Shown here: piece by piece, positions 1 through 64,000 of the stretch
Layout: every line of letters begins with the position of its first letter
Numbering within the stretch: position 1 is the stretch's first letter
NCBI GenBank assembly: GCA_026210745.1
Contig: CP110630.1
Location: 5,332,001 to 5,396,000 of the forward strand
DNA length: 64,000 nt
Origin: Exobasidium rhododendri
Lineage: Eukaryota > Basidiomycota > Exobasidiomycetes > Exobasidiales > Exobasidiaceae
Direction: 5' to 3'
Notes under the pieces: model-generated
The model's database searches: none
The model's input: only the letters and a program-made list of their open reading frames with translations
Told to the model about the DNA's origin: nothing
Position numbers and translations under genes: made by a program

Positions 1-955
1 CATTTTGTATCTGTACCGTCGTTCGAGCCGCCCCTTTTTAGTGTGGAAGATCGGGACTAGGTGTCTCACCTTCACGCTGTGCATCCCATTCAGATCCAGG
101 CGGCTGATAGCGTAAGATTGAAGAAAGTCCTGCATGTGGGTGGCTCTCTATATGTAGGTCATCATTGCATAGCCACACTCGAGCATAGGCCAAATGAGAA
201 GAGCCTCATTTTTCTTGTTCCGCCTCTGCAGCTCCATCGGCAGGCCGTCTCTGCAGTAGAGGAGGGTCGACAATGAATGCGTACAGAGGCCCTCGGTCAG
301 TACGTATCTAGCGTAGCGTATCAAAGGACGTAACGAGCGGACCACATGCTACTTTACACTAATCCTCGACAGTACCCTGTGCTAGTGACGCAACGACATG
401 ACTTGCACGATTAATTTTAATCTTCATTCAATTTCCCGCTGCTCGATTTTTCAAAACTCCGCACCGCTTTCTAATTCTGTACCGAAAGGAAACGTTCATA
501 TCTCGTAGGCGCAAGTCTTGCTGCAGCGATCTCAGGTAGTGACTTTTGAGATGGGGAAGGAGATAGCAAGCAGATCACATCAGGGAAAGTCTGGACTGGG
601 TTGCTAAAACATACGTTTTTCCCGTTTCCATTTCCTCCTTTGTCGCTTGCAATCGTCAAAAGAAGGGTGGGTGAGACGCAGACCATTAAAAGTCCGCAAC
701 TTTGCATGGGACTTGGTTGCACCCTGCCAGTGACAAAGAGCGGGCGGAGGGAAGGGCTTGAGTATTGGCAGTGAAGAGGGTTTAGTGACTAAGCGCAGAA
801 CGCGGACAGCGCCAAGCCAGGAAGGGGCGACTGTAGCCTTTTTAAGAGAATTAGGGTCGCAAATAGCAAGCTTTCGTTCTAGTCCGAAGCGATTGTGCAT
901 TTGAAAGAGCAAGCCAGTGAGCAGCTTCTTCCATTGGGAAATGCAATCTACCTCG

Positions 956-979
956 CAGCAGCAGCAGCAGCAGCAGCAA
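956..979 (+). repeat. CAG trinucleotide repeat (about 8 units)
   Basis: An uninterrupted CAG run ends in CAA. It lies outside any gene I can support, about 850 nt upstream of the velvet start codon. It may lie in the long 5' leader or simply be intergenic. Confidence 0.9.
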
Positions 980-1320
980 GGGCAACAAGGGGGAGGCACA
1001 GAGAGTAATATCTGTGAAAAGATGAAAAGGGAGAAAAAGGTTTAGCAGGGCGGGGCGGCGTTTGCTTTGGAATAGAAGAAATAAGTTTATGGTACCGACC
1101 TGCGATGAAATTAAAAATTTTCTGTCCAATCGTAAATTGTAATTCCCTACCAGATTTGAGAGGCCGAAAAGAGGGGTGCCCCAAAGCAAGAAGAGTTCCT
1201 CCCCCCCCCGTCTCCGTCCCCTTTCGCCCCTGGCTCTGCAGAGAAGCCAAGTGAAACTGGTTTAAGTGAAATTGCTTACCTATAGATGAAGAGGGCAATA
1301 AGCAAAGGCGGGTCAAGAAG

Positions 1321-1362
1321 CGGCGTCGGCGTCGGCGTCGGTATCGGTATCGGTATCGGTAG
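1321..1362 (+). repeat. Two-block hexanucleotide tandem array
   Basis: Three copies of CGGCGT are followed directly by three copies of CGGTAT and a decayed CGGTAG. The two units differ by two bases, so the array looks like an expansion in which one variant unit was itself amplified. It sits in non-coding DNA upstream of the velvet gene. Confidence 0.9.
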
Positions 1363-1830
1363 GTGTCGAATTCAGTATCATTTATTTGTACGGTGATTTC
1401 CCTCTCTGTATCGAATCTTACCTACGTTGAAACATTAGCTGTTTCTATCATGCACAGCCGGCATCTTACCACATGCTGCAGTGGGGAAGTGAAGGAGTGG
1501 AAGGGAGCCTTGTTCATCTACCGTAAGATGCGAAAGAGACAGACTGGGCAATAGTCTAAATTCGAGACAGGTTATAGATATTAGTCTGGGAGGAGTGGGT
1601 AAGGCTGCTGCTGAACCAATCTACTGCTTCTCACTTCTTCTCCCCGTGATACTCTTGATGGACTGCAGCTCCTTCTCGTCATATTGTCGCTCACGCTCTC
1701 TGCAATCACCGCTGATCACTTCTATGGAGCAAGATTCGGGGAAAAGGTCCTTGTCCTGACAGCTATATACATTCGACTCTCATTCGTTCCTTTACTGCGT
1801 CTGAAGGAGAAGAGGTGGGTTTCGACCAGC

Positions 1831-3816
1831 ATGGGGGACATTAGCGCATCCTCCTTCGATCGCAGCTTCCAACATGCGACAGCGACGAGCAGTAATCCAC
1901 TAGCAGTCTACAACCTGACCTCACCCAGCACTTCGTCCGCACCACCGCTTGGCGGATCAAAAGACGCAAGAGATCCTCGAGATGCTCCCGGCAGATCTGC
2001 AGCCTTTGAATGCCCCAGCTTGAATGACGTTCTGCAAAGGTAAATGAGTGTCATGTGTGGGAGTGGTGGTGATAAGAGTACTCAAATAGTGTCTTACCTT
2101 TAGTCATGGTGGTGTTAGACCTCTCGTAGCACCGCGCTTTCGCCTGCAAATACGACAGCAACCGGAACGTGGTCTGGCCGTCGGTACGGATGATTCAGCA
2201 TACAAGCGAGGTGAGTCGACTTTTTTTGCGTGCGTCTCGATGATGAGTATTCACACTCAGATTGCATCTTTCAGCGAGAGCAATACCCATCGATCCACCG
2301 CCAATATGCGAATTGGTACCTGAGCAAAGCAGTGATTTGTGAGTTTGTTGTCGACATCTAGCTCTGCAAGTAGAAGGATAAGGACAGCTGCCTGATTTGC
2401 TAACTCTATTTTGCCCTCCCAAAGGAAATACATCTCGGTTCCCGAAGTAAGTGTGCTGGCTCGGCTGGTACACTGTGATGCTCCCTTTGAAGAAGAGGCA
2501 AGCAATCGTCAATTCAGAGATCCTCTCATCAGTGGCATTCAAGAGAGTGGGTTCATTGCTCCTGTCATGGCACATGTGGGTGAGTGTCGCCGTGGCGCGT
2601 TATGGGCAAGGCAACCATTACCACTGCTGACCGTCGTACTATAGAGGAGTGCTTTTTTGTTTTCGCAGAGCTAGGAGTGAGAAGAGCGGGTAATTACAGG
2701 ATCCGATTCGACTTGGTGGATCGATGTGGACTTCGATTTCAATGTCTCGCATCTGTTTTCACGCAACCATTTACTGTCACTTCAGACGCAAAGGCTTTCA
2801 CCGGTCTCCAAGCTTCTTCGGAGCTGCTTCATGCCCTAGTCAAGAGGGGACTCAAGCTGCGCATCAACAAAGGTCCTCAAAACGAAAAGAAGGCGGTAAA
2901 AAAGAGAAAGAGGCTCATTGGGGACTCTGAGGCTACTTCAATAAATGCGCTCAAAGTCGCAGTAAATTCTCCCTCACACTCTCGCCATCCACGTTCTGCA
3001 TCACCAGCACGACCACCACCGTCATCTTTGCAGAGTCGCAGCCCGCTTTGGAGTGGCCACTTTCCACCGGAGTCGAGACCGCATTCTGGATCACAAGCTG
3101 GATCACAAGCTGGATCACACTCCAGACCACACTCCAGACCACACTCTGCAACACATAGTCAAACTTACTCGCAACACTCCCCCTTGTACGATACATTGCC
3201 ATCGGCGGCATCTTGTATACCTGCTCTTGTTGTCCAATCGCCAGCTCCAGCACCAGTCTCACCTCATCATCACAACAACACATCCTGGCAGGCTCGTCCG
3301 ATGCTGTCACCACCGTTCTTGCCTCAACTTTACAATGCACGTCGACAGGAGCCTCCCAGTTCTTCGTCAAGCTTCTCAACGGCGAGTCATTCTTCTTCTG
3401 GCGGATCAGAGCTAACGTCTCAAAGTTCCTTGACTTCACGATCAGCATCCACTCTACGAGGAGGCAGCAAAGCCGTAGACAGACCGGGATCAAGGTCAGG
3501 TTTCGGAACGAGTAGCCACAGTCTTCCACCGCTGTACCAGCATCTGAACAAGATAGACTACAGTATCAAAAGCGATGCTTCTATGAGCGGCACCAATCGA
3601 GGCGACGGAGCAAGCTATCGTATTCGCACACAGCCACCCCAACAGCTTGAGCAACACAAGCCACGATCAGGAAATCACTTCCGACCCCTATTACCCCCGC
3701 TCAATTCCTTGCACAGTACGCCTCCCTCACCAACGTTCTACTCCCCATCTCGTCGTAATGTCTCCCCTCACAGGCAGACTCACTCTCCTTCGTTTTTCTT
3801 CCAGCAACGAGAATGA
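1831..3816 (+). CDS. Velvet-domain transcription regulator (VosA/VelB/VelC type)
   Basis: Velvet proteins are fungal DNA-binding regulators that link development, sporulation and secondary metabolism, acting as homo- or heterodimers in the nucleus. Exons: 1831-2039, 2104-2210, 2275-2338, 2425-2579, 2669-3816 (560 aa). The velvet fold spans roughly residues 75-235. Seen in order are a LQIRQQPERG start strand, the IDPPPICELV strand, the Y-I-S-V-P core and the RAGNYRIRFDL strand that closes the domain. A basic stretch (KNEKKAVKKRKR) follows and could be a nuclear signal. The C-terminal 320 residues are disordered, rich in Ser, Pro and His, with a short tandem repeat. The start is the first ATG in frame; the frame opens earlier but without an ATG. 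It is convergent with the ferric reductase gene, 127 nt apart. The subfamily cannot be settled by eye; the long tail after an uninterrupted domain is more like VosA than VelB. Confidence 0.88.
3082..3160 (+). repeat. In-frame imperfect tandem repeat in the velvet tail
   Basis: Short units of about 15 nt (GGATCACAAGCT and CCAGACCACACT types) repeat in frame and encode alternating GSQA, HSRP and HSAT blocks. The repeat lies within the disordered C-terminal region of the velvet protein. The clean codon periodicity suggests replication slippage. Confidence 0.8.
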
Positions 3817-3943
3817 CATTCACTTCAAGGTGATTGGATCATCACCTGAAGCAATTTCCTGCTGTACTATATCAACCTGTAATGCACAATTATACTCTAT
3901 CATGTCAACTATGAATGCCTTCCTCTCTTTCGCCCAACTGTTT

Positions 3944-6283
3944 TCAACATCCAAATGATTCTTCAAAATATGTGAAGTCGCACTGCCTGGCCAGGCCTCG
4001 GCTGGCATCGCATAGCTCTGCTGGTCCGCAGCACAAAAGGAGAGTGTTGCTACTCTTTGTTGGACCAGGATGCCTCTGCAGCAATTCAGACAAGATTGGC
4101 CTCTTCTCGAGTGGTGTGATGCGAACTTCAATTCGTTTTGAAAAGGCGTAGAGCATTTGAAGTGAAGGGCTTTCGTCCTTCTGTTTCTCCCTCATCTCCT
4201 TCAATTCGATGATTGTCGCCCTTGCTCTCTCCCTTGTCGGAGGGTAGATCTCCGCTTCTTGTGAGCACCTTTTCGCTGATCCAGTCGACACGATCGTCAG
4301 GATGATCCTCGCGCGTCCTTTCTCGCTCCGCATTGCATCGTGTGAATTGTCGAGAGCTGTCCGCAATGCATGTGTCACAATCTCGACTATTGCTGATGTG
4401 CGGACAGATAGGTGAGAGCGGGCTCACGTCAGAGCAAGATCGTCGATACTGACTGATAGATACTCCGTACACTCACACAAGTCTTTAAGCACCCAAATAA
4501 GGTGCGCATCTTTACCCTCTTCAATCGCTGTAGTAAAGTAAGGCAGGCAGTGGGTGATGCCGATACCGCCTGCGATGAGAATCTGATCGTCGTAAGGACT
4601 AGTCTGAGGAAATTGAGTTGTTCGATCGTGTAGGGTAAGGTTGTGACCACAGACAGCGTCGTCCTTCGTTGCCAATATATGCTCACCTTCTCGAATTGAC
4701 CGTAGAAGCCTTCAATGAACATCTTCATGTCGCAGTCGTGATGGTATCGACTTGCCTTGGCCGCCATGCGCTTTGTCAGACCACGACACACCTTAGCATA
4801 GATGACGAGAGATACACCATGTGAATCGGGATCAGGATAAATCTCTGCAATAGAGAATGGATGTCCTCCCAAGAGCTGACAGCATGGCACCCAAAGCAGG
4901 ACATGATGACCAGGGCGCAAGGCAAGGAGCCTTTTGCTCCTAGACCCTCGTGGTTGGATGATGACAATCTTCAAGACGTCCGCTGAAGGTAATAGCGACA
5001 CACGGCCGGTAATACCGGCTCCCAAGCCGACACTGCAGACGACCATGCGAGCTATTCGAATACACTTGTCCACCATCCAAGCAATAGTTGAGGCATGCAA
5101 ATAGTGTAGAAACAAGTCGTAACGACCAGACCTGTTCAAGAGACGGAGGTGGCCGTAGATGGATGCAAGCGCCAAGACGGCAAGTGCGATGTGGATCGAC
5201 ACAAAGAACTACATTGCGTTCGTCATCAGTCTTTCTGCTAGTGGTGTGGAGCAGAATGTGTGTCATCGACTCACCTCGTATGCCGCCTTTCTTAGACGAC
5301 GCAGGGACAAGAAGATCAGGAAGCAGACACTGATCGCTGCCACGACACCACACTGAAAGTAGCCTTTGTGCCAGTATTTGACATATTTTTCCCTACCGCC
5401 AACATGAAGCGCATAGATGGTGTAAGCGCTGCGCCAGACAGTAGCGAATGCATGTGAGAACAAAGGAATAGAAGGATGTAAGGATAAGGACCTCAACTCA
5501 CACTCCGTGCAACAACACTTGAAAGGAGACCAGCCGAGCAACCCATCGATGATAGAGCATGGCTGTGGCGAAGGAGCAGCCAGTGAGAAGCTGAATCGGA
5601 CTACTGCGACCAGAAAGGAGGACGACAACGGGAACCTGCGAGACAGCCAAGATGCCGGCCCTGTCCGCCGTGCATCGGATTGATTGCGAAAAAGGATCGG
5701 CGGAGCTATCGCAGGGAAAAGAAAGAGCGTCAGGTATGTCTATCTTTACGAGTTCTTTCATTCGTCCGCTCTCCCTCACTTTTGCTTCAAGGCAGGATCG
5801 TACGGGTGGTAGAACGCAAGCAACGGGATGACATTCATCAGGATCAGTACAAATAAGATCGATGCTTGACTTCGAAGAGGCAGCTGTACCGAATATAGAG
5901 TGTTTATTATGTATGACTGGGCATGGCGAGAGTGCATCAGAGGGGCTTGCGTGTATTGCCTTCTTAGCCATCGGAATGATTTGTGAAGTCGTATCGATGG
6001 TCTTAGAAAGAGGAGAAGACGGCGAAGCGTCGCGATGATGACAACAATTGAAAGGGCACCAAGGATCACAAATCTGATCGGCGACAACAATGATAAGTTC
6101 ACAGGTGAGGAAGGGAGGACACGAGTTATACACTCACCCTGCTAGAGTCGGTACCAAGACGTTATCATGATTCTTGTAGCGGAGAGATGTACGGTACTGA
6201 ACGAGACGTGCAGTGCCAGCCTGAATACCCTGCTGTACAGCTTTATCTCTCCAGTCGTTGTCGATGTACCAAGGAGGAGACAT
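3944..6283 (-). CDS. Ferric/cupric reductase transmembrane component (FRE family)
   Basis: FRE-family flavocytochromes pass electrons from NADPH through FAD and two hemes across the plasma membrane to reduce Fe(III) or Cu(II) before uptake. Exons: 6283-6138, 6073-5780, 5705-5502, 5428-5275, 5208-4687, 4603-4477, 4392-3944 (631 aa). The N-terminal half has several hydrophobic helices. Two HX13H pairs are visible, one starting at HRWVAR and one in the helix beginning VSIHIALA; these fit bis-heme coordination. HPFSI is the FAD contact, EGFYGQ the flavin/NADPH loop, and AGGIGIT the nucleotide-binding loop. The C-terminus has the family's CGP motif and ends near FEESFGC. The start ATG precedes a short extracellular segment. 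The same-strand TRM7 gene ends 285 nt upstream. Substrate metal is not determinable from sequence. Confidence 0.9.
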
Positions 6284-6444
6284 TGAGGCAATGATCGACA
6301 TAGACAAGTGAAGCGGACGGCGACTTCTCTTGATGTTCAGTGGGCATGAACGTCTTCTCCATGGGCGCAGTCAGGATGTGCGGAGATGCAGCATTTCTGT
6401 TGATCAGAGGCGTAAACGAAGGAAGAGCTCGTCGACGTCCGAAG

Positions 6445-6478
6445 ACAGCCCTGCTTTACGCACAGCCCTGCTTTACGC
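6445..6478. repeat. Perfect 17-nt tandem duplication upstream of the ferric reductase
   Basis: The 17-nt unit beginning ACAGCCCTGC occurs twice head to tail with no mismatch (6445-6461 and 6462-6478). It lies in the 285-nt gap between the TRM7 stop and the ferric reductase start, about 165-195 nt upstream of the reductase ATG, so in its likely promoter. Confidence 0.9.
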
Positions 6479-6568
6479 CTGACGCCATCGATCGGGCGCT
6501 CCTCCTGTTTTTTTTAGATTGAACCACAGACAGGATCGAGACAAGCTCAGCTCGGACAGACAGCGCGG

Positions 6569-7315
6569 CTAGTTCAGAGACTCTTCTGCGGTGATGTCCC
6601 CCCGAAGTGCAAAAGATGAAGATTGTGTACTGCTTGCGATGAACCCTCTGCAAACAATGAAATGCTCGGCACTGGAAGCTCTGGAACTGCGAGGTTTGAC
6701 AACATCCACCTGATCAAAGTACGTCTGCAATTGAGCTACCAAGAGGCTGCTAGTGTCCAACATCATCGATGATGCATCTGTGCGACGGCAAAGGATCTTT
6801 GCAATGAATATACCGTCCTTCTCCAGGAGTTGCAGAGTAATGTTCAAAGCAGAGGCCAGTAATTGAGCTTGAAGGAACTCGTCCAACGAGTGCAGTCCGG
6901 TGACATCAGGTGCTCCATCGCAGACAATCAAGCTGGCTTTTGCCTCGCCTAGAGCTGATTGTACGGCTTCACTAGTCTCCAACGTGGTGATGTCGCCGAT
7001 GATCTGCACTACTCCAGGGAGAGGCGCCATTGGCTGAAGGTCTACAGCTACAATCTTGGCATCGCTTGGCAGGTATCTGGTCAAGACTTGAGACCACGAT
7101 CCTGGTGCTGCACAGAGATCGATGACATGCTTTTGCCCCTCATGAAAGAATTCAAAGATCTCATTCAGATGGATGAGCTGTATGAAGCGAGAATAAGCAA
7201 TGGTCAAGAAGCAGCCTCAGATCGGCCTTACCTTGTATGCTGATCTTGCTCGATAGTTCTCAGCCTTGCACAGACGGTAGTAGATGTCTCGCTTGTCCTT
7301 GCTCGACTTCCCCAT
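6569..7315 (-). CDS. TRM7: tRNA 2'-O-ribose methyltransferase, TRM7/FTSJ1 type
   Basis: TRM7 uses S-adenosylmethionine to methylate the 2'-OH of anticodon-loop nucleotides 32 and 34 in selected tRNAs, in the cytoplasm with partner proteins. Exons: 7315-7232 and 7177-6569 (230 aa), a length typical of eukaryotic FtsJ enzymes. The N-terminus [14 protein letters not shown] is the near-invariant TRM7 opening and fixes the start. The SAM motif DLCAAPGSW is followed by VDLQPM and CDGAPDVTG. The K-D-K-E catalytic tetrad appears complete: the Lys of AYK, the Asp of CDGAPD, the Lys of FIAKI and the Glu of SSAEHF. The gene is divergent from the aminopeptidase gene, with 395 nt between the starts. Confidence 0.93.
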
Positions 7316-7710
7316 TGCCCTCAAGTCGAAAAAGAGTTGCTCTCTAAAGTCGTCCCGGCGTGGATGACTGGCTGCCTTGCGCCTATATGCTGCATCCAAA
7401 CACGCAAAGTGCCGATACTCTCTCTAGTCCTTCAGGGAATTTTTTTCTTTCTTCCTTGGTGATGGTCTGTGTGTGTGCTGCCTGCCCACATGGGCGACTC
7501 TCGCGCACGGACGGACTCTTCGGCTACTGCCCCGAACAGCATATCGCTTTAGTCTATTCTCCTCCTCCCTTAGCTTGGATTAGAAATAGGCCCTTTCTTG
7601 CGGAGGAGAACACATTGCTCAGTTGAATGGTCGTTCCGTCAGTATTCTTGAGAGCAGGACTACACAGAAATTGCGCCATCTCCGCATCTGTACGACTGAG
7701 CAAGCGAACA
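7316..7710. promoter_or_regulatory. Divergent intergenic region between TRM7 and the aminopeptidase
   Basis: This 395-nt gap separates two outward-facing start codons and must hold both promoters. I see pyrimidine-rich patches (7430-7460 and 7555-7580) but no clear TATA box or recognised operator. Confidence 0.5.
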
Positions 7711-9823
7711 ATGTCTTCTCAAAATCAAGTCGATGGTGTCGTTGTCGGCGTCAGGGCAGCAGAGGCGACAAAGAGCAGTCTTCTCTCCAGCTTCACCTCC
7801 ATAGATGTCACCGCACAGTGGGCTAACTCCCGTGCTTCGACTACCAAGGCAGGCCAAGTGCGGGTCTTTTACCCCTCCAAGGTGAGCAGTGTTCCATGAG
7901 TATGTATGATGGCAAGGAACGCGGCCTGACCTCTGCTGTGATCGCCAGGCCAACGAAGCAATTGTCGCCGCTGTCTCAATCGCAAGCGATGTCAAGCCTG
8001 CTCCATCCACAGGGGCAGACACACTTTCCAGCGCAGATGTCTACCTTCGCAACGAACACCTCGAAGAGACTCGAGTAGCTGCTGCTAAAGGTGCTCGTGC
8101 GCTCAAGGAGCTCCCTCTCATCTCTTCAGAGGACAAAGAAGAAGCGGCACAACCTCGGAGAACTATCGCGTTGGACTCCTTTACGAGCTCGCACGCCGCC
8201 GCTACTGGCGCCCTCTTGGCTTTGTGGAAGGTGAATCATTTCAAGACGAAAGGTCCGTCTGGTGCTTTTGCCAAGGAGTATGGGTTACAAGGCGGTCGAG
8301 AGGTCAAGGTGATCCCCTTGCAGGGAGGCGATGATGCTGCACTCCATGACAGTGGCGACGAGATCAAGGAGAGCGCCGTGCCGTTGAGCTGGAAGACGGG
8401 AGAAGTGTGGGTAGAGCATGTGATGCAGCCTTCAACTTAGAGTATACTCATCCATGTCATTTCCCCCCCTTTTACAGCTATGCGGAAGCACAGAACTGGG
8501 CAAGGGAATTGGGCGAGACGCCGGCGAATCTCATGACCCCCACCATCTTTTGTAAAGTGGTGCAAGCCAAGCTCGCTCCATTCAAAAACGTCACTGCTGT
8601 TGCACACGACGTAGAATGGGCAAAGTCGAAAGGAATGGGATCATTCTTGTCTGTCACGCATGGCAGCGACGAACCGGCAAAGATGCTCGAAATTCGGTAC
8701 AAGGGTGCTGCCGCAAACAAACCGACATTGGCCCTCGTCGGCAAAGGAATTACGTTTGACACTGGTGGATATGCCCTCAAGGGATCAGTCGGCATGAAGG
8801 TGGGCATGGTGTCTAGTAAACTGCCAGTCACTTCTAACATTCTTCGCTGACTTGTCTGCCCCGTTCCCAGCTGATGCGGAGTGACATGGGCGGTGGAGCG
8901 GCGTGCGTGTCGACAATGTATGCTGCAGCCAAGCTTGGACTGCCTGTCAACATGGTCTGTGTGGTTCCTTTGACGGAGAACCTGATCAACGGACATGCAA
9001 CCAAGCCAGGTGACTTGGTCAAGGCGATGAATGGACTGACAATCGATGTCGACAACCCTGGTGAGTGAGAGCCCTGCTTTTTCATCATAATCGCCCGCTG
9101 ACCCCATCGCTGCTCTTCGCACTATTGCAATACCAGATGCTGAGGTGAATTAAAGCCGGCAGAACACCGATCAATTGCGTCACCCTTCTCGTACTCACAA
9201 AGACCTCTCTTCTCCTACTCATTTCCTTCCTCATCCCCAGGGTCGACTCGTGCTCGCCGATGCTCTCACCTACACATCTCGAGAGTTCAAGCCTTCGGTG
9301 TTGATTGATGTAGCTACTTTGACGGGTGCAATTCTTCACGCTCTAGGCCACGAATACTCTGGAGCATTTGTCGAAGATGAAGGTCTTTGGCAGGCGCTCA
9401 AATCTGCAGGCGAAGCTGAAAGCGACCCATTCTGGAGGATGCCCTTGAGTGATCGATACTACAAATACATCGACACTTCATACAGTGATGTAGTCAACGT
9501 CGGCAGACCGGCAGGTTCGGCTTCTGCAGCTATCTTCCTCAAGCAATTCGTCGAAGGGCTAGAAGATCGAAGCAAGGGAACAAAGGCGACTGTCAAGTAT
9601 GCGCATCTCGTGAGTCTGAAAGAGTAGGAGAAAAGAAAACATCTAGCGACGTTGCGTGATCTTGTCGTATTGAAAGCATGCCTTCATCATCCTATTCTAG
9701 GACATCGCTGGTACAATGGAGGCCATTCACTCCACACCGTATCAGGACAAGGGCTTGACAGGCAGACCGGTACGAGCCTTGATCGAGTTTGTTCGTCGCT
9801 TTGCCGTCAAGTCTGAGCTTTGA
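7711..9823 (+). CDS. M17 leucine (cytosol) aminopeptidase with an 8-nt micro-exon
   Basis: M17 peptidases are di-metal exopeptidases that remove N-terminal residues and form hexamers. Exons: 7711-7881, 7949-8406, 8478-8799, 8871-9060, 9137-9144, 9241-9609, 9701-9823 (546 aa, in frame throughout). The N-terminal domain is variable; the catalytic domain starts near YAEAQNWAREL. Metal and catalytic residues are present: GKGITFD (Lys, Asp), the Lys of YALKG, the Asp of RSDMGG, and DAEGR. The Asp, Ala and Glu of DAEGR depend on a micro-exon of only 8 nt; skipping it shifts the frame. The Thr usual in NTDAEGR is Pro. A C-terminal DIAGT motif matches the family. The exon 2 donor is GTGGGT, weaker than its neighbours but required for frame. 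It converges on the BIR gene, 146 nt away. Confidence 0.92.
9137..9144 (+). other. 8-nt coding micro-exon of the aminopeptidase
   Basis: The exon reads ATGCTGAG between a CAG acceptor and a GTGAAT donor. Joined to the flanking exons it completes an Asp codon and adds Ala and Glu, giving DAEGRL. It lies between a 76-nt and a 96-nt intron. No other acceptor or donor combination restores the metal-binding signature. Confidence 0.85.
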
Positions 9824-9969
9824 TCAGTCTGTAGACCGTCTGGAGATGCTGAAAGAGATACACAGTGTACACATTGCTAGGTTGGGAAGTGGCGAAGTAG
9901 ATGGTACCAACGGCAGGAACACGTTGGCGATGAGAAATTGAAAGATTTCGGGTGAGAGGCGGAGATGGG

Positions 9970-11631
9970 CTAGTCTGCTTGGTGAATGTCAACGCCTCGT
10001 AAGATTCTCTCTGCTTCGAATCGACCCTTGATCATCTCTCGCTCGAGTTCAACGATCCTTTTGTTTCCTTCCTCTTTCATCTCCTTGCAGGCTCGTTTGA
10101 TGTGACTTTTCAGCCATTCCTCGACTGTCATTGCCTTTTCTTTACTAGTCAATTCTTCAATTTGATACAAAGGAGGTATGTCGCCTTTCTGGTTAGACGT
10201 GCTTGGCTTCACCTTGACTGGTGAGACAACACGTTCTAGAGTCTTTTCCGTCACTCGGGCACTGACCGTCTGCTTTGGTGACTTGAACGTCTCTGATCCG
10301 CAAGAGGTAGGTGGACTATCCTTTCGTGCATCACTGGTGATCTTCTTGGTGTCTCGGCTGGGACTGCGTGATGAAGGCTCTTCTTCGAAATTGCTTGCTT
10401 CCATCATCTTTTCGTCGACGTCTGCCTCTTCTTCTTCTTCTACATGTCGGATCCTAGCCGTCATTGCTTCCGCTTTCTTGCTGGCCTTCTTCGGCTTCAG
10501 TTCTGGCACCGCTTCCGCTTTCTCCACCACCTCTACCTGCTTCTCCTTTTCATTGGGGAGGGGAAAATCGGCCTTTTTGGTTGGCTTTTTTGCCTTTGCA
10601 GTCGCCTTCTTCTTCTTCTTCATAACAGGCTTCGCTCCCTCCCCTTGCTCTGAGACAGTCACCTGCGGCTCCACCGACTGCTTCCTCTTACTCCTACTCC
10701 TCGAGGAGCTTGCTTCCTCTCCTTCCATCTCTTGCATCGCCTCTGCCACTCTTTTCTTGGATGTAGTTCGCTCTTTTCCGCTATTGGCACTGATTACCTG
10801 CAGAGGCGCTTCTTTGGCCTCCTGCTTCTTCTCAAGGACACTAGTGAAGATGGCACAATCTGGTTTCCTTTTCTGGTGTTCCTTTACTGGATCGTCTGCC
10901 TTTTCCCACCCTCCCAAAGAGCACTGGCAGTAAGCGCAGGTAACGCAATCTTCCTCGTCCTCATTGGGATTGAAGTGAAAGCCAGCCGAAGACAGCTGCA
11001 AGCCACGGAAGGATTAGTGGTTAAGCACGTAGTACCTCACTGTAATCGATGGACCACTCCCACTACTCACCTTCTTGCTGGTCGGTTTCCACCCTTTCTT
11101 CCCATCTAACGGCCACGCACCTGCATATGTACGGTATCGAGCGTCTATCATTGCTTTTCCTGTCGGCATGATTCGGTCATCTTCTTGAGACCAGCTATAC
11201 TTCTTGGCTCCCTCTCTCTCCTCACACGCCTTCCTACTTGTCTCGATCATGACCCAGGAGATGGTCGGATCCAAATCACTGAGGCGATCCAACGCGGTAT
11301 CACCCTCTTTCCAGTCGGATACTGTGTGACCATCAGGAAAGACTGTACACCTATCCTTGACATCCGATGTAGGGTCATAGTATAGACCAAGATTAGCCAT
11401 CGATCTAGGGGACGGGTAAGCGCTTTCTTCTTTGTTGTAGTACTCCTTTCCATTATCGCTACTGCCTATCTTGCTGCTACTAGCATCTTTGTTTTGGAAA
11501 GGGTGAGGCCAGCCTGATTTGCTTCCCGAACCCGCCTTTTTCCGGCTAGGACCAGATGTTGCTTCCCTCTGTAGGAATGTTGCCTTTCGAGACTCGTAAA
11601 TGCTCATCGAGAGTGGAGTTGTAGACGGCAT
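9970..11631 (-). CDS. BIR-domain protein, Bir1/survivin-like chromosomal passenger subunit
   Basis: Fungal Bir1 (S. pombe Bir1/Cut17) is the survivin subunit of the Aurora B chromosomal passenger complex and targets it to centromeres and the spindle midzone. Exons: 11631-11071 and 10995-9970 (528 aa). Two BIR repeats are in the N-terminal 240 residues. The second is canonical, with CAYC, GGWEKADDP, KEH and PDC supplying the C-C-H-C zinc site. The first keeps the overall shape (CTVFPDGH, DWKEGD) but lacks most zinc ligands. The middle is charged and Lys/Glu/Ser-rich with basic KKKKK patches, and the last 70 residues look helical (EEWLKSHIKRACKEM). The start ATG lies just upstream of the BIR region. 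The gene is divergent from the WAPL-like gene. Confidence 0.82.
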
Positions 11632-12089
11632 CTTGAGCGTTTGTCGTACTTGCAGTCCGATGTGCGCGAGCTAATGTGTAAATCTCTTATATCACGTCGT
11701 ACCTATCAAAGATTCCGAGCCTGCCCTTGTTCGTGAGAAGTCAGTCGGATGCCACGTCCCAGTGAACAAGGATCTTTCGATGTGGTGTTGGTCTCAAGGT
11801 GCCGGAATTGACGAGGGCACGTCCAAAGCCAGACGCGTTCCGTGATTGACAGACACGTGCGAGACTTGTGTCTTCAGAAGAAAGTCTCGAATGGGCATGG
11901 GCGTGCGTACAGTATATAGTACGGTACAGGTCACTCCTTGAGATCGAGCTTTAATGCTGTTGTGGAATAGTGGCACTTGTACTATCTGGCGCAAGCATCA
12001 ACGGTCGCAGCCGTACTAGGCCAGAATCAGACTTGTCATGGAAGGGCAGACTGTCCCTTTTGATAGCAATTGCCCTTCCTACAAAGAGC
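11632..12089. promoter_or_regulatory. Shared divergent promoter of the Bir1-like and WAPL-like genes
   Basis: The two start codons face outward across 458 nt. ACGCGT, the core of the MCB element bound by the G1/S factor MBF, lies at 11833-11838. CACGTG, an E-box palindrome, lies at 11854-11859. A TATATA stretch at 11913-11918 is about 175 nt upstream of the WAPL ATG. A single ACGCGT can occur by chance in a region this size, so function is inferred only. Confidence 0.45.
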
Positions 12090-14691
12090 ATGGATTTAGA
12101 GGTCCCGGTGAGAAGAATTGTCACCAATGTGTATTCTAGAAGAGAAGGACGAGGACAGAGGCAACGAGATGGGGGCACGACGAAGGCCACTTCCGCTGAG
12201 GCTACCTCATCCTCGAGTGGCGATGCAGGCGAAGGAGCTCGCAGAGAAGAAGGGGTAGTTCGACGTTGTCCACCTGCCGAGTCACTACCCACTACGCCTC
12301 CACGAAAGAGAGCATCTCTCGGTCGAATGTCCAGCACGTCCCAGTCGTCCTCACCCTCGCCTAGCAAGATCAGCCTGGACCAGGACATCAAACGGATGTA
12401 CAGCCCCAAGGGCAGTATTTTCCGGTCCAAGCAGTCAAGGAAGTGCGGGAGTGGAGATGAAAGCGGTGAAGATCTGTACAGTGGCCCGTATTCATGCCAG
12501 TCAAGTCCAAGACCGCCGAAGTACTCCTTTGCAGATCGAATGCTACCCCGAAAACAACGAGAGAATAGCGCTGTCCTCTCAAGGAATGAAAGCTCGACAA
12601 GCGGTAAAGTAAGGTCGACGCTTGAAGAGAAGTGCGATATCGATGTCGTTACGTCGGATGTAGGGAACAGCGAAACACGCAACACCTCAATCCTCACCAC
12701 CGAGCCCATCTTCCAGTTTCTCACACCCCAAAAGCGCACGTACGGTCGAAGTGCACCGTCCCAAGTCAAGAAAGCTACTTTACTAGTCGACAAAAACGCT
12801 AACAAAAATTTCAGTGAGACGCAGCCCCACATCCAAGAACTGAAAAAGAGGTGGGATGAGCTTGACGACTTCGACGAAACAGACGATGAGGTGAGACAAG
12901 CCAGATGACACCTCGACCTGGGGCAATTTTGCATTACTGACCATCGCACCTGCGCTTCCACAAATACAGGAAGGGGAAGATATATCCAGATGGACGGCGA
13001 TCAGAAACAATACCAGACTTCGGTTGAGCGGTAGGAAGCAGAGATTCAAGAACACCTACCAGTATCATGTTCTGGATCTAAATTCTTCTTTAGGAATCGA
13101 GGCGCGAAAAGAAGCCAGTGTTGCTTTGGCAGAAATTGCACTTCTAAATAGCGAAGATGATGCCGAGGAGGAAAGCGATGATGGCTTGCAGTACAATGGG
13201 GATGGTGGCCACCAGGATTCTCCTAAGGCGAAGAGAAGTCCCACGCTGAATTCCTTCTTGAAAGAAGTAAAGGCGGCTGATTTAATTGGACAGCTCTGGA
13301 AGCAATTACGACGCATTGGAGCGGGGAGCGGTGAGGAAAAGGTGATCGATACTGTCTTGGCACTCGTCTGTGTCAGAATCTTTCAGTGTGACGCTGAGAT
13401 GTCTCTCGTTCTTGTCAAGCAAGAAGACTTTCATCGTTGTATGACGATGATGATGAGTCCGTATCCTCCAAGTCTCACTCAGAGCAAGTCGGAGATGGCA
13501 AGGAGCAAAGCTTTGTCTGATATTGCAAAGTCTACGGCTATGATACCCTCCGGTCAAGAGCCGGAATTATTCTCGATTGTGCTGAACATAATTTCAAAGC
13601 TCGCCGACGTTGTTGATCAACCTCAATCCCAGGTGGATTACGATCTAAATCACCTCGAACAGGGCTTCAGTATGTCGAGCACTATGTGGAAGCGCATCAC
13701 TGCGGAAGCAGCGCTAGCCAGCCTCTCGCTCGCAGCTCGATCCCTTTCAACCGAAGACGAGATCGTTCCTCTTCCCAATGGGTACGTCACAAGCCTCATC
13801 GCTCAGACATTTGCCAACTGTGCTAGTCAAGCCAGTGAATCTTTTCAGTATTCATCAGCTTCAGAAGTGATTACGCTTTTGCGTTTCTTTGCCCAACGGC
13901 TAACATCGAAGAACTACTTTAGGGGTGAACATGATCTGTCTCACGTCGAACCTCTTGGCTCTCTGCTTCGCATGACGATCGCAATGATGGCTGCCCCTGG
14001 ATCGGAGAAATGGACGGCAGAATTTCTCAAGGTCGACGATTCCGTAACCTTTGTTGGTCAACTGACGTGCCGACTTGCCACCGCCTTGATAGCGACAACA
14101 TCTGCAGAGGCAGAACGGGCTTGTGCATTGGAGCTTTGCAGTCTGTGTCTAGCTCTCTTGATCGACTCTCTTGTAAAAGGTTCCAGTGAGGTCCGCCGCA
14201 TACTTCTCTCGACTACGGCCAGCGCTCGTGCAATTCAAGAGAGTGGAGATATGCCCAATATAGACATGGTAGGCACTCTCGGTCACTTATTACGAGAGTT
14301 GAAGGAGAAAGAGGAGGTGGAAGCAGATGTCAATTACCTCATCGGCTCTTCAGCAGTAGTCCTAGCTCTGCTCATCATCAAGGGTGAAGATGACGTCGAA
14401 ATGGAAAAGGGAGAAATACAAGACAAACTCCATCGGCTGTGTAATGGTATGCGGATCAGGAGTGTCGAAAGCTGTCTCGATTTCGTTATAGCATCCTTGA
14501 ATGAATTTGCTGCATTAATGCAACTGGTTTCGTCCAACTGCTACACACTTCGAGGGCTGTCGCGCAAGGGCGACGAAGCTAAGGAAGACGAAGTGTTCTT
14601 TCGTCTGTTGTCAAGCCATCTGGGAAACGTGCGTCGACTTCAGTCGTCGTCCCATGTGATTTCTCCTCCTATATCGTCGTCAATGCTGTAA
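12090..14691 (+). CDS. WAPL-like cohesin-release factor
   Basis: WAPL/Rad61 proteins release cohesin from chromatin together with Pds5. Exons: 12090-12890 and 12970-14691 (840 aa). The N-terminal 250 residues are disordered, Ser/Arg-rich, with RKR and KR patches. A KRTYGRS segment resembles the tyrosine-glycine motif of fungal WAPL proteins. From about residue 290 the protein is helical and repeat-like (FKNTYQYHVLDL, then ARKEASVALAEIA), as expected for the WAPL HEAT-type domain, and stays helical to the end. The ATG at 12090 is the first in a frame that opens earlier without one. It sits back to back with the Bir1-like gene and tail to tail with an unknown gene. The family call rests on overall architecture and short motifs, so another helical-repeat chromatin protein remains possible. 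Confidence 0.6.
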
Positions 14692-15155
14692 GGAAGAGTG
14701 CCATCGTACCTTTGTCTCCGGCATTCTCCGTCATTCCTGTACTTTCACCCATCATCGAGGCGACCAACTTACTCGGTGGATCTAAACAACCGTCTGCCTC
14801 TTTCGACTTCTCTTACTCTGCAAGTCCGATGCAAAGAAAGCTGTGCGAGCAGCGATAACGCCACAGTCAAGCAAGATGTGTGAGACTACACGCTCACTCT
14901 TGTCAAATCCCAATTCACGATCCCAACATGCTATCCTTGAGACAATCGCTCAGCGTTTCCACACTCGTGAGGAAACATCACTCGATCACGACACATCTGT
15001 TTAAGGAAGGATGAAATCACACAGACATAATAATTTTACCTACCTGCCAAGTCAGGCAGAAGGAAGCATAAAGGGAGAGAGAGGAAAGGAAGGGGGGTCC
15101 CTTGAGATGATGGAAGAGACGAGAGAGGAAAGGAAGCGTCTACAGATGACATTGA
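14692..15155. other. Convergent 3' intergenic region
   Basis: This lies between the stops of the WAPL-like gene and an unknown reverse-strand gene. A purine-rich patch (about 15058-15145, many GAGA and GGAAAG runs) is the only notable feature. It probably holds both 3' UTRs. I see no gene. Confidence 0.5.
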
Positions 15156-16712
15156 TTAGATGCTCTGCTGGGGAAAGAAGGGATCAAAGGGGAGCAGTAA
15201 GGGTAAACCTGCCTCAATACATCTGTTGCGATAGAATGCTGCCATCTGACCATCGACGTCCTCCTCCATGCTGGCAAGCGTAGCAGGACCATAACCATTA
15301 ATCTCTTGGCCAAGGTCTTCGAGACTGCTACTGAACATGCCTGCAGTCATGGCACTGACTTCCATCTGATCCACGCCGGAGGTACCTCTCCATATATCAT
15401 CGCTGAATGCGGCTTGTTGATCTAGATCTTGGACTTGCTCATCGTTGTCATTCACGCGTTCTTCGTGGATAAAGTCTTGCAGCCAAGTAAAGACACCAGG
15501 TGTGACGTCGTGCCTCAACTTCTCCAAGACGTCATCTTGAGTGGAGTTGATGAATTTGATAGATAAGACTGCCATCCATTCACCGTCCTCGTGCATGACT
15601 GCAGACAAGTTACTTGCTCCCCCAATCTGAGGTTGCAGCAAACTCAAGTGCCCGCTTTGCAGTGCACGCTCAAGAGGTAGAATGATCCTGAGACGATACT
15701 TATCATACTCGGCATCGATGCGATTCACTCCGTTCCAGAAATTGTCTGTCAAGATCGTCTCGTGTGGCTCCGCCTCCAAGTCGGCTGCAAGGATTGTTCT
15801 CAAGGCAGGAGACATGGGCACACTCAACGTGGTTACGACCCACGTCCGTTGAACGGGCGTGTCGATGAACTGGAAAAAGTTGTCGCCTTCGGAATCGTCA
15901 ACGGAAACGAGGGAAGAAGAGCAAGAAATGCAGTCGTCGGACTGTTCAGTGCTTGACGAAGTACTTGCTTCCGCTTTGTAGAGATTTGCTTCAGCTACCA
16001 ATTCTGCTACCTTCGAACGCTTGACCACAGGTTTCTCTCGAGTGAGTCCACGGCAGGCAGAAGCGGAAGTGGCTGTACCCTTTTTGTTCTGTCCGTATTG
16101 TCGCAAGCGATCTTCGATCTCATCCGCAGCCGCGCGGAGACCAAACGGAGCCTGGTAGAACAATTCAGCCGGCCTAAAAGTACGTTGCTGGTCAGTATGA
16201 CTTTTTGCAGATGCGACATACTTTGTGACTCACAGTGTAGTAGCAAATCTGGGATTGCGACCAAGACCTGAAGTATTGTAATCTTGCTTGGGACCTCCTG
16301 GAACTCTAGGTCTGGGAGTTGAATGATACATTACTTTTGGGGGTCCCGCTCTTCGGAGGCTCCCTTGCGCCGAGTGAGACAGGTGTCGTACTTTGGCCGC
16401 CGTCTGTTCATAACCTGGCTGATCGGTAGCACGTACTCTAAATCCGCGAAAGACTGGTAGGAAAGCGTTCTCGAAGACTGCTCGAAAAAGCTTATGTACA
16501 CCTTTGTGAGGGATGCTAGCCTGTGAAGATGAAACAGCGGTAGTACTAGAAACGGCTTGAGGCGAGGCCAGTTTGGAGAGTGATTGTATGGGCAAATTTG
16601 CTGCTTTCCACTGAGCACCACCTGGCTTGAATCCTCCAGGTGGACGGAAGTGCCCCATAGCCATCTCTGCCGAGCCTTTCAAGGCTTGCAGAATAGGTTC
16701 TACGGCGGACAT
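15156..16712 (-). CDS. Uncharacterised fungal protein (498 aa)
   Basis: I do not recognise this family. Exons: 16712-16234 and 16173-15156, in frame across the junction (TTL-PAELFYQ). The N-terminal 150 residues are basic and rich in Ser, Pro and Gly, with an amphipathic opening (SAVEPILQALKGS) and a segment of alternating aromatic and basic residues around FRAVFENAFLPVFRGF. The middle contains an acidic Ser-rich linker. The C-terminal half is more ordered, with a WVVTTLSVPMSP segment and an aliphatic MAVLSIKFIN strand, and ends near FDPFFPQQSI. There are no obvious transmembrane helices. A basic N-terminus could be a mitochondrial presequence, but this is speculative. It is divergent from SET1. 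Confidence 0.72.
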
Positions 16713-17224
16713 GGTACCGTACAAGACTGTGTGATGGGAGAGATGTGGCAAAAGGTCGGAGCAGATTGCAAGACTGACACCCTTTCCTGATTTTAATCCG
16801 CGCTCGGACCACCCATCATCCTTCATCGCATCAATTTCTCTTTTCCTCTCTCTTTTTTTCTCCCTTTACCTTGCCTGAAAGTGGACACGACCCACGACGC
16901 GTGTTTTGCCTGGAAGTAGCCTCTCGTGCAAGATTCGAGAGGGCCTCTAGGTGAGAACTGTAGGAATAAGGGAAATGGGACTATTGGCTACTGAGAGGAT
17001 GAAAGAGAGTGTGTAAGTGAGTGAGGGACGGGTGCTAGTAAGTGACGACCTTCTTAAGAGGATTGAACACCACTACGGCGAAGAAGCCCTCTCGCCACAT
17101 TGCTGCCTTTACAGCAAAGGTTCAGAGTCTTCTAGCATACTTTACAATTGAAGAAGCCCTCGGATGAGATCTCAAGCAGTCTACATCGATTGAAGAGTGA
17201 GTGGCTACGATTCTTGATTCCATC
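16713..17224. promoter_or_regulatory. Divergent region upstream of SET1 and an unknown gene
   Basis: This 512-nt gap carries both promoters. It has a pyrimidine-rich patch (16836-16870) and one ACGCGT at 16897-16902. A GTGAGTGG at about 17197 followed by GACAG near 17263 could be a 5' intron of SET1; if used, translation would begin at the later ATG (17297). Confidence 0.4.
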
Positions 17225-20200
17225 ATGGCACCGCTGACTCACTTCTTTCCTCTGATCGACAGCATTCATGGCACATCCAGCCGCCTTTTAAATGCTATGT
17301 CGTCCCGGTCTGGTGGCCATCCACCTTCAGGAAGACATCATCGACCACCTTTATCGGATGACTATGTTTACTCTCCATACGATGAGTATCATCGTCAACA
17401 GCAACATCGCGTAACATATGACTATTCGCCGGGCGGTCCTTCATCTTACTATGATAAATACGACCGAGGAGAACCTCGCTACCAAGACAGGCCGATTCAA
17501 GAAAGAGGTCATGCTGGCGACTCCGGAGGTTCACGCAGATTTTCTAGATACTATGGTGGATCAATGGATGGGGAGCCATATCGATATGATCGATATGAAG
17601 AAGAGGACCGGAGAGCAGCACGTCCCGCTGAATACGATGACCGGACAAGAAGCGGTCGAGATCGTCCCACGAGTTCGAAAAAAGAAACCTCGACTAGGAG
17701 CGATATGGATTTAGGCCGTAGCAGAGATAGCAAGAGCAGTCGTGGAGGGCAGAAGAACGGCACCATTAAGGATAAAGGTTCTCGAAGAAAGGAAAGATAT
17801 GATTCGGATCAAGATGATTATGAAGGATGGCACTCCACCAGGAAGAGCTCTCCTCTTAAAGCAGACAGAGAAGACAGAAGAGAACGAAAGGGCAAAGTCG
17901 ACGTCATTGCTATTCTGGAAGATTCGTGGTCGTCTGAAGAAGGCAAGGTCAGATTACCTCGAAGGGAAAATGGCAAAAGTAAAGTAAAGGCGAAATCAGC
18001 ATTGGTGGAAGAAGATGATGCCTTTGAACGCCTTGCTTCGAGTAAAGTGGAGAGGTCACATCGAGATAGAGGTAACAGCTCGATCCGAGATCATAGTCGA
18101 AGGAGAGACGAACCGGACACAGACAAGGCCAGAGAAGAAAGCGTAGACAGAGTGAGAAAGAGACACGAGGAAAAGGACAAGAGAAAAGACCCGGACAGGG
18201 AGAGGGAATGGGAGAGGAAGAGGGACAGGGAGAAGGATAGGGACAGGGACAGGGAGAAGGATAGGGACAGGGAAAGGGAGAAGGAAAGGGAAAGGGAAAG
18301 GAAAGACGAGAGGGAAAGGGAAAGGGAAAGGAAAGACGAGAGGGAAAGAGAGAGGGAGAGAGGGAGGGAAGAGGATAGAGATCGGGGAAAGAGAAGAGTG
18401 AGGGATGGAGAGAAGGAAAGGGAGAGGCGGCAAGAAAGTGAGGCGCAAAGGAGACTGAAGAGAGAAGAGAGGAGAGCAGAAGAAGTTTCTGAGAAGGCCA
18501 ATGCCTCCGAACAAGTCATTTTCGCTGCCACATCTGCTCCTGCTTCTCCCAATGGATACTCCGGAGCAAGTGCTCGCTCTGATCAACTTCAATCTGCAAT
18601 CACACCCTTGGAAGCTAGCTTACCACCTCCGCCAGATGACCGACCTGCTTCTCCTCCGCCACCACCTCCTACACCTCCACCTCTGTCCTTCAAGGATGTC
18701 TTGCTACCTCATGATTTTACGAAGGCAGAGAACGAAGCTCTTCTTCCCAGGACGAGTAGGGGGAAAGTATTGAGACCGTTCAAGGTCATGAACGGTTCTG
18801 CGCTTCCGATGGGTAAGGAAGGCGAAAGCAAGGAGAAAGGGGATGCTCACGATCCGCGGAGGAAGGGAAAAAAACAAAAGGCGATAGATGAGATAGGGCT
18901 CCTCCAGTGGAAATGGGACCCTCGTTCCACCAGAGCCAAGCCTCTACCTCCACCTCGAGCCGTTGTAGTCAGCAACATTGCAGCCTGGAAGACGCTCGTC
19001 GAGCTCAAGAGATTCTTCAGCACATATGGCAAGATTGAGGAAGCCGAGTTGTTCTTCAACAATCGTTCAGGAGCAAGTCTGGGCATTCTCTACCTCCTCT
19101 TCCAGCAAGACTACGACGAGGATCTCCGCTTGAAACCAGATGCAGTGGAAGGACTCAGTCAGAGGGGTGACTTGGTAGCCAGAGATGTCGTTGCAAAAGC
19201 AAACGGTATGGTGGTCCTGGAAGCAGTGATCAAAGTAGAACTTGATGATGACAATCGAAGTCGCTACATCGAGACTCACAAGGAGGCCATGAGGACGCTC
19301 TATCCCCCACCTGTTCCGAAAGCAAAGGTCGCCATCGACGGCTCATCGGAGAGAGTGGGACCGTCTTCTACTGAGGTAGCTGTGCCTTCTCCACTCCCGA
19401 CGGGACCGAAGAAGAATGCCCCTGCCGTCGTTATCCCTCGAGGTCCTCGTCATAGTGTGCCTTCGAGTGCCGCTCCTTTCCGAGGTGGCTATCAAGGTGG
19501 CACACTACACAGAAACAGCTTTGTCAATGGCCACGGCAAGGTATCAAGTCCTTACCAGACGTCCACTACTACCGAATCGCACCACAACTCATCACTTGCC
19601 AACCTTTTGCATCAGGGCGCGGCAGACGAAGATTTGCGTTCCAACGGACATGTGCATTATCAAAAGCCTGCACAGGCTTCAGGAGCGCACGGTGGCTCGA
19701 ATGCAGCAAATGGACAGCACAGTAGTGTGGCATTTGATGACGAAGATGTCGCCTTGATAAAACTTTTAGTCGCTAACAAACATCCATACTACTTCGTTCC
19801 GAGAGACGATGGTGGAATCTTCACGTACGAGGCTGTCTCGAGACTTTTCGGAGGTTGCTACCCTCTCTCATTTCAAGAAGATCGGAATGGGTGGTATGTC
19901 ATCTTCAAGGGCTCTAGTGATGCCGCTCGCCTCTATCATGTTTTTGGCGAGAGGCTTTTGCATGGTAGAAAGCTGAACGTCGAGATCAGGGACCCAAGAA
20001 ACTTGGAGGGGTTGTTGGCTCGCAAGATGAACACTTCTTCGAGAGCGAGTACGGCAGCTCGAGGACATTTGCAGGTGTCGCCAAAGAAGACTGCCATTGC
20101 AAGACGACCGGCAAAGACGACCTGGACCGATGAAGAGCTCCTCGATGACGCTAAACTCCTCTTGCTCCGTGAATTGGGGGAGATGTTCATCCGAGATATA

Positions 20201-21737
20201 AAGGCGAGAGTGATCAAACCCTTCTTGAAAGACTTCACTCGACCGGAAGCAGCTGGCGGCAAAGTGATATATGCGCCGACCAAGGTCGTCGAAGACGAGC
20301 TGGATGAGGAGGAAGAGGAGGAAGCGTCGGATAGCGATGTAGAAATGGAGGAGGAGCAACAAGAAAGTCCTCTGTTTGAGAAGGAAGAGGAGGAGGAGGA
20401 GGAGGAGGAGGAGGAGAAGGCAGCATTGCCGAGATCGCAGACGGAGAGAATGCTCAAAAAGGGTCTCGCTAGAGGGAGACTGGTCGATCAGCCAGACGAC
20501 GTGGTCGTAAATGACGTTGCGGAAGATACGGGCAAATCAAAGACAGGCAAGGCATCCAAGGCCAAGTATGTGACGAAGCCAAAGAAGAATGGGCAAGTGA
20601 CACAGGCTGACCGAGAGGTGGAAGCAAGCATACCAGGCGGAGATGACGAGCCTCCTGTTACTGTCCGAGTCAAGGTCAAGGCAAAGAAAAGTAAGAAAGA
20701 AAGCCGTCAAAGAAGCCCGTCGCCGGATCCCTTTGCCATGGGAATTGCGGAAGACGGCGAAGACTTGTACTACGTCAAGCTGGCCTTGGAGAGGATGCGT
20801 GTTGGCATGACGGCCAACGATATCATGGAAGAAGGCAGAGCCGTGTTGGAAGGTCTCGAAGGATCAGAGGCTATGGTAGGAGTGAATGGGTTGCCTCGCC
20901 ACGTCTCTGGCTCTGCTCGAACAGAAGGATTCTACCGCATCCCCCCTGCAGAGAAAGCTCTTCATCTACCTGATCGTAATCGAGCAGTAGTCGATCCAAC
21001 AAGTGCGATTGGTCTTGCGTCTGCTCGTGATAATCGTGCCGACAGCCGTCGATTTGTACAAGGTATCGAACAGCACAAGAAGGAGACCGCAACCGACACA
21101 GACATCCTCAAGTTCAATCAGTTACGCTCGAGGAAGAAGCAGCTCAAGTTTGCCAAGTCACCTATTCACGATTGGGGCTTGTATGCGATGGAATTGATAC
21201 CGGCCGGCGACATGGTCATCGAGTATGTTGGCGAGATTGTCAGGCAACAGATTGCAGACCAGCGTGAGAAGATGTACGAGAGGCAGGGCAACTTTAGCAC
21301 CTACCTGTTCAGGGTAGATGATGATGTCGTCGTCGATGCAACAAAAAAGGGCAATATCGCGCGCTTGATGAACGTGAGTCTTGAGCAGTCCTTCCGCCTT
21401 TGTCTTTCTTCTGCCATCTCGGCATGCTGACCTTCTTTTGATCATTCCATTTGCTCCCCCCTCCGCACACAGCATTGCTGCACTCCCAATTGCAATGCAA
21501 AGATCCTAACATTGAATGGAGAGAAGCGCATCGTGCTCTAGTGAGTCCTTCCGTCGCGATCCGCTGCCTTCACTACTAGTCCTGCGTTCTGATTTCCTCA
21601 TCTCCACCGTCAGTGCAAAGAACACCATCTACCCCGGACAAGAGCTTACTTACGACTATAAATTCCAAGCTACTGGTGACGAAGACGATGCCATAGCCTG
21701 TCTCTGTGGAAGCGATGGCTGTCGGCGATTCCTCTAG
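17225..21737 (+). CDS. SET1: SET1-type histone H3 lysine-4 methyltransferase (COMPASS catalytic subunit)
   Basis: SET1 is the catalytic core of COMPASS and methylates H3K4 at active promoters using S-adenosylmethionine. Exons: 17225-21373, 21473-21540, 21614-21737 (1446 aa). Order: a Tyr/Arg-rich disordered N-terminus; an Arg/Glu low-complexity tract (about residues 320-400); a Pro-rich linker; an RRM-like domain ([13 protein letters not shown], then [12 protein letters not shown]); a second RRM-like fold around residues 840-925; an acidic Glu run; the N-SET region ([11 protein letters not shown]); the SET domain ([32 protein letters not shown]); and post-[15 protein letters not shown]. The NHSCxPNC signature reads NHCCTPNC, and intron 1 splits it after the Asn. 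Translation may begin at 17225 or at the in-frame ATG at 17297. Confidence 0.92.
18180..18440 (+). repeat. Arg/Glu-coding purine-rich repeat tract in SET1
   Basis: The coding strand is almost entirely purines with scattered C. Sub-repeats are visible: GGACAGGGAGAAGGATAG recurs with a 24-nt period (18223 and 18247), and GAAAGACGAGAGGGAAAG recurs with a 30-nt period (18301 and 18331). It encodes strings of Arg-Glu, Arg-Asp and Lys-Asp dipeptides. Confidence 0.9.
20378..20417 (+). repeat. GAG/GAA repeat encoding a poly-Glu run in SET1
   Basis: About a dozen near-identical GAG codons encode an acidic run just upstream of the N-SET region. It is a simple in-frame microsatellite. Confidence 0.9.
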
Positions 21738-22110
21738 TCCTTTTTTCCCTTGTCACCCAACTACTTGTCCTACATTTGAGAGCATGCCCGTACTTGCACT
21801 GCATAAGAGAGCATGCTCGCCCTTTACGATCCTTTGCTTGCAAGTCTGCAACACAAGTTCACCTGTAATTGTATAGACAGCATCACCACAGTTTGAATTC
21901 TATTGCAAAAGCAACATCATAGTCCAAGAGATGCGTTGACCAGCCAAAAGTCGCGACGCTCCACTTTCACAAGTAGGAGGCTACGCGGCTGCACTAAGAG
22001 CACTCTGCATCCTCATTACTTCTACCTCTGTATTCGACGCCGGATTGTCTTGCTTGTAGCGCAGCTGGGACTTGGCTTTGCTGCAGAGAAAAAGTGGCCT
22101 AGCTTGCGCT
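21738..22110. other. Intergenic region between SET1 and the hydrolase gene
   Basis: These 373 nt lie between two genes on the same strand. They should contain the SET1 3' UTR and the hydrolase promoter. GAGAGCATGC-type sequence appears twice (about 21778 and 21807) as a short direct repeat. No gene is seen. Confidence 0.5.
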
Positions 22111-25100
22111 ATGGCTCCTTCTTCTTCTTCAAAACCAGACCAGCCCAATCGCAGCATACCTACAGATAGCCTTCAACCACCCTCGCAATCTCCCTCTGGA
22201 TCGTCAAGACCCCGATCTATCCTGAATATTTCCAGATCTTCAGCTCTTTCACCCTCCATCAGTGCTAATACTCCACTGAATCAGCTGTCGACTAGCCCAT
22301 CTAATCATTCTGTCATCAGCAATGCTACAGGGAGCCAGAGTAATTACAGCAGTGCTTTACATCGATTGAAACGAGTAGCGAGTAATGCCAGCATAGCAAG
22401 TAGTAGCATCATCAATCAGCAAAGGACAGGCGAAGTAGTTCCAAAGCGTGATGATAGAAAGGCCAGTGTGATATCTGAAATGGTGGAGAGTGAATTTGCA
22501 GTACAAGCGAAAGAAGGAAAGTCCAGCACTTTGGCACCTCCTATTCCCGAGTCTCGTGAATCGTCAGTCGAATCTCGCACCAACACAATTGTGAAGAGGC
22601 CAAGATCTCCTCAGATTACTAGTGAGAATTCTGCGACAAAGCAAGCTAGACGGAGGACTTGGTTCGGCTTTGGAGCTGAGGTAGATGAGGAAGAGGATGT
22701 CATTATGACGAATGATGATGCCAAGGGAGGCCGAGAGGAAACACAAAGCAGTCAAGGTAGCAAAGATCAAGCTGCGGGACTGAAAGACGATGCAGCCGAC
22801 AAAGATACAGAAATGAAAGGCGCCGGAAAAGAGCCAGAGCAGGCGATCGTAGCAGCCAAAAGCTGGATGTCATGGCGCTCTCCAGAAGATATCAACAACA
22901 CAACCGGAAATGACATGGAGCAAGTGCCCTCCTATGCAGATACTATTCGCCGATATGTCAGCGGGGAAGGTGTTCAGACGGGTGCTTGGAGTGGGTGGCC
23001 GATTTGGAGGACGGAGACCGCACTACAAGCCAGTCAAGACAAATCCCTAGAACCAGGAAAGTCAATGCCTGAGGAAGGAGAGCCAGTCGCGGCGGTGCAT
23101 GCAGAGGAAGGCAGGAAAGAAGAGGTGGTAGCTAGTACGCCTCAGCCGACCTCACTAAATCGCTGGTGGCCAGTATGGGGAGGAGATGGGAGGAAAGAAG
23201 ACGAGATCAAACCAGCTTCGACGCCAGCAGAACAGGTCAAAGCAGATGCGTTGACTAGATTGGGTGCAAGGGAAGCAGTGTTAAATGAGGCCACTCGATC
23301 GACCTGGATCAACTATTTCAGTAGTCGATCTGCTTTGCCTGTCTCCGAGATGAAGGACCGAGACCGGGGGCCTGAGGTGATGAGAATTGACTCGCAACCT
23401 CCTGCTCAACCTTCAGGCTCTGTCTCACAGAGCGTAATTGGTCCATCGACTACCAAGGGCAGCAAAGCCAAAGATAAGGAAGCTAGTAAAGAGGGAAAGC
23501 TTGCTGTAGAGGGAAAGGTGGACAGTAAGCGGTCAAGCTTGGAGAAGGCTAGGCTGGACCCTGCTCCTCCCGCAAGTCGACCAAGCACGCCTTTGACGGG
23601 TGACAAGGAAAAGGCTCGACGGGTGATCGAGGCAGCCGCTGTCGCCAAGGGCAAGAAAGGTGACATGGCAAAGGGCCTGCCGACACCAAATCTGCTGCTA
23701 CCATCCTTTGAAGACACGTTCACCACTCTTCCCCGCTCTTTGGCTCCGAGTAAAGGCATGCTGGAGAAGACGCTATCGTACTTGTTCAGCAGATCGTCCG
23801 AGGAGAAGGGGAAAAGCACAGCAAGAAAGTCCTCGCTCTTGAGTGTTGGTCGTAGCAGCAGGGGTAATGAAGAAGATCAAGCAGAACAGGACTCTCAGAC
23901 TAGGCTACCAAGGATGTGGACAGTGATGGGAGACAAGGAACGCACTCAGACGAGGGGATGCAAAGGGGTGCAAAGAGTGACGATCATCGGTGTCCACGGG
24001 TGGTTCAGTCAAGGTCCGTTGCGTAATCTCTTTGGCGAACCGACGGGAACATCGATCAAGTTTGCGACAATGATGGGCAATGCAGTCAAGAAGCACTTCC
24101 AAGAGGCAGGTCAGACTTTGAAGGACGAAAACTTGAACATCATTGCACTGGAAGCGGATGGGCAGGTATCGGATCGGGTCAACAAGTACGTAAATGTGGG
24201 CGATCTTGTCTGTGGTCGTCTTTCTGACTGACACTGCCACTCTCCCCTCAGGTCCTTTTCGACTCTTTTGAACAACCCAAAGTGGCTCACCGATCTCCTC
24301 TCTTCAGACGCCGTCTTTCTTGCCGCTCACTCGCAAGGGTCTGTGGTGGCCACTCATTTACTGGCCAGGCTCATTGAACAGCGTCATCTAGACCCTCGAC
24401 GAACGAAGATCGCCCTTCTTGCCATGTGCGGCATACACCACGGACCGTTCACGCACTTGAGGAGCTCGGTGGCAAGCTACTACCTCAACACGTTCGAGAC
24501 ACCAGCAGCAAGAGAGCTATTTGAATTCCAGAATAGTAAATCGCCCGTGTCGATGATGTATGCGGCCGCCCTACGGATCGTCATCAATGCGGGAGTAAAG
24601 CTGGTCTACGTTGCCTCGATGGATGATCAAGTAGTACCACTCTACAGCGCCCTCAACGCTTCCGCATCGCACCCCTCCATCCTACGAGCCATCTTCTGCG
24701 ACGGCGCAGCTTTTCCCAGAATAGACTTTCTCACCAACTTGCTTTCCTTTTGTGTTGCTGTTCGTAACGCAGGCTTGTCCGATCACAACCTCCTGACCCT
24801 ACTCTCCGCGTCAGTCGCTGGGAGTCTATATGGAGGAGCAGGCCATTCGATCGTCTATGAGGAACCTCAAGTATATTCCTTGGCAGTGCGCTATCTGATG
24901 GAGGTCACTGCACCAAACTCATATCCGACCACCAAGTCGAGCGATTCCACTACTGGACCTCCTAGACTCTTGCTAGAGCCTTTTTCTACCGCGGACAGCA
25001 CAAAGTGGAACAGCAACCCTTTTGCACTGCCTTGGAGTCTGAGAGGCCTCTTGGAAGATGAGGTTGTTCGAAAATACTTTGACGCCGTCATCGACAAGCT

Positions 25101-25306
25101 GATTGGCGATTACAACAACTGGACTCCACAGACAAAGACGCTGAAAGATAGTGAGTGAATGAATCGGCCAGGGGAGCTCTTTGTTTCTTTTCGCCCTTTT
25201 CTGACGGCCTTCCACCTTTCTCACAGTTCAATTCCGACTCGAGCCAATGCGACTCATCTCTAGAAGATCGTCGTCCCCACCAGCCCCTTCGACATCCAAG
25301 CTGTAA
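22111..25306 (+). CDS. Large alpha/beta-hydrolase-fold protein
   Basis: The C-terminal part has lipase/esterase-type catalytic features; substrate unknown. Exons: 22111-24185, 24252-25150, 25227-25306 (1017 aa). Residues 1-620 are Ser/Pro/Lys-rich and disordered, with three short Trp-containing segments (SWMSWRS, WSGWPIWR, RWWPVWGG) that resemble each other. The hydrolase domain begins near VTIIGVHGWFSQG, whose HGW could form the oxyanion loop. The nucleophile motif is AHSQGS, an A-x-S-x-G variant of the usual G-x-S-x-G. Candidate acid and His are the Asp of SMDDQVVP and the His of GAGHSIVYEE. The last exon is only 80 nt and adds an Arg/Ser/Pro tail. ATG 22111 is the first Met in frame. It converges on SWP1. 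Confidence 0.75.
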
Positions 25307-25320
25307 CACATAATACACCC

Positions 25321-25340
25321 TCTCTCTCTCTCTCTCTCTC
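25321..25340 (+). repeat. (TC)10 microsatellite
   Basis: A perfect dinucleotide run lies 15 nt after the hydrolase stop codon, within its probable 3' UTR and in the 185-nt convergent gap to SWP1. Confidence 0.95.
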
Positions 25341-25491
25341 CATCATGTACTGTACTTTTCATTCATCAGCTATGCGCCCCCTTCTGCCTCTCGCTTCGCC
25401 TTCCCTCCCGGCCCGTCTTCCTTCGTTAGATGTGTAATTGTAATGCGATTTATCTTTTGAGTGGATACAATGCTATTGACGAGTAGGTGTG

Positions 25492-26632
25492 CTACGTTTG
25501 CTTTCCCAGCCTCACCCTTCTCATTTCGCTTAGGGCCGTCCTGCCGACAAAGATGTTGACTGTTCCTAGCGTCAAGAGCCAGGGCATCATCCGGAACAAG
25601 GTGAAGCCTCCTCCAATCCAGTAGAGTAAGGCCAAGACCTCGAGCGAGCAGAGAGACACCAGGAAGGGTGCGGTTGCTACTGAGGGCGAACGCATCGAAA
25701 GTGAAGGCATAATCAACGAGATCTGCAGATAAGGGAACGGGTCTACGTGAGTCAAGGAAAGTATTCAGGTTGTTCTTTCGGATTGCAAAACGTACCAAGG
25801 TCGCCAAGACTGCAGAAGGGAGAGCAAGAGTGATGGCTGCCGCAACAACGGAGACAATCTTGGGGGGCATTTGATCTGCAGCGGGAACGTTGAATGTATG
25901 CCTTCGTTCGATCCTCCTTCCAAATCCTTGCGCAACCTCTTGCTTCTCGCGCGCACTAAGCACTGTTCTTGAGTCTGACGAAGAGCTAGGCATCGCAAGC
26001 TGCACCAAGGGAAGATTTATGATCTCTGTGTCTCCAAAGGATGCAATTAGAAGAGACACCTGTACTAATCCACTGCCCTTTGCAAGCACCGGGGGTAAGC
26101 GATCCATCCGCTAAAAAATGTACAAAGAAGGTTGTAGAGGCAAGGAAAGAGATGCTTAGATACCGAAGAGACATGGTACTACCAGAGCACTTGTCAACAC
26201 TCACCTGATTCCAGGATGCTTTCCCTGAGCTTGGCTTGATTGAGACTGTGCTCGAGGTTACATGCAGAGGATTCTGAACGTCCTGCATAGAGACGGAGAC
26301 TTGGTGTGGCAGCTCGTCCGCCTTGATCTTCTCGCCAGCACTGCTCTGCAAGGAAAATGACAGTCTCAGAACTTCATCTGAGCTGATCTCAAAGGGTGAT
26401 TCGATCGAAGGTGACCGTGTCGAAGTAAAGCTGGAGGTGAGGTGCAAAGATCAGGCAGAGTCGCGACAATTTACACTCGCAAACGTGTTGTCACTCACCT
26501 CTCTGCTACTCTCGCAGAGCCATCAATGGATGAGATTGTAAGCTTAGCTCCTTCCAGTGACCAATTTGAGGCTGCTATTGAGCCGCCGATGAGTGCGACC
26601 AAGGGCAGTACTATGAGCGACAGGCGGACCAT
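25492..26632 (-). CDS. SWP1: Oligosaccharyltransferase subunit SWP1 / ribophorin II
   Basis: SWP1 is a membrane subunit of the oligosaccharyltransferase that attaches N-glycans to nascent proteins in the ER. Exons: 26632-26499, 26430-26205, 26110-25796, 25722-25492 (301 aa, close to yeast Swp1). An N-terminal signal peptide (VRLSLIVLPLVALIGGSIAA) is followed by a lumenal beta-rich domain. Before the membrane part comes the family hallmark of a RRHTF-type segment and P-x-x-x-S. Then come three hydrophobic helices: one around VVAAAITLALPSAVLATL, one ending in ALLYWIGGGF, which matches the conserved E-x-L-x-x-x-YW helix, and a last one (LLTLGTVNIFVG) before a basic cytosolic tail ending RLGKQT. 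The start is the Met before the signal peptide. It is divergent from the serine-rich gene at 26878. Confidence 0.85.
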
Positions 26633-26877
26633 CGTGTGTGTGGAAGGGCGATCAGGCCGAGAAGGAAGTATCAAAAGAAGGTAGAGCGCCGACTCACCCC
26701 TTCCAGCGATCTCGTGGTCGCGTGGCCACAAGTGCACAGGCCATCCCGTCTAAAAGGCGCGGCTCTAAAATTTCCATCATTTAGACCTCTTAGTCAAGCT
26801 GCGATAAAAAGTGCAACATCTTTCGACGCTCCCTCCGTCAGCACGAATCAACACTTGCTTCCGATACAGGACAGGTC

Positions 26878-29550
26878 ATGACATCTACGTCTGGCTTTTC
26901 CAAGCGAAGTCTCGGTGACCGGTTTCACCTGAAGAAGCTCAGCTCGAGAGACGCTGGCTCTTTGCCTTCTTCCTACGCCTTCGACCCCGATTCTTCTTTT
27001 GCATCCTCAAGCACGCCAGACTCCTCGCAAGAGGACGTCAATAGCCAGACTTCGAAGACCAACAAAAGTAGCTTGAGTGCATTTGGTGCCAGGGTAAGAT
27101 CAATTTCTTCCACCGGGAAGAAGGGCAGCATTACCGAAAAGAAAAGTTCGACCTTCTCTCTGTCTAAATCACCTGCCAGCCGATCTAAGATCTCGCTCGT
27201 CGAAGAAGGGGAGAAGAGCGTCCATTCTAAGTCCAAGCATTTGGATTCGAAGGGGCAGAGGCCTAAGTCAGAAGCTTTCGGCTTGCCGTCACCTAATACG
27301 CTTTTATTGCAAGGCAATACATCTGCAGTTGATGTCGCGGCAGAGGAGGAACCAATCGAACAACAAAAGCAGAGCACACGAAGACCCCGATTGTCAGTCT
27401 CGGGTCTATCAAGCCACTTTACAAGAACTTCTTCAAACTCTTCTCCCACTCCAATAGCTCGTCCTGTCCTAGTGGAAGCTAATTCCGGTCAAGGAGAATT
27501 CAATTTACGATCCTTTCGCAATGTTCGAAGGCAGCCTTCCACCAGCTCCTTTTTCGTACCTTCAGACTCTAATCAAGCACTCGGCCCTACATCCTCAGCA
27601 GCAGGTTATCTTACGACTCCTGCACCTCCTACAAGACAAGATAGCTTCAAGTCAGCGGAAGAATTCTTCACGCCATCAGAAGAGCGATCGTTCTTGATAG
27701 GAGATGCACAAAGCCACTTTTCAGCAACAGAGAGTCAGCATCCCGATGTATCTCCGACAGGAAGCAAGGTGAACAGTCCCCGCAGTGAAGCGGTTCGTGT
27801 GATGGGAGGATCTATATCTGCAGGAAAGTTCCGCATGAATAGAACTTCTTCGAGAAACCTAGACGATGGAGCATCGAGTCCTGCCTTTCGCAGTGGAACG
27901 CTGACACCCACCGAAGGATACGGCTTACAGAGAACGAGTCGACCTGCTAGTCCCTTTATGCATATTTCTGGCAATCCTAGCGATACACTTGCGGCCTTAG
28001 AAGCCGACCTAGCCAAAGGAAGGACCACGCCGTTGATGTTGTTCTCTCAGGGGGAGGATACACGAAGGTTCGGTCAGGGAAATGAACGGTCCCTTGCAGA
28101 AGGCTCCTCTCATCGTAAGGCGGACAACAAGGAAAGCTCCTATTTCAATCGTATTCCAGGACAAGAAAGGATCTTTGACTCGCCAAGAGGAGCATCAAAC
28201 AACTTTAAGGAGAATGGTGCTTCCAATTCCAATCATGACAGAACTCATCATATCACGCCTCCCAAGCTTCCATGGTTGACAGACGACAGGGGAAGCAAAA
28301 GTAGTGACAGACGTCGATTCTCCTCTTCAAGCTACGCCAGACATGACACTCTTGCAATATCATCTACTGCTCTTCGACTCGCTACTAGGACTGACGGGCT
28401 CATTCCTTCTTACTTTGACGACAAGCAGCAGAGTGATGGACCTCGCACGCCTCTCGTCCACTCTCATGACCTCGCTTCTGCCTTACAAGTCTCGCCTACC
28501 CACCACATTTTCTCCTCTTCACCACCGGATATACAGCCCAAATCTCCTCTATCTCGAACGCTAGCGGAAGATGCAGGGGTCTTTCCACGACATCGACATG
28601 GCCATGAGACGATCGATAGCAGAAATCACGATATAAAGAGACTGAGCGGAAATGGTGAAGGCGTCCATCGAAGGGGAGAGTCCACTCCTCTGGATTACAA
28701 GACAGCCTCTACGCCGTGGCCTCACCATCGACGAACGTCCTCAGTCGCTGCATCTCAAGCTTCTACGCATTCCTCTTCGATTCCCGCTCCACCGCCAGTC
28801 CCGTCTAAGGCGGACGAGCTGCTTTCTTTTCACAAGAGACAAGCTGCGTCCTTATCGGCAACTCAGAGTCAGGATGAAATTCAACCCATTCATTTTCACC
28901 GCATTGCCTGGCCTTCTCCCCCGTGCGTCAAGATGTCTTACTTTTCTCAATTGACTGCTTTGCATCAGCATAGTCTTTTCGAGCAACATCGCAAAGCCGC
29001 TCAATATGCTTTGGCAGAATACCTTCGCTTGATGGCTGGTGTAGTGCCTACTGAAGCGATGACACAGCCTGGGCCTCTCTTCGGCACGGAGGGTAATTTC
29101 GCTCCCTTTGATTCTGATCGACTACGATCGGCGGATGCAGGTGACCGACATGTTCGAAGTCGAAGTATCAGTGTGCCAGGTCTTCATGGAGGCAGTCACA
29201 ATCAGAGGCGTCGACCGACTGCCTCTACTTCTCCGGTCACTGTACCAGTGCCACCTCTACCCACCTTCGAAGTACTCGAAAAGATGGAAGGGAAAGCGCA
29301 AAGTGGCCGTTTCGGCAGTAACACTCTACGCAATTCAGCATCCTCAGCTGAGGTGACTTCTCTTCCCACAAACGACAGCGTCTCGAAAGGCGTCAATCGA
29401 AGACCCAGTGCCAAGTTCATGTACCCTCAGCACACAACGAAAGCTCCTAATGAGGCACTTGATGGTCCTGGCAAGCCACCATCTGCCTCTCCTGCCGATC
29501 AAGTTTCCAGCACCGATCCCCTTCGCCAACCAAGCGTCGGTCTTCTATAG
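26878..29550 (+). CDS. Serine-rich disordered protein of unknown function (890 aa)
   Basis: I do not recognise this protein. It is one uninterrupted frame with an ATG right after a short leader. Nearly all of it is disordered and rich in Ser, Thr, Pro and Arg, with many S-P and R-x-x-S sites that suit phosphorylation. One more ordered segment lies around residues 670-730: an IHFHRIAWPSPP strand followed by a helix (SYFSQLTALHQHSLFEQHRKAA, then ALAEYLRLMAGVV). That segment is the best handle for a homology search. There is no signal peptide or transmembrane helix. It shares a 245-nt divergent promoter with SWP1. Such proteins are often signalling scaffolds or polarity factors, but nothing here shows that. 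Confidence 0.8.
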   Translation: MTSTSGFSKRSLGDRFHLKKLSSRDAGSLPSSYAFDPDSSFASSSTPDSSQEDVNSQTSKTNKSSLSAFGARVRSISSTGKKGSITEKKSSTFSLSKSPASRSKISLVEEGEKSVHSKSKHLDSKGQRPKSEAFGLPSPNTLLLQGNTSAVDVAAEEEPIEQQKQSTRRPRLSVSGLSSHFTRTSSNSSPTPIARPVLVEANSGQGEFNLRSFRNVRRQPSTSSFFVPSDSNQALGPTSSAAGYLTTPAPPTRQDSFKSAEEFFTPSEERSFLIGDAQSHFSATESQHPDVSPTGSKVNSPRSEAVRVMGGSISAGKFRMNRTSSRNLDDGASSPAFRSGTLTPTEGYGLQRTSRPASPFMHISGNPSDTLAALEADLAKGRTTPLMLFSQGEDTRRFGQGNERSLAEGSSHRKADNKESSYFNRIPGQERIFDSPRGASNNFKENGASNSNHDRTHHITPPKLPWLTDDRGSKSSDRRRFSSSSYARHDTLAISSTALRLATRTDGLIPSYFDDKQQSDGPRTPLVHSHDLASALQVSPTHHIFSSSPPDIQPKSPLSRTLAEDAGVFPRHRHGHETIDSRNHDIKRLSGNGEGVHRRGESTPLDYKTASTPWPHHRRTSSVAASQASTHSSSIPAPPPVPSKADELLSFHKRQAASLSATQSQDEIQPIHFHRIAWPSPPCVKMSYFSQLTALHQHSLFEQHRKAAQYALAEYLRLMAGVVPTEAMTQPGPLFGTEGNFAPFDSDRLRSADAGDRHVRSRSISVPGLHGGSHNQRRRPTASTSPVTVPVPPLPTFEVLEKMEGKAQSGRFGSNTLRNSASSAEVTSLPTNDSVSKGVNRRPSAKFMYPQHTTKAPNEALDGPGKPPSASPADQVSSTDPLRQPSVGLL

Positions 29551-30628
29551 TCATCTCCCTCTCTTCTATCTATTTCTCTCTTTTTCGGTCACGCTCTCGT
29601 TAGCAACTGTCGTCTGCAACTGTATTACAATTTCGAGAAACATCCCCTTCCCCCCAGCATTATCCCCCCTCCCATCACTTGCTCCATGTATACCTCACCT
29701 CGTCGAAGCCAAGTGTACTTCTTCACGCATCCTTTACCCAATTCAATGGTCGCAATGATTGCGATGCTGCATTCCCTCACCATCAGACTCAAGTTTTCCC
29801 CTTCATGTAGCACTTACCCCTTTCTCTTGGCGGAAGAGAAGGAATCATGAGCTAGTGGAGAATCTATAAAGAGAGTTGTACTACTTTTTTTTTAGCTCGC
29901 GCGTAGGTCCAAGACTGCTCTCCTGCCGTCTCCTTGAATTGAACTATTTATAATTTTATTTTTGGAAACGCTTAAATGTCACAGTATCTACCTATGAATG
30001 TGGTGTACAGTAGTCTGGAAATAACTATCCTCTCTGGTGTGCGTATATCTCAGGCACTGGGTGTAGAGGGGAACGGACGAGAGAGAGAGAGAGAGGGTGT
30101 CGTATTAAACTTTCCTGCCGTAGCCTGCTTCCACCCGCCATACCATTTCCTCTCCACCAGATCTGCATACATTGGAGAGCGACTGAAGTGCTTCCTCATC
30201 CAGGATTCCCCTAACGAAAAACGCTCCTTATAAGTAGAAAGACATAGACGTCTGCGAGCTGCCTGCTGGTCGTGTACGCTCTTCTTTTCGCGCTTGCCAG
30301 AATCCTGCGCGTAAAACAGGCAGGTTTGACCGACCAAGCTCAGCTTCGAGAAGCATCATCCTTCGAGCACAAGGTCTCAAGCTCCTTTTCTTGAATCCCT
30401 ACTGGCCTGCTCTCATCTGCTCTTCATCCTTGTAGCACACATCACTTCGCTGGCCGACGATCAAAGCACACGTACCACAACGTGTGGCCCCCTCTCCGCC
30501 TTATTCCCTCGATCGCGTCCTGACGAGCTACTTCGGAAGAGAGCAGCGCCCCCCTGTCCTTGATGGCCAGGACTTGGAATTGAGAGGGATTCTGAAGTAG
30601 ATTTACATCTTGGGCTGGTCCGATCATC
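29551..30628. promoter_or_regulatory. Long region upstream of the flippase gene
   Basis: This 1078-nt gap lies between two same-strand genes. It contains a T-run (about 29884-29893), a (GA)8 microsatellite (30079-30095), a TATAAG box at 30229-30234 and a six-codon upstream ORF at 30563-30583. No larger gene is supported. Confidence 0.5.
30563..30583 (+). promoter_or_regulatory. Candidate upstream ORF (6 codons) before the flippase
   Basis: ATG GCC AGG ACT TGG AAT TGA lies 45 nt before the flippase start. If the transcript begins at or near the TATAAG at 30229, this uORF is in the 5' leader and could dampen translation. The transcript start is not known. Confidence 0.4.
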
Positions 30629-33600
30629 ATGGTCTTCGGCATTCACAGCGGTAAAGCTGCACCTCAATTGGACGAAAATGGCCACTTTTATGACCCTAAC
30701 ATGTCGAGCACCTACGATTCTGGACCGGCAGACCGGAATTACATTTCAGATCCTACGAATGCGGAGTATGATCCCGGCATTGATCCTAACCTGCAGCTTA
30801 GAACGGTCAGGACAGCGGCTGAGAGCATTGCGGAAAGTCATCGGAGTGAAGCCAGAAGGGAGTCCAGAGCCAAAGCAAAGAGAAAGGCTAGCATCCTTGG
30901 CAGACTGGGCAGAGGTAGAACATTGAAAAGGAAGGAGACCCAAAAGCGGACCAATGGTGCGAGCGGAATAGCAGCATTGGTTCATGATGATCTGGCTAGA
31001 ATTCGTGAAGCAAACGAAGTGCATCTTACAGGAGCTGATGGTTCCGGGGGCGAAGGTGTCGGTGTCGCCTTTGATAGCGCACAGCAGTACACCACTCCCC
31101 TGTCTGCCACAGCTGACGATCAGTTGACAGCAGAGAACGAAGCGGAGAAAGAGGCTAGCTCGGCAGGGATCGTACTGGACCAGGGGATCAAGAAGGCTAA
31201 GAAGACTCCTGCGAAGCGGAGAAACGTCTATCTCAACATTGCGCCAACATCACCGAATGAAGTCAAGAAGAACGGCGATCCGCTTGCCAGGTACCCAAGG
31301 AATAAAGTACGGACGAGCAAGTATACTTTTGTGACCTTTCTACCTCGCTTTCTCTCGGAACAATTCCGACGTCTGGCCAACATTTACTTTCTAGTGTTGG
31401 TACTTTTGCAAACATCCAGTCTATTCGGTGCAACGGTGCCTCAGATTGCAATGCTTCCTCTAGTGGCCATTTTGACCATTACTGCTATCAAGGATGGCGT
31501 GGAGGACTACCGCCGGCACATCCTGGACAACCAAGTGAACAATTCGGCAGTCACCAGATTAGGAAATTGGCGAAACGTGAACCAACCGACAGATACGAGA
31601 ACCTGGATAGAGAAATTGACTGGTCGGGGTGGAACGATGAAGGTATCACGAGGAGTGAAGAAGCTTCGAGAGAAGGAGGATGCCATTGGTATGAAACCTG
31701 TTGGCGGTGGCATGGATAGCATTGGAAAGAATGAAGTCTATTCGGGCGGGGAGAGCATGGAGAGAACGTTTACCAGTCAAACGGGCGACGACAGCATTGC
31801 CAGCGGATACGGCAACCACCTGGAAACGATTGCTTCCGAAAGTGAACATGGAGCGAGTGTAGCAGGCAAGAGCATACTCAGTAGGAACGGAAGTACCAAC
31901 GCTCTGCTTGTTGGCAGCACGACCAGTTTTGCGCCTACAACGAGAGCCAGCCTTCCTGACGGAGATGGCGTGGTCGATTATCGCAGACACACGCCGGGCA
32001 CCGGTCGATGGGAACGGACGCTGTGGAAGAAACTAGAGGTGGGCGATGTCATCTTCTTGCGAGAGAATGATCAAGTGCCTGCTGATATCGTCGTACTGAA
32101 TTCGTCGGATCCGGACGGCAATGCGTTTGTAGAGACGAAGAATCTGGATGGAGAGACGAACCTTAAGGTCAAAAAGTGTCTCAAGGCTACCATGGGAATT
32201 CAAACGGAAGAAGATGTGGAACACGCTCGCTTCGTCATTGACTGTGAACCACCTCATGCGAACCTTTACTCCTTCAATGCTCTGCTGAAGTTTGAGAGGC
32301 AGACGACGAACATAACTTCTTTCACAAAAGACAGCGAAGACCTACACACCGGCGACTCTTTTGGCGCAACGAGCAGCGCTGCCAGTGCGAATGCTTCCAC
32401 AAAGATGGAACCAGTGACGGCAAACGAGTTGTTACTGCGAGGCTGTGCGCTGAGAAACACCGAATGGGTGATTGGAATCGTCGTCTTTACAGGCAGCGAT
32501 ACCAAGATCATGCTCAATGGAGGAGAGACGCCGTCGAAGCGATCAAAGATTGAAAAGGAAACAAACGTCAACGTTGCAGTGAACTTTCTCATACTGTTGC
32601 TCATGTGCACGGCGTGTGCAGTCATCGGTGGGATCATCCTCAACTTTGACGATACGAGCAGGGACTACTACGAAGTGGGCGCAGAGGACAGCACGAGCAA
32701 CATCATCAATGCTTTGATCATCTTTGGGTCTTGCATGGTGCTTTATCAGAACATTGTGCCTGTATCGCTCTACATCAGTATCGAATTGACCAAGACGATC
32801 TCCGCATTCTTCATCTATCAAGACATCGACATGTACTACGAGCCACTCGATCTTCCCTGTGTTCCCAAGACGTGGGGGATCGTGGATGATCTCGGCCAAA
32901 TCGAGTACATCTTCTCCGACAAGACGGGCACCCTGACGCAGAATGTCATGGAATTCAAAAAGTGTTCCATCAACGGCGTCTCGTACGGGGAAGGAATAAC
33001 AGAGGCGATGATGGGGGCAATGAAGAGACAGGGCAAGGACACGTCGTCCAGCGCCGATCCCGAAGCGCAGCACGTCCAGATTGAGAGTCAAAAGCAAGAA
33101 ATGATTGCGAAGTTGAATCAGACATTCAAGAATCGATACCTGCGTCCGGAGCAGTTGACGCTCATCTCCCCACACTTGTCTCAAGCAATTGCGTCTCAGA
33201 GTGATTTGACTCAAAGAAGAAACGTGATTGCCTTCTTTCGCGCTCTCGCACTCTGTCACACGGCTTTGGCAGATCGAGCGGACACGGGGAATGCCTTTGC
33301 TATCGAGTACAAAGCACAAAGTCCGGATGAAGCTGCGTTGGTCAGTGCTGCCAGAGACGTGGGGGCCGTCTTCCTGAACAAGAATAACAACGTCATTGAC
33401 GTGGAGATCATGGGACAGCCAGAAAGATACACTCCCCTAAAGGTGCTGGAGTTCAACAGTACGCGAAAGAGGATGAGTGTGATTGTTCGAGATGCACAAG
33501 GAAGGCTGCTTATGATCTGCAAAGGAGCTGATTCGGTCATCTATCAAAGGCTGCGAAAGGACCACCCAGAAGAGTTGAAGCAGTCTACTCAAAGGGATCT

Positions 33601-36064
33601 GGAGGAGTTTGCCAATGCAGGATTGCGGACACTGTGTATAGCGTATCGATACTTGGAAGAGGGCGAATACGTTGAATGGTCAAAGGTGCACGAAGAAGCA
33701 GCCTCCAGTCTTGTCGATCGGGACGATAACGTGGATGAAGCGTGTGAGAAGATCGAAGTGAACCTCACACTGATGGGAGCTACTGCGCTGGAGGATAAGC
33801 TGCAAGTCGGCGTACCGGAAGCGATCGAAAAGCTTCATCAAGCGGGTATCAAATTGTGGATTCTGACGGGTGATAAGCTGCAGACGGCGATTGAGATTGG
33901 ATTCAGTTGCAATTTGCTCTCTTCCGAGATGGAGATTATGATCATCAGTGCCGATCATGAACAAGGCACGCGGGCTCAATTGGAAGCTGCTTGCAACAAG
34001 ATTGCTGCTTCTGGTCGACCGATCGTCGTGCAAGCTCGTAATCGAGGCATGTTCCACAAGCAGAACAAGAAGCAGCAACAACAGCAGCAGCAAGAGTTCG
34101 ACGGAGACGGCATCACAAGCGACAAGAGCTCCTTTGCCGTCGTAGTAGACGGAGAGACGCTCAAATTCTGTCTGGACAAGAATCTGAAACCGCTCTTCCT
34201 AGCACTGACAACGCAGTGCGACACTGTAGTCTGCTGTCGAGTCAGTCCCGCCCAGAAGGCTCTTACCGTTCGACTGGTCAAGGATGGGATCGGCGCCATG
34301 ACACTGTCGATTGGAGACGGTGCAAACGACGTCAGTATGATTCAAGAGGCGCACGTTGGGGTAGGAATCGCTGGATTGGAGGGTGCGCAAGCTTCTATGA
34401 GCGCTGACTACGCCATCGGACAGTTCCGTTTCCTGACAAAGTTGCTTCTCGTTCACGGTCACTGGAACACGTATCGGATCGGCGTTCTTCATCAAGTCTT
34501 CTTCTACAAAAACCTGATCTGGACATTTTCCCTGCTCTTGTTCCAGATATTCTGTCAAGCAAACGCGACGTATCTGTTCGACTACAGTCTCATCCTGCTC
34601 TACAACCTCATCTTTACGAGTCTGCCCGTTATCATGCTGGGATCGTTGGATCAAGACTTGAGAGCGCCTGCTTTGATGAGGTTCCCTCAAACGTATGCTC
34701 CTGGTCGAGAGGGCAAGCTCTACACTCGCACACAGTTCTGGGTCGCGTGCATCGATGGCATCTACCAGAGTATCGTCTGTTTCATGATCCCAGCAGCTTC
34801 GTACTATTGGTTCCCCATCATCGACTCTGATGGTCTCAGTCTAGACCCTCTTACCGCCCTGGGATCCACCGTGGGAGCCTCCTGCGTCGTAGCGGCCAAC
34901 CTTTATTGTGGTCTGATGCTGCAGAATTGGTCTGCTATCATCTGGTTTGTGATCGTACTCAGTAATTTGTCGTACTTTGTTTGGATTGCCATCTACAGTT
35001 CAGTCGCTTTCGACACGACCTTCACCGATACGGCCTACGTTCTGTTCGGGACTGTGCAGTTCTGGGCGGTACTCGTCCTCAGTGTGATGTTGTCGCTCCT
35101 GCCACGATACACGTGGAACGCTTACTGTAGCTCCTTCCGACCTACCCAGGTGGACTTGGTTCGACAAGCATGGGTGAAGGGAGACCTGAAGATTCGGCTT
35201 GGCATACGACCGGGTTTGGGAGAGGAACGCTTCGAGAAGGTGGACTTGGAAGACGGACGAGAGAGAAGTGACGGTCCTTTCGTGAACGACACGACACCTA
35301 CCACGACTGGTGATGAGCAGTACCTCCAGGAAGAGAGGATGTATGACGAATCAAGGTCAGATGCGCCCGTCCCCCTTCGTGGATGGCAAGAGAGTGGTGC
35401 AGGAGGAGCGACAGCGGGAGCAGGACGAGATCGTGGAAGAGACAGTCTGATGCCGAATCTAGCGGGCAGACCGCTCGAGTCTTCTTACAGCTTCTACGAT
35501 CCAGACAAACTACCTGCCAGCTATACGCCTGAACCGGGTATGTCCATGACGACCATGCAAGAAGATGAAAGGGGCGTCCATCCCATGAAAGATGACGGCG
35601 ATTATCCTGGGTATCATCACGATCCCATACGAGACGTGCCACAGATCAACGTTCAGCGCGCATCGATGGGCAGTCGCTACCCTTATCCGCAAGCAGAGCA
35701 CGAAGCAGCGAACAGTCGGACTGCCCTTGCCATGACCAGTACAGACTCCTTTGAGAACCAGTTCCAGACGGCTTTTCGCACAGAGAACTCACAGAACCTG
35801 TCCAGCTCGCCTCTGAAGCGATTTCATGATCGATTCCATCAAGACGCGACAGCAGGACAACGACAGCAACAGCAACAAGTACCGTCTTCATCATCATTGC
35901 CAAGCAGTAGTGATAGTGAGATGAATGCGTACACCAGCCCAGAGCGACCGTCAGCCCATGCGAATCGACAGTATTCCGAATTTTCTGCTGCCGACAGTGA
36001 AGCAGACGGCTTCTACACACCTGCTCATACGCCCGTTCGGCAGCCGAGCGACGACTGGAGGTAG
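30629..36064 (+). CDS. P4-type ATPase, phospholipid flippase of the Dnf1/Dnf2 type
   Basis: P4-ATPases move aminophospholipids or phosphatidylcholine from the outer to the cytosolic leaflet of plasma and Golgi membranes, usually with a CDC50-type partner. The gene is one 1811-codon frame with no intron. An N-terminal cytosolic arm of about 220 residues precedes the first helices (FVTFLPRFLSEQFRRLANIYF). The actuator loop has LDGETNLK near residue 507. The helix 4 motif PVSLYISIE is the P4 form of the P-type PEGL. DKTGTLTQN, with the phosphorylated Asp, is near residue 764; KSPDEAAL-like QSPDEAAL and the hinge GDGANDVSMIQ (about 1229) follow. Six C-terminal helices and a 300-residue disordered tail complete it. 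A poly-Gln insertion lies near residue 1149. Tail length and motifs favour Dnf1/2 over Drs2 or Neo1. Confidence 0.93.
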   Translation: MVFGIHSGKAAPQLDENGHFYDPNMSSTYDSGPADRNYISDPTNAEYDPGIDPNLQLRTVRTAAESIAESHRSEARRESRAKAKRKASILGRLGRGRTLKRKETQKRTNGASGIAALVHDDLARIREANEVHLTGADGSGGEGVGVAFDSAQQYTTPLSATADDQLTAENEAEKEASSAGIVLDQGIKKAKKTPAKRRNVYLNIAPTSPNEVKKNGDPLARYPRNKVRTSKYTFVTFLPRFLSEQFRRLANIYFLVLVLLQTSSLFGATVPQIAMLPLVAILTITAIKDGVEDYRRHILDNQVNNSAVTRLGNWRNVNQPTDTRTWIEKLTGRGGTMKVSRGVKKLREKEDAIGMKPVGGGMDSIGKNEVYSGGESMERTFTSQTGDDSIASGYGNHLETIASESEHGASVAGKSILSRNGSTNALLVGSTTSFAPTTRASLPDGDGVVDYRRHTPGTGRWERTLWKKLEVGDVIFLRENDQVPADIVVLNSSDPDGNAFVETKNLDGETNLKVKKCLKATMGIQTEEDVEHARFVIDCEPPHANLYSFNALLKFERQTTNITSFTKDSEDLHTGDSFGATSSAASANASTKMEPVTANELLLRGCALRNTEWVIGIVVFTGSDTKIMLNGGETPSKRSKIEKETNVNVAVNFLILLLMCTACAVIGGIILNFDDTSRDYYEVGAEDSTSNIINALIIFGSCMVLYQNIVPVSLYISIELTKTISAFFIYQDIDMYYEPLDLPCVPKTWGIVDDLGQIEYIFSDKTGTLTQNVMEFKKCSINGVSYGEGITEAMMGAMKRQGKDTSSSADPEAQHVQIESQKQEMIAKLNQTFKNRYLRPEQLTLISPHLSQAIASQSDLTQRRNVIAFFRALALCHTALADRADTGNAFAIEYKAQSPDEAALVSAARDVGAVFLNKNNNVIDVEIMGQPERYTPLKVLEFNSTRKRMSVIVRDAQGRLLMICKGADSVIYQRLRKDHPEELKQSTQRDLEEFANAGLRTLCIAYRYLEEGEYVEWSKVHEEAASSLVDRDDNVDEACEKIEVNLTLMGATALEDKLQVGVPEAIEKLHQAGIKLWILTGDKLQTAIEIGFSCNLLSSEMEIMIISADHEQGTRAQLEAACNKIAASGRPIVVQARNRGMFHKQNKKQQQQQQQEFDGDGITSDKSSFAVVVDGETLKFCLDKNLKPLFLALTTQCDTVVCCRVSPAQKALTVRLVKDGIGAMTLSIGDGANDVSMIQEAHVGVGIAGLEGAQASMSADYAIGQFRFLTKLLLVHGHWNTYRIGVLHQVFFYKNLIWTFSLLLFQIFCQANATYLFDYSLILLYNLIFTSLPVIMLGSLDQDLRAPALMRFPQTYAPGREGKLYTRTQFWVACIDGIYQSIVCFMIPAASYYWFPIIDSDGLSLDPLTALGSTVGASCVVAANLYCGLMLQNWSAIIWFVIVLSNLSYFVWIAIYSSVAFDTTFTDTAYVLFGTVQFWAVLVLSVMLSLLPRYTWNAYCSSFRPTQVDLVRQAWVKGDLKIRLGIRPGLGEERFEKVDLEDGRERSDGPFVNDTTPTTTGDEQYLQEERMYDESRSDAPVPLRGWQESGAGGATAGAGRDRGRDSLMPNLAGRPLESSYSFYDPDKLPASYTPEPGMSMTTMQEDERGVHPMKDDGDYPGYHHDPIRDVPQINVQRASMGSRYPYPQAEHEAANSRTALAMTSTDSFENQFQTAFRTENSQNLSSSPLKRFHDRFHQDATAGQRQQQQQVPSSSSLPSSSDSEMNAYTSPERPSAHANRQYSEFSAADSEADGFYTPAHTPVRQPSDDWR
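34065..34095 (+). repeat. CAA/CAG repeat inserting poly-Gln in the flippase P domain
   Basis: An in-frame run of mixed CAA and CAG codons encodes about seven Gln preceded by Lys/Asn-rich sequence. It lies in a surface loop between the nucleotide-binding domain and the hinge, where P4-ATPases vary in length. Confidence 0.85.
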
Positions 36065-36485
36065 CACTTATACTCACACACACTAGCACTCTCTCTCTCC
36101 TCTCTTCTGTCTCCTCATTGCCCCGCATATATATTCTTCCCCCCCTTCCCCCACCAACACGCATGCTTTCCTATCCATTTCCTGTCACCTTAGACAGTCT
36201 TTCATCCATTGCTCTGTTATCTTTTCATAACCCTTCACTTTCCTCCCACACCATTTTCTTGTTCTATAAAGTTCGTATGCTCTTGTGCGTGGCATTGCTG
36301 CAAATTCGATTCGTCTAGACCTATGCCTGTACAAGCCTAAGAGGTGGTGTGCTCTAGCATACATTAGCAGTGTTCCGATGCTGCAACGAGGAGGGGTATA
36401 GTACAAAGGTGTGAGCTGGGAATGGGGGCTATGATGTACATATATAAGCAAAGTCGAAAAGAGGGGGAAAAGGGGAGGGTATGCA
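36065..36485. other. Convergent 3' intergenic region after the flippase
   Basis: Pyrimidine-rich DNA (36090-36260, with CTCTCT and CCCCC runs) and a TATATA patch at about 36126 and 36440 fill this 421-nt gap between convergent stops. It probably contains both 3' UTRs and polyadenylation signals. No gene is seen. Confidence 0.5.
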
Positions 36486-39400
36486 CTACTCGTTATCGTC
36501 GTCGTCGTCATATATAATCTTGTATATTTTCACCGTGTCCGAAGACATCGGCAAGGAAGACCATGAGGGGGCAGTCTCAGCAAGGTTGCCCAGCCGATCC
36601 AACAAGACTGCTGTGTCTCGCTTTAGACAGCTCTTTTGCTGCTTCGTGCCTTGAGATGTGACTGGAGGCATTGCTGCGAGGCCATCTTTGGGTACTCCTG
36701 TCGCATAGCTAGCAGGGCCACAGAATAGCGTCTTCTGCCATCGAACAATCCTTCTTCTGCCCAGTCCAGTCCTCACCGTCGATGAGCGCGGCGGCGGCGA
36801 AGAGAAGATGCACTGCTCTCCTGCACCCAAGCGGTGTCTTTCACTAGGTTGCTGCTGACATGACAAGGCGTGTCTATCACCCTCTTCCTTTGCTTCTGCT
36901 GCTGTATGGGGTTCCCTCTTTCTTGCTCGCCTCTCCCGAGCTTCTTTGGCGGTTTCCTTGCCAAATGGTGCCTCCCCATTCAGCAGACTCTTGCGGATCT
37001 TGCTGCTTGGACTCGCCGGTCGATTCTCGCCATTCTTGCGGATTACGACCCTCTCCAACTGTGTTATGCAGACTTCGTTGCGGCGAGTGTGCTTCGATGT
37101 GAGTTTGGAGAGATCTGCCTTGGACATGTGCATCAAATCATCACCGGCTTCTCCTCCTCCTCCTCCGCCTAGCATCGTAGCAGAGGCTGGAAACAGAGAG
37201 GACGATGGCGTTGGCTTGCGAACTTTGGCGATGTTTTGCTTGCCTTGTTCATCTCTGGTCGGTCGAAGTACCTTTTTCGGCTCAGTGACAATGCCTTTAT
37301 CGTGATGAACAAGCTCAGAAGGTTCAGAGGGGACTAGAGAGGTGTTGCCCTTGGGTTGTGCGTCCTTTTCTACTCTCTTCAACTCCATGTCCTGCTCTGT
37401 TTCGATAGAAGCAGTGCCAGGGACGCCAATCTTTCCGGTCCTGACCGTGGCAGTGACCGGAATGATCTTTTTCCCGACGTTGTTCATGGCTGCATCCCTG
37501 GACACGACCACTGCCCTTTTGCTCACCACCACACCTGCACCAGACCTACCGGGTAAGGAAGACACATTTGCAAGCCCGACGCTTGTCACTGGCGTGGGTG
37601 GAAGTGGAGTGGTGGCAGTGTCGATCACCCTTCTGGGTGCTGCCATTAATCTTGCATCTCGAACAATCGGAGCATTCGATACTTTGGCTGTGATTTGCTT
37701 CTTGAACGGAGAAGACGACGACGACGATGACGATATCGCCATAGCCCTCTGTACTGGCCGATTGATCGCTACCCTCGACGGACTTGACGATGAGGTGAGT
37801 GGTGCACGGGCAGCAGCAGCAGCAGCAGCAATACGATCAAGCGATGATGCCGGCCCAGTGCTCGTTTGGAACGTCCCTCTGGATATTTGTGCTCTAAGCG
37901 GTGGCAGATTCAGACGGGAAGCAGTAGATGAGGCGAAAGGGGCCGCCGAAGCCACTGTGCGAGATGCGGACGAGACGGTGGAATTGGCAAAGTGTCGAAG
38001 TGGCTGCGATGGTTTGGGTAATTGATGGACGGAATCGACGGTCTTCGCAGGTGTTGGATTCCGTGCGATCTTGGGAAGGCGTGAGACAGCAACAGGTCTC
38101 GCTATACGGCTTGCCGGTCTCTTGATGTGCCCTTGAGGCAGCTCTCTGACCGGGCTACTGATGCACTTTTGCACTGAAGTAGGAGCAGACGGCGCAGAGG
38201 GTTTCACCTTTTGGGAGTGACTGGTGAACAGCGCTTCTTTGGCCTGTGCGCTCCCCGTCTTGATTCGAGATGTCGACGATAAAGGGTCAGAAGGTTCACC
38301 CGGCATCGTAGTCTCTACTTTCATCATGTCCCACTCCTTCTTTTCTGGACTTTGAGGCGGATTCAACTTCGAATGAGCCCACGCAGAAAGCGTTTCTCGA
38401 ACTACCGCCTTTTTTGGAGACGACGAGCGTGCGCTCTTTGATGGAGATGCGAGATAGTTTGCTTTGCTTGGGCTGTCTTGCAGCACTTTCCTGCCCTGGA
38501 TTCTATCCAACAGAGCGACTTGGTCTCTCTCCACGTTCCCGCTCGTCAATGTAATCGGACTGTAGACAGCCTGCTCTTGCCCGTAGGGAGATTTGCCGTC
38601 ACATTCTGCGTCGTTTGTGGCGCCTGTGAATGCTTGCACCACTGGGGAGGGTCGAGATGAGAGGGGCAACGGAGCAAGCGGTATGCCAGGCGAGCTGTCT
38701 GCGTCGGAGAGAGCCAAAGATGGTCTTGACAGACGAGGTTGAGGAGCTACTTGCCTTATCGGTGTGCTGGGAGCCTGATCATGGAGTGAATAATCTTGGC
38801 CGTCACTAGAATGCGCATCCTCTTGCAACTTCAGCAGATCACTGGCCAGTCGAATCGTTCGATCGCCGGCAACGTCCTCCTCTTCTGTCGCAGAAGCTGC
38901 GTCGCTTTCAACACTACTATTCTCGTCATCCCAATCATCGTCGCCAGCAATGCTTCCCTCCTCTGCTGCTGTCATACTTTCTGACCCTATCTTTTCGGAT
39001 TTAGTCTCCACAAAGAAGCGCTGCTGCTGGAGCTCGTCACTTTCTCCCACCGCAACAACCGTCCTTTGCTTTGCCTCCTCCTCGTAGTCGAATGTATGCG
39101 TGTCTGAGCGGCAATCGCCTCCTTTCCTCTCGGTGCCGAGACTTTTCCTCCGAGCGAGATCCAAGCTGTCCTTCCGCAGCAGCCTACGAGTCCTCATGTT
39201 GGTCTCATACTTCGCCCTCCTCTCATGCTCCACCTTGCACGGAGTTCCAAAGAATATCGGTGGTGGAGATCTGCGATGCCTCTTCCTGGATACTTTCTCT
39301 TCGTCAGAATCCGACCCTGACGCCGAGGCAGTCAGATCATCTTGAGAGACGTCAGAGGTCCAGGTTGAGACAAGCGAGCACAGGGACGAAGAGCTGATCG

Positions 39401-39563
39401 TTGTGCAGTCGCTGCCATCGTCGTACAATTGTGGTAGAGTGTCGCAAGTGTTGGAAGTGTCCTTTAGCACCTGATTCATCGAGGCGATAAGTTGCCCACA
39501 GCTAGCAGACTCTTGTCTGGCGTGGTCCTGCTTTTGCCGTGGACTGGGAGAGGATCGATGCAT
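36486..39563 (-). CDS. Disordered basic/serine-rich protein of unknown function (1025 aa)
   Basis: I do not recognise this protein. It is a single frame whose first ATG is at 39563 (the frame opens three codons earlier without ATG). The composition is Ser, Pro, Arg, Ala and Lys-rich, with many S-P, T-P and K-x-x-S-P sites of the kind used by cyclin-dependent kinases (SPSK, SPKK, SPEK). There is a short poly-Ala run (IAAAAAAARAP) and Ser runs from TCN repeats. Acidic blocks (DDDWDDENSS) alternate with basic ones. The C-terminus ends in an Asp run before Asn-Glu. The profile resembles nuclear or spindle-associated scaffold proteins, but no domain supports that. It is divergent from the old yellow enzyme gene. 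Confidence 0.78.
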   Translation of the reverse strand: MHRSSPSPRQKQDHARQESASCGQLIASMNQVLKDTSNTCDTLPQLYDDGSDCTTISSSSLCSLVSTWTSDVSQDDLTASASGSDSDEEKVSRKRHRRSPPPIFFGTPCKVEHERRAKYETNMRTRRLLRKDSLDLARRKSLGTERKGGDCRSDTHTFDYEEEAKQRTVVAVGESDELQQQRFFVETKSEKIGSESMTAAEEGSIAGDDDWDDENSSVESDAASATEEEDVAGDRTIRLASDLLKLQEDAHSSDGQDYSLHDQAPSTPIRQVAPQPRLSRPSLALSDADSSPGIPLAPLPLSSRPSPVVQAFTGATNDAECDGKSPYGQEQAVYSPITLTSGNVERDQVALLDRIQGRKVLQDSPSKANYLASPSKSARSSSPKKAVVRETLSAWAHSKLNPPQSPEKKEWDMMKVETTMPGEPSDPLSSTSRIKTGSAQAKEALFTSHSQKVKPSAPSAPTSVQKCISSPVRELPQGHIKRPASRIARPVAVSRLPKIARNPTPAKTVDSVHQLPKPSQPLRHFANSTVSSASRTVASAAPFASSTASRLNLPPLRAQISRGTFQTSTGPASSLDRIAAAAAAARAPLTSSSSPSRVAINRPVQRAMAISSSSSSSSPFKKQITAKVSNAPIVRDARLMAAPRRVIDTATTPLPPTPVTSVGLANVSSLPGRSGAGVVVSKRAVVVSRDAAMNNVGKKIIPVTATVRTGKIGVPGTASIETEQDMELKRVEKDAQPKGNTSLVPSEPSELVHHDKGIVTEPKKVLRPTRDEQGKQNIAKVRKPTPSSSLFPASATMLGGGGGGEAGDDLMHMSKADLSKLTSKHTRRNEVCITQLERVVIRKNGENRPASPSSKIRKSLLNGEAPFGKETAKEARERRARKREPHTAAEAKEEGDRHALSCQQQPSERHRLGAGEQCIFSSPPPRSSTVRTGLGRRRIVRWQKTLFCGPASYATGVPKDGLAAMPPVTSQGTKQQKSCLKRDTAVLLDRLGNLAETAPSWSSLPMSSDTVKIYKIIYDDDDDNE

Positions 39564-40093
39564 GCGCTCCAATTCACTCGCACTCGTCGATCATCTACTA
39601 CTTCACAGCGGTCAAAAGATTGCCCTGAAATGCAATTACTGTAGTAGGGATAACATGTTCGATACAGGCGCTTTGTTTGTTTTCTCATCCACAAAAAAAA
39701 GAACAACACCAAACTTGGAATACAATCTAATAAGCAAGGTCGTAAAGGCATTAGAAGATTTGACTCTGACCGTCGCGATAGCTCGCGTGGGTCTGGTGGC
39801 TATCACGTGAATTTCTGTGCTCTGATCTGATCTGATCACCGATCTTCTTCTCCGCCCGTATACCCCCTTAAGTCCGTTCAAGAATTGGCCAATTTCTCGC
39901 AAGTAAGTTCGATTGAGCGCGCGTAGAAGAAAGAGGAGAGAGAAAGGGCCACTACGAAAACTTTCTTCCACAATCCGAGGTGGAGGCAGGGAGGGCGCAT
40001 CGACTGAGTGACAGGTATATAAGAAGAAGGTTTTGACCCTGAATATTACCTTTTTTCCTACCTACCACAACTCACCCACACATCGCCTTCATC
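39564..40093. promoter_or_regulatory. Divergent promoter region with TATA box for the old yellow enzyme
   Basis: This 530-nt gap separates outward-facing starts. A clear TATATAAG (40016-40023) lies 71 nt before the oxidoreductase ATG, followed by a pyrimidine/A-rich leader typical of a highly expressed or inducible gene. An overlapping GATCTGATCTGATCACCGATC cluster lies near 39822-39843. Confidence 0.6.
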
Positions 40094-41529
40094 ATGACGA
40101 CTGACGCACGATACGATACCCCCATCCCTAAGGATTTTGCGATCTTGGGTGAGAAGGTTCATCTGCCGTTCACCGGTCGAGATGCACCCTCGCGATTCAT
40201 GAAAGGTGCCATGACTGAGAGACTATCGTCGTGGGATCAACACGAGCCAAGCAAGAGAGGAGTCCCATCCAAAGAACTTATCAAGGTGTACGAAGAATGG
40301 GGAAAGGGCGGCTTTGGCATCATCTTGTCAGGCAATACAATGGTGAGTAGACACCTACTCCAGGCGTCGTCTATCCAACTGTCACCCACTAATCTTGATT
40401 CCTCACCCCACCCCCCTTTTATTTTACTCAGATCAATCCCATGGACCTGGAAGCCCCTGGTAACCCAATCATGAGCAAGTCGACCGACAGCCCAGAACAT
40501 GCCGCTGGATTTGATGCAATGGCCAAGGCTGCCAAAGCGCACGGATCCCTTTTCATCACTCAATTGAGCCATGCCGGTCGACAAGTAGCAGACTTCATTC
40601 AGCCACACCCCGTCTCTGCTTCTGACATTAAGTTGCAGGACACGATGGGAATGTCGTTTGGTAAGCCGACGGCACTCACCGTCGAAGGCATCCAAGGAGT
40701 CATCAACGATTTCGCCTACGCTGCAAAGTACGCGTACGACCATGGTTCAGACGGTGTTCAACTTCATGCCGCTCATGGCTACCTGCTCTCTCAATTCCTT
40801 GCCAAGACAACCAACAAGCGAACAGACAATTACGGAGGTGAATTGAAGAATCGAGCAAGAATCATTTACGAAAGCTTTGCTGCAATCCGTAAGGCAGTGC
40901 CCGACCCTAATTTCATCTTGGCCATCAAGATCAACTCTGTCGAGTTTCAAGAAGGTGGCTTCGAATCGACTGAATGCAGAGAAGTCTGTCAAGAGTTGGA
41001 GAAGCTGAAAGTAGACGTGATCGAGCTCAGTGGAGGCTCATACGAATCACTTGCATTTGGTCACAAGCGAGAATCAACAAAGAAGAGAGAAGCTTTCTTC
41101 TTGGAGTTTAGCGATCTTGTCCGAAATGGTCTCAACAAAGAAGGAAAGGGAAGCACCATCTGGTTGACGGGAGGATTCAGATCAGCGGAAGCCATGGTCG
41201 ACGCCATCAAGGATGGAAGCACAGACGGTATTGGTCTCGCTCGACCTGCCACCGATGAGTTTGACCTGCCAAACAAACTGATCAGGGGAGAGGTCCCGTC
41301 CAGTCGGAAGACGCTCTTGGACGAGAATGATTTTGGCATTACCAATGTAGCGTCGGGCACACAGATTCGTCAAGTTGGATATAACAAACAACCGTTCAAC
41401 ACTACTGATCCAAAGCAAGTCGATGAATTCAAGGCAATGGTCGGCAAATACATGGAGTCAATGGGCGCATCTCTGTCCAAGGGAGAAGTGAAGGCAGGAT
41501 ACCCAGACTTCACCTATGTAGGAGCCTAA
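40094..41529 (+). CDS. NAD(P)H:flavin oxidoreductase, old yellow enzyme family
   Basis: OYE-family flavoenzymes use FMN and NAD(P)H to reduce activated C=C bonds of enones and related electrophiles. Exons: 40094-40342 and 40432-41529 (448 aa). It has the TIM-barrel order: an N-terminal segment with RFMKGAMTER, GIILSGNTM, then ITQLSHAGRQ (the FMN-contacting Gln-x-x-H-x-GR), VQLHAAHGYLLSQFL with the His-x-x-His active-site pattern, YGGELKNRAR, and the phosphate loop around GGFRSAEAM and DGIGLARP. HAAHGYLLSQFL is highly conserved in the family. At about 448 residues it is slightly longer than classical OYE. The TATA box and short leader suggest regulated expression, possibly by oxidative or electrophile stress (inferred). 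It converges on the PQ-loop gene. Confidence 0.9.
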
Positions 41530-41703
41530 GGATTTCCTCGCTTCTCCTGGTCTTCTCCCTTTCTACCAAAATGTACGCCATAGATGATGACGTCTTCAGA
41601 CATATAGATGAAAGTAATAATAGACATCTCATGAACATTACGTGGTTGCTACCCCTCACATTAAAAAGAATTGTCCTAAGCTCTTTCTTCGCCTCTCTGA
41701 ACC

Positions 41704-43347
41704 TCATCTGTCTCTTCCTCGACCACCCAGATCCAGAAGCGGGGTTTGTAGCGGCCTTCCGTAGTCATCTATACCGGCCTTTCTTTGTCGAATGCGCCAG
41801 ACAATGCACAGGACCAGCAGAACGCCTTGAAATACTCCCGTGCAGACGTAAGCAGCCAGGGATGTATAATTGACGCCTGGTCGAAGAGCCAAAGAGTAGA
41901 CAAAGATGGCCGAACCGGGAACCTGAAGGCACATTGTTGGAATACTGAGACTTCCTACCAATCTCGTTCGAGAGGTGTGCACGAGCTGTGGTATGTACTG
42001 TAAGGCAGCTAGGATGGTCGCAGAATAGCCGAGGAAGCCAGCCCATCGTTGGACCAGTAATCGAGACGATGGCCCCATGATCGTCATCTCTTCTGGTGGC
42101 GACGGGAATGACGAGGGAGGCAACGACGAGACGATGAGTAGGGTAACAAGCAGGATAAAGATGCTGTCGAGGCAGAAGTCTGGTAAGAATCATAACACTT
42201 TTTGGCACTCTACTTGTGCACGAATAGATCCACTCACAAGTGGAACATGACAAGCCATGCTAGAGAGAGGGCCAAACCCCACTCCTTTGTCCTCCTCTTC
42301 ACTCTTCGCTTTCGGCGTAGCTCCCTTGGCACGCCCAAATGCTCCTGTCGACTAACGCTTTCAGGCAGAAGAACTTCTTGAGCTTCTGCGTTATCTTCTG
42401 CCTCCTCCTCCTCGGCGCCTCTGGCTTGATTCGTGGCATTGGAGGGCAATTGTTCCCCCGCGTATTCTCCGTTTCCGTAAGCGGCTGCCAAGGGTGATGG
42501 CTTTCTCGGAGCTTTCCAGACGGGCCAAAACGTTGGTACAAGTCTGCTGAAGGCTGAGCTACTTCTGTCGTCTTCGTCATCATCCATGAATCGACTGGCG
42601 ATTCCACTTGCCTCTGGACTATCAGGTTGGGAGACACCTGAATTGTCTTCTTGACCGGCCCCACCTTCGAAGGAGCTGTAATTTTCTGCGATGTGGGAAT
42701 CCAGAGAATCAAGATCGCCAGTCGAATCAGATTCATAGCCATCTGCAACATCCTCCGCAGTCAATTGTCGAGACGGACCAGTGAGTGTGATGGCTCGCTC
42801 GTATCGAAGTTCTCGTGGGTAGTACACCAAAAAGAGGACAAACCTGCACGAGCAGAAATTATTCGGCGGTCAGCAATTCATACGGTCAATGTTTGAGGGG
42901 CGTCATCTCGACAGCTTTCCTAGAGACTCACACCACCATGAAGAGTAGCCACTGAAGCATGACCTGTAGAATCCCAAGCAGCGACTCAGCACAAGCACCA
43001 GTCGACTGGAGTATGGGCACAAATGATGATTGGTGTTCAGTACAACTTTGCCTCTAGCACTGTGCTACTCTAAGAAAGCAACTCACGAGCCATTGACAGC
43101 AGGTAATGACCGCCCATTGCAAGCTGACGACGTTGAGGAAGCTACTAGCACTACTAGTAGCCCCTAGAAAAAGAAAGTAGGGAGAAAATCCGAGGGAAGT
43201 CTTCTTGATGAATATGCGAAGAATTTGAGGTAGGTAAGAGATGATGAGACCAAGGCATAGGAAGAGGGACAGAGATGCTTCAAGAGTCGAATGATGAGGT
43301 GTGCATGTGGGCGCAGCCCTGTTAGCTATGCTTCTCACTTGGTCCAT
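41704..43347 (-). CDS. PQ-loop repeat membrane protein
   Basis: PQ-loop proteins are seven-helix transporters or receptors, many moving cystine or basic amino acids across the vacuolar membrane. Exons: 43347-43087, 42963-42932, 42843-42238, 42163-41704 (452 aa). Two PQ motifs are present: SYLPQILRIF near residue 40 and QYIPQLVHTS in the last exon, each in a hydrophobic helix pair. Helices include LFLCLGLIISYLP, VMLQWLLFMVVFVLFLVYY (assembled across three exons) and IFILLVTLLIVSSL. Between the repeats lies an acidic, Ser-rich cytosolic loop of about 170 residues with a basic RRKRRVKRR end. Exon 2 is only 32 nt. The exon 4 acceptor is the second CAG; the first would break the frame. The substrate cannot be told. 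Confidence 0.8.
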
Positions 43348-43650
43348 ATTGGGTGTGTCTGTGTGTCTTTCGGCCACAAGAGGGAGGAGACGCAAAAAAA
43401 GGGTCTGTCTGCACGGTATGAATACGGTACCGTGCCAGGAAATCGCCAAAATTTGAATTCGTTGGTGGAAGTCGGTCCTTGTACACGTGGGCTCACCCTC
43501 TTAGTTCTCCATCCCTGTGTGGCTGCATTTTAAGGTTTGACAGTTTCGTTCTCTCGATGATCGGAAGAAGAGGGGCAATGATGTATGATAATATGAATCC
43601 TCAGCATCAGGAGAGCGACGTGAAGCTTGACTGCAGACTACGATACAGCG
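43348..43650. other. Intergenic region between two reverse-strand genes
   Basis: These 303 nt lie downstream of the prenyltransferase stop and upstream of the PQ-loop start. They should hold the PQ-loop promoter. I see no defined element. Confidence 0.45.
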
Positions 43651-44980
43651 TTAACGTGATATGTGATGACGGAGCCATTCGAGTGACTCGAGGCTAATGT
43701 TGAGCCGAGGATCAATGGGCTGTATTTTGCTTTTGATTTTCTCTTCACCGTATTGAGCATGCATGGACAGGGCAGCCAGTGCCAAGTACGAATGCATGAC
43801 ATCGGGCACATCATCAGGAGTTTTGGAAATACCTCCAACGGCCGTTTGACAGCTCAAGAGCCAATCGACATCTTCAGTCGTAGCTAAAAGGTCGTGGAAG
43901 CCAAGAATGTGAGCACTCGCCCCATTCCAAAACGAATAGCACACGTCCTCTGTCTTTTCAGTTCTTCCGTTGAAGCCACCATGATCGGGCTGCTGTCGAG
44001 ATACAAGCCATCGTTGGAGCGCTGACTTCTCCGGTAAGCTCGACAGTCTACCACACAAGGACAAGGCTGCTACTGCGCAGTAAGTCGATCCACCTGATAG
44101 AGATAAATGTTCCCCATCAGCCCCTGGCCCTCTTCCTGAATCTTCGGCATATCATTTCGCCACATTACCTTGAGACTCTTGATCTGGACCTTGCCCGAAT
44201 GCCCCATCATAATTCTGTTCCGAAGAAGTGGTGGGGAGAATTAGAACATAATAATCGATTCGGAAAAGAGTCTACACCCACTGACCCTGGCTTTCGTCAA
44301 GAAGTGTACTGCTGCGTCAACGTTAATTGCACTCCAATCGCTGAGCATACTGCTGATAGCAAATGCACAATAGATGAATCTGCAATCGTTCTCGTCTTGG
44401 CCTGCGCTTGGTGAGAAGCTGGTAAAGACGTACACTAGTAATCAGTACATTTGGATGTTCAAAATTTGGGGTCCAGTCTGACTTACCTTCCATCCCTTTG
44501 TTGCAAAGATTTCACATGTGATAGGATCGCAGTCTTATTCAGCTTTGAGAAGTCGTCTCGCAAGATAGCCAGATTGAGCAATGCCGTGTACGTCATGGCC
44601 AGATTCGATTTCGCTATGCTCAGAGGGAGGTACGGGGACGAACAGAATCCTCCGCCCTGCTCCTCGCTTAGCTGCTGATCGTATATCCACTCAATATAGT
44701 CCAAACGCTCCTCCTTCGACAGCTTAGTATCGATCAGGCCTAGGATATCTAGAGCGCCGAGACAGAAGTAGCTTAAAGTCATCCTGTAGATGGACATGCA
44801 ATAAGACTTGAGGCTGTGTCACTTCTCACTGATCAGAAACACCAAGAGAACTCACCTCTGCACGTCCCCAGAAGTGTATGCCGTCGGTAGCATACGAAGA
44901 TGTCGCAGCCAGAAAGCGCTGTGCCTCTTGACATCTAGCGAGCTATCTCTTCCACCTCCCTTACTTCCATCGCTTGTCAT
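43651..44980 (-). CDS. Protein geranylgeranyltransferase type I beta subunit (CDC43/Cwg2 type)
   Basis: GGTase-I attaches a C20 geranylgeranyl group to CaaX proteins such as Rho1 and Cdc42; the beta subunit holds the zinc and lipid sites. Exons: 44980-44856, 44783-44487, 44418-44286, 44214-44169, 44093-43651 (347 aa). Helical-repeat motifs appear in order: FWLRHLRMLP, RMTLSYFCLGALD, DCRFIYCAFAIS, DWSAI, YDGAFGQGP, GGSTYCAVAAL, GGFNGRTEK, DVCYSFW and DVMHSYLAL. The zinc ligands Asp and Cys (EDVCYSFW) and His (VMHSYL) are present. The ESHGG motif reads ESQGG, replacing a His that contacts the prenyl diphosphate in characterised enzymes. The exon 3 donor is the weaker GTCAGT. The IDPRLNIS near the C-terminus favours type I over FTase or Rab GGTase. 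Confidence 0.87.
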
Positions 44981-45219
44981 GACCGCTACAGTGTGGCAGT
45001 GAGGGAAAGAGGTAACTACTTTCAAGCACTGAAAATCGATTCTGGGGCTTTTGTCTTGCGCTCGGACCACACGAATCCTGACAAAATGTGACTGAAAAGC
45101 TAAAGAAAAAAAGAGTATGAGAAGAAGTTGCGCGTCCTTTTCCGTGAGTCCTATTCTGCGCAGGTTTGTTGTGACAATTCTACTCTACACGCATCTTCCA
45201 GCTGTGAGGGCAAGGGGTG

Positions 45220-46290
45220 ATGGAATTTGACCCACTGTCGAAAGACATAGCACCTCCTCGGCATGAGATAGAGTCAGAGAGCGAAGATGAACAGGCCGAG
45301 TCTAGCTCGACTCGAAGGCAAAACGCGTTCGCACCTCCGAGCGTAGAAGTAACACTGGACCAAGCAGCAAAGGGCAAGCATCTGATCGTATTTCTTGGTG
45401 AAGGCGGCGAAGCCTTTATACGGACGCAGCCCAGGCAGTGGTTGGAAATTGGTACGGTCGTAGTAGAAGCAGAGCAGGTGAATCAAATTTCCATCTTGAT
45501 AGCTAGCAGTATTAGTCGCCCCGGTCTGCTGACATGTCGCATGGTTCTCCTCTCCAGCATGGATCTATCGCCCAAGGGGAGTCAGTGGTCATACTGCTAT
45601 TGAGACCTTCCTCGACGATACTAAGGAATCAAGCCAGCTACGCTTACATCTGCTCGGCCATTTTAAAGACTCTTGAGCCATCGAAGTGAGTGCTTTGATG
45701 GGTCAAGATTTATAAACATCTGCTAATCCGTGCTACTCTTTCCCAGCCTCACCATTGTGGATGACTACAATTCAGCTCTGTATCTCTCCTCGAAAGAGTT
45801 TTACAACACACCTATCAGATATATTGCAGACCACACCATACCAAGCTTGGAGCCCTTTGAATCGCCTAATTACTTGCTAGGACTGGGAGCATCCATGATG
45901 AACGAGGTGAGATAAGTAGAGGATTCGAGGATCACGCTTGTGATGTATCATCTTCACCTTGCTAATCTTTAAACCGAATGATATGTCTTGCTTCACTTCC
46001 TACTTCAGAGCATTCTACTCTCCATCCCCAAGACTCTCATCTTACTGCCGCAGAGAATCAATCCTCACACACAGACTTGGTCTCGGGTGCAGGCTTCTTC
46101 GTCATCACTTGATACTCGACCCGAGCCTCTAGAGGAAGACCTGGCTGCTCAACTTCTCGCTCACATACCCCTCTCTCGACAAGCGGCCGTCAGTAGCCAA
46201 AATGGCACATCTATCGACGCTTTCCTGCAAGCCCGCCGCAGTCAAGCGAGGAAGAAGCTTGCCAAAAGTGTTTCAGCCATGTACGTATGA
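45220..46290 (+). CDS. Possible proteasome assembly chaperone 1 (PAC1/Pba1-like)
   Basis: If the call is right, this cytosolic protein pairs with PAC2 to guide assembly of the 20S proteasome alpha ring. Exons: 45220-45477, 45558-45685, 45747-45906, 46009-46290 (275 aa). It opens MEFDPLSKDI and has an acidic Ser-rich stretch, then alternating strands (HLIVFLGEGGEAFI, ESVVILLLRP) and a LTIVDDYNSALYL segment. Next come PIRYIA, PNYLLGLGASMMNE and a strand ILLSIPKTLILLP before a C-terminal helix rich in Arg/Lys. The strand order and the central PN-x-x-x-GL-A-A-like motif fit PAC1, but no single signature is decisive. ATG 45220 is the first Met after a GTG in the open frame. It is divergent from the GGTase gene (239 nt) and convergent with KRE6. 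Confidence 0.5.
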
Positions 46291-46516
46291 TCTACAAATA
46301 CATCTACGCGGTGACACTTTGTGTGTGAGGATTCGCTGGGAAGATGCTATTAAGACGATGACTTTGTCGCGCAGTAAGATGAGGAAAGGACTCACATTGT
46401 CAAACATTCAGCACTCATTGCGCAGGGAATTGCCAGGACTGACAGCAGAAACGAGAGAGTTGGAGGCAGAATGTCAAGGCTTCGGCGCTCACTACTCCCC
46501 CTTCCGGACTAGGTAC

Positions 46517-49112
46517 TCACTTGACCTGACCGAAGCCACCTGAGGACCGATCGCCAGTCCAGATGGTCAAGTTTGGGTTATGATAAGCTTCCCAATGCTT
46601 GTCGATGTATCCTTTTGTTGGGTAATTGACCGCTGAAGTAGAGTGTCAGAAAGATGGACTCCTCGTGAGACGTCACAGTTCGAGCGAGGACGGCTTCTTA
46701 CTCACGATCACATCCGATGTTCTCTTCATCTTCCGGCTGCCAGATGCGAACGTAATCGATCTTGAACTTCGCAGGAAAGCGGAGGTCGTCCCAGTTGACT
46801 TTAATTTTAAGGAGAGTGTATCAGCTAAAGCGGACACTTTGCGTCTGCCGGGTAAAATCCACCGCTCTCACCATAAGTAAAACTGCTGGAGACGCCTAAG
46901 TTGAGCAAGATGTACATTGGCTCTGGTGGAATGAGTCGTTGTCCTATCTCCGTGGCAGCATTGGGTCCGATAGCCTGTGGATGCAGTCTCCACATCGGTT
47001 TCCCACCGTTAAGCCAAGTGATGTAGCTTCCTGAATCAGTGCCAGGCTTGTATTCATATCCCCAAGAGTCAAATTTGGCTCCAGTGTCTTGGTAGACTTC
47101 CTTCTTGGTGCGTATGAGTCCACTGGCAGCCTGTTGGTACACTGAACCGGTGTATGTGTTCAACTGAGCATCGGAATCGTAAAATTCGTAGCTGCCGGTC
47201 GTGTTTGTCATATTGTAGCCACTGTCGTAGGGTGCCATCTGTAAAGACATGGAGACATGGCCAAAATCACCCTTCTTATTACTTGCTTGTGCTTCAATGA
47301 TGTCGATTTCCGGGGCCGAACGACCGACGAAAGAGCCGTCGGGATGGCGAGGACCGGGGTGATCGGTGGAATTGTGGCATGTGCATCGACTCAATCGCTG
47401 CCCCGGAAGATAGCTCAAGCCAGGTCCGTACTGGTCTACATAGACTCCTGTCGTCTCTGCTGCGACCGGTCCACTTCCTTTCATCTTGGAATAAGTCTGG
47501 TTCGCCAAGGTGCCGACGTCACAGGTATCATAGGTGTAGGGCCTGGTAGGAAGAGACGCTATTCTTGTAAGCTAGTCATCAATTTGTTAATGTTAGTGGT
47601 CCACTCACCACATTCCGTCCGTGGTCGCACCAAAGCCAGCTCTTCCTAGGTTGCCCATCGTCCAGGCAGCTGGCCACAGTCCAGAGATGTCGGGCGAGCC
47701 TGGAAGCATGGCGCGCACTTCTATCTGTCTACAGAGGATCAATAAGAGTGAGTGACTTCACTCGCTACAGTTCTGCACAGTGCTAATCTTACCCTCCAGT
47801 AAAGCACATCTTGTTCCAAGTGGTAAGCATACCGCCGCGAAAGTTGAGATTGTGATCGACCACTTCAGACAAAGTAATCACCAAGCTGCCGTTCTTGGTA
47901 GTGATGGCTGCAGGATTGTACCATTCGTAATTCTGCGTACCCCAATAATTCAGATCAACTGCTTCCCAGAAGGGATCGTCACCTGGGTACTGGAGAACGA
48001 ACATGACTTTTCAATGCGCCAATCTCTCCCAATTCAGCTAGAAACATGGCTCACAAAACTTCTACCTGGAACGTTAAACTCATCGCTAAAGACCAGCTTG
48101 AGGTTCTTGCTACCGTCTGCGCTCTTCTTTGAGTAGAAATTCGCTGGCGTGTCTCGATCAATGAGGCTTGGTAAGCCAAGAAGAGAGGGTATCTGACCTG
48201 ACGCATTTGTACCTCCGAGATTGAATCCTCCTTTCGTGCTTTCTTTTACTTTATTCAAAGACGTCAGTACTGGAAAGCCGCCAAATAGCATCAGCAGACA
48301 CGCAGCCAGGAAAAGCAAGAAGCCAACGTTCATCATCCCTCTCTGGGTAAATAGAGTTTTGATGAAGTTCCTCTTATCGTGTATCTTTGCCACGTCAACA
48401 AAGTGTAAGTGATCGTCCTCCTCGGGTCCTGTGATGAAGTCTAGCTCGAAAACAGCGGCATGAGAAGCATTCTCAAATTTTTCCATGCAGCTGCTTTCGG
48501 GAGTGGCTATGAATCGATGGCCTTGGTCGGATGCTGTGCAAGTACCACCTGAGAAATTTCGCTTGCTTTCCAGAGGGGGTGATCGGGGGTAGAGGCCACG
48601 GGAATCGAATGAATCAGGAAATTTATTAGTCGGAGACAGTGTCTGCTGATGAGGGAAAGAATAGATACGGCTTAATCTTGCATGCTCAACTTTGCTGTCA
48701 TCGCCCAGACACACCCTGTACACACCGCATTAACGACAACTTCAGATGGCGAAACGTTGAAGTGCTGGCTTGCGAAGGTCGACATGGAGCCTGCGATGGA
48801 TGGACTTGGCCGTAAGGATGGCGAGAAAGACTGGCAGCTCACTGGTGAGGCTTCTTGGACCGCAGGCGAGTAGGCTCTGCCTTCGACGTGAAAGATGTTC
48901 ATGCCAACGTCCTCCGACTCGTTTGCTAAATTCAGAGAGATCGTTTCTTCGATGGGCAAGGAGGAGCTGGTGACATGACAGTCGCGATCGTGAGCGCCAT
49001 CAGACAACGTTCGCGTAGTGAGAAGCTCGCTACGTCGAGTGGAAGATGAGAGCAAATGAAGATCCAAGCTGCTGCTATCTACTTGTTTAGAAGTCTGACT
49101 TTCGGATGACAT
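46517..49112 (-). CDS. KRE6: Beta-1,6-glucan synthesis protein KRE6/SKN1 (GH16-like)
   Basis: Kre6/Skn1 are type II membrane proteins of the ER, Golgi and cell surface needed for beta-1,6-glucan in the wall. Exons: 49112-48724, 48676-48055, 47989-47793, 47728-47609, 47542-46872, 46798-46706, 46632-46517 (735 aa). A Ser-rich cytosolic N-terminus precedes one transmembrane helix ([20 protein letters not shown]). The GH16-like domain follows with [44 protein letters not shown], the catalytic EIDIIEAQ, and DYVRIWQP. It ends with a Cys ([16 protein letters not shown]) and a short WTGD segment. The E-x-D-x-x-E acids are intact. Intron 1 is only about 46 nt, with donor GTGTAC. The neighbours do not suggest an operon-like link. 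Confidence 0.92.
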
Positions 49113-50264
49113 GCTGGAGGGGAGGGGCACGATTGTATTCAATGCTGTGAGTAAGGCAAGATACAAAGGAGACGTATGAGGGTTCTATACTACCTGGCAT
49201 GTAAAATGTATGCCAGTGCAAGCAGCATCGGACTCCCTGGGCGTCACATTGACTTGGCCCCCTTGCCTCCCGCTTCTTGCACTACAATGCGCTGGCCAGT
49301 CGAGCGGCATTCAGGCAATGTCTACACTTTAAGCAGTACTTAGCGCTTTGCAAGCTCTGCTCTGTGTCTATTTCACAGCTGTCGAGAGAGGAACGATCTG
49401 AGCCTATTCGGTGTGCAGTCTCACGCCATGATGAAACACCAGCCAGCACTTCCCAGCCATCTTTCCCACTGTATGCAGTAATTAGTGCTACACCCCTCGC
49501 CCTCTCCTAGCCTGATCTCGCCCTGCAGATACAGAGAGACGGATTCTTCACTTGATCGACACCGGCGCACCTATCTCTTCTGTTTACACAAGCTCGAAAG
49601 GTTGACAAAGAGCACACACACTCAGACCAATCCGTCTTAGAGCTTGACTGAGAATGGAGGTTCCCAATGGAATTCTAGACAACGGGATTAAAACAGGGAA
49701 CACTGTGTGTGAGACCTTGGCGCGCGCCCAGAGCGACACATTGGAATGACTCAAAAGCGCGCTAGTGCAGTGCCTAAAGCAAGGCCAAAGATGGATCGAA
49801 TTGAATCTCACCTCGGCAGATCATTCTCGTCCTTGGTTCCCGATACTCCCAAACGACGTTGCAAGAAAGTCGCCATCTCTCGCGATCGCTCCTCCGGCGC
49901 CTTGTCACGCCTTCACACTACGATAATTGATCGACGATAGATCCCTCCCTTCTACAATCTTCTGCTGCAAATCCCAGCCTTTACTAAAGTAGCAGCGGGA
50001 CACTGACGTCAGAAGACAGCATCGTAATTCACCAACAAACTTTGGAGGGGTTACCCGGCATAAATTCTGCCGTTACTTCTTCTTGCTGATACGCCGTTGC
50101 TTCTCATAAGTTTGGTACAGGCGCAGACACTTCTATAACAGGGTCTACTCACCTCCAGGAAAATACACTTCGACTCCTTGCGGGCGACGCCGCCGACGAC
50201 CAAGGAGCGCCCAACAAAAGATTGGGAAAGCAGTAGAGGGCCACCAATTTTCTTTCACTTCGCC
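49113..50264. other. Divergent intergenic region between KRE6 and the NIPA-like gene
   Basis: A gap of 1152 nt carries both promoters. One 64-codon frame (49746-49940, +) is present, basic and Arg/Ser-rich, without homology I can recognise or codon-level support. A CpG-containing GGCGCGCGCC-like palindromic patch lies at about 49721-49731. No gene is supported with confidence. Confidence 0.45.
49746..49940 (+). CDS. Doubtful small ORF, 64 aa, basic
   Basis: It begins with ATG and ends TAG, and encodes an Arg/Ser/Lys-rich peptide with SLVPDTPKRRCKK in the middle. There is no domain, signal peptide or membrane helix. It could be a small nuclear protein, part of a 5' leader of the next gene, or chance. 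I list it because nothing else fills the region. Confidence 0.15.
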   Translation: MTQKRASAVPKARPKMDRIESHLGRSFSSLVPDTPKRRCKKVAISRDRSSGALSRLHTTIIDRR

Positions 50265-52056
50265 ATGTTGAAATTATTCAGATACAACTCTCGAGCTTGG
50301 CCTAGATCGCATAGCGTCCTCCTTGGGCTCGCAGCCATTCTGATCCTGCTCCACAGCGCGCAAGCAGCACCCTCTTCGTTCGATTCTCCCGATCACTACC
50401 TCCGACAATCCTCGAATGATCGACTTCCCAGCACTTCTATTGAAGGAACCACTCACTTCTCTTCGTTGTCTAGAGACAAATGGATCGGTCTTGGACTGGC
50501 TATCAGTAGTAGTCTGGCAATTGGGACAAGTTTCATCATCACAAAGAAAGTAAGTCGGCCTAGGTCATGAAGCTTTTTCCACTTGGTCCATTTGCTGAAA
50601 TGACGTGATATCCCTACAGGGCTTGATAGATGCTGCCGAAAGGGGAAGTGGTCTGGCCTCTGATGGTCACTCGTACCTACAGAATCCAATCTGGTGGGCG
50701 GGGATGTCTACTATGATCGTGGGCGAAGTAGCAAACTTTGCTGCTTATACGTTTGCCCCTCCGATTCTCGTCACTCCTTTGGGCGCATTGAGTGTACTGA
50801 TTGGAGCTATCTTGGCTTCGTTCATTCTCAAAGAGGAGCTGGGAAGGTTGGGCAAGGTAGGCTGTACATTGTGCTTAGTGGGAACTGTCATCATTGTCGT
50901 CAACGCTCCCGAAGACAAGGAAATCACAACAGTGGACGAAATGCTCAATTATGCGATACAGCCTTGTAAGTGGGGATCGTAGAGAGAAGCAAGGTAGAGG
51001 GAAGCGACATCTCACTGTCCTGCCCCACTATCCACCAGCCTTCATGATGTACTGCATCTTTGTCACAGCTTTCTCCATCTTCATGATCTGGCGAATGGTG
51101 CCAAGATACGGAAAGAGGACTCCACTAGTCTATATTTCGATATGCAGCTTCGTTGGGTCCATTTCAGTCATGAGTGTCAAGGGATTCGGTGTGGCTCTCA
51201 AGTTGACGCTGGACGGAAACAATCAATTCACACATCCGTCTACGTACTGCTTTGCTCTTGTCGTCATTGTGTGCATTCTCGTTCAAATGAACTACTTCAA
51301 CAAGGCACTAGATCAATTCTCTACGAATATGTGAGTCTAAGAACGAAGGTCACCTCCCTTTTTAAGTCAACATACTGATGATTTCCATCCGCATCCTCTC
51401 TTCTCACCCTCTCCACTGCCGCCTTGCACAGCGTGAATCCGATCTACTACGTCATGTTTACGGCCTCGACCATCTTTGCATCATTTCTACTCTTCCGAGG
51501 ATTCAACACGGCTGGAGCACCTGCCGTATCCCTATTAGGAGGCTTTATTGTCATCTTCGTTGGTGTCTACTTGCTCAACCTGAATCGTCTGATCGACCCA
51601 ATCACACAGCAACCTCGCGTTTCGCTCGTAACGGGAGAAGGATTAGCAGGCACCGGACGGCTTTCTGAACATCACGAAAGATTACTGAACGGAGATGGCT
51701 ATCATGCCAATCACGCTAGATTCAGCTTGAATGGACGGGAAAGTATGTCGCAATATCCAAACGGGAGGAGAGGAGAACACCGGCATGGCAGATCAGAAAG
51801 CAACGGCAGTGTCCTCTTTAGTGCATATGATCAAGAAGATTCGCTTGGTCTGAATCCACTGAATGAAGACGACGACGATGACGACGAAGGCAGAGAGGAA
51901 TTTGGGGGAGCGAGAAGGAATCATACATCATCCTTGAAGAAGAAACTTTATCACGATCGCAGTTTCAGTGATGGCATTAATAGGCACGGCACTTCAAACG
52001 ACGTTGCTATGCTCGATAACGATGTGCCGGATCATCGTGGGAATCTTCGACGGTGA
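50265..52056 (+). CDS. NIPA-family magnesium transporter
   Basis: NIPA proteins are multi-helix membrane proteins of the drug/metabolite transporter fold that move Mg2+. Exons: 50265-50549, 50620-50965, 51039-51330, 51432-52056 (515 aa). A signal-like N-terminus (HSVLLGLAAILILLHSAQAA) precedes the first family helix (WIGLGLAISSSLAIGTSFIITKKGL), whose GTSFIITKKGL is the NIPA signature. The family pairs NFAAYTFAPPILVTPLGALSVL and ILASFILKEELGRLGKVG follow, then SVKGFG and the NPIYYVMFTASTIFASFLLF region. The last 150 residues are a cytosolic disordered tail with a GEGL start, His/Arg-rich patches and an Asp/Glu run. About nine helices are expected. The substrate is by family only. It converges on the RRM gene with 623 nt between. 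Confidence 0.88.
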
Positions 52057-52679
52057 AGAAAAGGAGCACTCAATGAAGAAGTAAAGAAAGGGGGGGGGGG
52101 AGAAGGAGGAGGGGTGATAATTGCATATCTTCTTCTGTTTGCTCTCGATTTGCAACCCTTTCTTGCGATTTTCCTGCAGCGTGTATCGATGAGCACTCTT
52201 CCTGACCTCAATCCACCCGTCGCCACCCCTTTCCACCTCTAGCTTGGAGCTCTCCGTTTTGAGATATTCTTCCCTCGCTTCTCCTCTTTACTCCTCCTCA
52301 GTGGTCTGAGTACACTGACTCCGCTTCTTGTGTAGCCCAATGCTCTAGCAATGCTCCGCCAATGTACTCCAATAGCAATCTATCCTGTCAGCTGTCACGT
52401 CGTCCGTAGCCATCACTTTAAAAAAATGGACTCCATCAAATAGGAAGTCAGATAACTGAGAGATTTCTTATGGACGTAGGTAGGAAGCCGGGGTAGGGAG
52501 ATTGAAAGAAAGAGAGAGGTGATGAAAGAGTGAAGGAAGGAAGAAAGGTAGGTCACGCGGTGGATTGGGAAAAAGGAGTAGTTGCACTACACAGAAACAG
52601 AGTAACGAGACGGGTTGAGAGAGGAGCGAAGATCGAGATAGTGAATGAAAATTGTATGTATCGACTTTTCTTGAATGCC
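52057..52679. other. Convergent 3' intergenic region with a G11 run
   Basis: A run of eleven G (about 52090-52100) followed by GA-rich sequence lies just after the NIPA stop. The rest is AT/CT-rich. An ORF at 52530-52904 starts here but runs antisense to the RRM gene and lacks support. This is probably 3' UTR sequence. Confidence 0.5.
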
Positions 52680-55600
52680 CTACGCCGCTTTGATGGAAGC
52701 GACAGTGCTAAATCCTGCAGCGTCGACTGCTTCAGTGCCTGGGACAAGATCAACCGTGGTAGGTTCTGCCTTTGCTGGGCATTTTGCATCAAAGATTTTT
52801 CCAGAGTCCGACTTGGTCAGTCCTTTGCCCTCTTCGTTGTGTGTTGCACCTCGGAAAGAGGAAAACGACGCTATCGCCGAATTGGAACCCGAGTCAATGA
52901 CTAAAGAATCTCCCTCTTCCGTCACAGACTCCTGCTTCGAGATGTTCGCGCCGAGTGGAACGGCTCCTTGGTCATTGTTGGGCATCGGAGTGGACGTTCG
53001 AATGGGCATGCCTTGACCGTCTTCTTTGCATTCAATGGTGACGCAAGCAAGGTGTTCATCCAGCGACTTGGCAGTGATCGGAACGCCTGGGTCAGTACTG
53101 AGCGAGAAAGGCATGGGTGACAATGTGGCTTCAGCATTCGCACTAGTAGTAGTGGCTGGAATTGGTGCCGTGCTGGTCTTGCTTTGAACAGGTGTGACGA
53201 AGGGCAGAGCGATGCCACTCTCCTTTGACGTGTGAGCAGAGAGGACATTTGTAGCGAAGGCGGTTGATGCTTCACAGCTGTCACGAGGCGTCATATCAGT
53301 CATGCCCAGTGCATTGTTCTTATTGCCGTCGGAAGGGTGCAGAGTAGTCTTCAACTTTTGCTGCTGCTGCTGCTGCTGTAGATGCTCTTGTGCTTGTGCC
53401 TTCATCATCTGTGAAGGGATCATACCGAGGTATGGATTACCGTTGTAGTAGAGTGAGCTCTGATAAGCCGCTTGTTGGCAAAGGTCACTGTTACTCTTGT
53501 TTAGCAGCAACTGAGAAAGACCAAATGCTTCCGCCTGCGGGCTGTCGAAGGTCAAACCAGCCTGGGCTTCGAGTAATGCCTTTGCATGCTGTTGATGGAC
53601 GTCGGGAGGTAAGTAGGTCGGTTTGCTTCGAGTGCTACCTGGTCTACTACCGCTGTCCACCTTTCCAAGAACAGGCGAAGCACCGGAGAGCGGGGTAGAT
53701 GTAAAAGAGAGGGGAGAAAGGCTCTTGTTCGAATGAGGAGCAAAGGGGGAATTGATCGAAGTGGTCATGGAAGAAGGGGAGTAAAGGCTATTGGCGTAAT
53801 TCAGCCCATATGCCGCCGAGTTAGGGTAAAGCAAAGGATTGTTGTAGACTTCCGAGTTCAAGAGATTCCAATTGGCAGCAGCCATGTTTGGTGACCAGGG
53901 AGCGTAGCTGAAACCAGGAGAGTTCACGCCAAGAGGAGGAGACACAAACGCTGCCGTCGTACTGCTGTTTTGCGGAGTGCCAAAGCCAGCCCAATTTTGC
54001 AGGCCGTGCTGTAGGGAAGCCAGATAGAGCGGATCGACAAAGCTTGTAGCTTCCAAGAGGCCACTAGAAGTCGTTGGCTTGAGCGAGGAAGTCGCTTTCG
54101 TCCCCGTGCCGACGCTCTGTTTCAGTCGCTTTTGGGCTTCACTGTCAGCGAAGCGAGCCTGCAGTGGAGTCGTTTGGCCGACCACAATCTGGCGAGGGAA
54201 GGAATCATGCGAAGCTGAGCACCAAACTACTCTCCTCCTGGTCTGATTCTCTCTCTTACCTTTCCGTGCAGCTTGTCGATACATTCTTGTGCGATGTCAC
54301 GGTCACGAAGACGCACAAATCCTACACCTCGGGAAGCGCCACTGTCGTCTAGCAAGATGCGTAGGCTGACGACAAGATGAGGGGCAAACAGTTGTTCTAG
54401 CTGATGAGGTGTCATGTCGAGTGGTAGGTTGCTCACGTAGACATTCGAGGTTGTGTTGTCGGACAGCTTGCGCAGCTTGGTACTGAACGATTCCTGTAAT
54501 CAAAGCTCCCCCAAAGTCAGCAGATCTCTCTGGATGCAGATATCAAGCAATACCACCACTACTACTCACCTTGGCCCAGGAAGTGGTGAGACCGTGAAGA
54601 GGAAGCTGCTGTAACGCCGTCTCTGCATCGAGAGGATGCTCGTACATGACAAAGCCGTAGCTGAAAATGAAGAGCAAAAAAGTCAGTACAGGTCTTCGCT
54701 GGCAAGCTCCTTCTTTCCTTCTCTCTCTCTCTCGTCTCTCACCCTTTGCACAGTCCCGTCTCTTGGTTGATGATGGCTTTGTGACTCTTGACAGGTCCAA
54801 AGCAGGATCCAAGACGGTGCAAGTCATCGTCCGTTGTGCTGTCAAACGTCTTTACAATCAGCACCGTGCTTTCCCCCGGCAGGAATGCAAGTTTACACTT
54901 ACTGCGATGGTAGGTTGTTCACATAGATGTTCGTCGTTGTGTTGATATCATCGCGATCTGTCAAGCAGGGCACTCGACTTGCATCATAAGCACCGGCCGG
55001 TTCAATCGAGAAGTCTTGGAGAACAGCGTCAGGCATGCGAAGTTGTAACACACTTCAAACAGTATCACTTACTAGACAGCACCTTTAATCCCTCCACGGA
55101 TGCTCGCAATTGCGCCAAGACTTGAGCAGAGGCAAGCTGCTGCTTTGCCAGGGTACTGTTCACCAACAAGTTTGGATACAAAGAAGAGTGTGACAGGCCA
55201 GACTGTGCCAATAAGGTAGCTGCATCATTGATAGCAGCTGCCTGAGCAAAGACATCCCTTGTTGATGATCTTACATCCTCTTCCTTACCCGCTGCTTGCT
55301 TGTTGATGGTCTGGTCGGGTTCGGTGAAAAATCGAACACTACGAGCCTTGTCGTCATGGTGAGATACGTTTGACTCTAGGCTCTCGTTTGCTTTCGTAGA
55401 AACGGACGTGGTTCTCTCTCTACTGGCCTTTGATCCTCGAAATCGAGGTGGCGTGGCTGCAGTAGGGACATCGTTTCTTTCCTCTCTGGCACTGGCCGTC
55501 GACCCTTCCTCCTCTTCGTGGACAGCTTTCTTTGATGTTCTGGATACCGAGCTTTGGTGACTGGGACGAGGTTTTCGCAAAATCCGAGCGGCCTTGTTCA

Positions 55601-55967
55601 CCAAAGCCGGTGACTTGTCAGAGACGGAGACCTTTCGAGTACGAATCAATGGAGCAGGATTAGCATTCACCTTCTCCGTGTCATCTTTAGGTGAGGTGGA
55701 AGTAGGAATGCTGATCACATTGGCAGCATCATGCCTCTTGCTCAAAGGCTGTCTCCTGCACTTTCCGGTAGCAACGATGGCAGGGTCGATGAAAGTACCC
55801 TCTTTGGTGTCATTCTTGCTCAGATCGGTAACAGGAGAGCTGGTGAGGGATGAGGTCGTCTGCTCCTCCTTCTTCACCTCGATACTAGGCTTGTTCTCTT
55901 TGTGGGAAGTGTTGATCTTCTTCTTAGACCTTTTATTCACGATCTTTGCTTGCGTAGTCACAGTCAT
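52680..55967 (-). CDS. Two-RRM RNA-binding protein (RBMS/MSSP-like)
   Basis: RBMS-type proteins bind single-stranded, often AU-rich RNA and control mRNA fate. Exons: 55967-55073, 55014-54903, 54838-54743, 54660-54570, 54493-54260, 54188-52680 (978 aa). The first 300 residues are Ser/Lys/Glu-rich and disordered. RRM1 (about 322-395) has TTNIYVNNLPS as RNP2 and GLCKGYGFVMY as RNP1, pieced together from four exons. RRM2 (about 412-490) has TSNVYVSNLPL and GASRGVGFVRL. It is followed by the ARFAD-AQKRL linker seen after RRM2 in this family. The C-terminal 450 residues are Asn, Ser, Gln and Ala-rich with a poly-Gln run, prion-like in composition. All splice junctions keep frame. The start ATG 55967 is the first in frame after a stop upstream. 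Confidence 0.83.
53358..53381 (-). repeat. CAG repeat coding for poly-Gln in the RRM protein
   Basis: On the coding strand, a run of mostly CAG codons encodes about seven consecutive Gln flanked by LQ and QKLK. It is in the low-complexity C-terminal region. Confidence 0.85.
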
Positions 55968-57637
55968 TGGAACAAGAGCTAAAGGTGGTGTAGATGCTCT
56001 GACGGCGATACGATGTACTCACTGAGGAAAGAGCATCATCTTGATTAGCCAAGTACAAGTTGTCGCACCTTTTTCGACCGCGCAAAAGGTGCAGAAGATA
56101 ACTTTTGCCCTTGCACATTCCTCTACTTCACTTACACTTGCGACTTCTAGACCGTTCTCGGTGCGGAGTATCGCCTTGCCTGCACTAGGTTGCTTCTTAG
56201 GACCCAGATTGTGGGACAGTGTTGGTTTCTGAATGTGTACTCTTCACCAAGCGAGTAGAATATTCCTCGCTATCTACGAGAGCAGTGACGCTCGCCTTCA
56301 AAATGGAACTTGTCGAAACTGTGCTGGCAGAGCGTTCACTGATTGAGGTTTCGTAAGGGAAGCATACACTTCGTAATGAAGGCGTACACCAAAATGAAGG
56401 AGGTCGTCGTTGGGTGTGGTGGCTGTGACTTTTCGGAATAGAAGATCAAGTAGACGGCGATGGGAGTGAGCGATCGCGATACCTACGTAAGGGAGAATGA
56501 GTTAGTATAGCTGTGAGTAAGGGAGAGCCAAAGAGCGGTGCTTGATATATAAAGGTAGGAGTAAGGTAATCCTAGATCTGGTGTAAGAGGAGGGGGACAA
56601 GGTGAATCGAGAAAGGAAGAGATGCGGCTGGTAAGTCGAGATTGAGAGGGGAGAACGAGGTTTAGGAAGAAGAAGAGGAAGAGGAGATAGTTGTATGCGT
56701 TGGTAAGGAGAGGACAGCCAAGGAAGAGAGAGAGGCTTACGACACATTCACTCCTTCCATAAGGGCTGGCATCTTATTGTCTTTCACTCTCTCTCTGCTA
56801 CTCTCTCCTTTGCTTCACTCTCTTCTTCTCTCGATTCCGCGCCCCCCCATCCCACTCCCCGAAATGCACGTCGCTTTCTCTCCGTATCATGTAAAACCCG
56901 CTTGACCTTGATAAAGCAGAGTGGAGTGCAGTTCTGTCCCCCATACTATTGGCCTGCTAGACTATGATGCTTGGCGAAGAGTGCGAGACTTGTGGGGCGC
57001 TACATCCAAACCTCAGTCGCTCTTCGGAGGTTTGCCGCCAAGACGGTCAGGATCACGCTCTTTACTATGTGTGCCCAGCCACTTCCACTTCTTGCGCCGC
57101 ATCCAGTACCTCCCTTACTCTTGATCGAGGCACGACTTGCGTCATTCACGATTTCCTGCTTTCGCGCACAGCTCTCAGTAATAGACCTCAGATGTGGATT
57201 CCTTGCTGCTAGTACAGTCCTGTTCAATACTTTGTGCTTCTCATTCACAGCACAAGCGCCATTTCCTCAATGTGACATAAGCGCAAAAATGAAAGGATTT
57301 CGATTGCATTGCCGAGAACAAGCGTTCCCCTTGACAGCGCTTGGACAAGTCGTTCTTTAGTCATTGAGCTTGATCACTTGCATACAGACTCGGTGCTCGG
57401 TGACTAGCGCAGAAGAGAGGCGTGCAAGTCTGCCATGTATGGAAGTATACTCCATGACACAGTCCAACACAACACAGCAGCTCAAAGCTCGTACCTGAGC
57501 TGGAGTCAGAGAGGTGCGAGAAGACCGTGCGAGACATTCACGTGTGAGAAGATTGGCACAGTCCGAGCTTGACAGGGGTCCTATGAGGAAAGAAGGTCGA
57601 GCTCGCTCCTGAAGCAGCTTGCTACTCGACACACCCG
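55968..57637. other. Long divergent intergenic region between the RRM gene and SEC39
   Basis: This is one of the largest gaps (1670 nt). It contains a GATATATAAAGG box at about 56543-56553 on the plus strand and a C-run at 56839-56849. A few short open frames occur on both strands, the most notable being a Cys-rich one at 56964-57212. None has splice or homology support. It may contain long 5' leaders or a non-coding transcript. Confidence 0.4.
56964..57212 (+). CDS. Doubtful Cys-containing small ORF (82 aa)
   Basis: The frame begins with ATG ATG and has eight Cys, including an ECETCGAL pattern and a final CC pair. There is no signal peptide, so a secreted effector is unlikely. It could be a small zinc-binding protein or chance. 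Overlapping frames of similar size on the same strand lower the confidence. Confidence 0.12.
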   Translation: MMLGEECETCGALHPNLSRSSEVCRQDGQDHALYYVCPATSTSCAASSTSLTLDRGTTCVIHDFLLSRTALSNRPQMWIPCC

Positions 57638-60600
57638 ATGGGCGACAAATCGCTCAAGCGTAGCTGGCTTCGATTAGTAGGAGACTCGGAGCTCGGAGAA
57701 GCTTCAAGAACTGAACTGACCAGAGTGACGGCTAGCACGATCGATGCGACATTAGGTTCTATTCGGGGAGATGATTTTTGGGTTGCTTTGGCCTGTGTCG
57801 AAGCCATCGAGAAGGTCTCGCTGTCGACGAATGATGTGACAACAACTAGGCACCTACTCTCCATAGGCCTCCAGCACAGTATCATGGATACCAATGCTGA
57901 AGATATCTTTGGTTCTCCCCGCGCCTTGTACCAGCTGGCAATTCGAAAGGTTCTCTTGAAGTATAGGCGTATGATGACTGTATGGGAGCAGCTTTTTCAT
58001 TCAGAGGGAAGGAACAATGTGGGAGACGTGGTGGAAATTTGGGAGAAACAAGAGAAGTTTGTGCCTAGTGACACTGAAAATAACGACGACGACGATGCTT
58101 GGGCCGAAGCTGCAGAGACGACACCTTCACCAGTCGCTACCACTTCTAATCATATAGCACTGTCTGACTTTATCAGTCAGAGTCCTCTCGCTGTTGCCAT
58201 CCATCTAGCATCTAGCCATCAATATCGCCAACTCACCCTGCTCTTGAAAGCTCTACCAAGCTCGCTCTACGAAGAGATATACCTGAAGCGGCTAAATATC
58301 GTCAAGCTTCTGCTCTTGTCTGCGGCATCTGCAGAGGTAGATATAGACACCCTTTTACAGATGGGGCTGCTACCGTCCTTCAGAGATGGCCAAGAATTTG
58401 GTCTGTGGAACGAATGCAGGAACCCAATGGAAGCTCCTGATGCGACAGATACAAAGGAAGTTGTGGAATTATTACTCAGCCATGGACTAATAACGTCGGA
58501 AGAGCATTCACATGAGTCAACGAGAGAACCCTTGTCACCATCGTCACTCTTGTCTTTCTATCTGGACTGCATCACAACACTGGAGAGTCGTTCGGGGTCT
58601 ATCTCAGCATCGATTGAGCTTGCCCGTATTGTTTCCTCGGATCAGATGCGATTACCTCCGAATGAAGGCTTGAACCGACTGACTGTAGATTTGCAGTTGT
58701 TGATGCCACTGGTGTATGGAGCCGCGTCTTGCTCTACCTGCTCATCCTGGACGCTCAACCGATTGAGAGAAGAGCTGCATGCACGGCCCGACCTAGAAGA
58801 GCGACAATCAATGGCTGTGCTCTACCTCGAGGAAGCTCAATCGCCCCACGTCATCATCGAAGGATCCCGCAACGGCGTAGTCCCATTTCTTCGCATTGTC
58901 ACACACCGACATGTCTTACAGTTGGGTGAGGAAGTGGCAGAAGATATGATGGTGAAAGACGGCTTCATCCAGGTGATCTTGAAATTAGCCGACAAGGGAC
59001 GAGTCGCTACTGTGAATACACTTCTATCTGAAAGTGCGGCGTGTGGAATTGAGCTAAATGGTGTCGAACGGGGTAGAATAGCACTTGCTGCTCTCATAGG
59101 ATCCACCAAGCTTGACCAAGCCAACATTCGACAGTACGATCAGCTAGCTCTTTCAGCAAGCTCAGAGCTTTCAAAGGTGGCTCCAGGAGGGGAGAATCCT
59201 CCGCTTCGGCAGTACGTTGGCCCTGACTTTCACCCTGGTAATGGCACTCCATCGACACCCTCTCGAATTCATCAATTCTTACTAGGACTTGAACAGCATG
59301 CTATCTCCTATCACCTACAACGCTGTCGCGTCTACCTCTCTGCCATTCAGCGTCTGTCTGCTTGGAATAATCTCCTCACCTTGCCATGGCTTGCTGATGT
59401 GCAAGGACAGCGGGAAGAACAAATAGGGTGCGTAACCCGAGTCATTCGAACGTTTGCCAGAGACACAAATCCCTCTCAGCAATGGAAACACCTGATCGAT
59501 AGTTTAGTAGAGTGTGTGGGAAGGCAGGAAGCACTAGATACATTAGAGGAAAAGGACGTAGCACGCTTGATCGCAGAAGGAGCCCTTCGCACTAGCGACT
59601 TGAGAATCTTTTCCCTTCTCATGAAGGAGCGTTGCTTGAGTCAATTGTCTGACAAAGAAAGGGAAGAGATTGTTCTGAGTGCTTCAAGGGAATTCTACGA
59701 TAACGCTACGTCGGCGAATCTCTACTCTGGTGATATGAAGATTGCGTACGAGATCTTGTCTCAGAACGACGTCCGCAACACGCCAAAAATCGAACAAGAA
59801 AAGGCATTCATGGAAGCGAGTTCTCGGCTGTGCTCCTTTCGAGTCCAGTCAAGCCTACGACCTGGCGTCCTTCTGGCTCCCATTGAGATACGCCTCTCGA
59901 CGGATCGACTAGACTTCATCAAGAAGCTCTTAGAATCAAAGGAAGATGCCTACAAGACTCCTGACCTCATACTTGAAATAGCAACGAAGCTCTGTGCTGT
60001 TCCTAGTGGAGCAGCGACCGGTGACTCCCAACCACTCGCCAATCGGCAGGTCGTGGAAAGCAAGACGCTGTCGCTCTTGACAGAAGCGGCACTCGGTCAA
60101 GCAGACTACACTCGAGCTCAAGTATCTTGCGAGCGACTAATACAAAGTGTCACTACGATCAGTAAGCGAGTCGAACAGTCTGCGGTCACCCATGGAGCGA
60201 ATCACGAGTCTCTGCAGAGAATTTTTCTTCAGATCAGCGAGATCGCCTACCGGAGTTGTTTCTATCTGTGCAACCAACAGGAGTGGATTGACTACGCAAG
60301 TCGTCTACGTTGGTGCTCGTACGTACTAGCCTACTGTCCGGATGAGCAGGTGGAAAAATACCTAAAGACCTGGAGACACTTAGAAAGACAGTATCAAGAG
60401 GAACTCTTTACGAATCCTTCACAGTCAAAAGACTGGAGCCAAGTCGCCGATCAGCTAAAGCCAGGCCAAGGCAGTCTGGCAAATAGTCTAGCCTCGATTG
60501 GCGGGATCGGAGGCGGACTAGGTGCACTAGAATCATTGAGTCCGTTCAGCACTCTATTTGCAAGTACCCGTCTGAGTTCTGCATTATCACGAGGGTCTTC

Positions 60601-60832
60601 ATCTCTTCAAGATCACTCCAACGCTCCTATCTCGAATACCTCGAATAGCATCGGTAAGAGCACGACTTCTACCGTCGGCAGTAGCAACAGCCCTACTTCT
60701 CGGACCGCTCGATTATTCGACTCTCTGGGCGGAGGCAGCCCTTCGAACGACGCTGCGAATTCTGGTTACCTAGATCCCGCGGAACGAGCGGCCAGAGCTG
60801 CAAGACGCTTCTTTAGTGGATTTGGCTCATGA
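57638..60832 (+). CDS. SEC39: Sec39-domain protein, Dsl1 complex tether subunit
   Basis: Sec39 (NBAS in animals) is part of the Dsl1 tether that captures Golgi-derived COPI vesicles at the ER. The gene is one intronless frame of 1064 codons. It is helical almost throughout, as expected for the alpha-solenoid. The start has MGDKSLKRSWLRL and a helix with VALACVEAIEKVSL. A RKVLLKYRRMMTVWEQLF helix and an acidic DDDDAWAEAAE segment are characteristic of the Sec39 family. LSDFISQSPLAVAIHLASSHQY follows. Mid-protein, long helices with ALLIGSTKL and RVYLSAIQRLSAW repeat. The last 150 residues are Ser/Gly-rich, ending ARRFFSGFGS. ATG 57638 is the first Met in frame. The gene converges on the galactopyranose mutase. 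Confidence 0.78.
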   Translation: MGDKSLKRSWLRLVGDSELGEASRTELTRVTASTIDATLGSIRGDDFWVALACVEAIEKVSLSTNDVTTTRHLLSIGLQHSIMDTNAEDIFGSPRALYQLAIRKVLLKYRRMMTVWEQLFHSEGRNNVGDVVEIWEKQEKFVPSDTENNDDDDAWAEAAETTPSPVATTSNHIALSDFISQSPLAVAIHLASSHQYRQLTLLLKALPSSLYEEIYLKRLNIVKLLLLSAASAEVDIDTLLQMGLLPSFRDGQEFGLWNECRNPMEAPDATDTKEVVELLLSHGLITSEEHSHESTREPLSPSSLLSFYLDCITTLESRSGSISASIELARIVSSDQMRLPPNEGLNRLTVDLQLLMPLVYGAASCSTCSSWTLNRLREELHARPDLEERQSMAVLYLEEAQSPHVIIEGSRNGVVPFLRIVTHRHVLQLGEEVAEDMMVKDGFIQVILKLADKGRVATVNTLLSESAACGIELNGVERGRIALAALIGSTKLDQANIRQYDQLALSASSELSKVAPGGENPPLRQYVGPDFHPGNGTPSTPSRIHQFLLGLEQHAISYHLQRCRVYLSAIQRLSAWNNLLTLPWLADVQGQREEQIGCVTRVIRTFARDTNPSQQWKHLIDSLVECVGRQEALDTLEEKDVARLIAEGALRTSDLRIFSLLMKERCLSQLSDKEREEIVLSASREFYDNATSANLYSGDMKIAYEILSQNDVRNTPKIEQEKAFMEASSRLCSFRVQSSLRPGVLLAPIEIRLSTDRLDFIKKLLESKEDAYKTPDLILEIATKLCAVPSGAATGDSQPLANRQVVESKTLSLLTEAALGQADYTRAQVSCERLIQSVTTISKRVEQSAVTHGANHESLQRIFLQISEIAYRSCFYLCNQQEWIDYASRLRWCSYVLAYCPDEQVEKYLKTWRHLERQYQEELFTNPSQSKDWSQVADQLKPGQGSLANSLASIGGIGGGLGALESLSPFSTLFASTRLSSALSRGSSSLQDHSNAPISNTSNSIGKSTTSTVGSSNSPTSRTARLFDSLGGGSPSNDAANSGYLDPAERAARAARRFFSGFGS

Positions 60833-61149
60833 CTCCTCTTTTCACTATAGAACTGCGCCTTCCACTCTTTTCCCCCTTTCTTTTTTTTCTCTCTCATGAC
60901 AATGTACCAACCCTCATCAACACACCCTAATGACACACTCGGCGAATCATCATGACATATGATTGTATATTAAACCTGAGTGAAAAGAAACGAGAAAAAG
61001 GGACACAAAGTATATATAGTGGTGGCGGTGGTAGTAGTAGCAGGGAACAGAAGGAAGGGACGAGAAAGACGCATCGTGAGTCCAGTCTAAACGTGATTGT
61101 GAAAGGAGACGGGCTGCAAGAAATGATTTCTTAGACCCAACCGATTCTT
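60833..61149. other. Convergent 3' intergenic region
   Basis: 317 nt between the SEC39 and mutase stops. A T-run (60881-60891) and a GTGGCGGTGGTAGTAGTAGC repeat-like patch (61020-61040) are present. It is probably two 3' UTRs. Confidence 0.5.
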
Positions 61150-63081
<1,932 letters not shown>

Positions 63082-64000
63082 GGCGAGACAGCTGCGGAAA
63101 AGAGTGTTGGGAGAAGCTTGAGAGGGGAGGGTAATGAAGGCGAAGGAGTGGAAGCAAGATAGGGAAGAGGGAAAAAAATGATGGAAGCGGCGAATTTGTC
63201 CAACCTTTATTTACCAAATCGATTCTATCTGAAGCCACTCGTAGCACCCGGGAAGCTTAAGTCAGACTTGCCTCGTTTGAGCGTATCCAAGTCAAACCCG
63301 TCTCTGGTACTCTGTTGGCACGGCGCATATTAAAAATTCGAGCTAGGAAGAGAAAGAGGCAATACAACGCGCACACGTTTTTTTGCAGTCTGTCTCGCAT
63401 CCGGGTCTCAGATGTCACTTTGTCTCTTCCCCCTTTCCAGCTCTTTTGGCCTAAGACAAGGACGACACGCGAGCGCGGCTTCGAAACATTTCCGGCTATT
63501 ATATGTATACATACAACGCGGAGGCCTTTGTCTTATCGAATTAGTTTCATAGCCAGGCTAGAAAGTGAAGAGAATTAAATGTGGCCAATCCAAATAAGGG
63601 AAGATCTGACTGACACTTCAGAGTTGGATATCGTACATGAAAGGGGTCGAAGAAGACGGACTTTCCCTTGTGGGCGCAGGATCCTCATGCATGCTTCTGG
63701 CATTGGAAGAACTTGCCAGCTTAAACATGAGGTCTGAGACTTCTGGCTGGAACCGTTGTCTTGCAATGCAGGAGAATATTCAAGATCCATCCAAGCTTGG
63801 CGTCTGCACTTGCTGCTTGGTGCCATGAAAGCACTCACAGCGAGCGCTCGGTGATTCAAAGCCAAGAGAATCATGTGGCGCAATGTAAAAAATCAATCAT
63901 CGTAGCATGCAACGTGCAGCAAAACTTCCACTTGATGGTGATATGCCGCGTTTATTTCGCTGATATTCTCCTCAGTGGTGGCCAGAAACGGTGGGGTATT
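63082..64000. other. Right-edge region upstream of the mutase gene, no gene supported
   Basis: This holds the mutase promoter and possibly the flank of a gene beyond the window. An AATTCGAG patch and a T-run (63381-63386) are visible. A reverse-strand frame at 63575-63883 has no recognisable domain. Nothing is supported as a gene. Confidence 0.5.

Follow-up and report, generated by a model that had tools for sequence, protein, structure and literature searches.

Gene structure and the DAEGR motif

How an M17 leucyl aminopeptidase gene can encode the active-site motif DAEGR when two introns lie only eight nucleotides apart within it was the question raised by this locus of the 64-kb window, which is the whole stretch of DNA analysed. 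The analysis indicated that the 8-nt micro-exon between the two introns is very probably real and constitutive, that is, obligatory, in this gene.

In the predicted splicing, the gene consisted of seven exons on the + strand at 7711-9823 and the spliced product was a 546-aa M17 leucyl aminopeptidase. Exon 1 (7711..7881) started at ATG, exon 2 (7949..8406) was followed by the donor GTGGGT at 8407, and exon 3 (8478..8799), which was placed by the spliced model and by homology, held the sequence GKGITFDTGG. Exon 4 (8871..9060) ended in ...GAC AAC CCT G, where the G at 9060 opens the Asp codon (phase 1). It was followed by intron 4 (9061..9136, 76 nt, GTGAGT...TACCAG), the micro-exon ATGCTGAG (9137..9144) and intron 5 (9145..9240, 96 nt, GTGAAT...CCCCAG). 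Exon 6 (9241..9609) began with GGT CGA CTC and encoded GRLVLADAL...KYAHL, as given by the spliced model and the Pfam match, and exon 7 (9701..9823) ended in the stop codon. The micro-exon was entered in phase 1 (G/AT) and left in phase 0 (GAG/GGT), and thus it completed Asp and encoded Ala-Glu, with the joined reading G-AT GCT GAG GGT CGA giving Asp-Ala-Glu-Gly-Arg. The coordinates and intron lengths of the initial annotation were confirmed, and its span 9061-9240 corresponded to the two introns plus the 8-mer. Its statement that the Asp and Glu of DAEGR are encoded only by the micro-exon was right for Glu and for the last two bases of the Asp codon, but the G with which this codon begins belongs to exon 4. 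Introns 4 and 5 were comparable in length to the other four introns of the gene (67-91 nt). With 8 nt between CAG and GTGAAT, ATGCTGAG fell by its sequence into the micro-exon length class (1-15 nt between AG and GT), the class being that of internal exons of <=15 nt as in PMC8831610.

The protein including the micro-exon matched PF00883 Peptidase_M17 with 369.5 bits (cut-off 25) over model positions 1-310 of 310, and it aligned with bovine LAP through the DAEGR motif. Five metal ligands (bovine Lys250, Asp255, Asp273, Asp332, and Glu334) and two catalytic residues (Lys262 and Arg336) were identical in the alignment. The Asp and Glu of DAEGR were equivalent to Asp332 and Glu334, which are zinc ligands according to the residue roles given in the text portion of PMC10649214, so that the earlier suggestion of two metal ligands in the micro-exon agreed with the alignment. 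The domain match together with the ligand and catalytic residues placed the product in the M17 family, and aminopeptidase activity is predicted. An M17 family search of the 17.6-Mb, four-contig assembly gave three exon matches, all within this gene; the search scores the best candidates only, and this is the only M17 locus in the sense of the only one found. DAEGR was present in 119 of the best 120 homologues listed (of 7991 hits), and the exception was P0025. Among 360 proteins, in a count that includes many fragments or proteins with an unrelated earlier DAE, GR came directly after the first DAE in 279 and other residues in 20, and the remaining 61 were without DAE. One of the 20, P0264, was read as carrying an intron at the intron-5 position.

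Specificity of the 8-nt exon within the 180-nt gap

The 180-nt gap at 9061-9240 contained nine AG...GT segments of <=60 nt. Three of the nine kept an open frame through exon 6, and one of the nine, the 8-mer alone, restored DAEGR. Candidate exons of 23 nt and 35 nt starting at 9156 kept the frame open but did not give DAEGR. A scan of both strands of the 64-kb window located the pattern AG-AYGCNGAR-GT at a single site, 9135. Among 100,000 dinucleotide shuffles of the 180 nt, 5 contained this pattern and 3814 contained the bare AYGCNGAR, so that the result owes much of its weight to the flanking splice sites.

Intron states in related genes

The intron states of relatives were read from ORF translations, that is, from proteins and not from DNA, with ORFs that run into introns taken as hints to the boundaries. 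The ORFs of P0258, P0025, and P0241 broke at the same codon as intron 4, and those of P0264 and P0121 at the same codon as intron 5. The P0025 ORF read ...LTIDIDNT and then GMYSIHT..., and the junction NT-GMY allows a GTATGTA donor. Beyond the break, the 24 residues of DAEGRLVLADALTYVSREYKPAVL were all found at once in another frame, against a maximum of 16 in 60 shuffles, for a target that was written with P0025 in view. With two untuned targets, the window sequence and P0003, 22 residues matched, which was reached by 0 of 1000 shuffled tails (maximum 18). From the count, this intron would be 52 nt long and in phase 1, with a donor compatible with GTATGTA. P0025 would thus have the upstream intron and lack the downstream one, with DAEGRLVLADAL unbroken in another frame.

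The opposite state was indicated by P0264, which ended in ...LTIDVDNPDAE-VSD, and P0121, which started with LILNALIQ and continued into GRLVLADAL. The two were paired as one relative since both were listed with a contig of 45,908 bases, and this relative appears to have the downstream intron and to lack the upstream one. P0131 read VDNTDAEGRLVL uninterrupted and appears to have neither intron. P0258 and P0241 broke at the intron-4 codon (DNP-GEQ and DNT-GEY, respectively), where GE allows a GTGA(G/A) donor; their downstream-intron scores were reached by 159 of 300 and 73 of 300 shuffles, and both ORFs stopped before the motif. P0001 and P0002, which read through DAEGR at full length, were not counted as intronless because their sources may have predicted splicing. 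P0122, P0124, and P0125, which start downstream of GR, and P0123, which starts further on, were left out of the intron-5 scoring.

As read from these translations, four states would exist at a single 8-nt interval, namely both introns in the window gene and upstream only, downstream only, and neither in three relatives. Both introns together were seen in the window gene only, among the readable relatives. Conservation of the micro-exon, for which a comparison of orthologues had been proposed as a check, was not seen in the readable relatives: one was without the downstream intron, one without the upstream intron, and one without both, and in two more the readable part covered the upstream intron only. 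We take the relatives that have each bounding intron at the same codon while the other intron is absent as the strongest support for both junctions. Such a four-state series, if borne out by DNA, would be a natural set for asking how micro-exons arise and vanish.

Among distant M17 ORFs, P0358 read ...VDNTDAEG-KASSL, compatible with a GGTAAG donor that lies one base past the intron-5 position of the window. P0356 ended directly after DAEG, and P0242 and P0334 directly after DAE. It may be that introns have been drawn to DAEGR in several lineages; alternatively, the ends of these four ORFs may be contig ends.

Origin of the micro-exon

In a maximum-likelihood tree of M17 proteins (34 rows), the window protein fell within a 12-row clade (support 100/100) inside a 26-row group (100/100). 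The latter also contained rows from Tilletia, Tilletiaria, Malassezia, and smut fungi, all of them Ustilaginomycotina, and by its place in this M17 tree the source fungus is most likely a basidiomycete of the same subphylum. Each half of the 12-row clade contained the upstream intron, and the downstream intron was found in the 7-row half of the window only, few rows being scorable. The support of this 7-row group was 93/96, and its inner forks were mostly without resolution. The distribution suggests that the older phase-1 upstream intron came first and that a phase-0 intron would later have been gained 8 nt downstream at GAG/GGT, a gain history presumably accompanied by losses in some lineages. 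The micro-exon is therefore probably a by-product of intron turnover, in which an older intron was joined by a second one 8 nt farther downstream. We infer the gain of intron 5, rather than its loss elsewhere, from few rows and are less sure of it than of the exon itself.

Alternatively, both introns may be old, with each lost separately in relatives, and the exon would be equally real. Fungi lose introns readily, and a single loss fuses the 8-mer to a neighbour. The four different states of the window gene, P0264/P0121, P0025, and P0131 could be explained in this way. However, intron 5 was seen only in the 7-row group of the window, though few rows were scorable, and two old introns appear rather unlikely.

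The source of the putatively gained intron was searched for in the assembly and within the gene. Introner-type gain is defined by near-identical intron copies elsewhere in the genome. No further copies of intron 4 or intron 5 were found in the assembly at E <= 1, and each intron matched itself only, in a search that skips very common words and from which a large or diverged family could escape. An origin of intron 5 as a tandem copy of intron 4 was rejected because the local alignment score was reached by 466 of 500 shuffles. Introner spread and local duplication were without support because there were no further copies and introns 4 and 5 were unlike each other. When all introns of the gene were compared pairwise, intron 5 with intron 6 gave the lowest shuffle count (7 of 200), and this likeness was not counted because 15 comparisons were made.

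Splice signals and the proposed splicing route

The donor of intron 5, GTGAAT, was the sole one of the six donors of the gene without G at +5, and the acceptor tract of intron 4 had the lowest pyrimidine share of the six (0.59 vs 0.65-0.88). This weak donor and pyrimidine-poor acceptor could be used inefficiently. Intron 4 contained a branch-like CTGAC, with the A at 35 nt from the 3' end, and the branch-like candidates of intron 5 were CTCAC or CTCAT. Each short GT-AG intron would be recognised by intron definition, and the two would be removed one after the other. The 8-mer, once joined to either neighbour, would become part of a normal-sized exon, and for this reason no exon definition across 8 nt would be needed. 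According to PMC8831610, the splicing machinery does not assemble simultaneously on the two ends of a micro-exon, and for a 1-nt exon of Arabidopsis, a combined intron-definition and stepwise model was suggested by the authors (PMC4674806). From the plant data in PMC8831610, the downstream intron would often be expected to be removed before the upstream one. By analogy, the same stepwise removal by intron definition may apply here. We infer splicing in the cell, the order of removal, and the constitutive nature of the exon from the DNA.

All four alternative products of mis-splicing were predicted to be truncated. Skipping of the micro-exon shifted the frame, as had been claimed for this out-of-frame exon, and led to a stop after 402 of 546 aa. 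Retention of intron 4 gave a stop after 382 aa (...DNPGE), retention of intron 5 a stop after 385 aa (...DAEVN-stop), and retention of both introns 382 aa. Enzyme activity should depend on the inclusion of the micro-exon because it carries two metal ligands and its skipping shifts the frame. If the 8-mer is overlooked in gene prediction, an enzyme that is intact would be annotated as defective in the active site. The donor GTGAAT of intron 5 leads straight into an in-frame TAA (9151-9153).

It was proposed in the initial annotation that regulated inclusion of the micro-exon would act as an on/off switch. Such a switch, in which inclusion is controlled, for example by nutrients, and frameshift and nonsense-mediated decay decide whether the aminopeptidase is made, would be compatible with the truncation of all four alternative products, with the weak donor of intron 5 and the low pyrimidine share of the intron 4 acceptor, and with the glucose-dependent micro-exon switch published for Trichoderma Xlr2 (PMC11121469). 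However, most introns would be expected to give truncated products when mis-spliced, and truncation as such does not indicate control. The features examined gave no positive indication of regulation, and nothing spoke for the switch beyond the somewhat weak donor. Readable relatives form the same motif with one intron or with neither, so a switch would not be conserved along with the enzyme. The proposal was left without support and is very unlikely. A narrower form of it, in which the weak donor limits the splicing of intron 5 so that the sole M17 gene found is silenced by frameshift or nonsense decay in some conditions, with the control restricted to the lineage that gained intron 5, would be a little less probable still. 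It is most improbable that DAEGR has been lost or that the locus is a pseudogene, with 9061-9240 as a single 180-nt intron (or retained) and the 8-mer as a chance match. An intron of 180 nt would be possible, although the other four introns of the gene measure 67-91 nt. Chance, however, gave 5/100,000 shuffles, a single intron would shift the frame at the active site although the 546-codon frame is otherwise open and aligned to M17 enzymes, and the breakpoints on both sides are independently present in relatives.

Comparison with known micro-exons

The probably obligatory 8-nt exon has close counterparts. CYP5141A1 of Phanerochaete chrysosporium contains an 8-nt micro-exon, gg/cac/gag (PMC12940212), which, like the exon described here, belongs to a basidiomycete gene, would shift the frame if skipped, and lies in a conserved enzyme motif (AGHETT). 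It differs in that it encodes part of a P450 I-helix and not of a metallopeptidase, and the text portion on CYP5141A1 describes no single-intron relatives. Fusarium CYP621A has a 1-nt exon, shared by all 24 genes studied (PMC12940212), which is likewise a fungal micro-exon that completes a conserved motif, and which was inferred from phase and then backed by RNA reads. Unlike the present exon, it is found in ascomycetes and is 1 nt long, and its authors propose the rescue of a lost base and not a second intron. Other P450 micro-exons of P. chrysosporium (PMC1184071) are similar in being from a basidiomycete and lying between small introns; they encode 2-10 aa, the shortest being 6 bp, and they belong to one large gene family, whereas the gene here is the only M17 gene found in its assembly. 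Trichoderma Xlr2 (PMC11121469) resembles the present gene in that a functional domain is made or not according to whether a fungal micro-exon is included, but Xlr2 is a transcription factor with glucose-dependent inclusion, and the M17 exon gave no sign of such regulation.

Among plants, the 9-nt exon of invertase (PMC8831610) is similarly very small, in phase 1 and placed within a conserved enzyme motif, and was missed by rice and maize gene models. In contrast to the M17 exon, it is 9 nt long, keeps the frame on skipping, and is reported as conserved. The 1-nt exon of Arabidopsis APC11 (PMC4674806) is constitutive and too small for exon definition, as would be the case here, but it is 1 nt long, from a plant, and experimentally shown. 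The view that the 8-mer is one of the smallest exons possible had to be abandoned, as exons of 1 nt are published (PMC12940212, PMC4674806). Tiny exons completing conserved enzyme motifs are already known, and the added value of this locus is the intermediate states in neighbouring lineages. No title on a micro-exon in an M17 gene was found in the literature search, in which the micro-exon queries did not name the enzyme, so that this is no proof.

Surroundings of the gene

Ten ORFs of the window were scanned against Pfam, and five were matched. These neighbouring ORFs matched a Velvet factor (2584-3813), an N-SET plus SET protein (17201-21427), a phospholipid-translocating P-type ATPase (30629-36061), an FMN oxidoreductase (40441-41526), and Sec39 (57638-60829). 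No Rfam families were found in the window at gathering scores. The assembly comprised 17.6 Mb in four contigs, with 7.1 Mb in contig C1, and the chromosomes are perhaps few and large.
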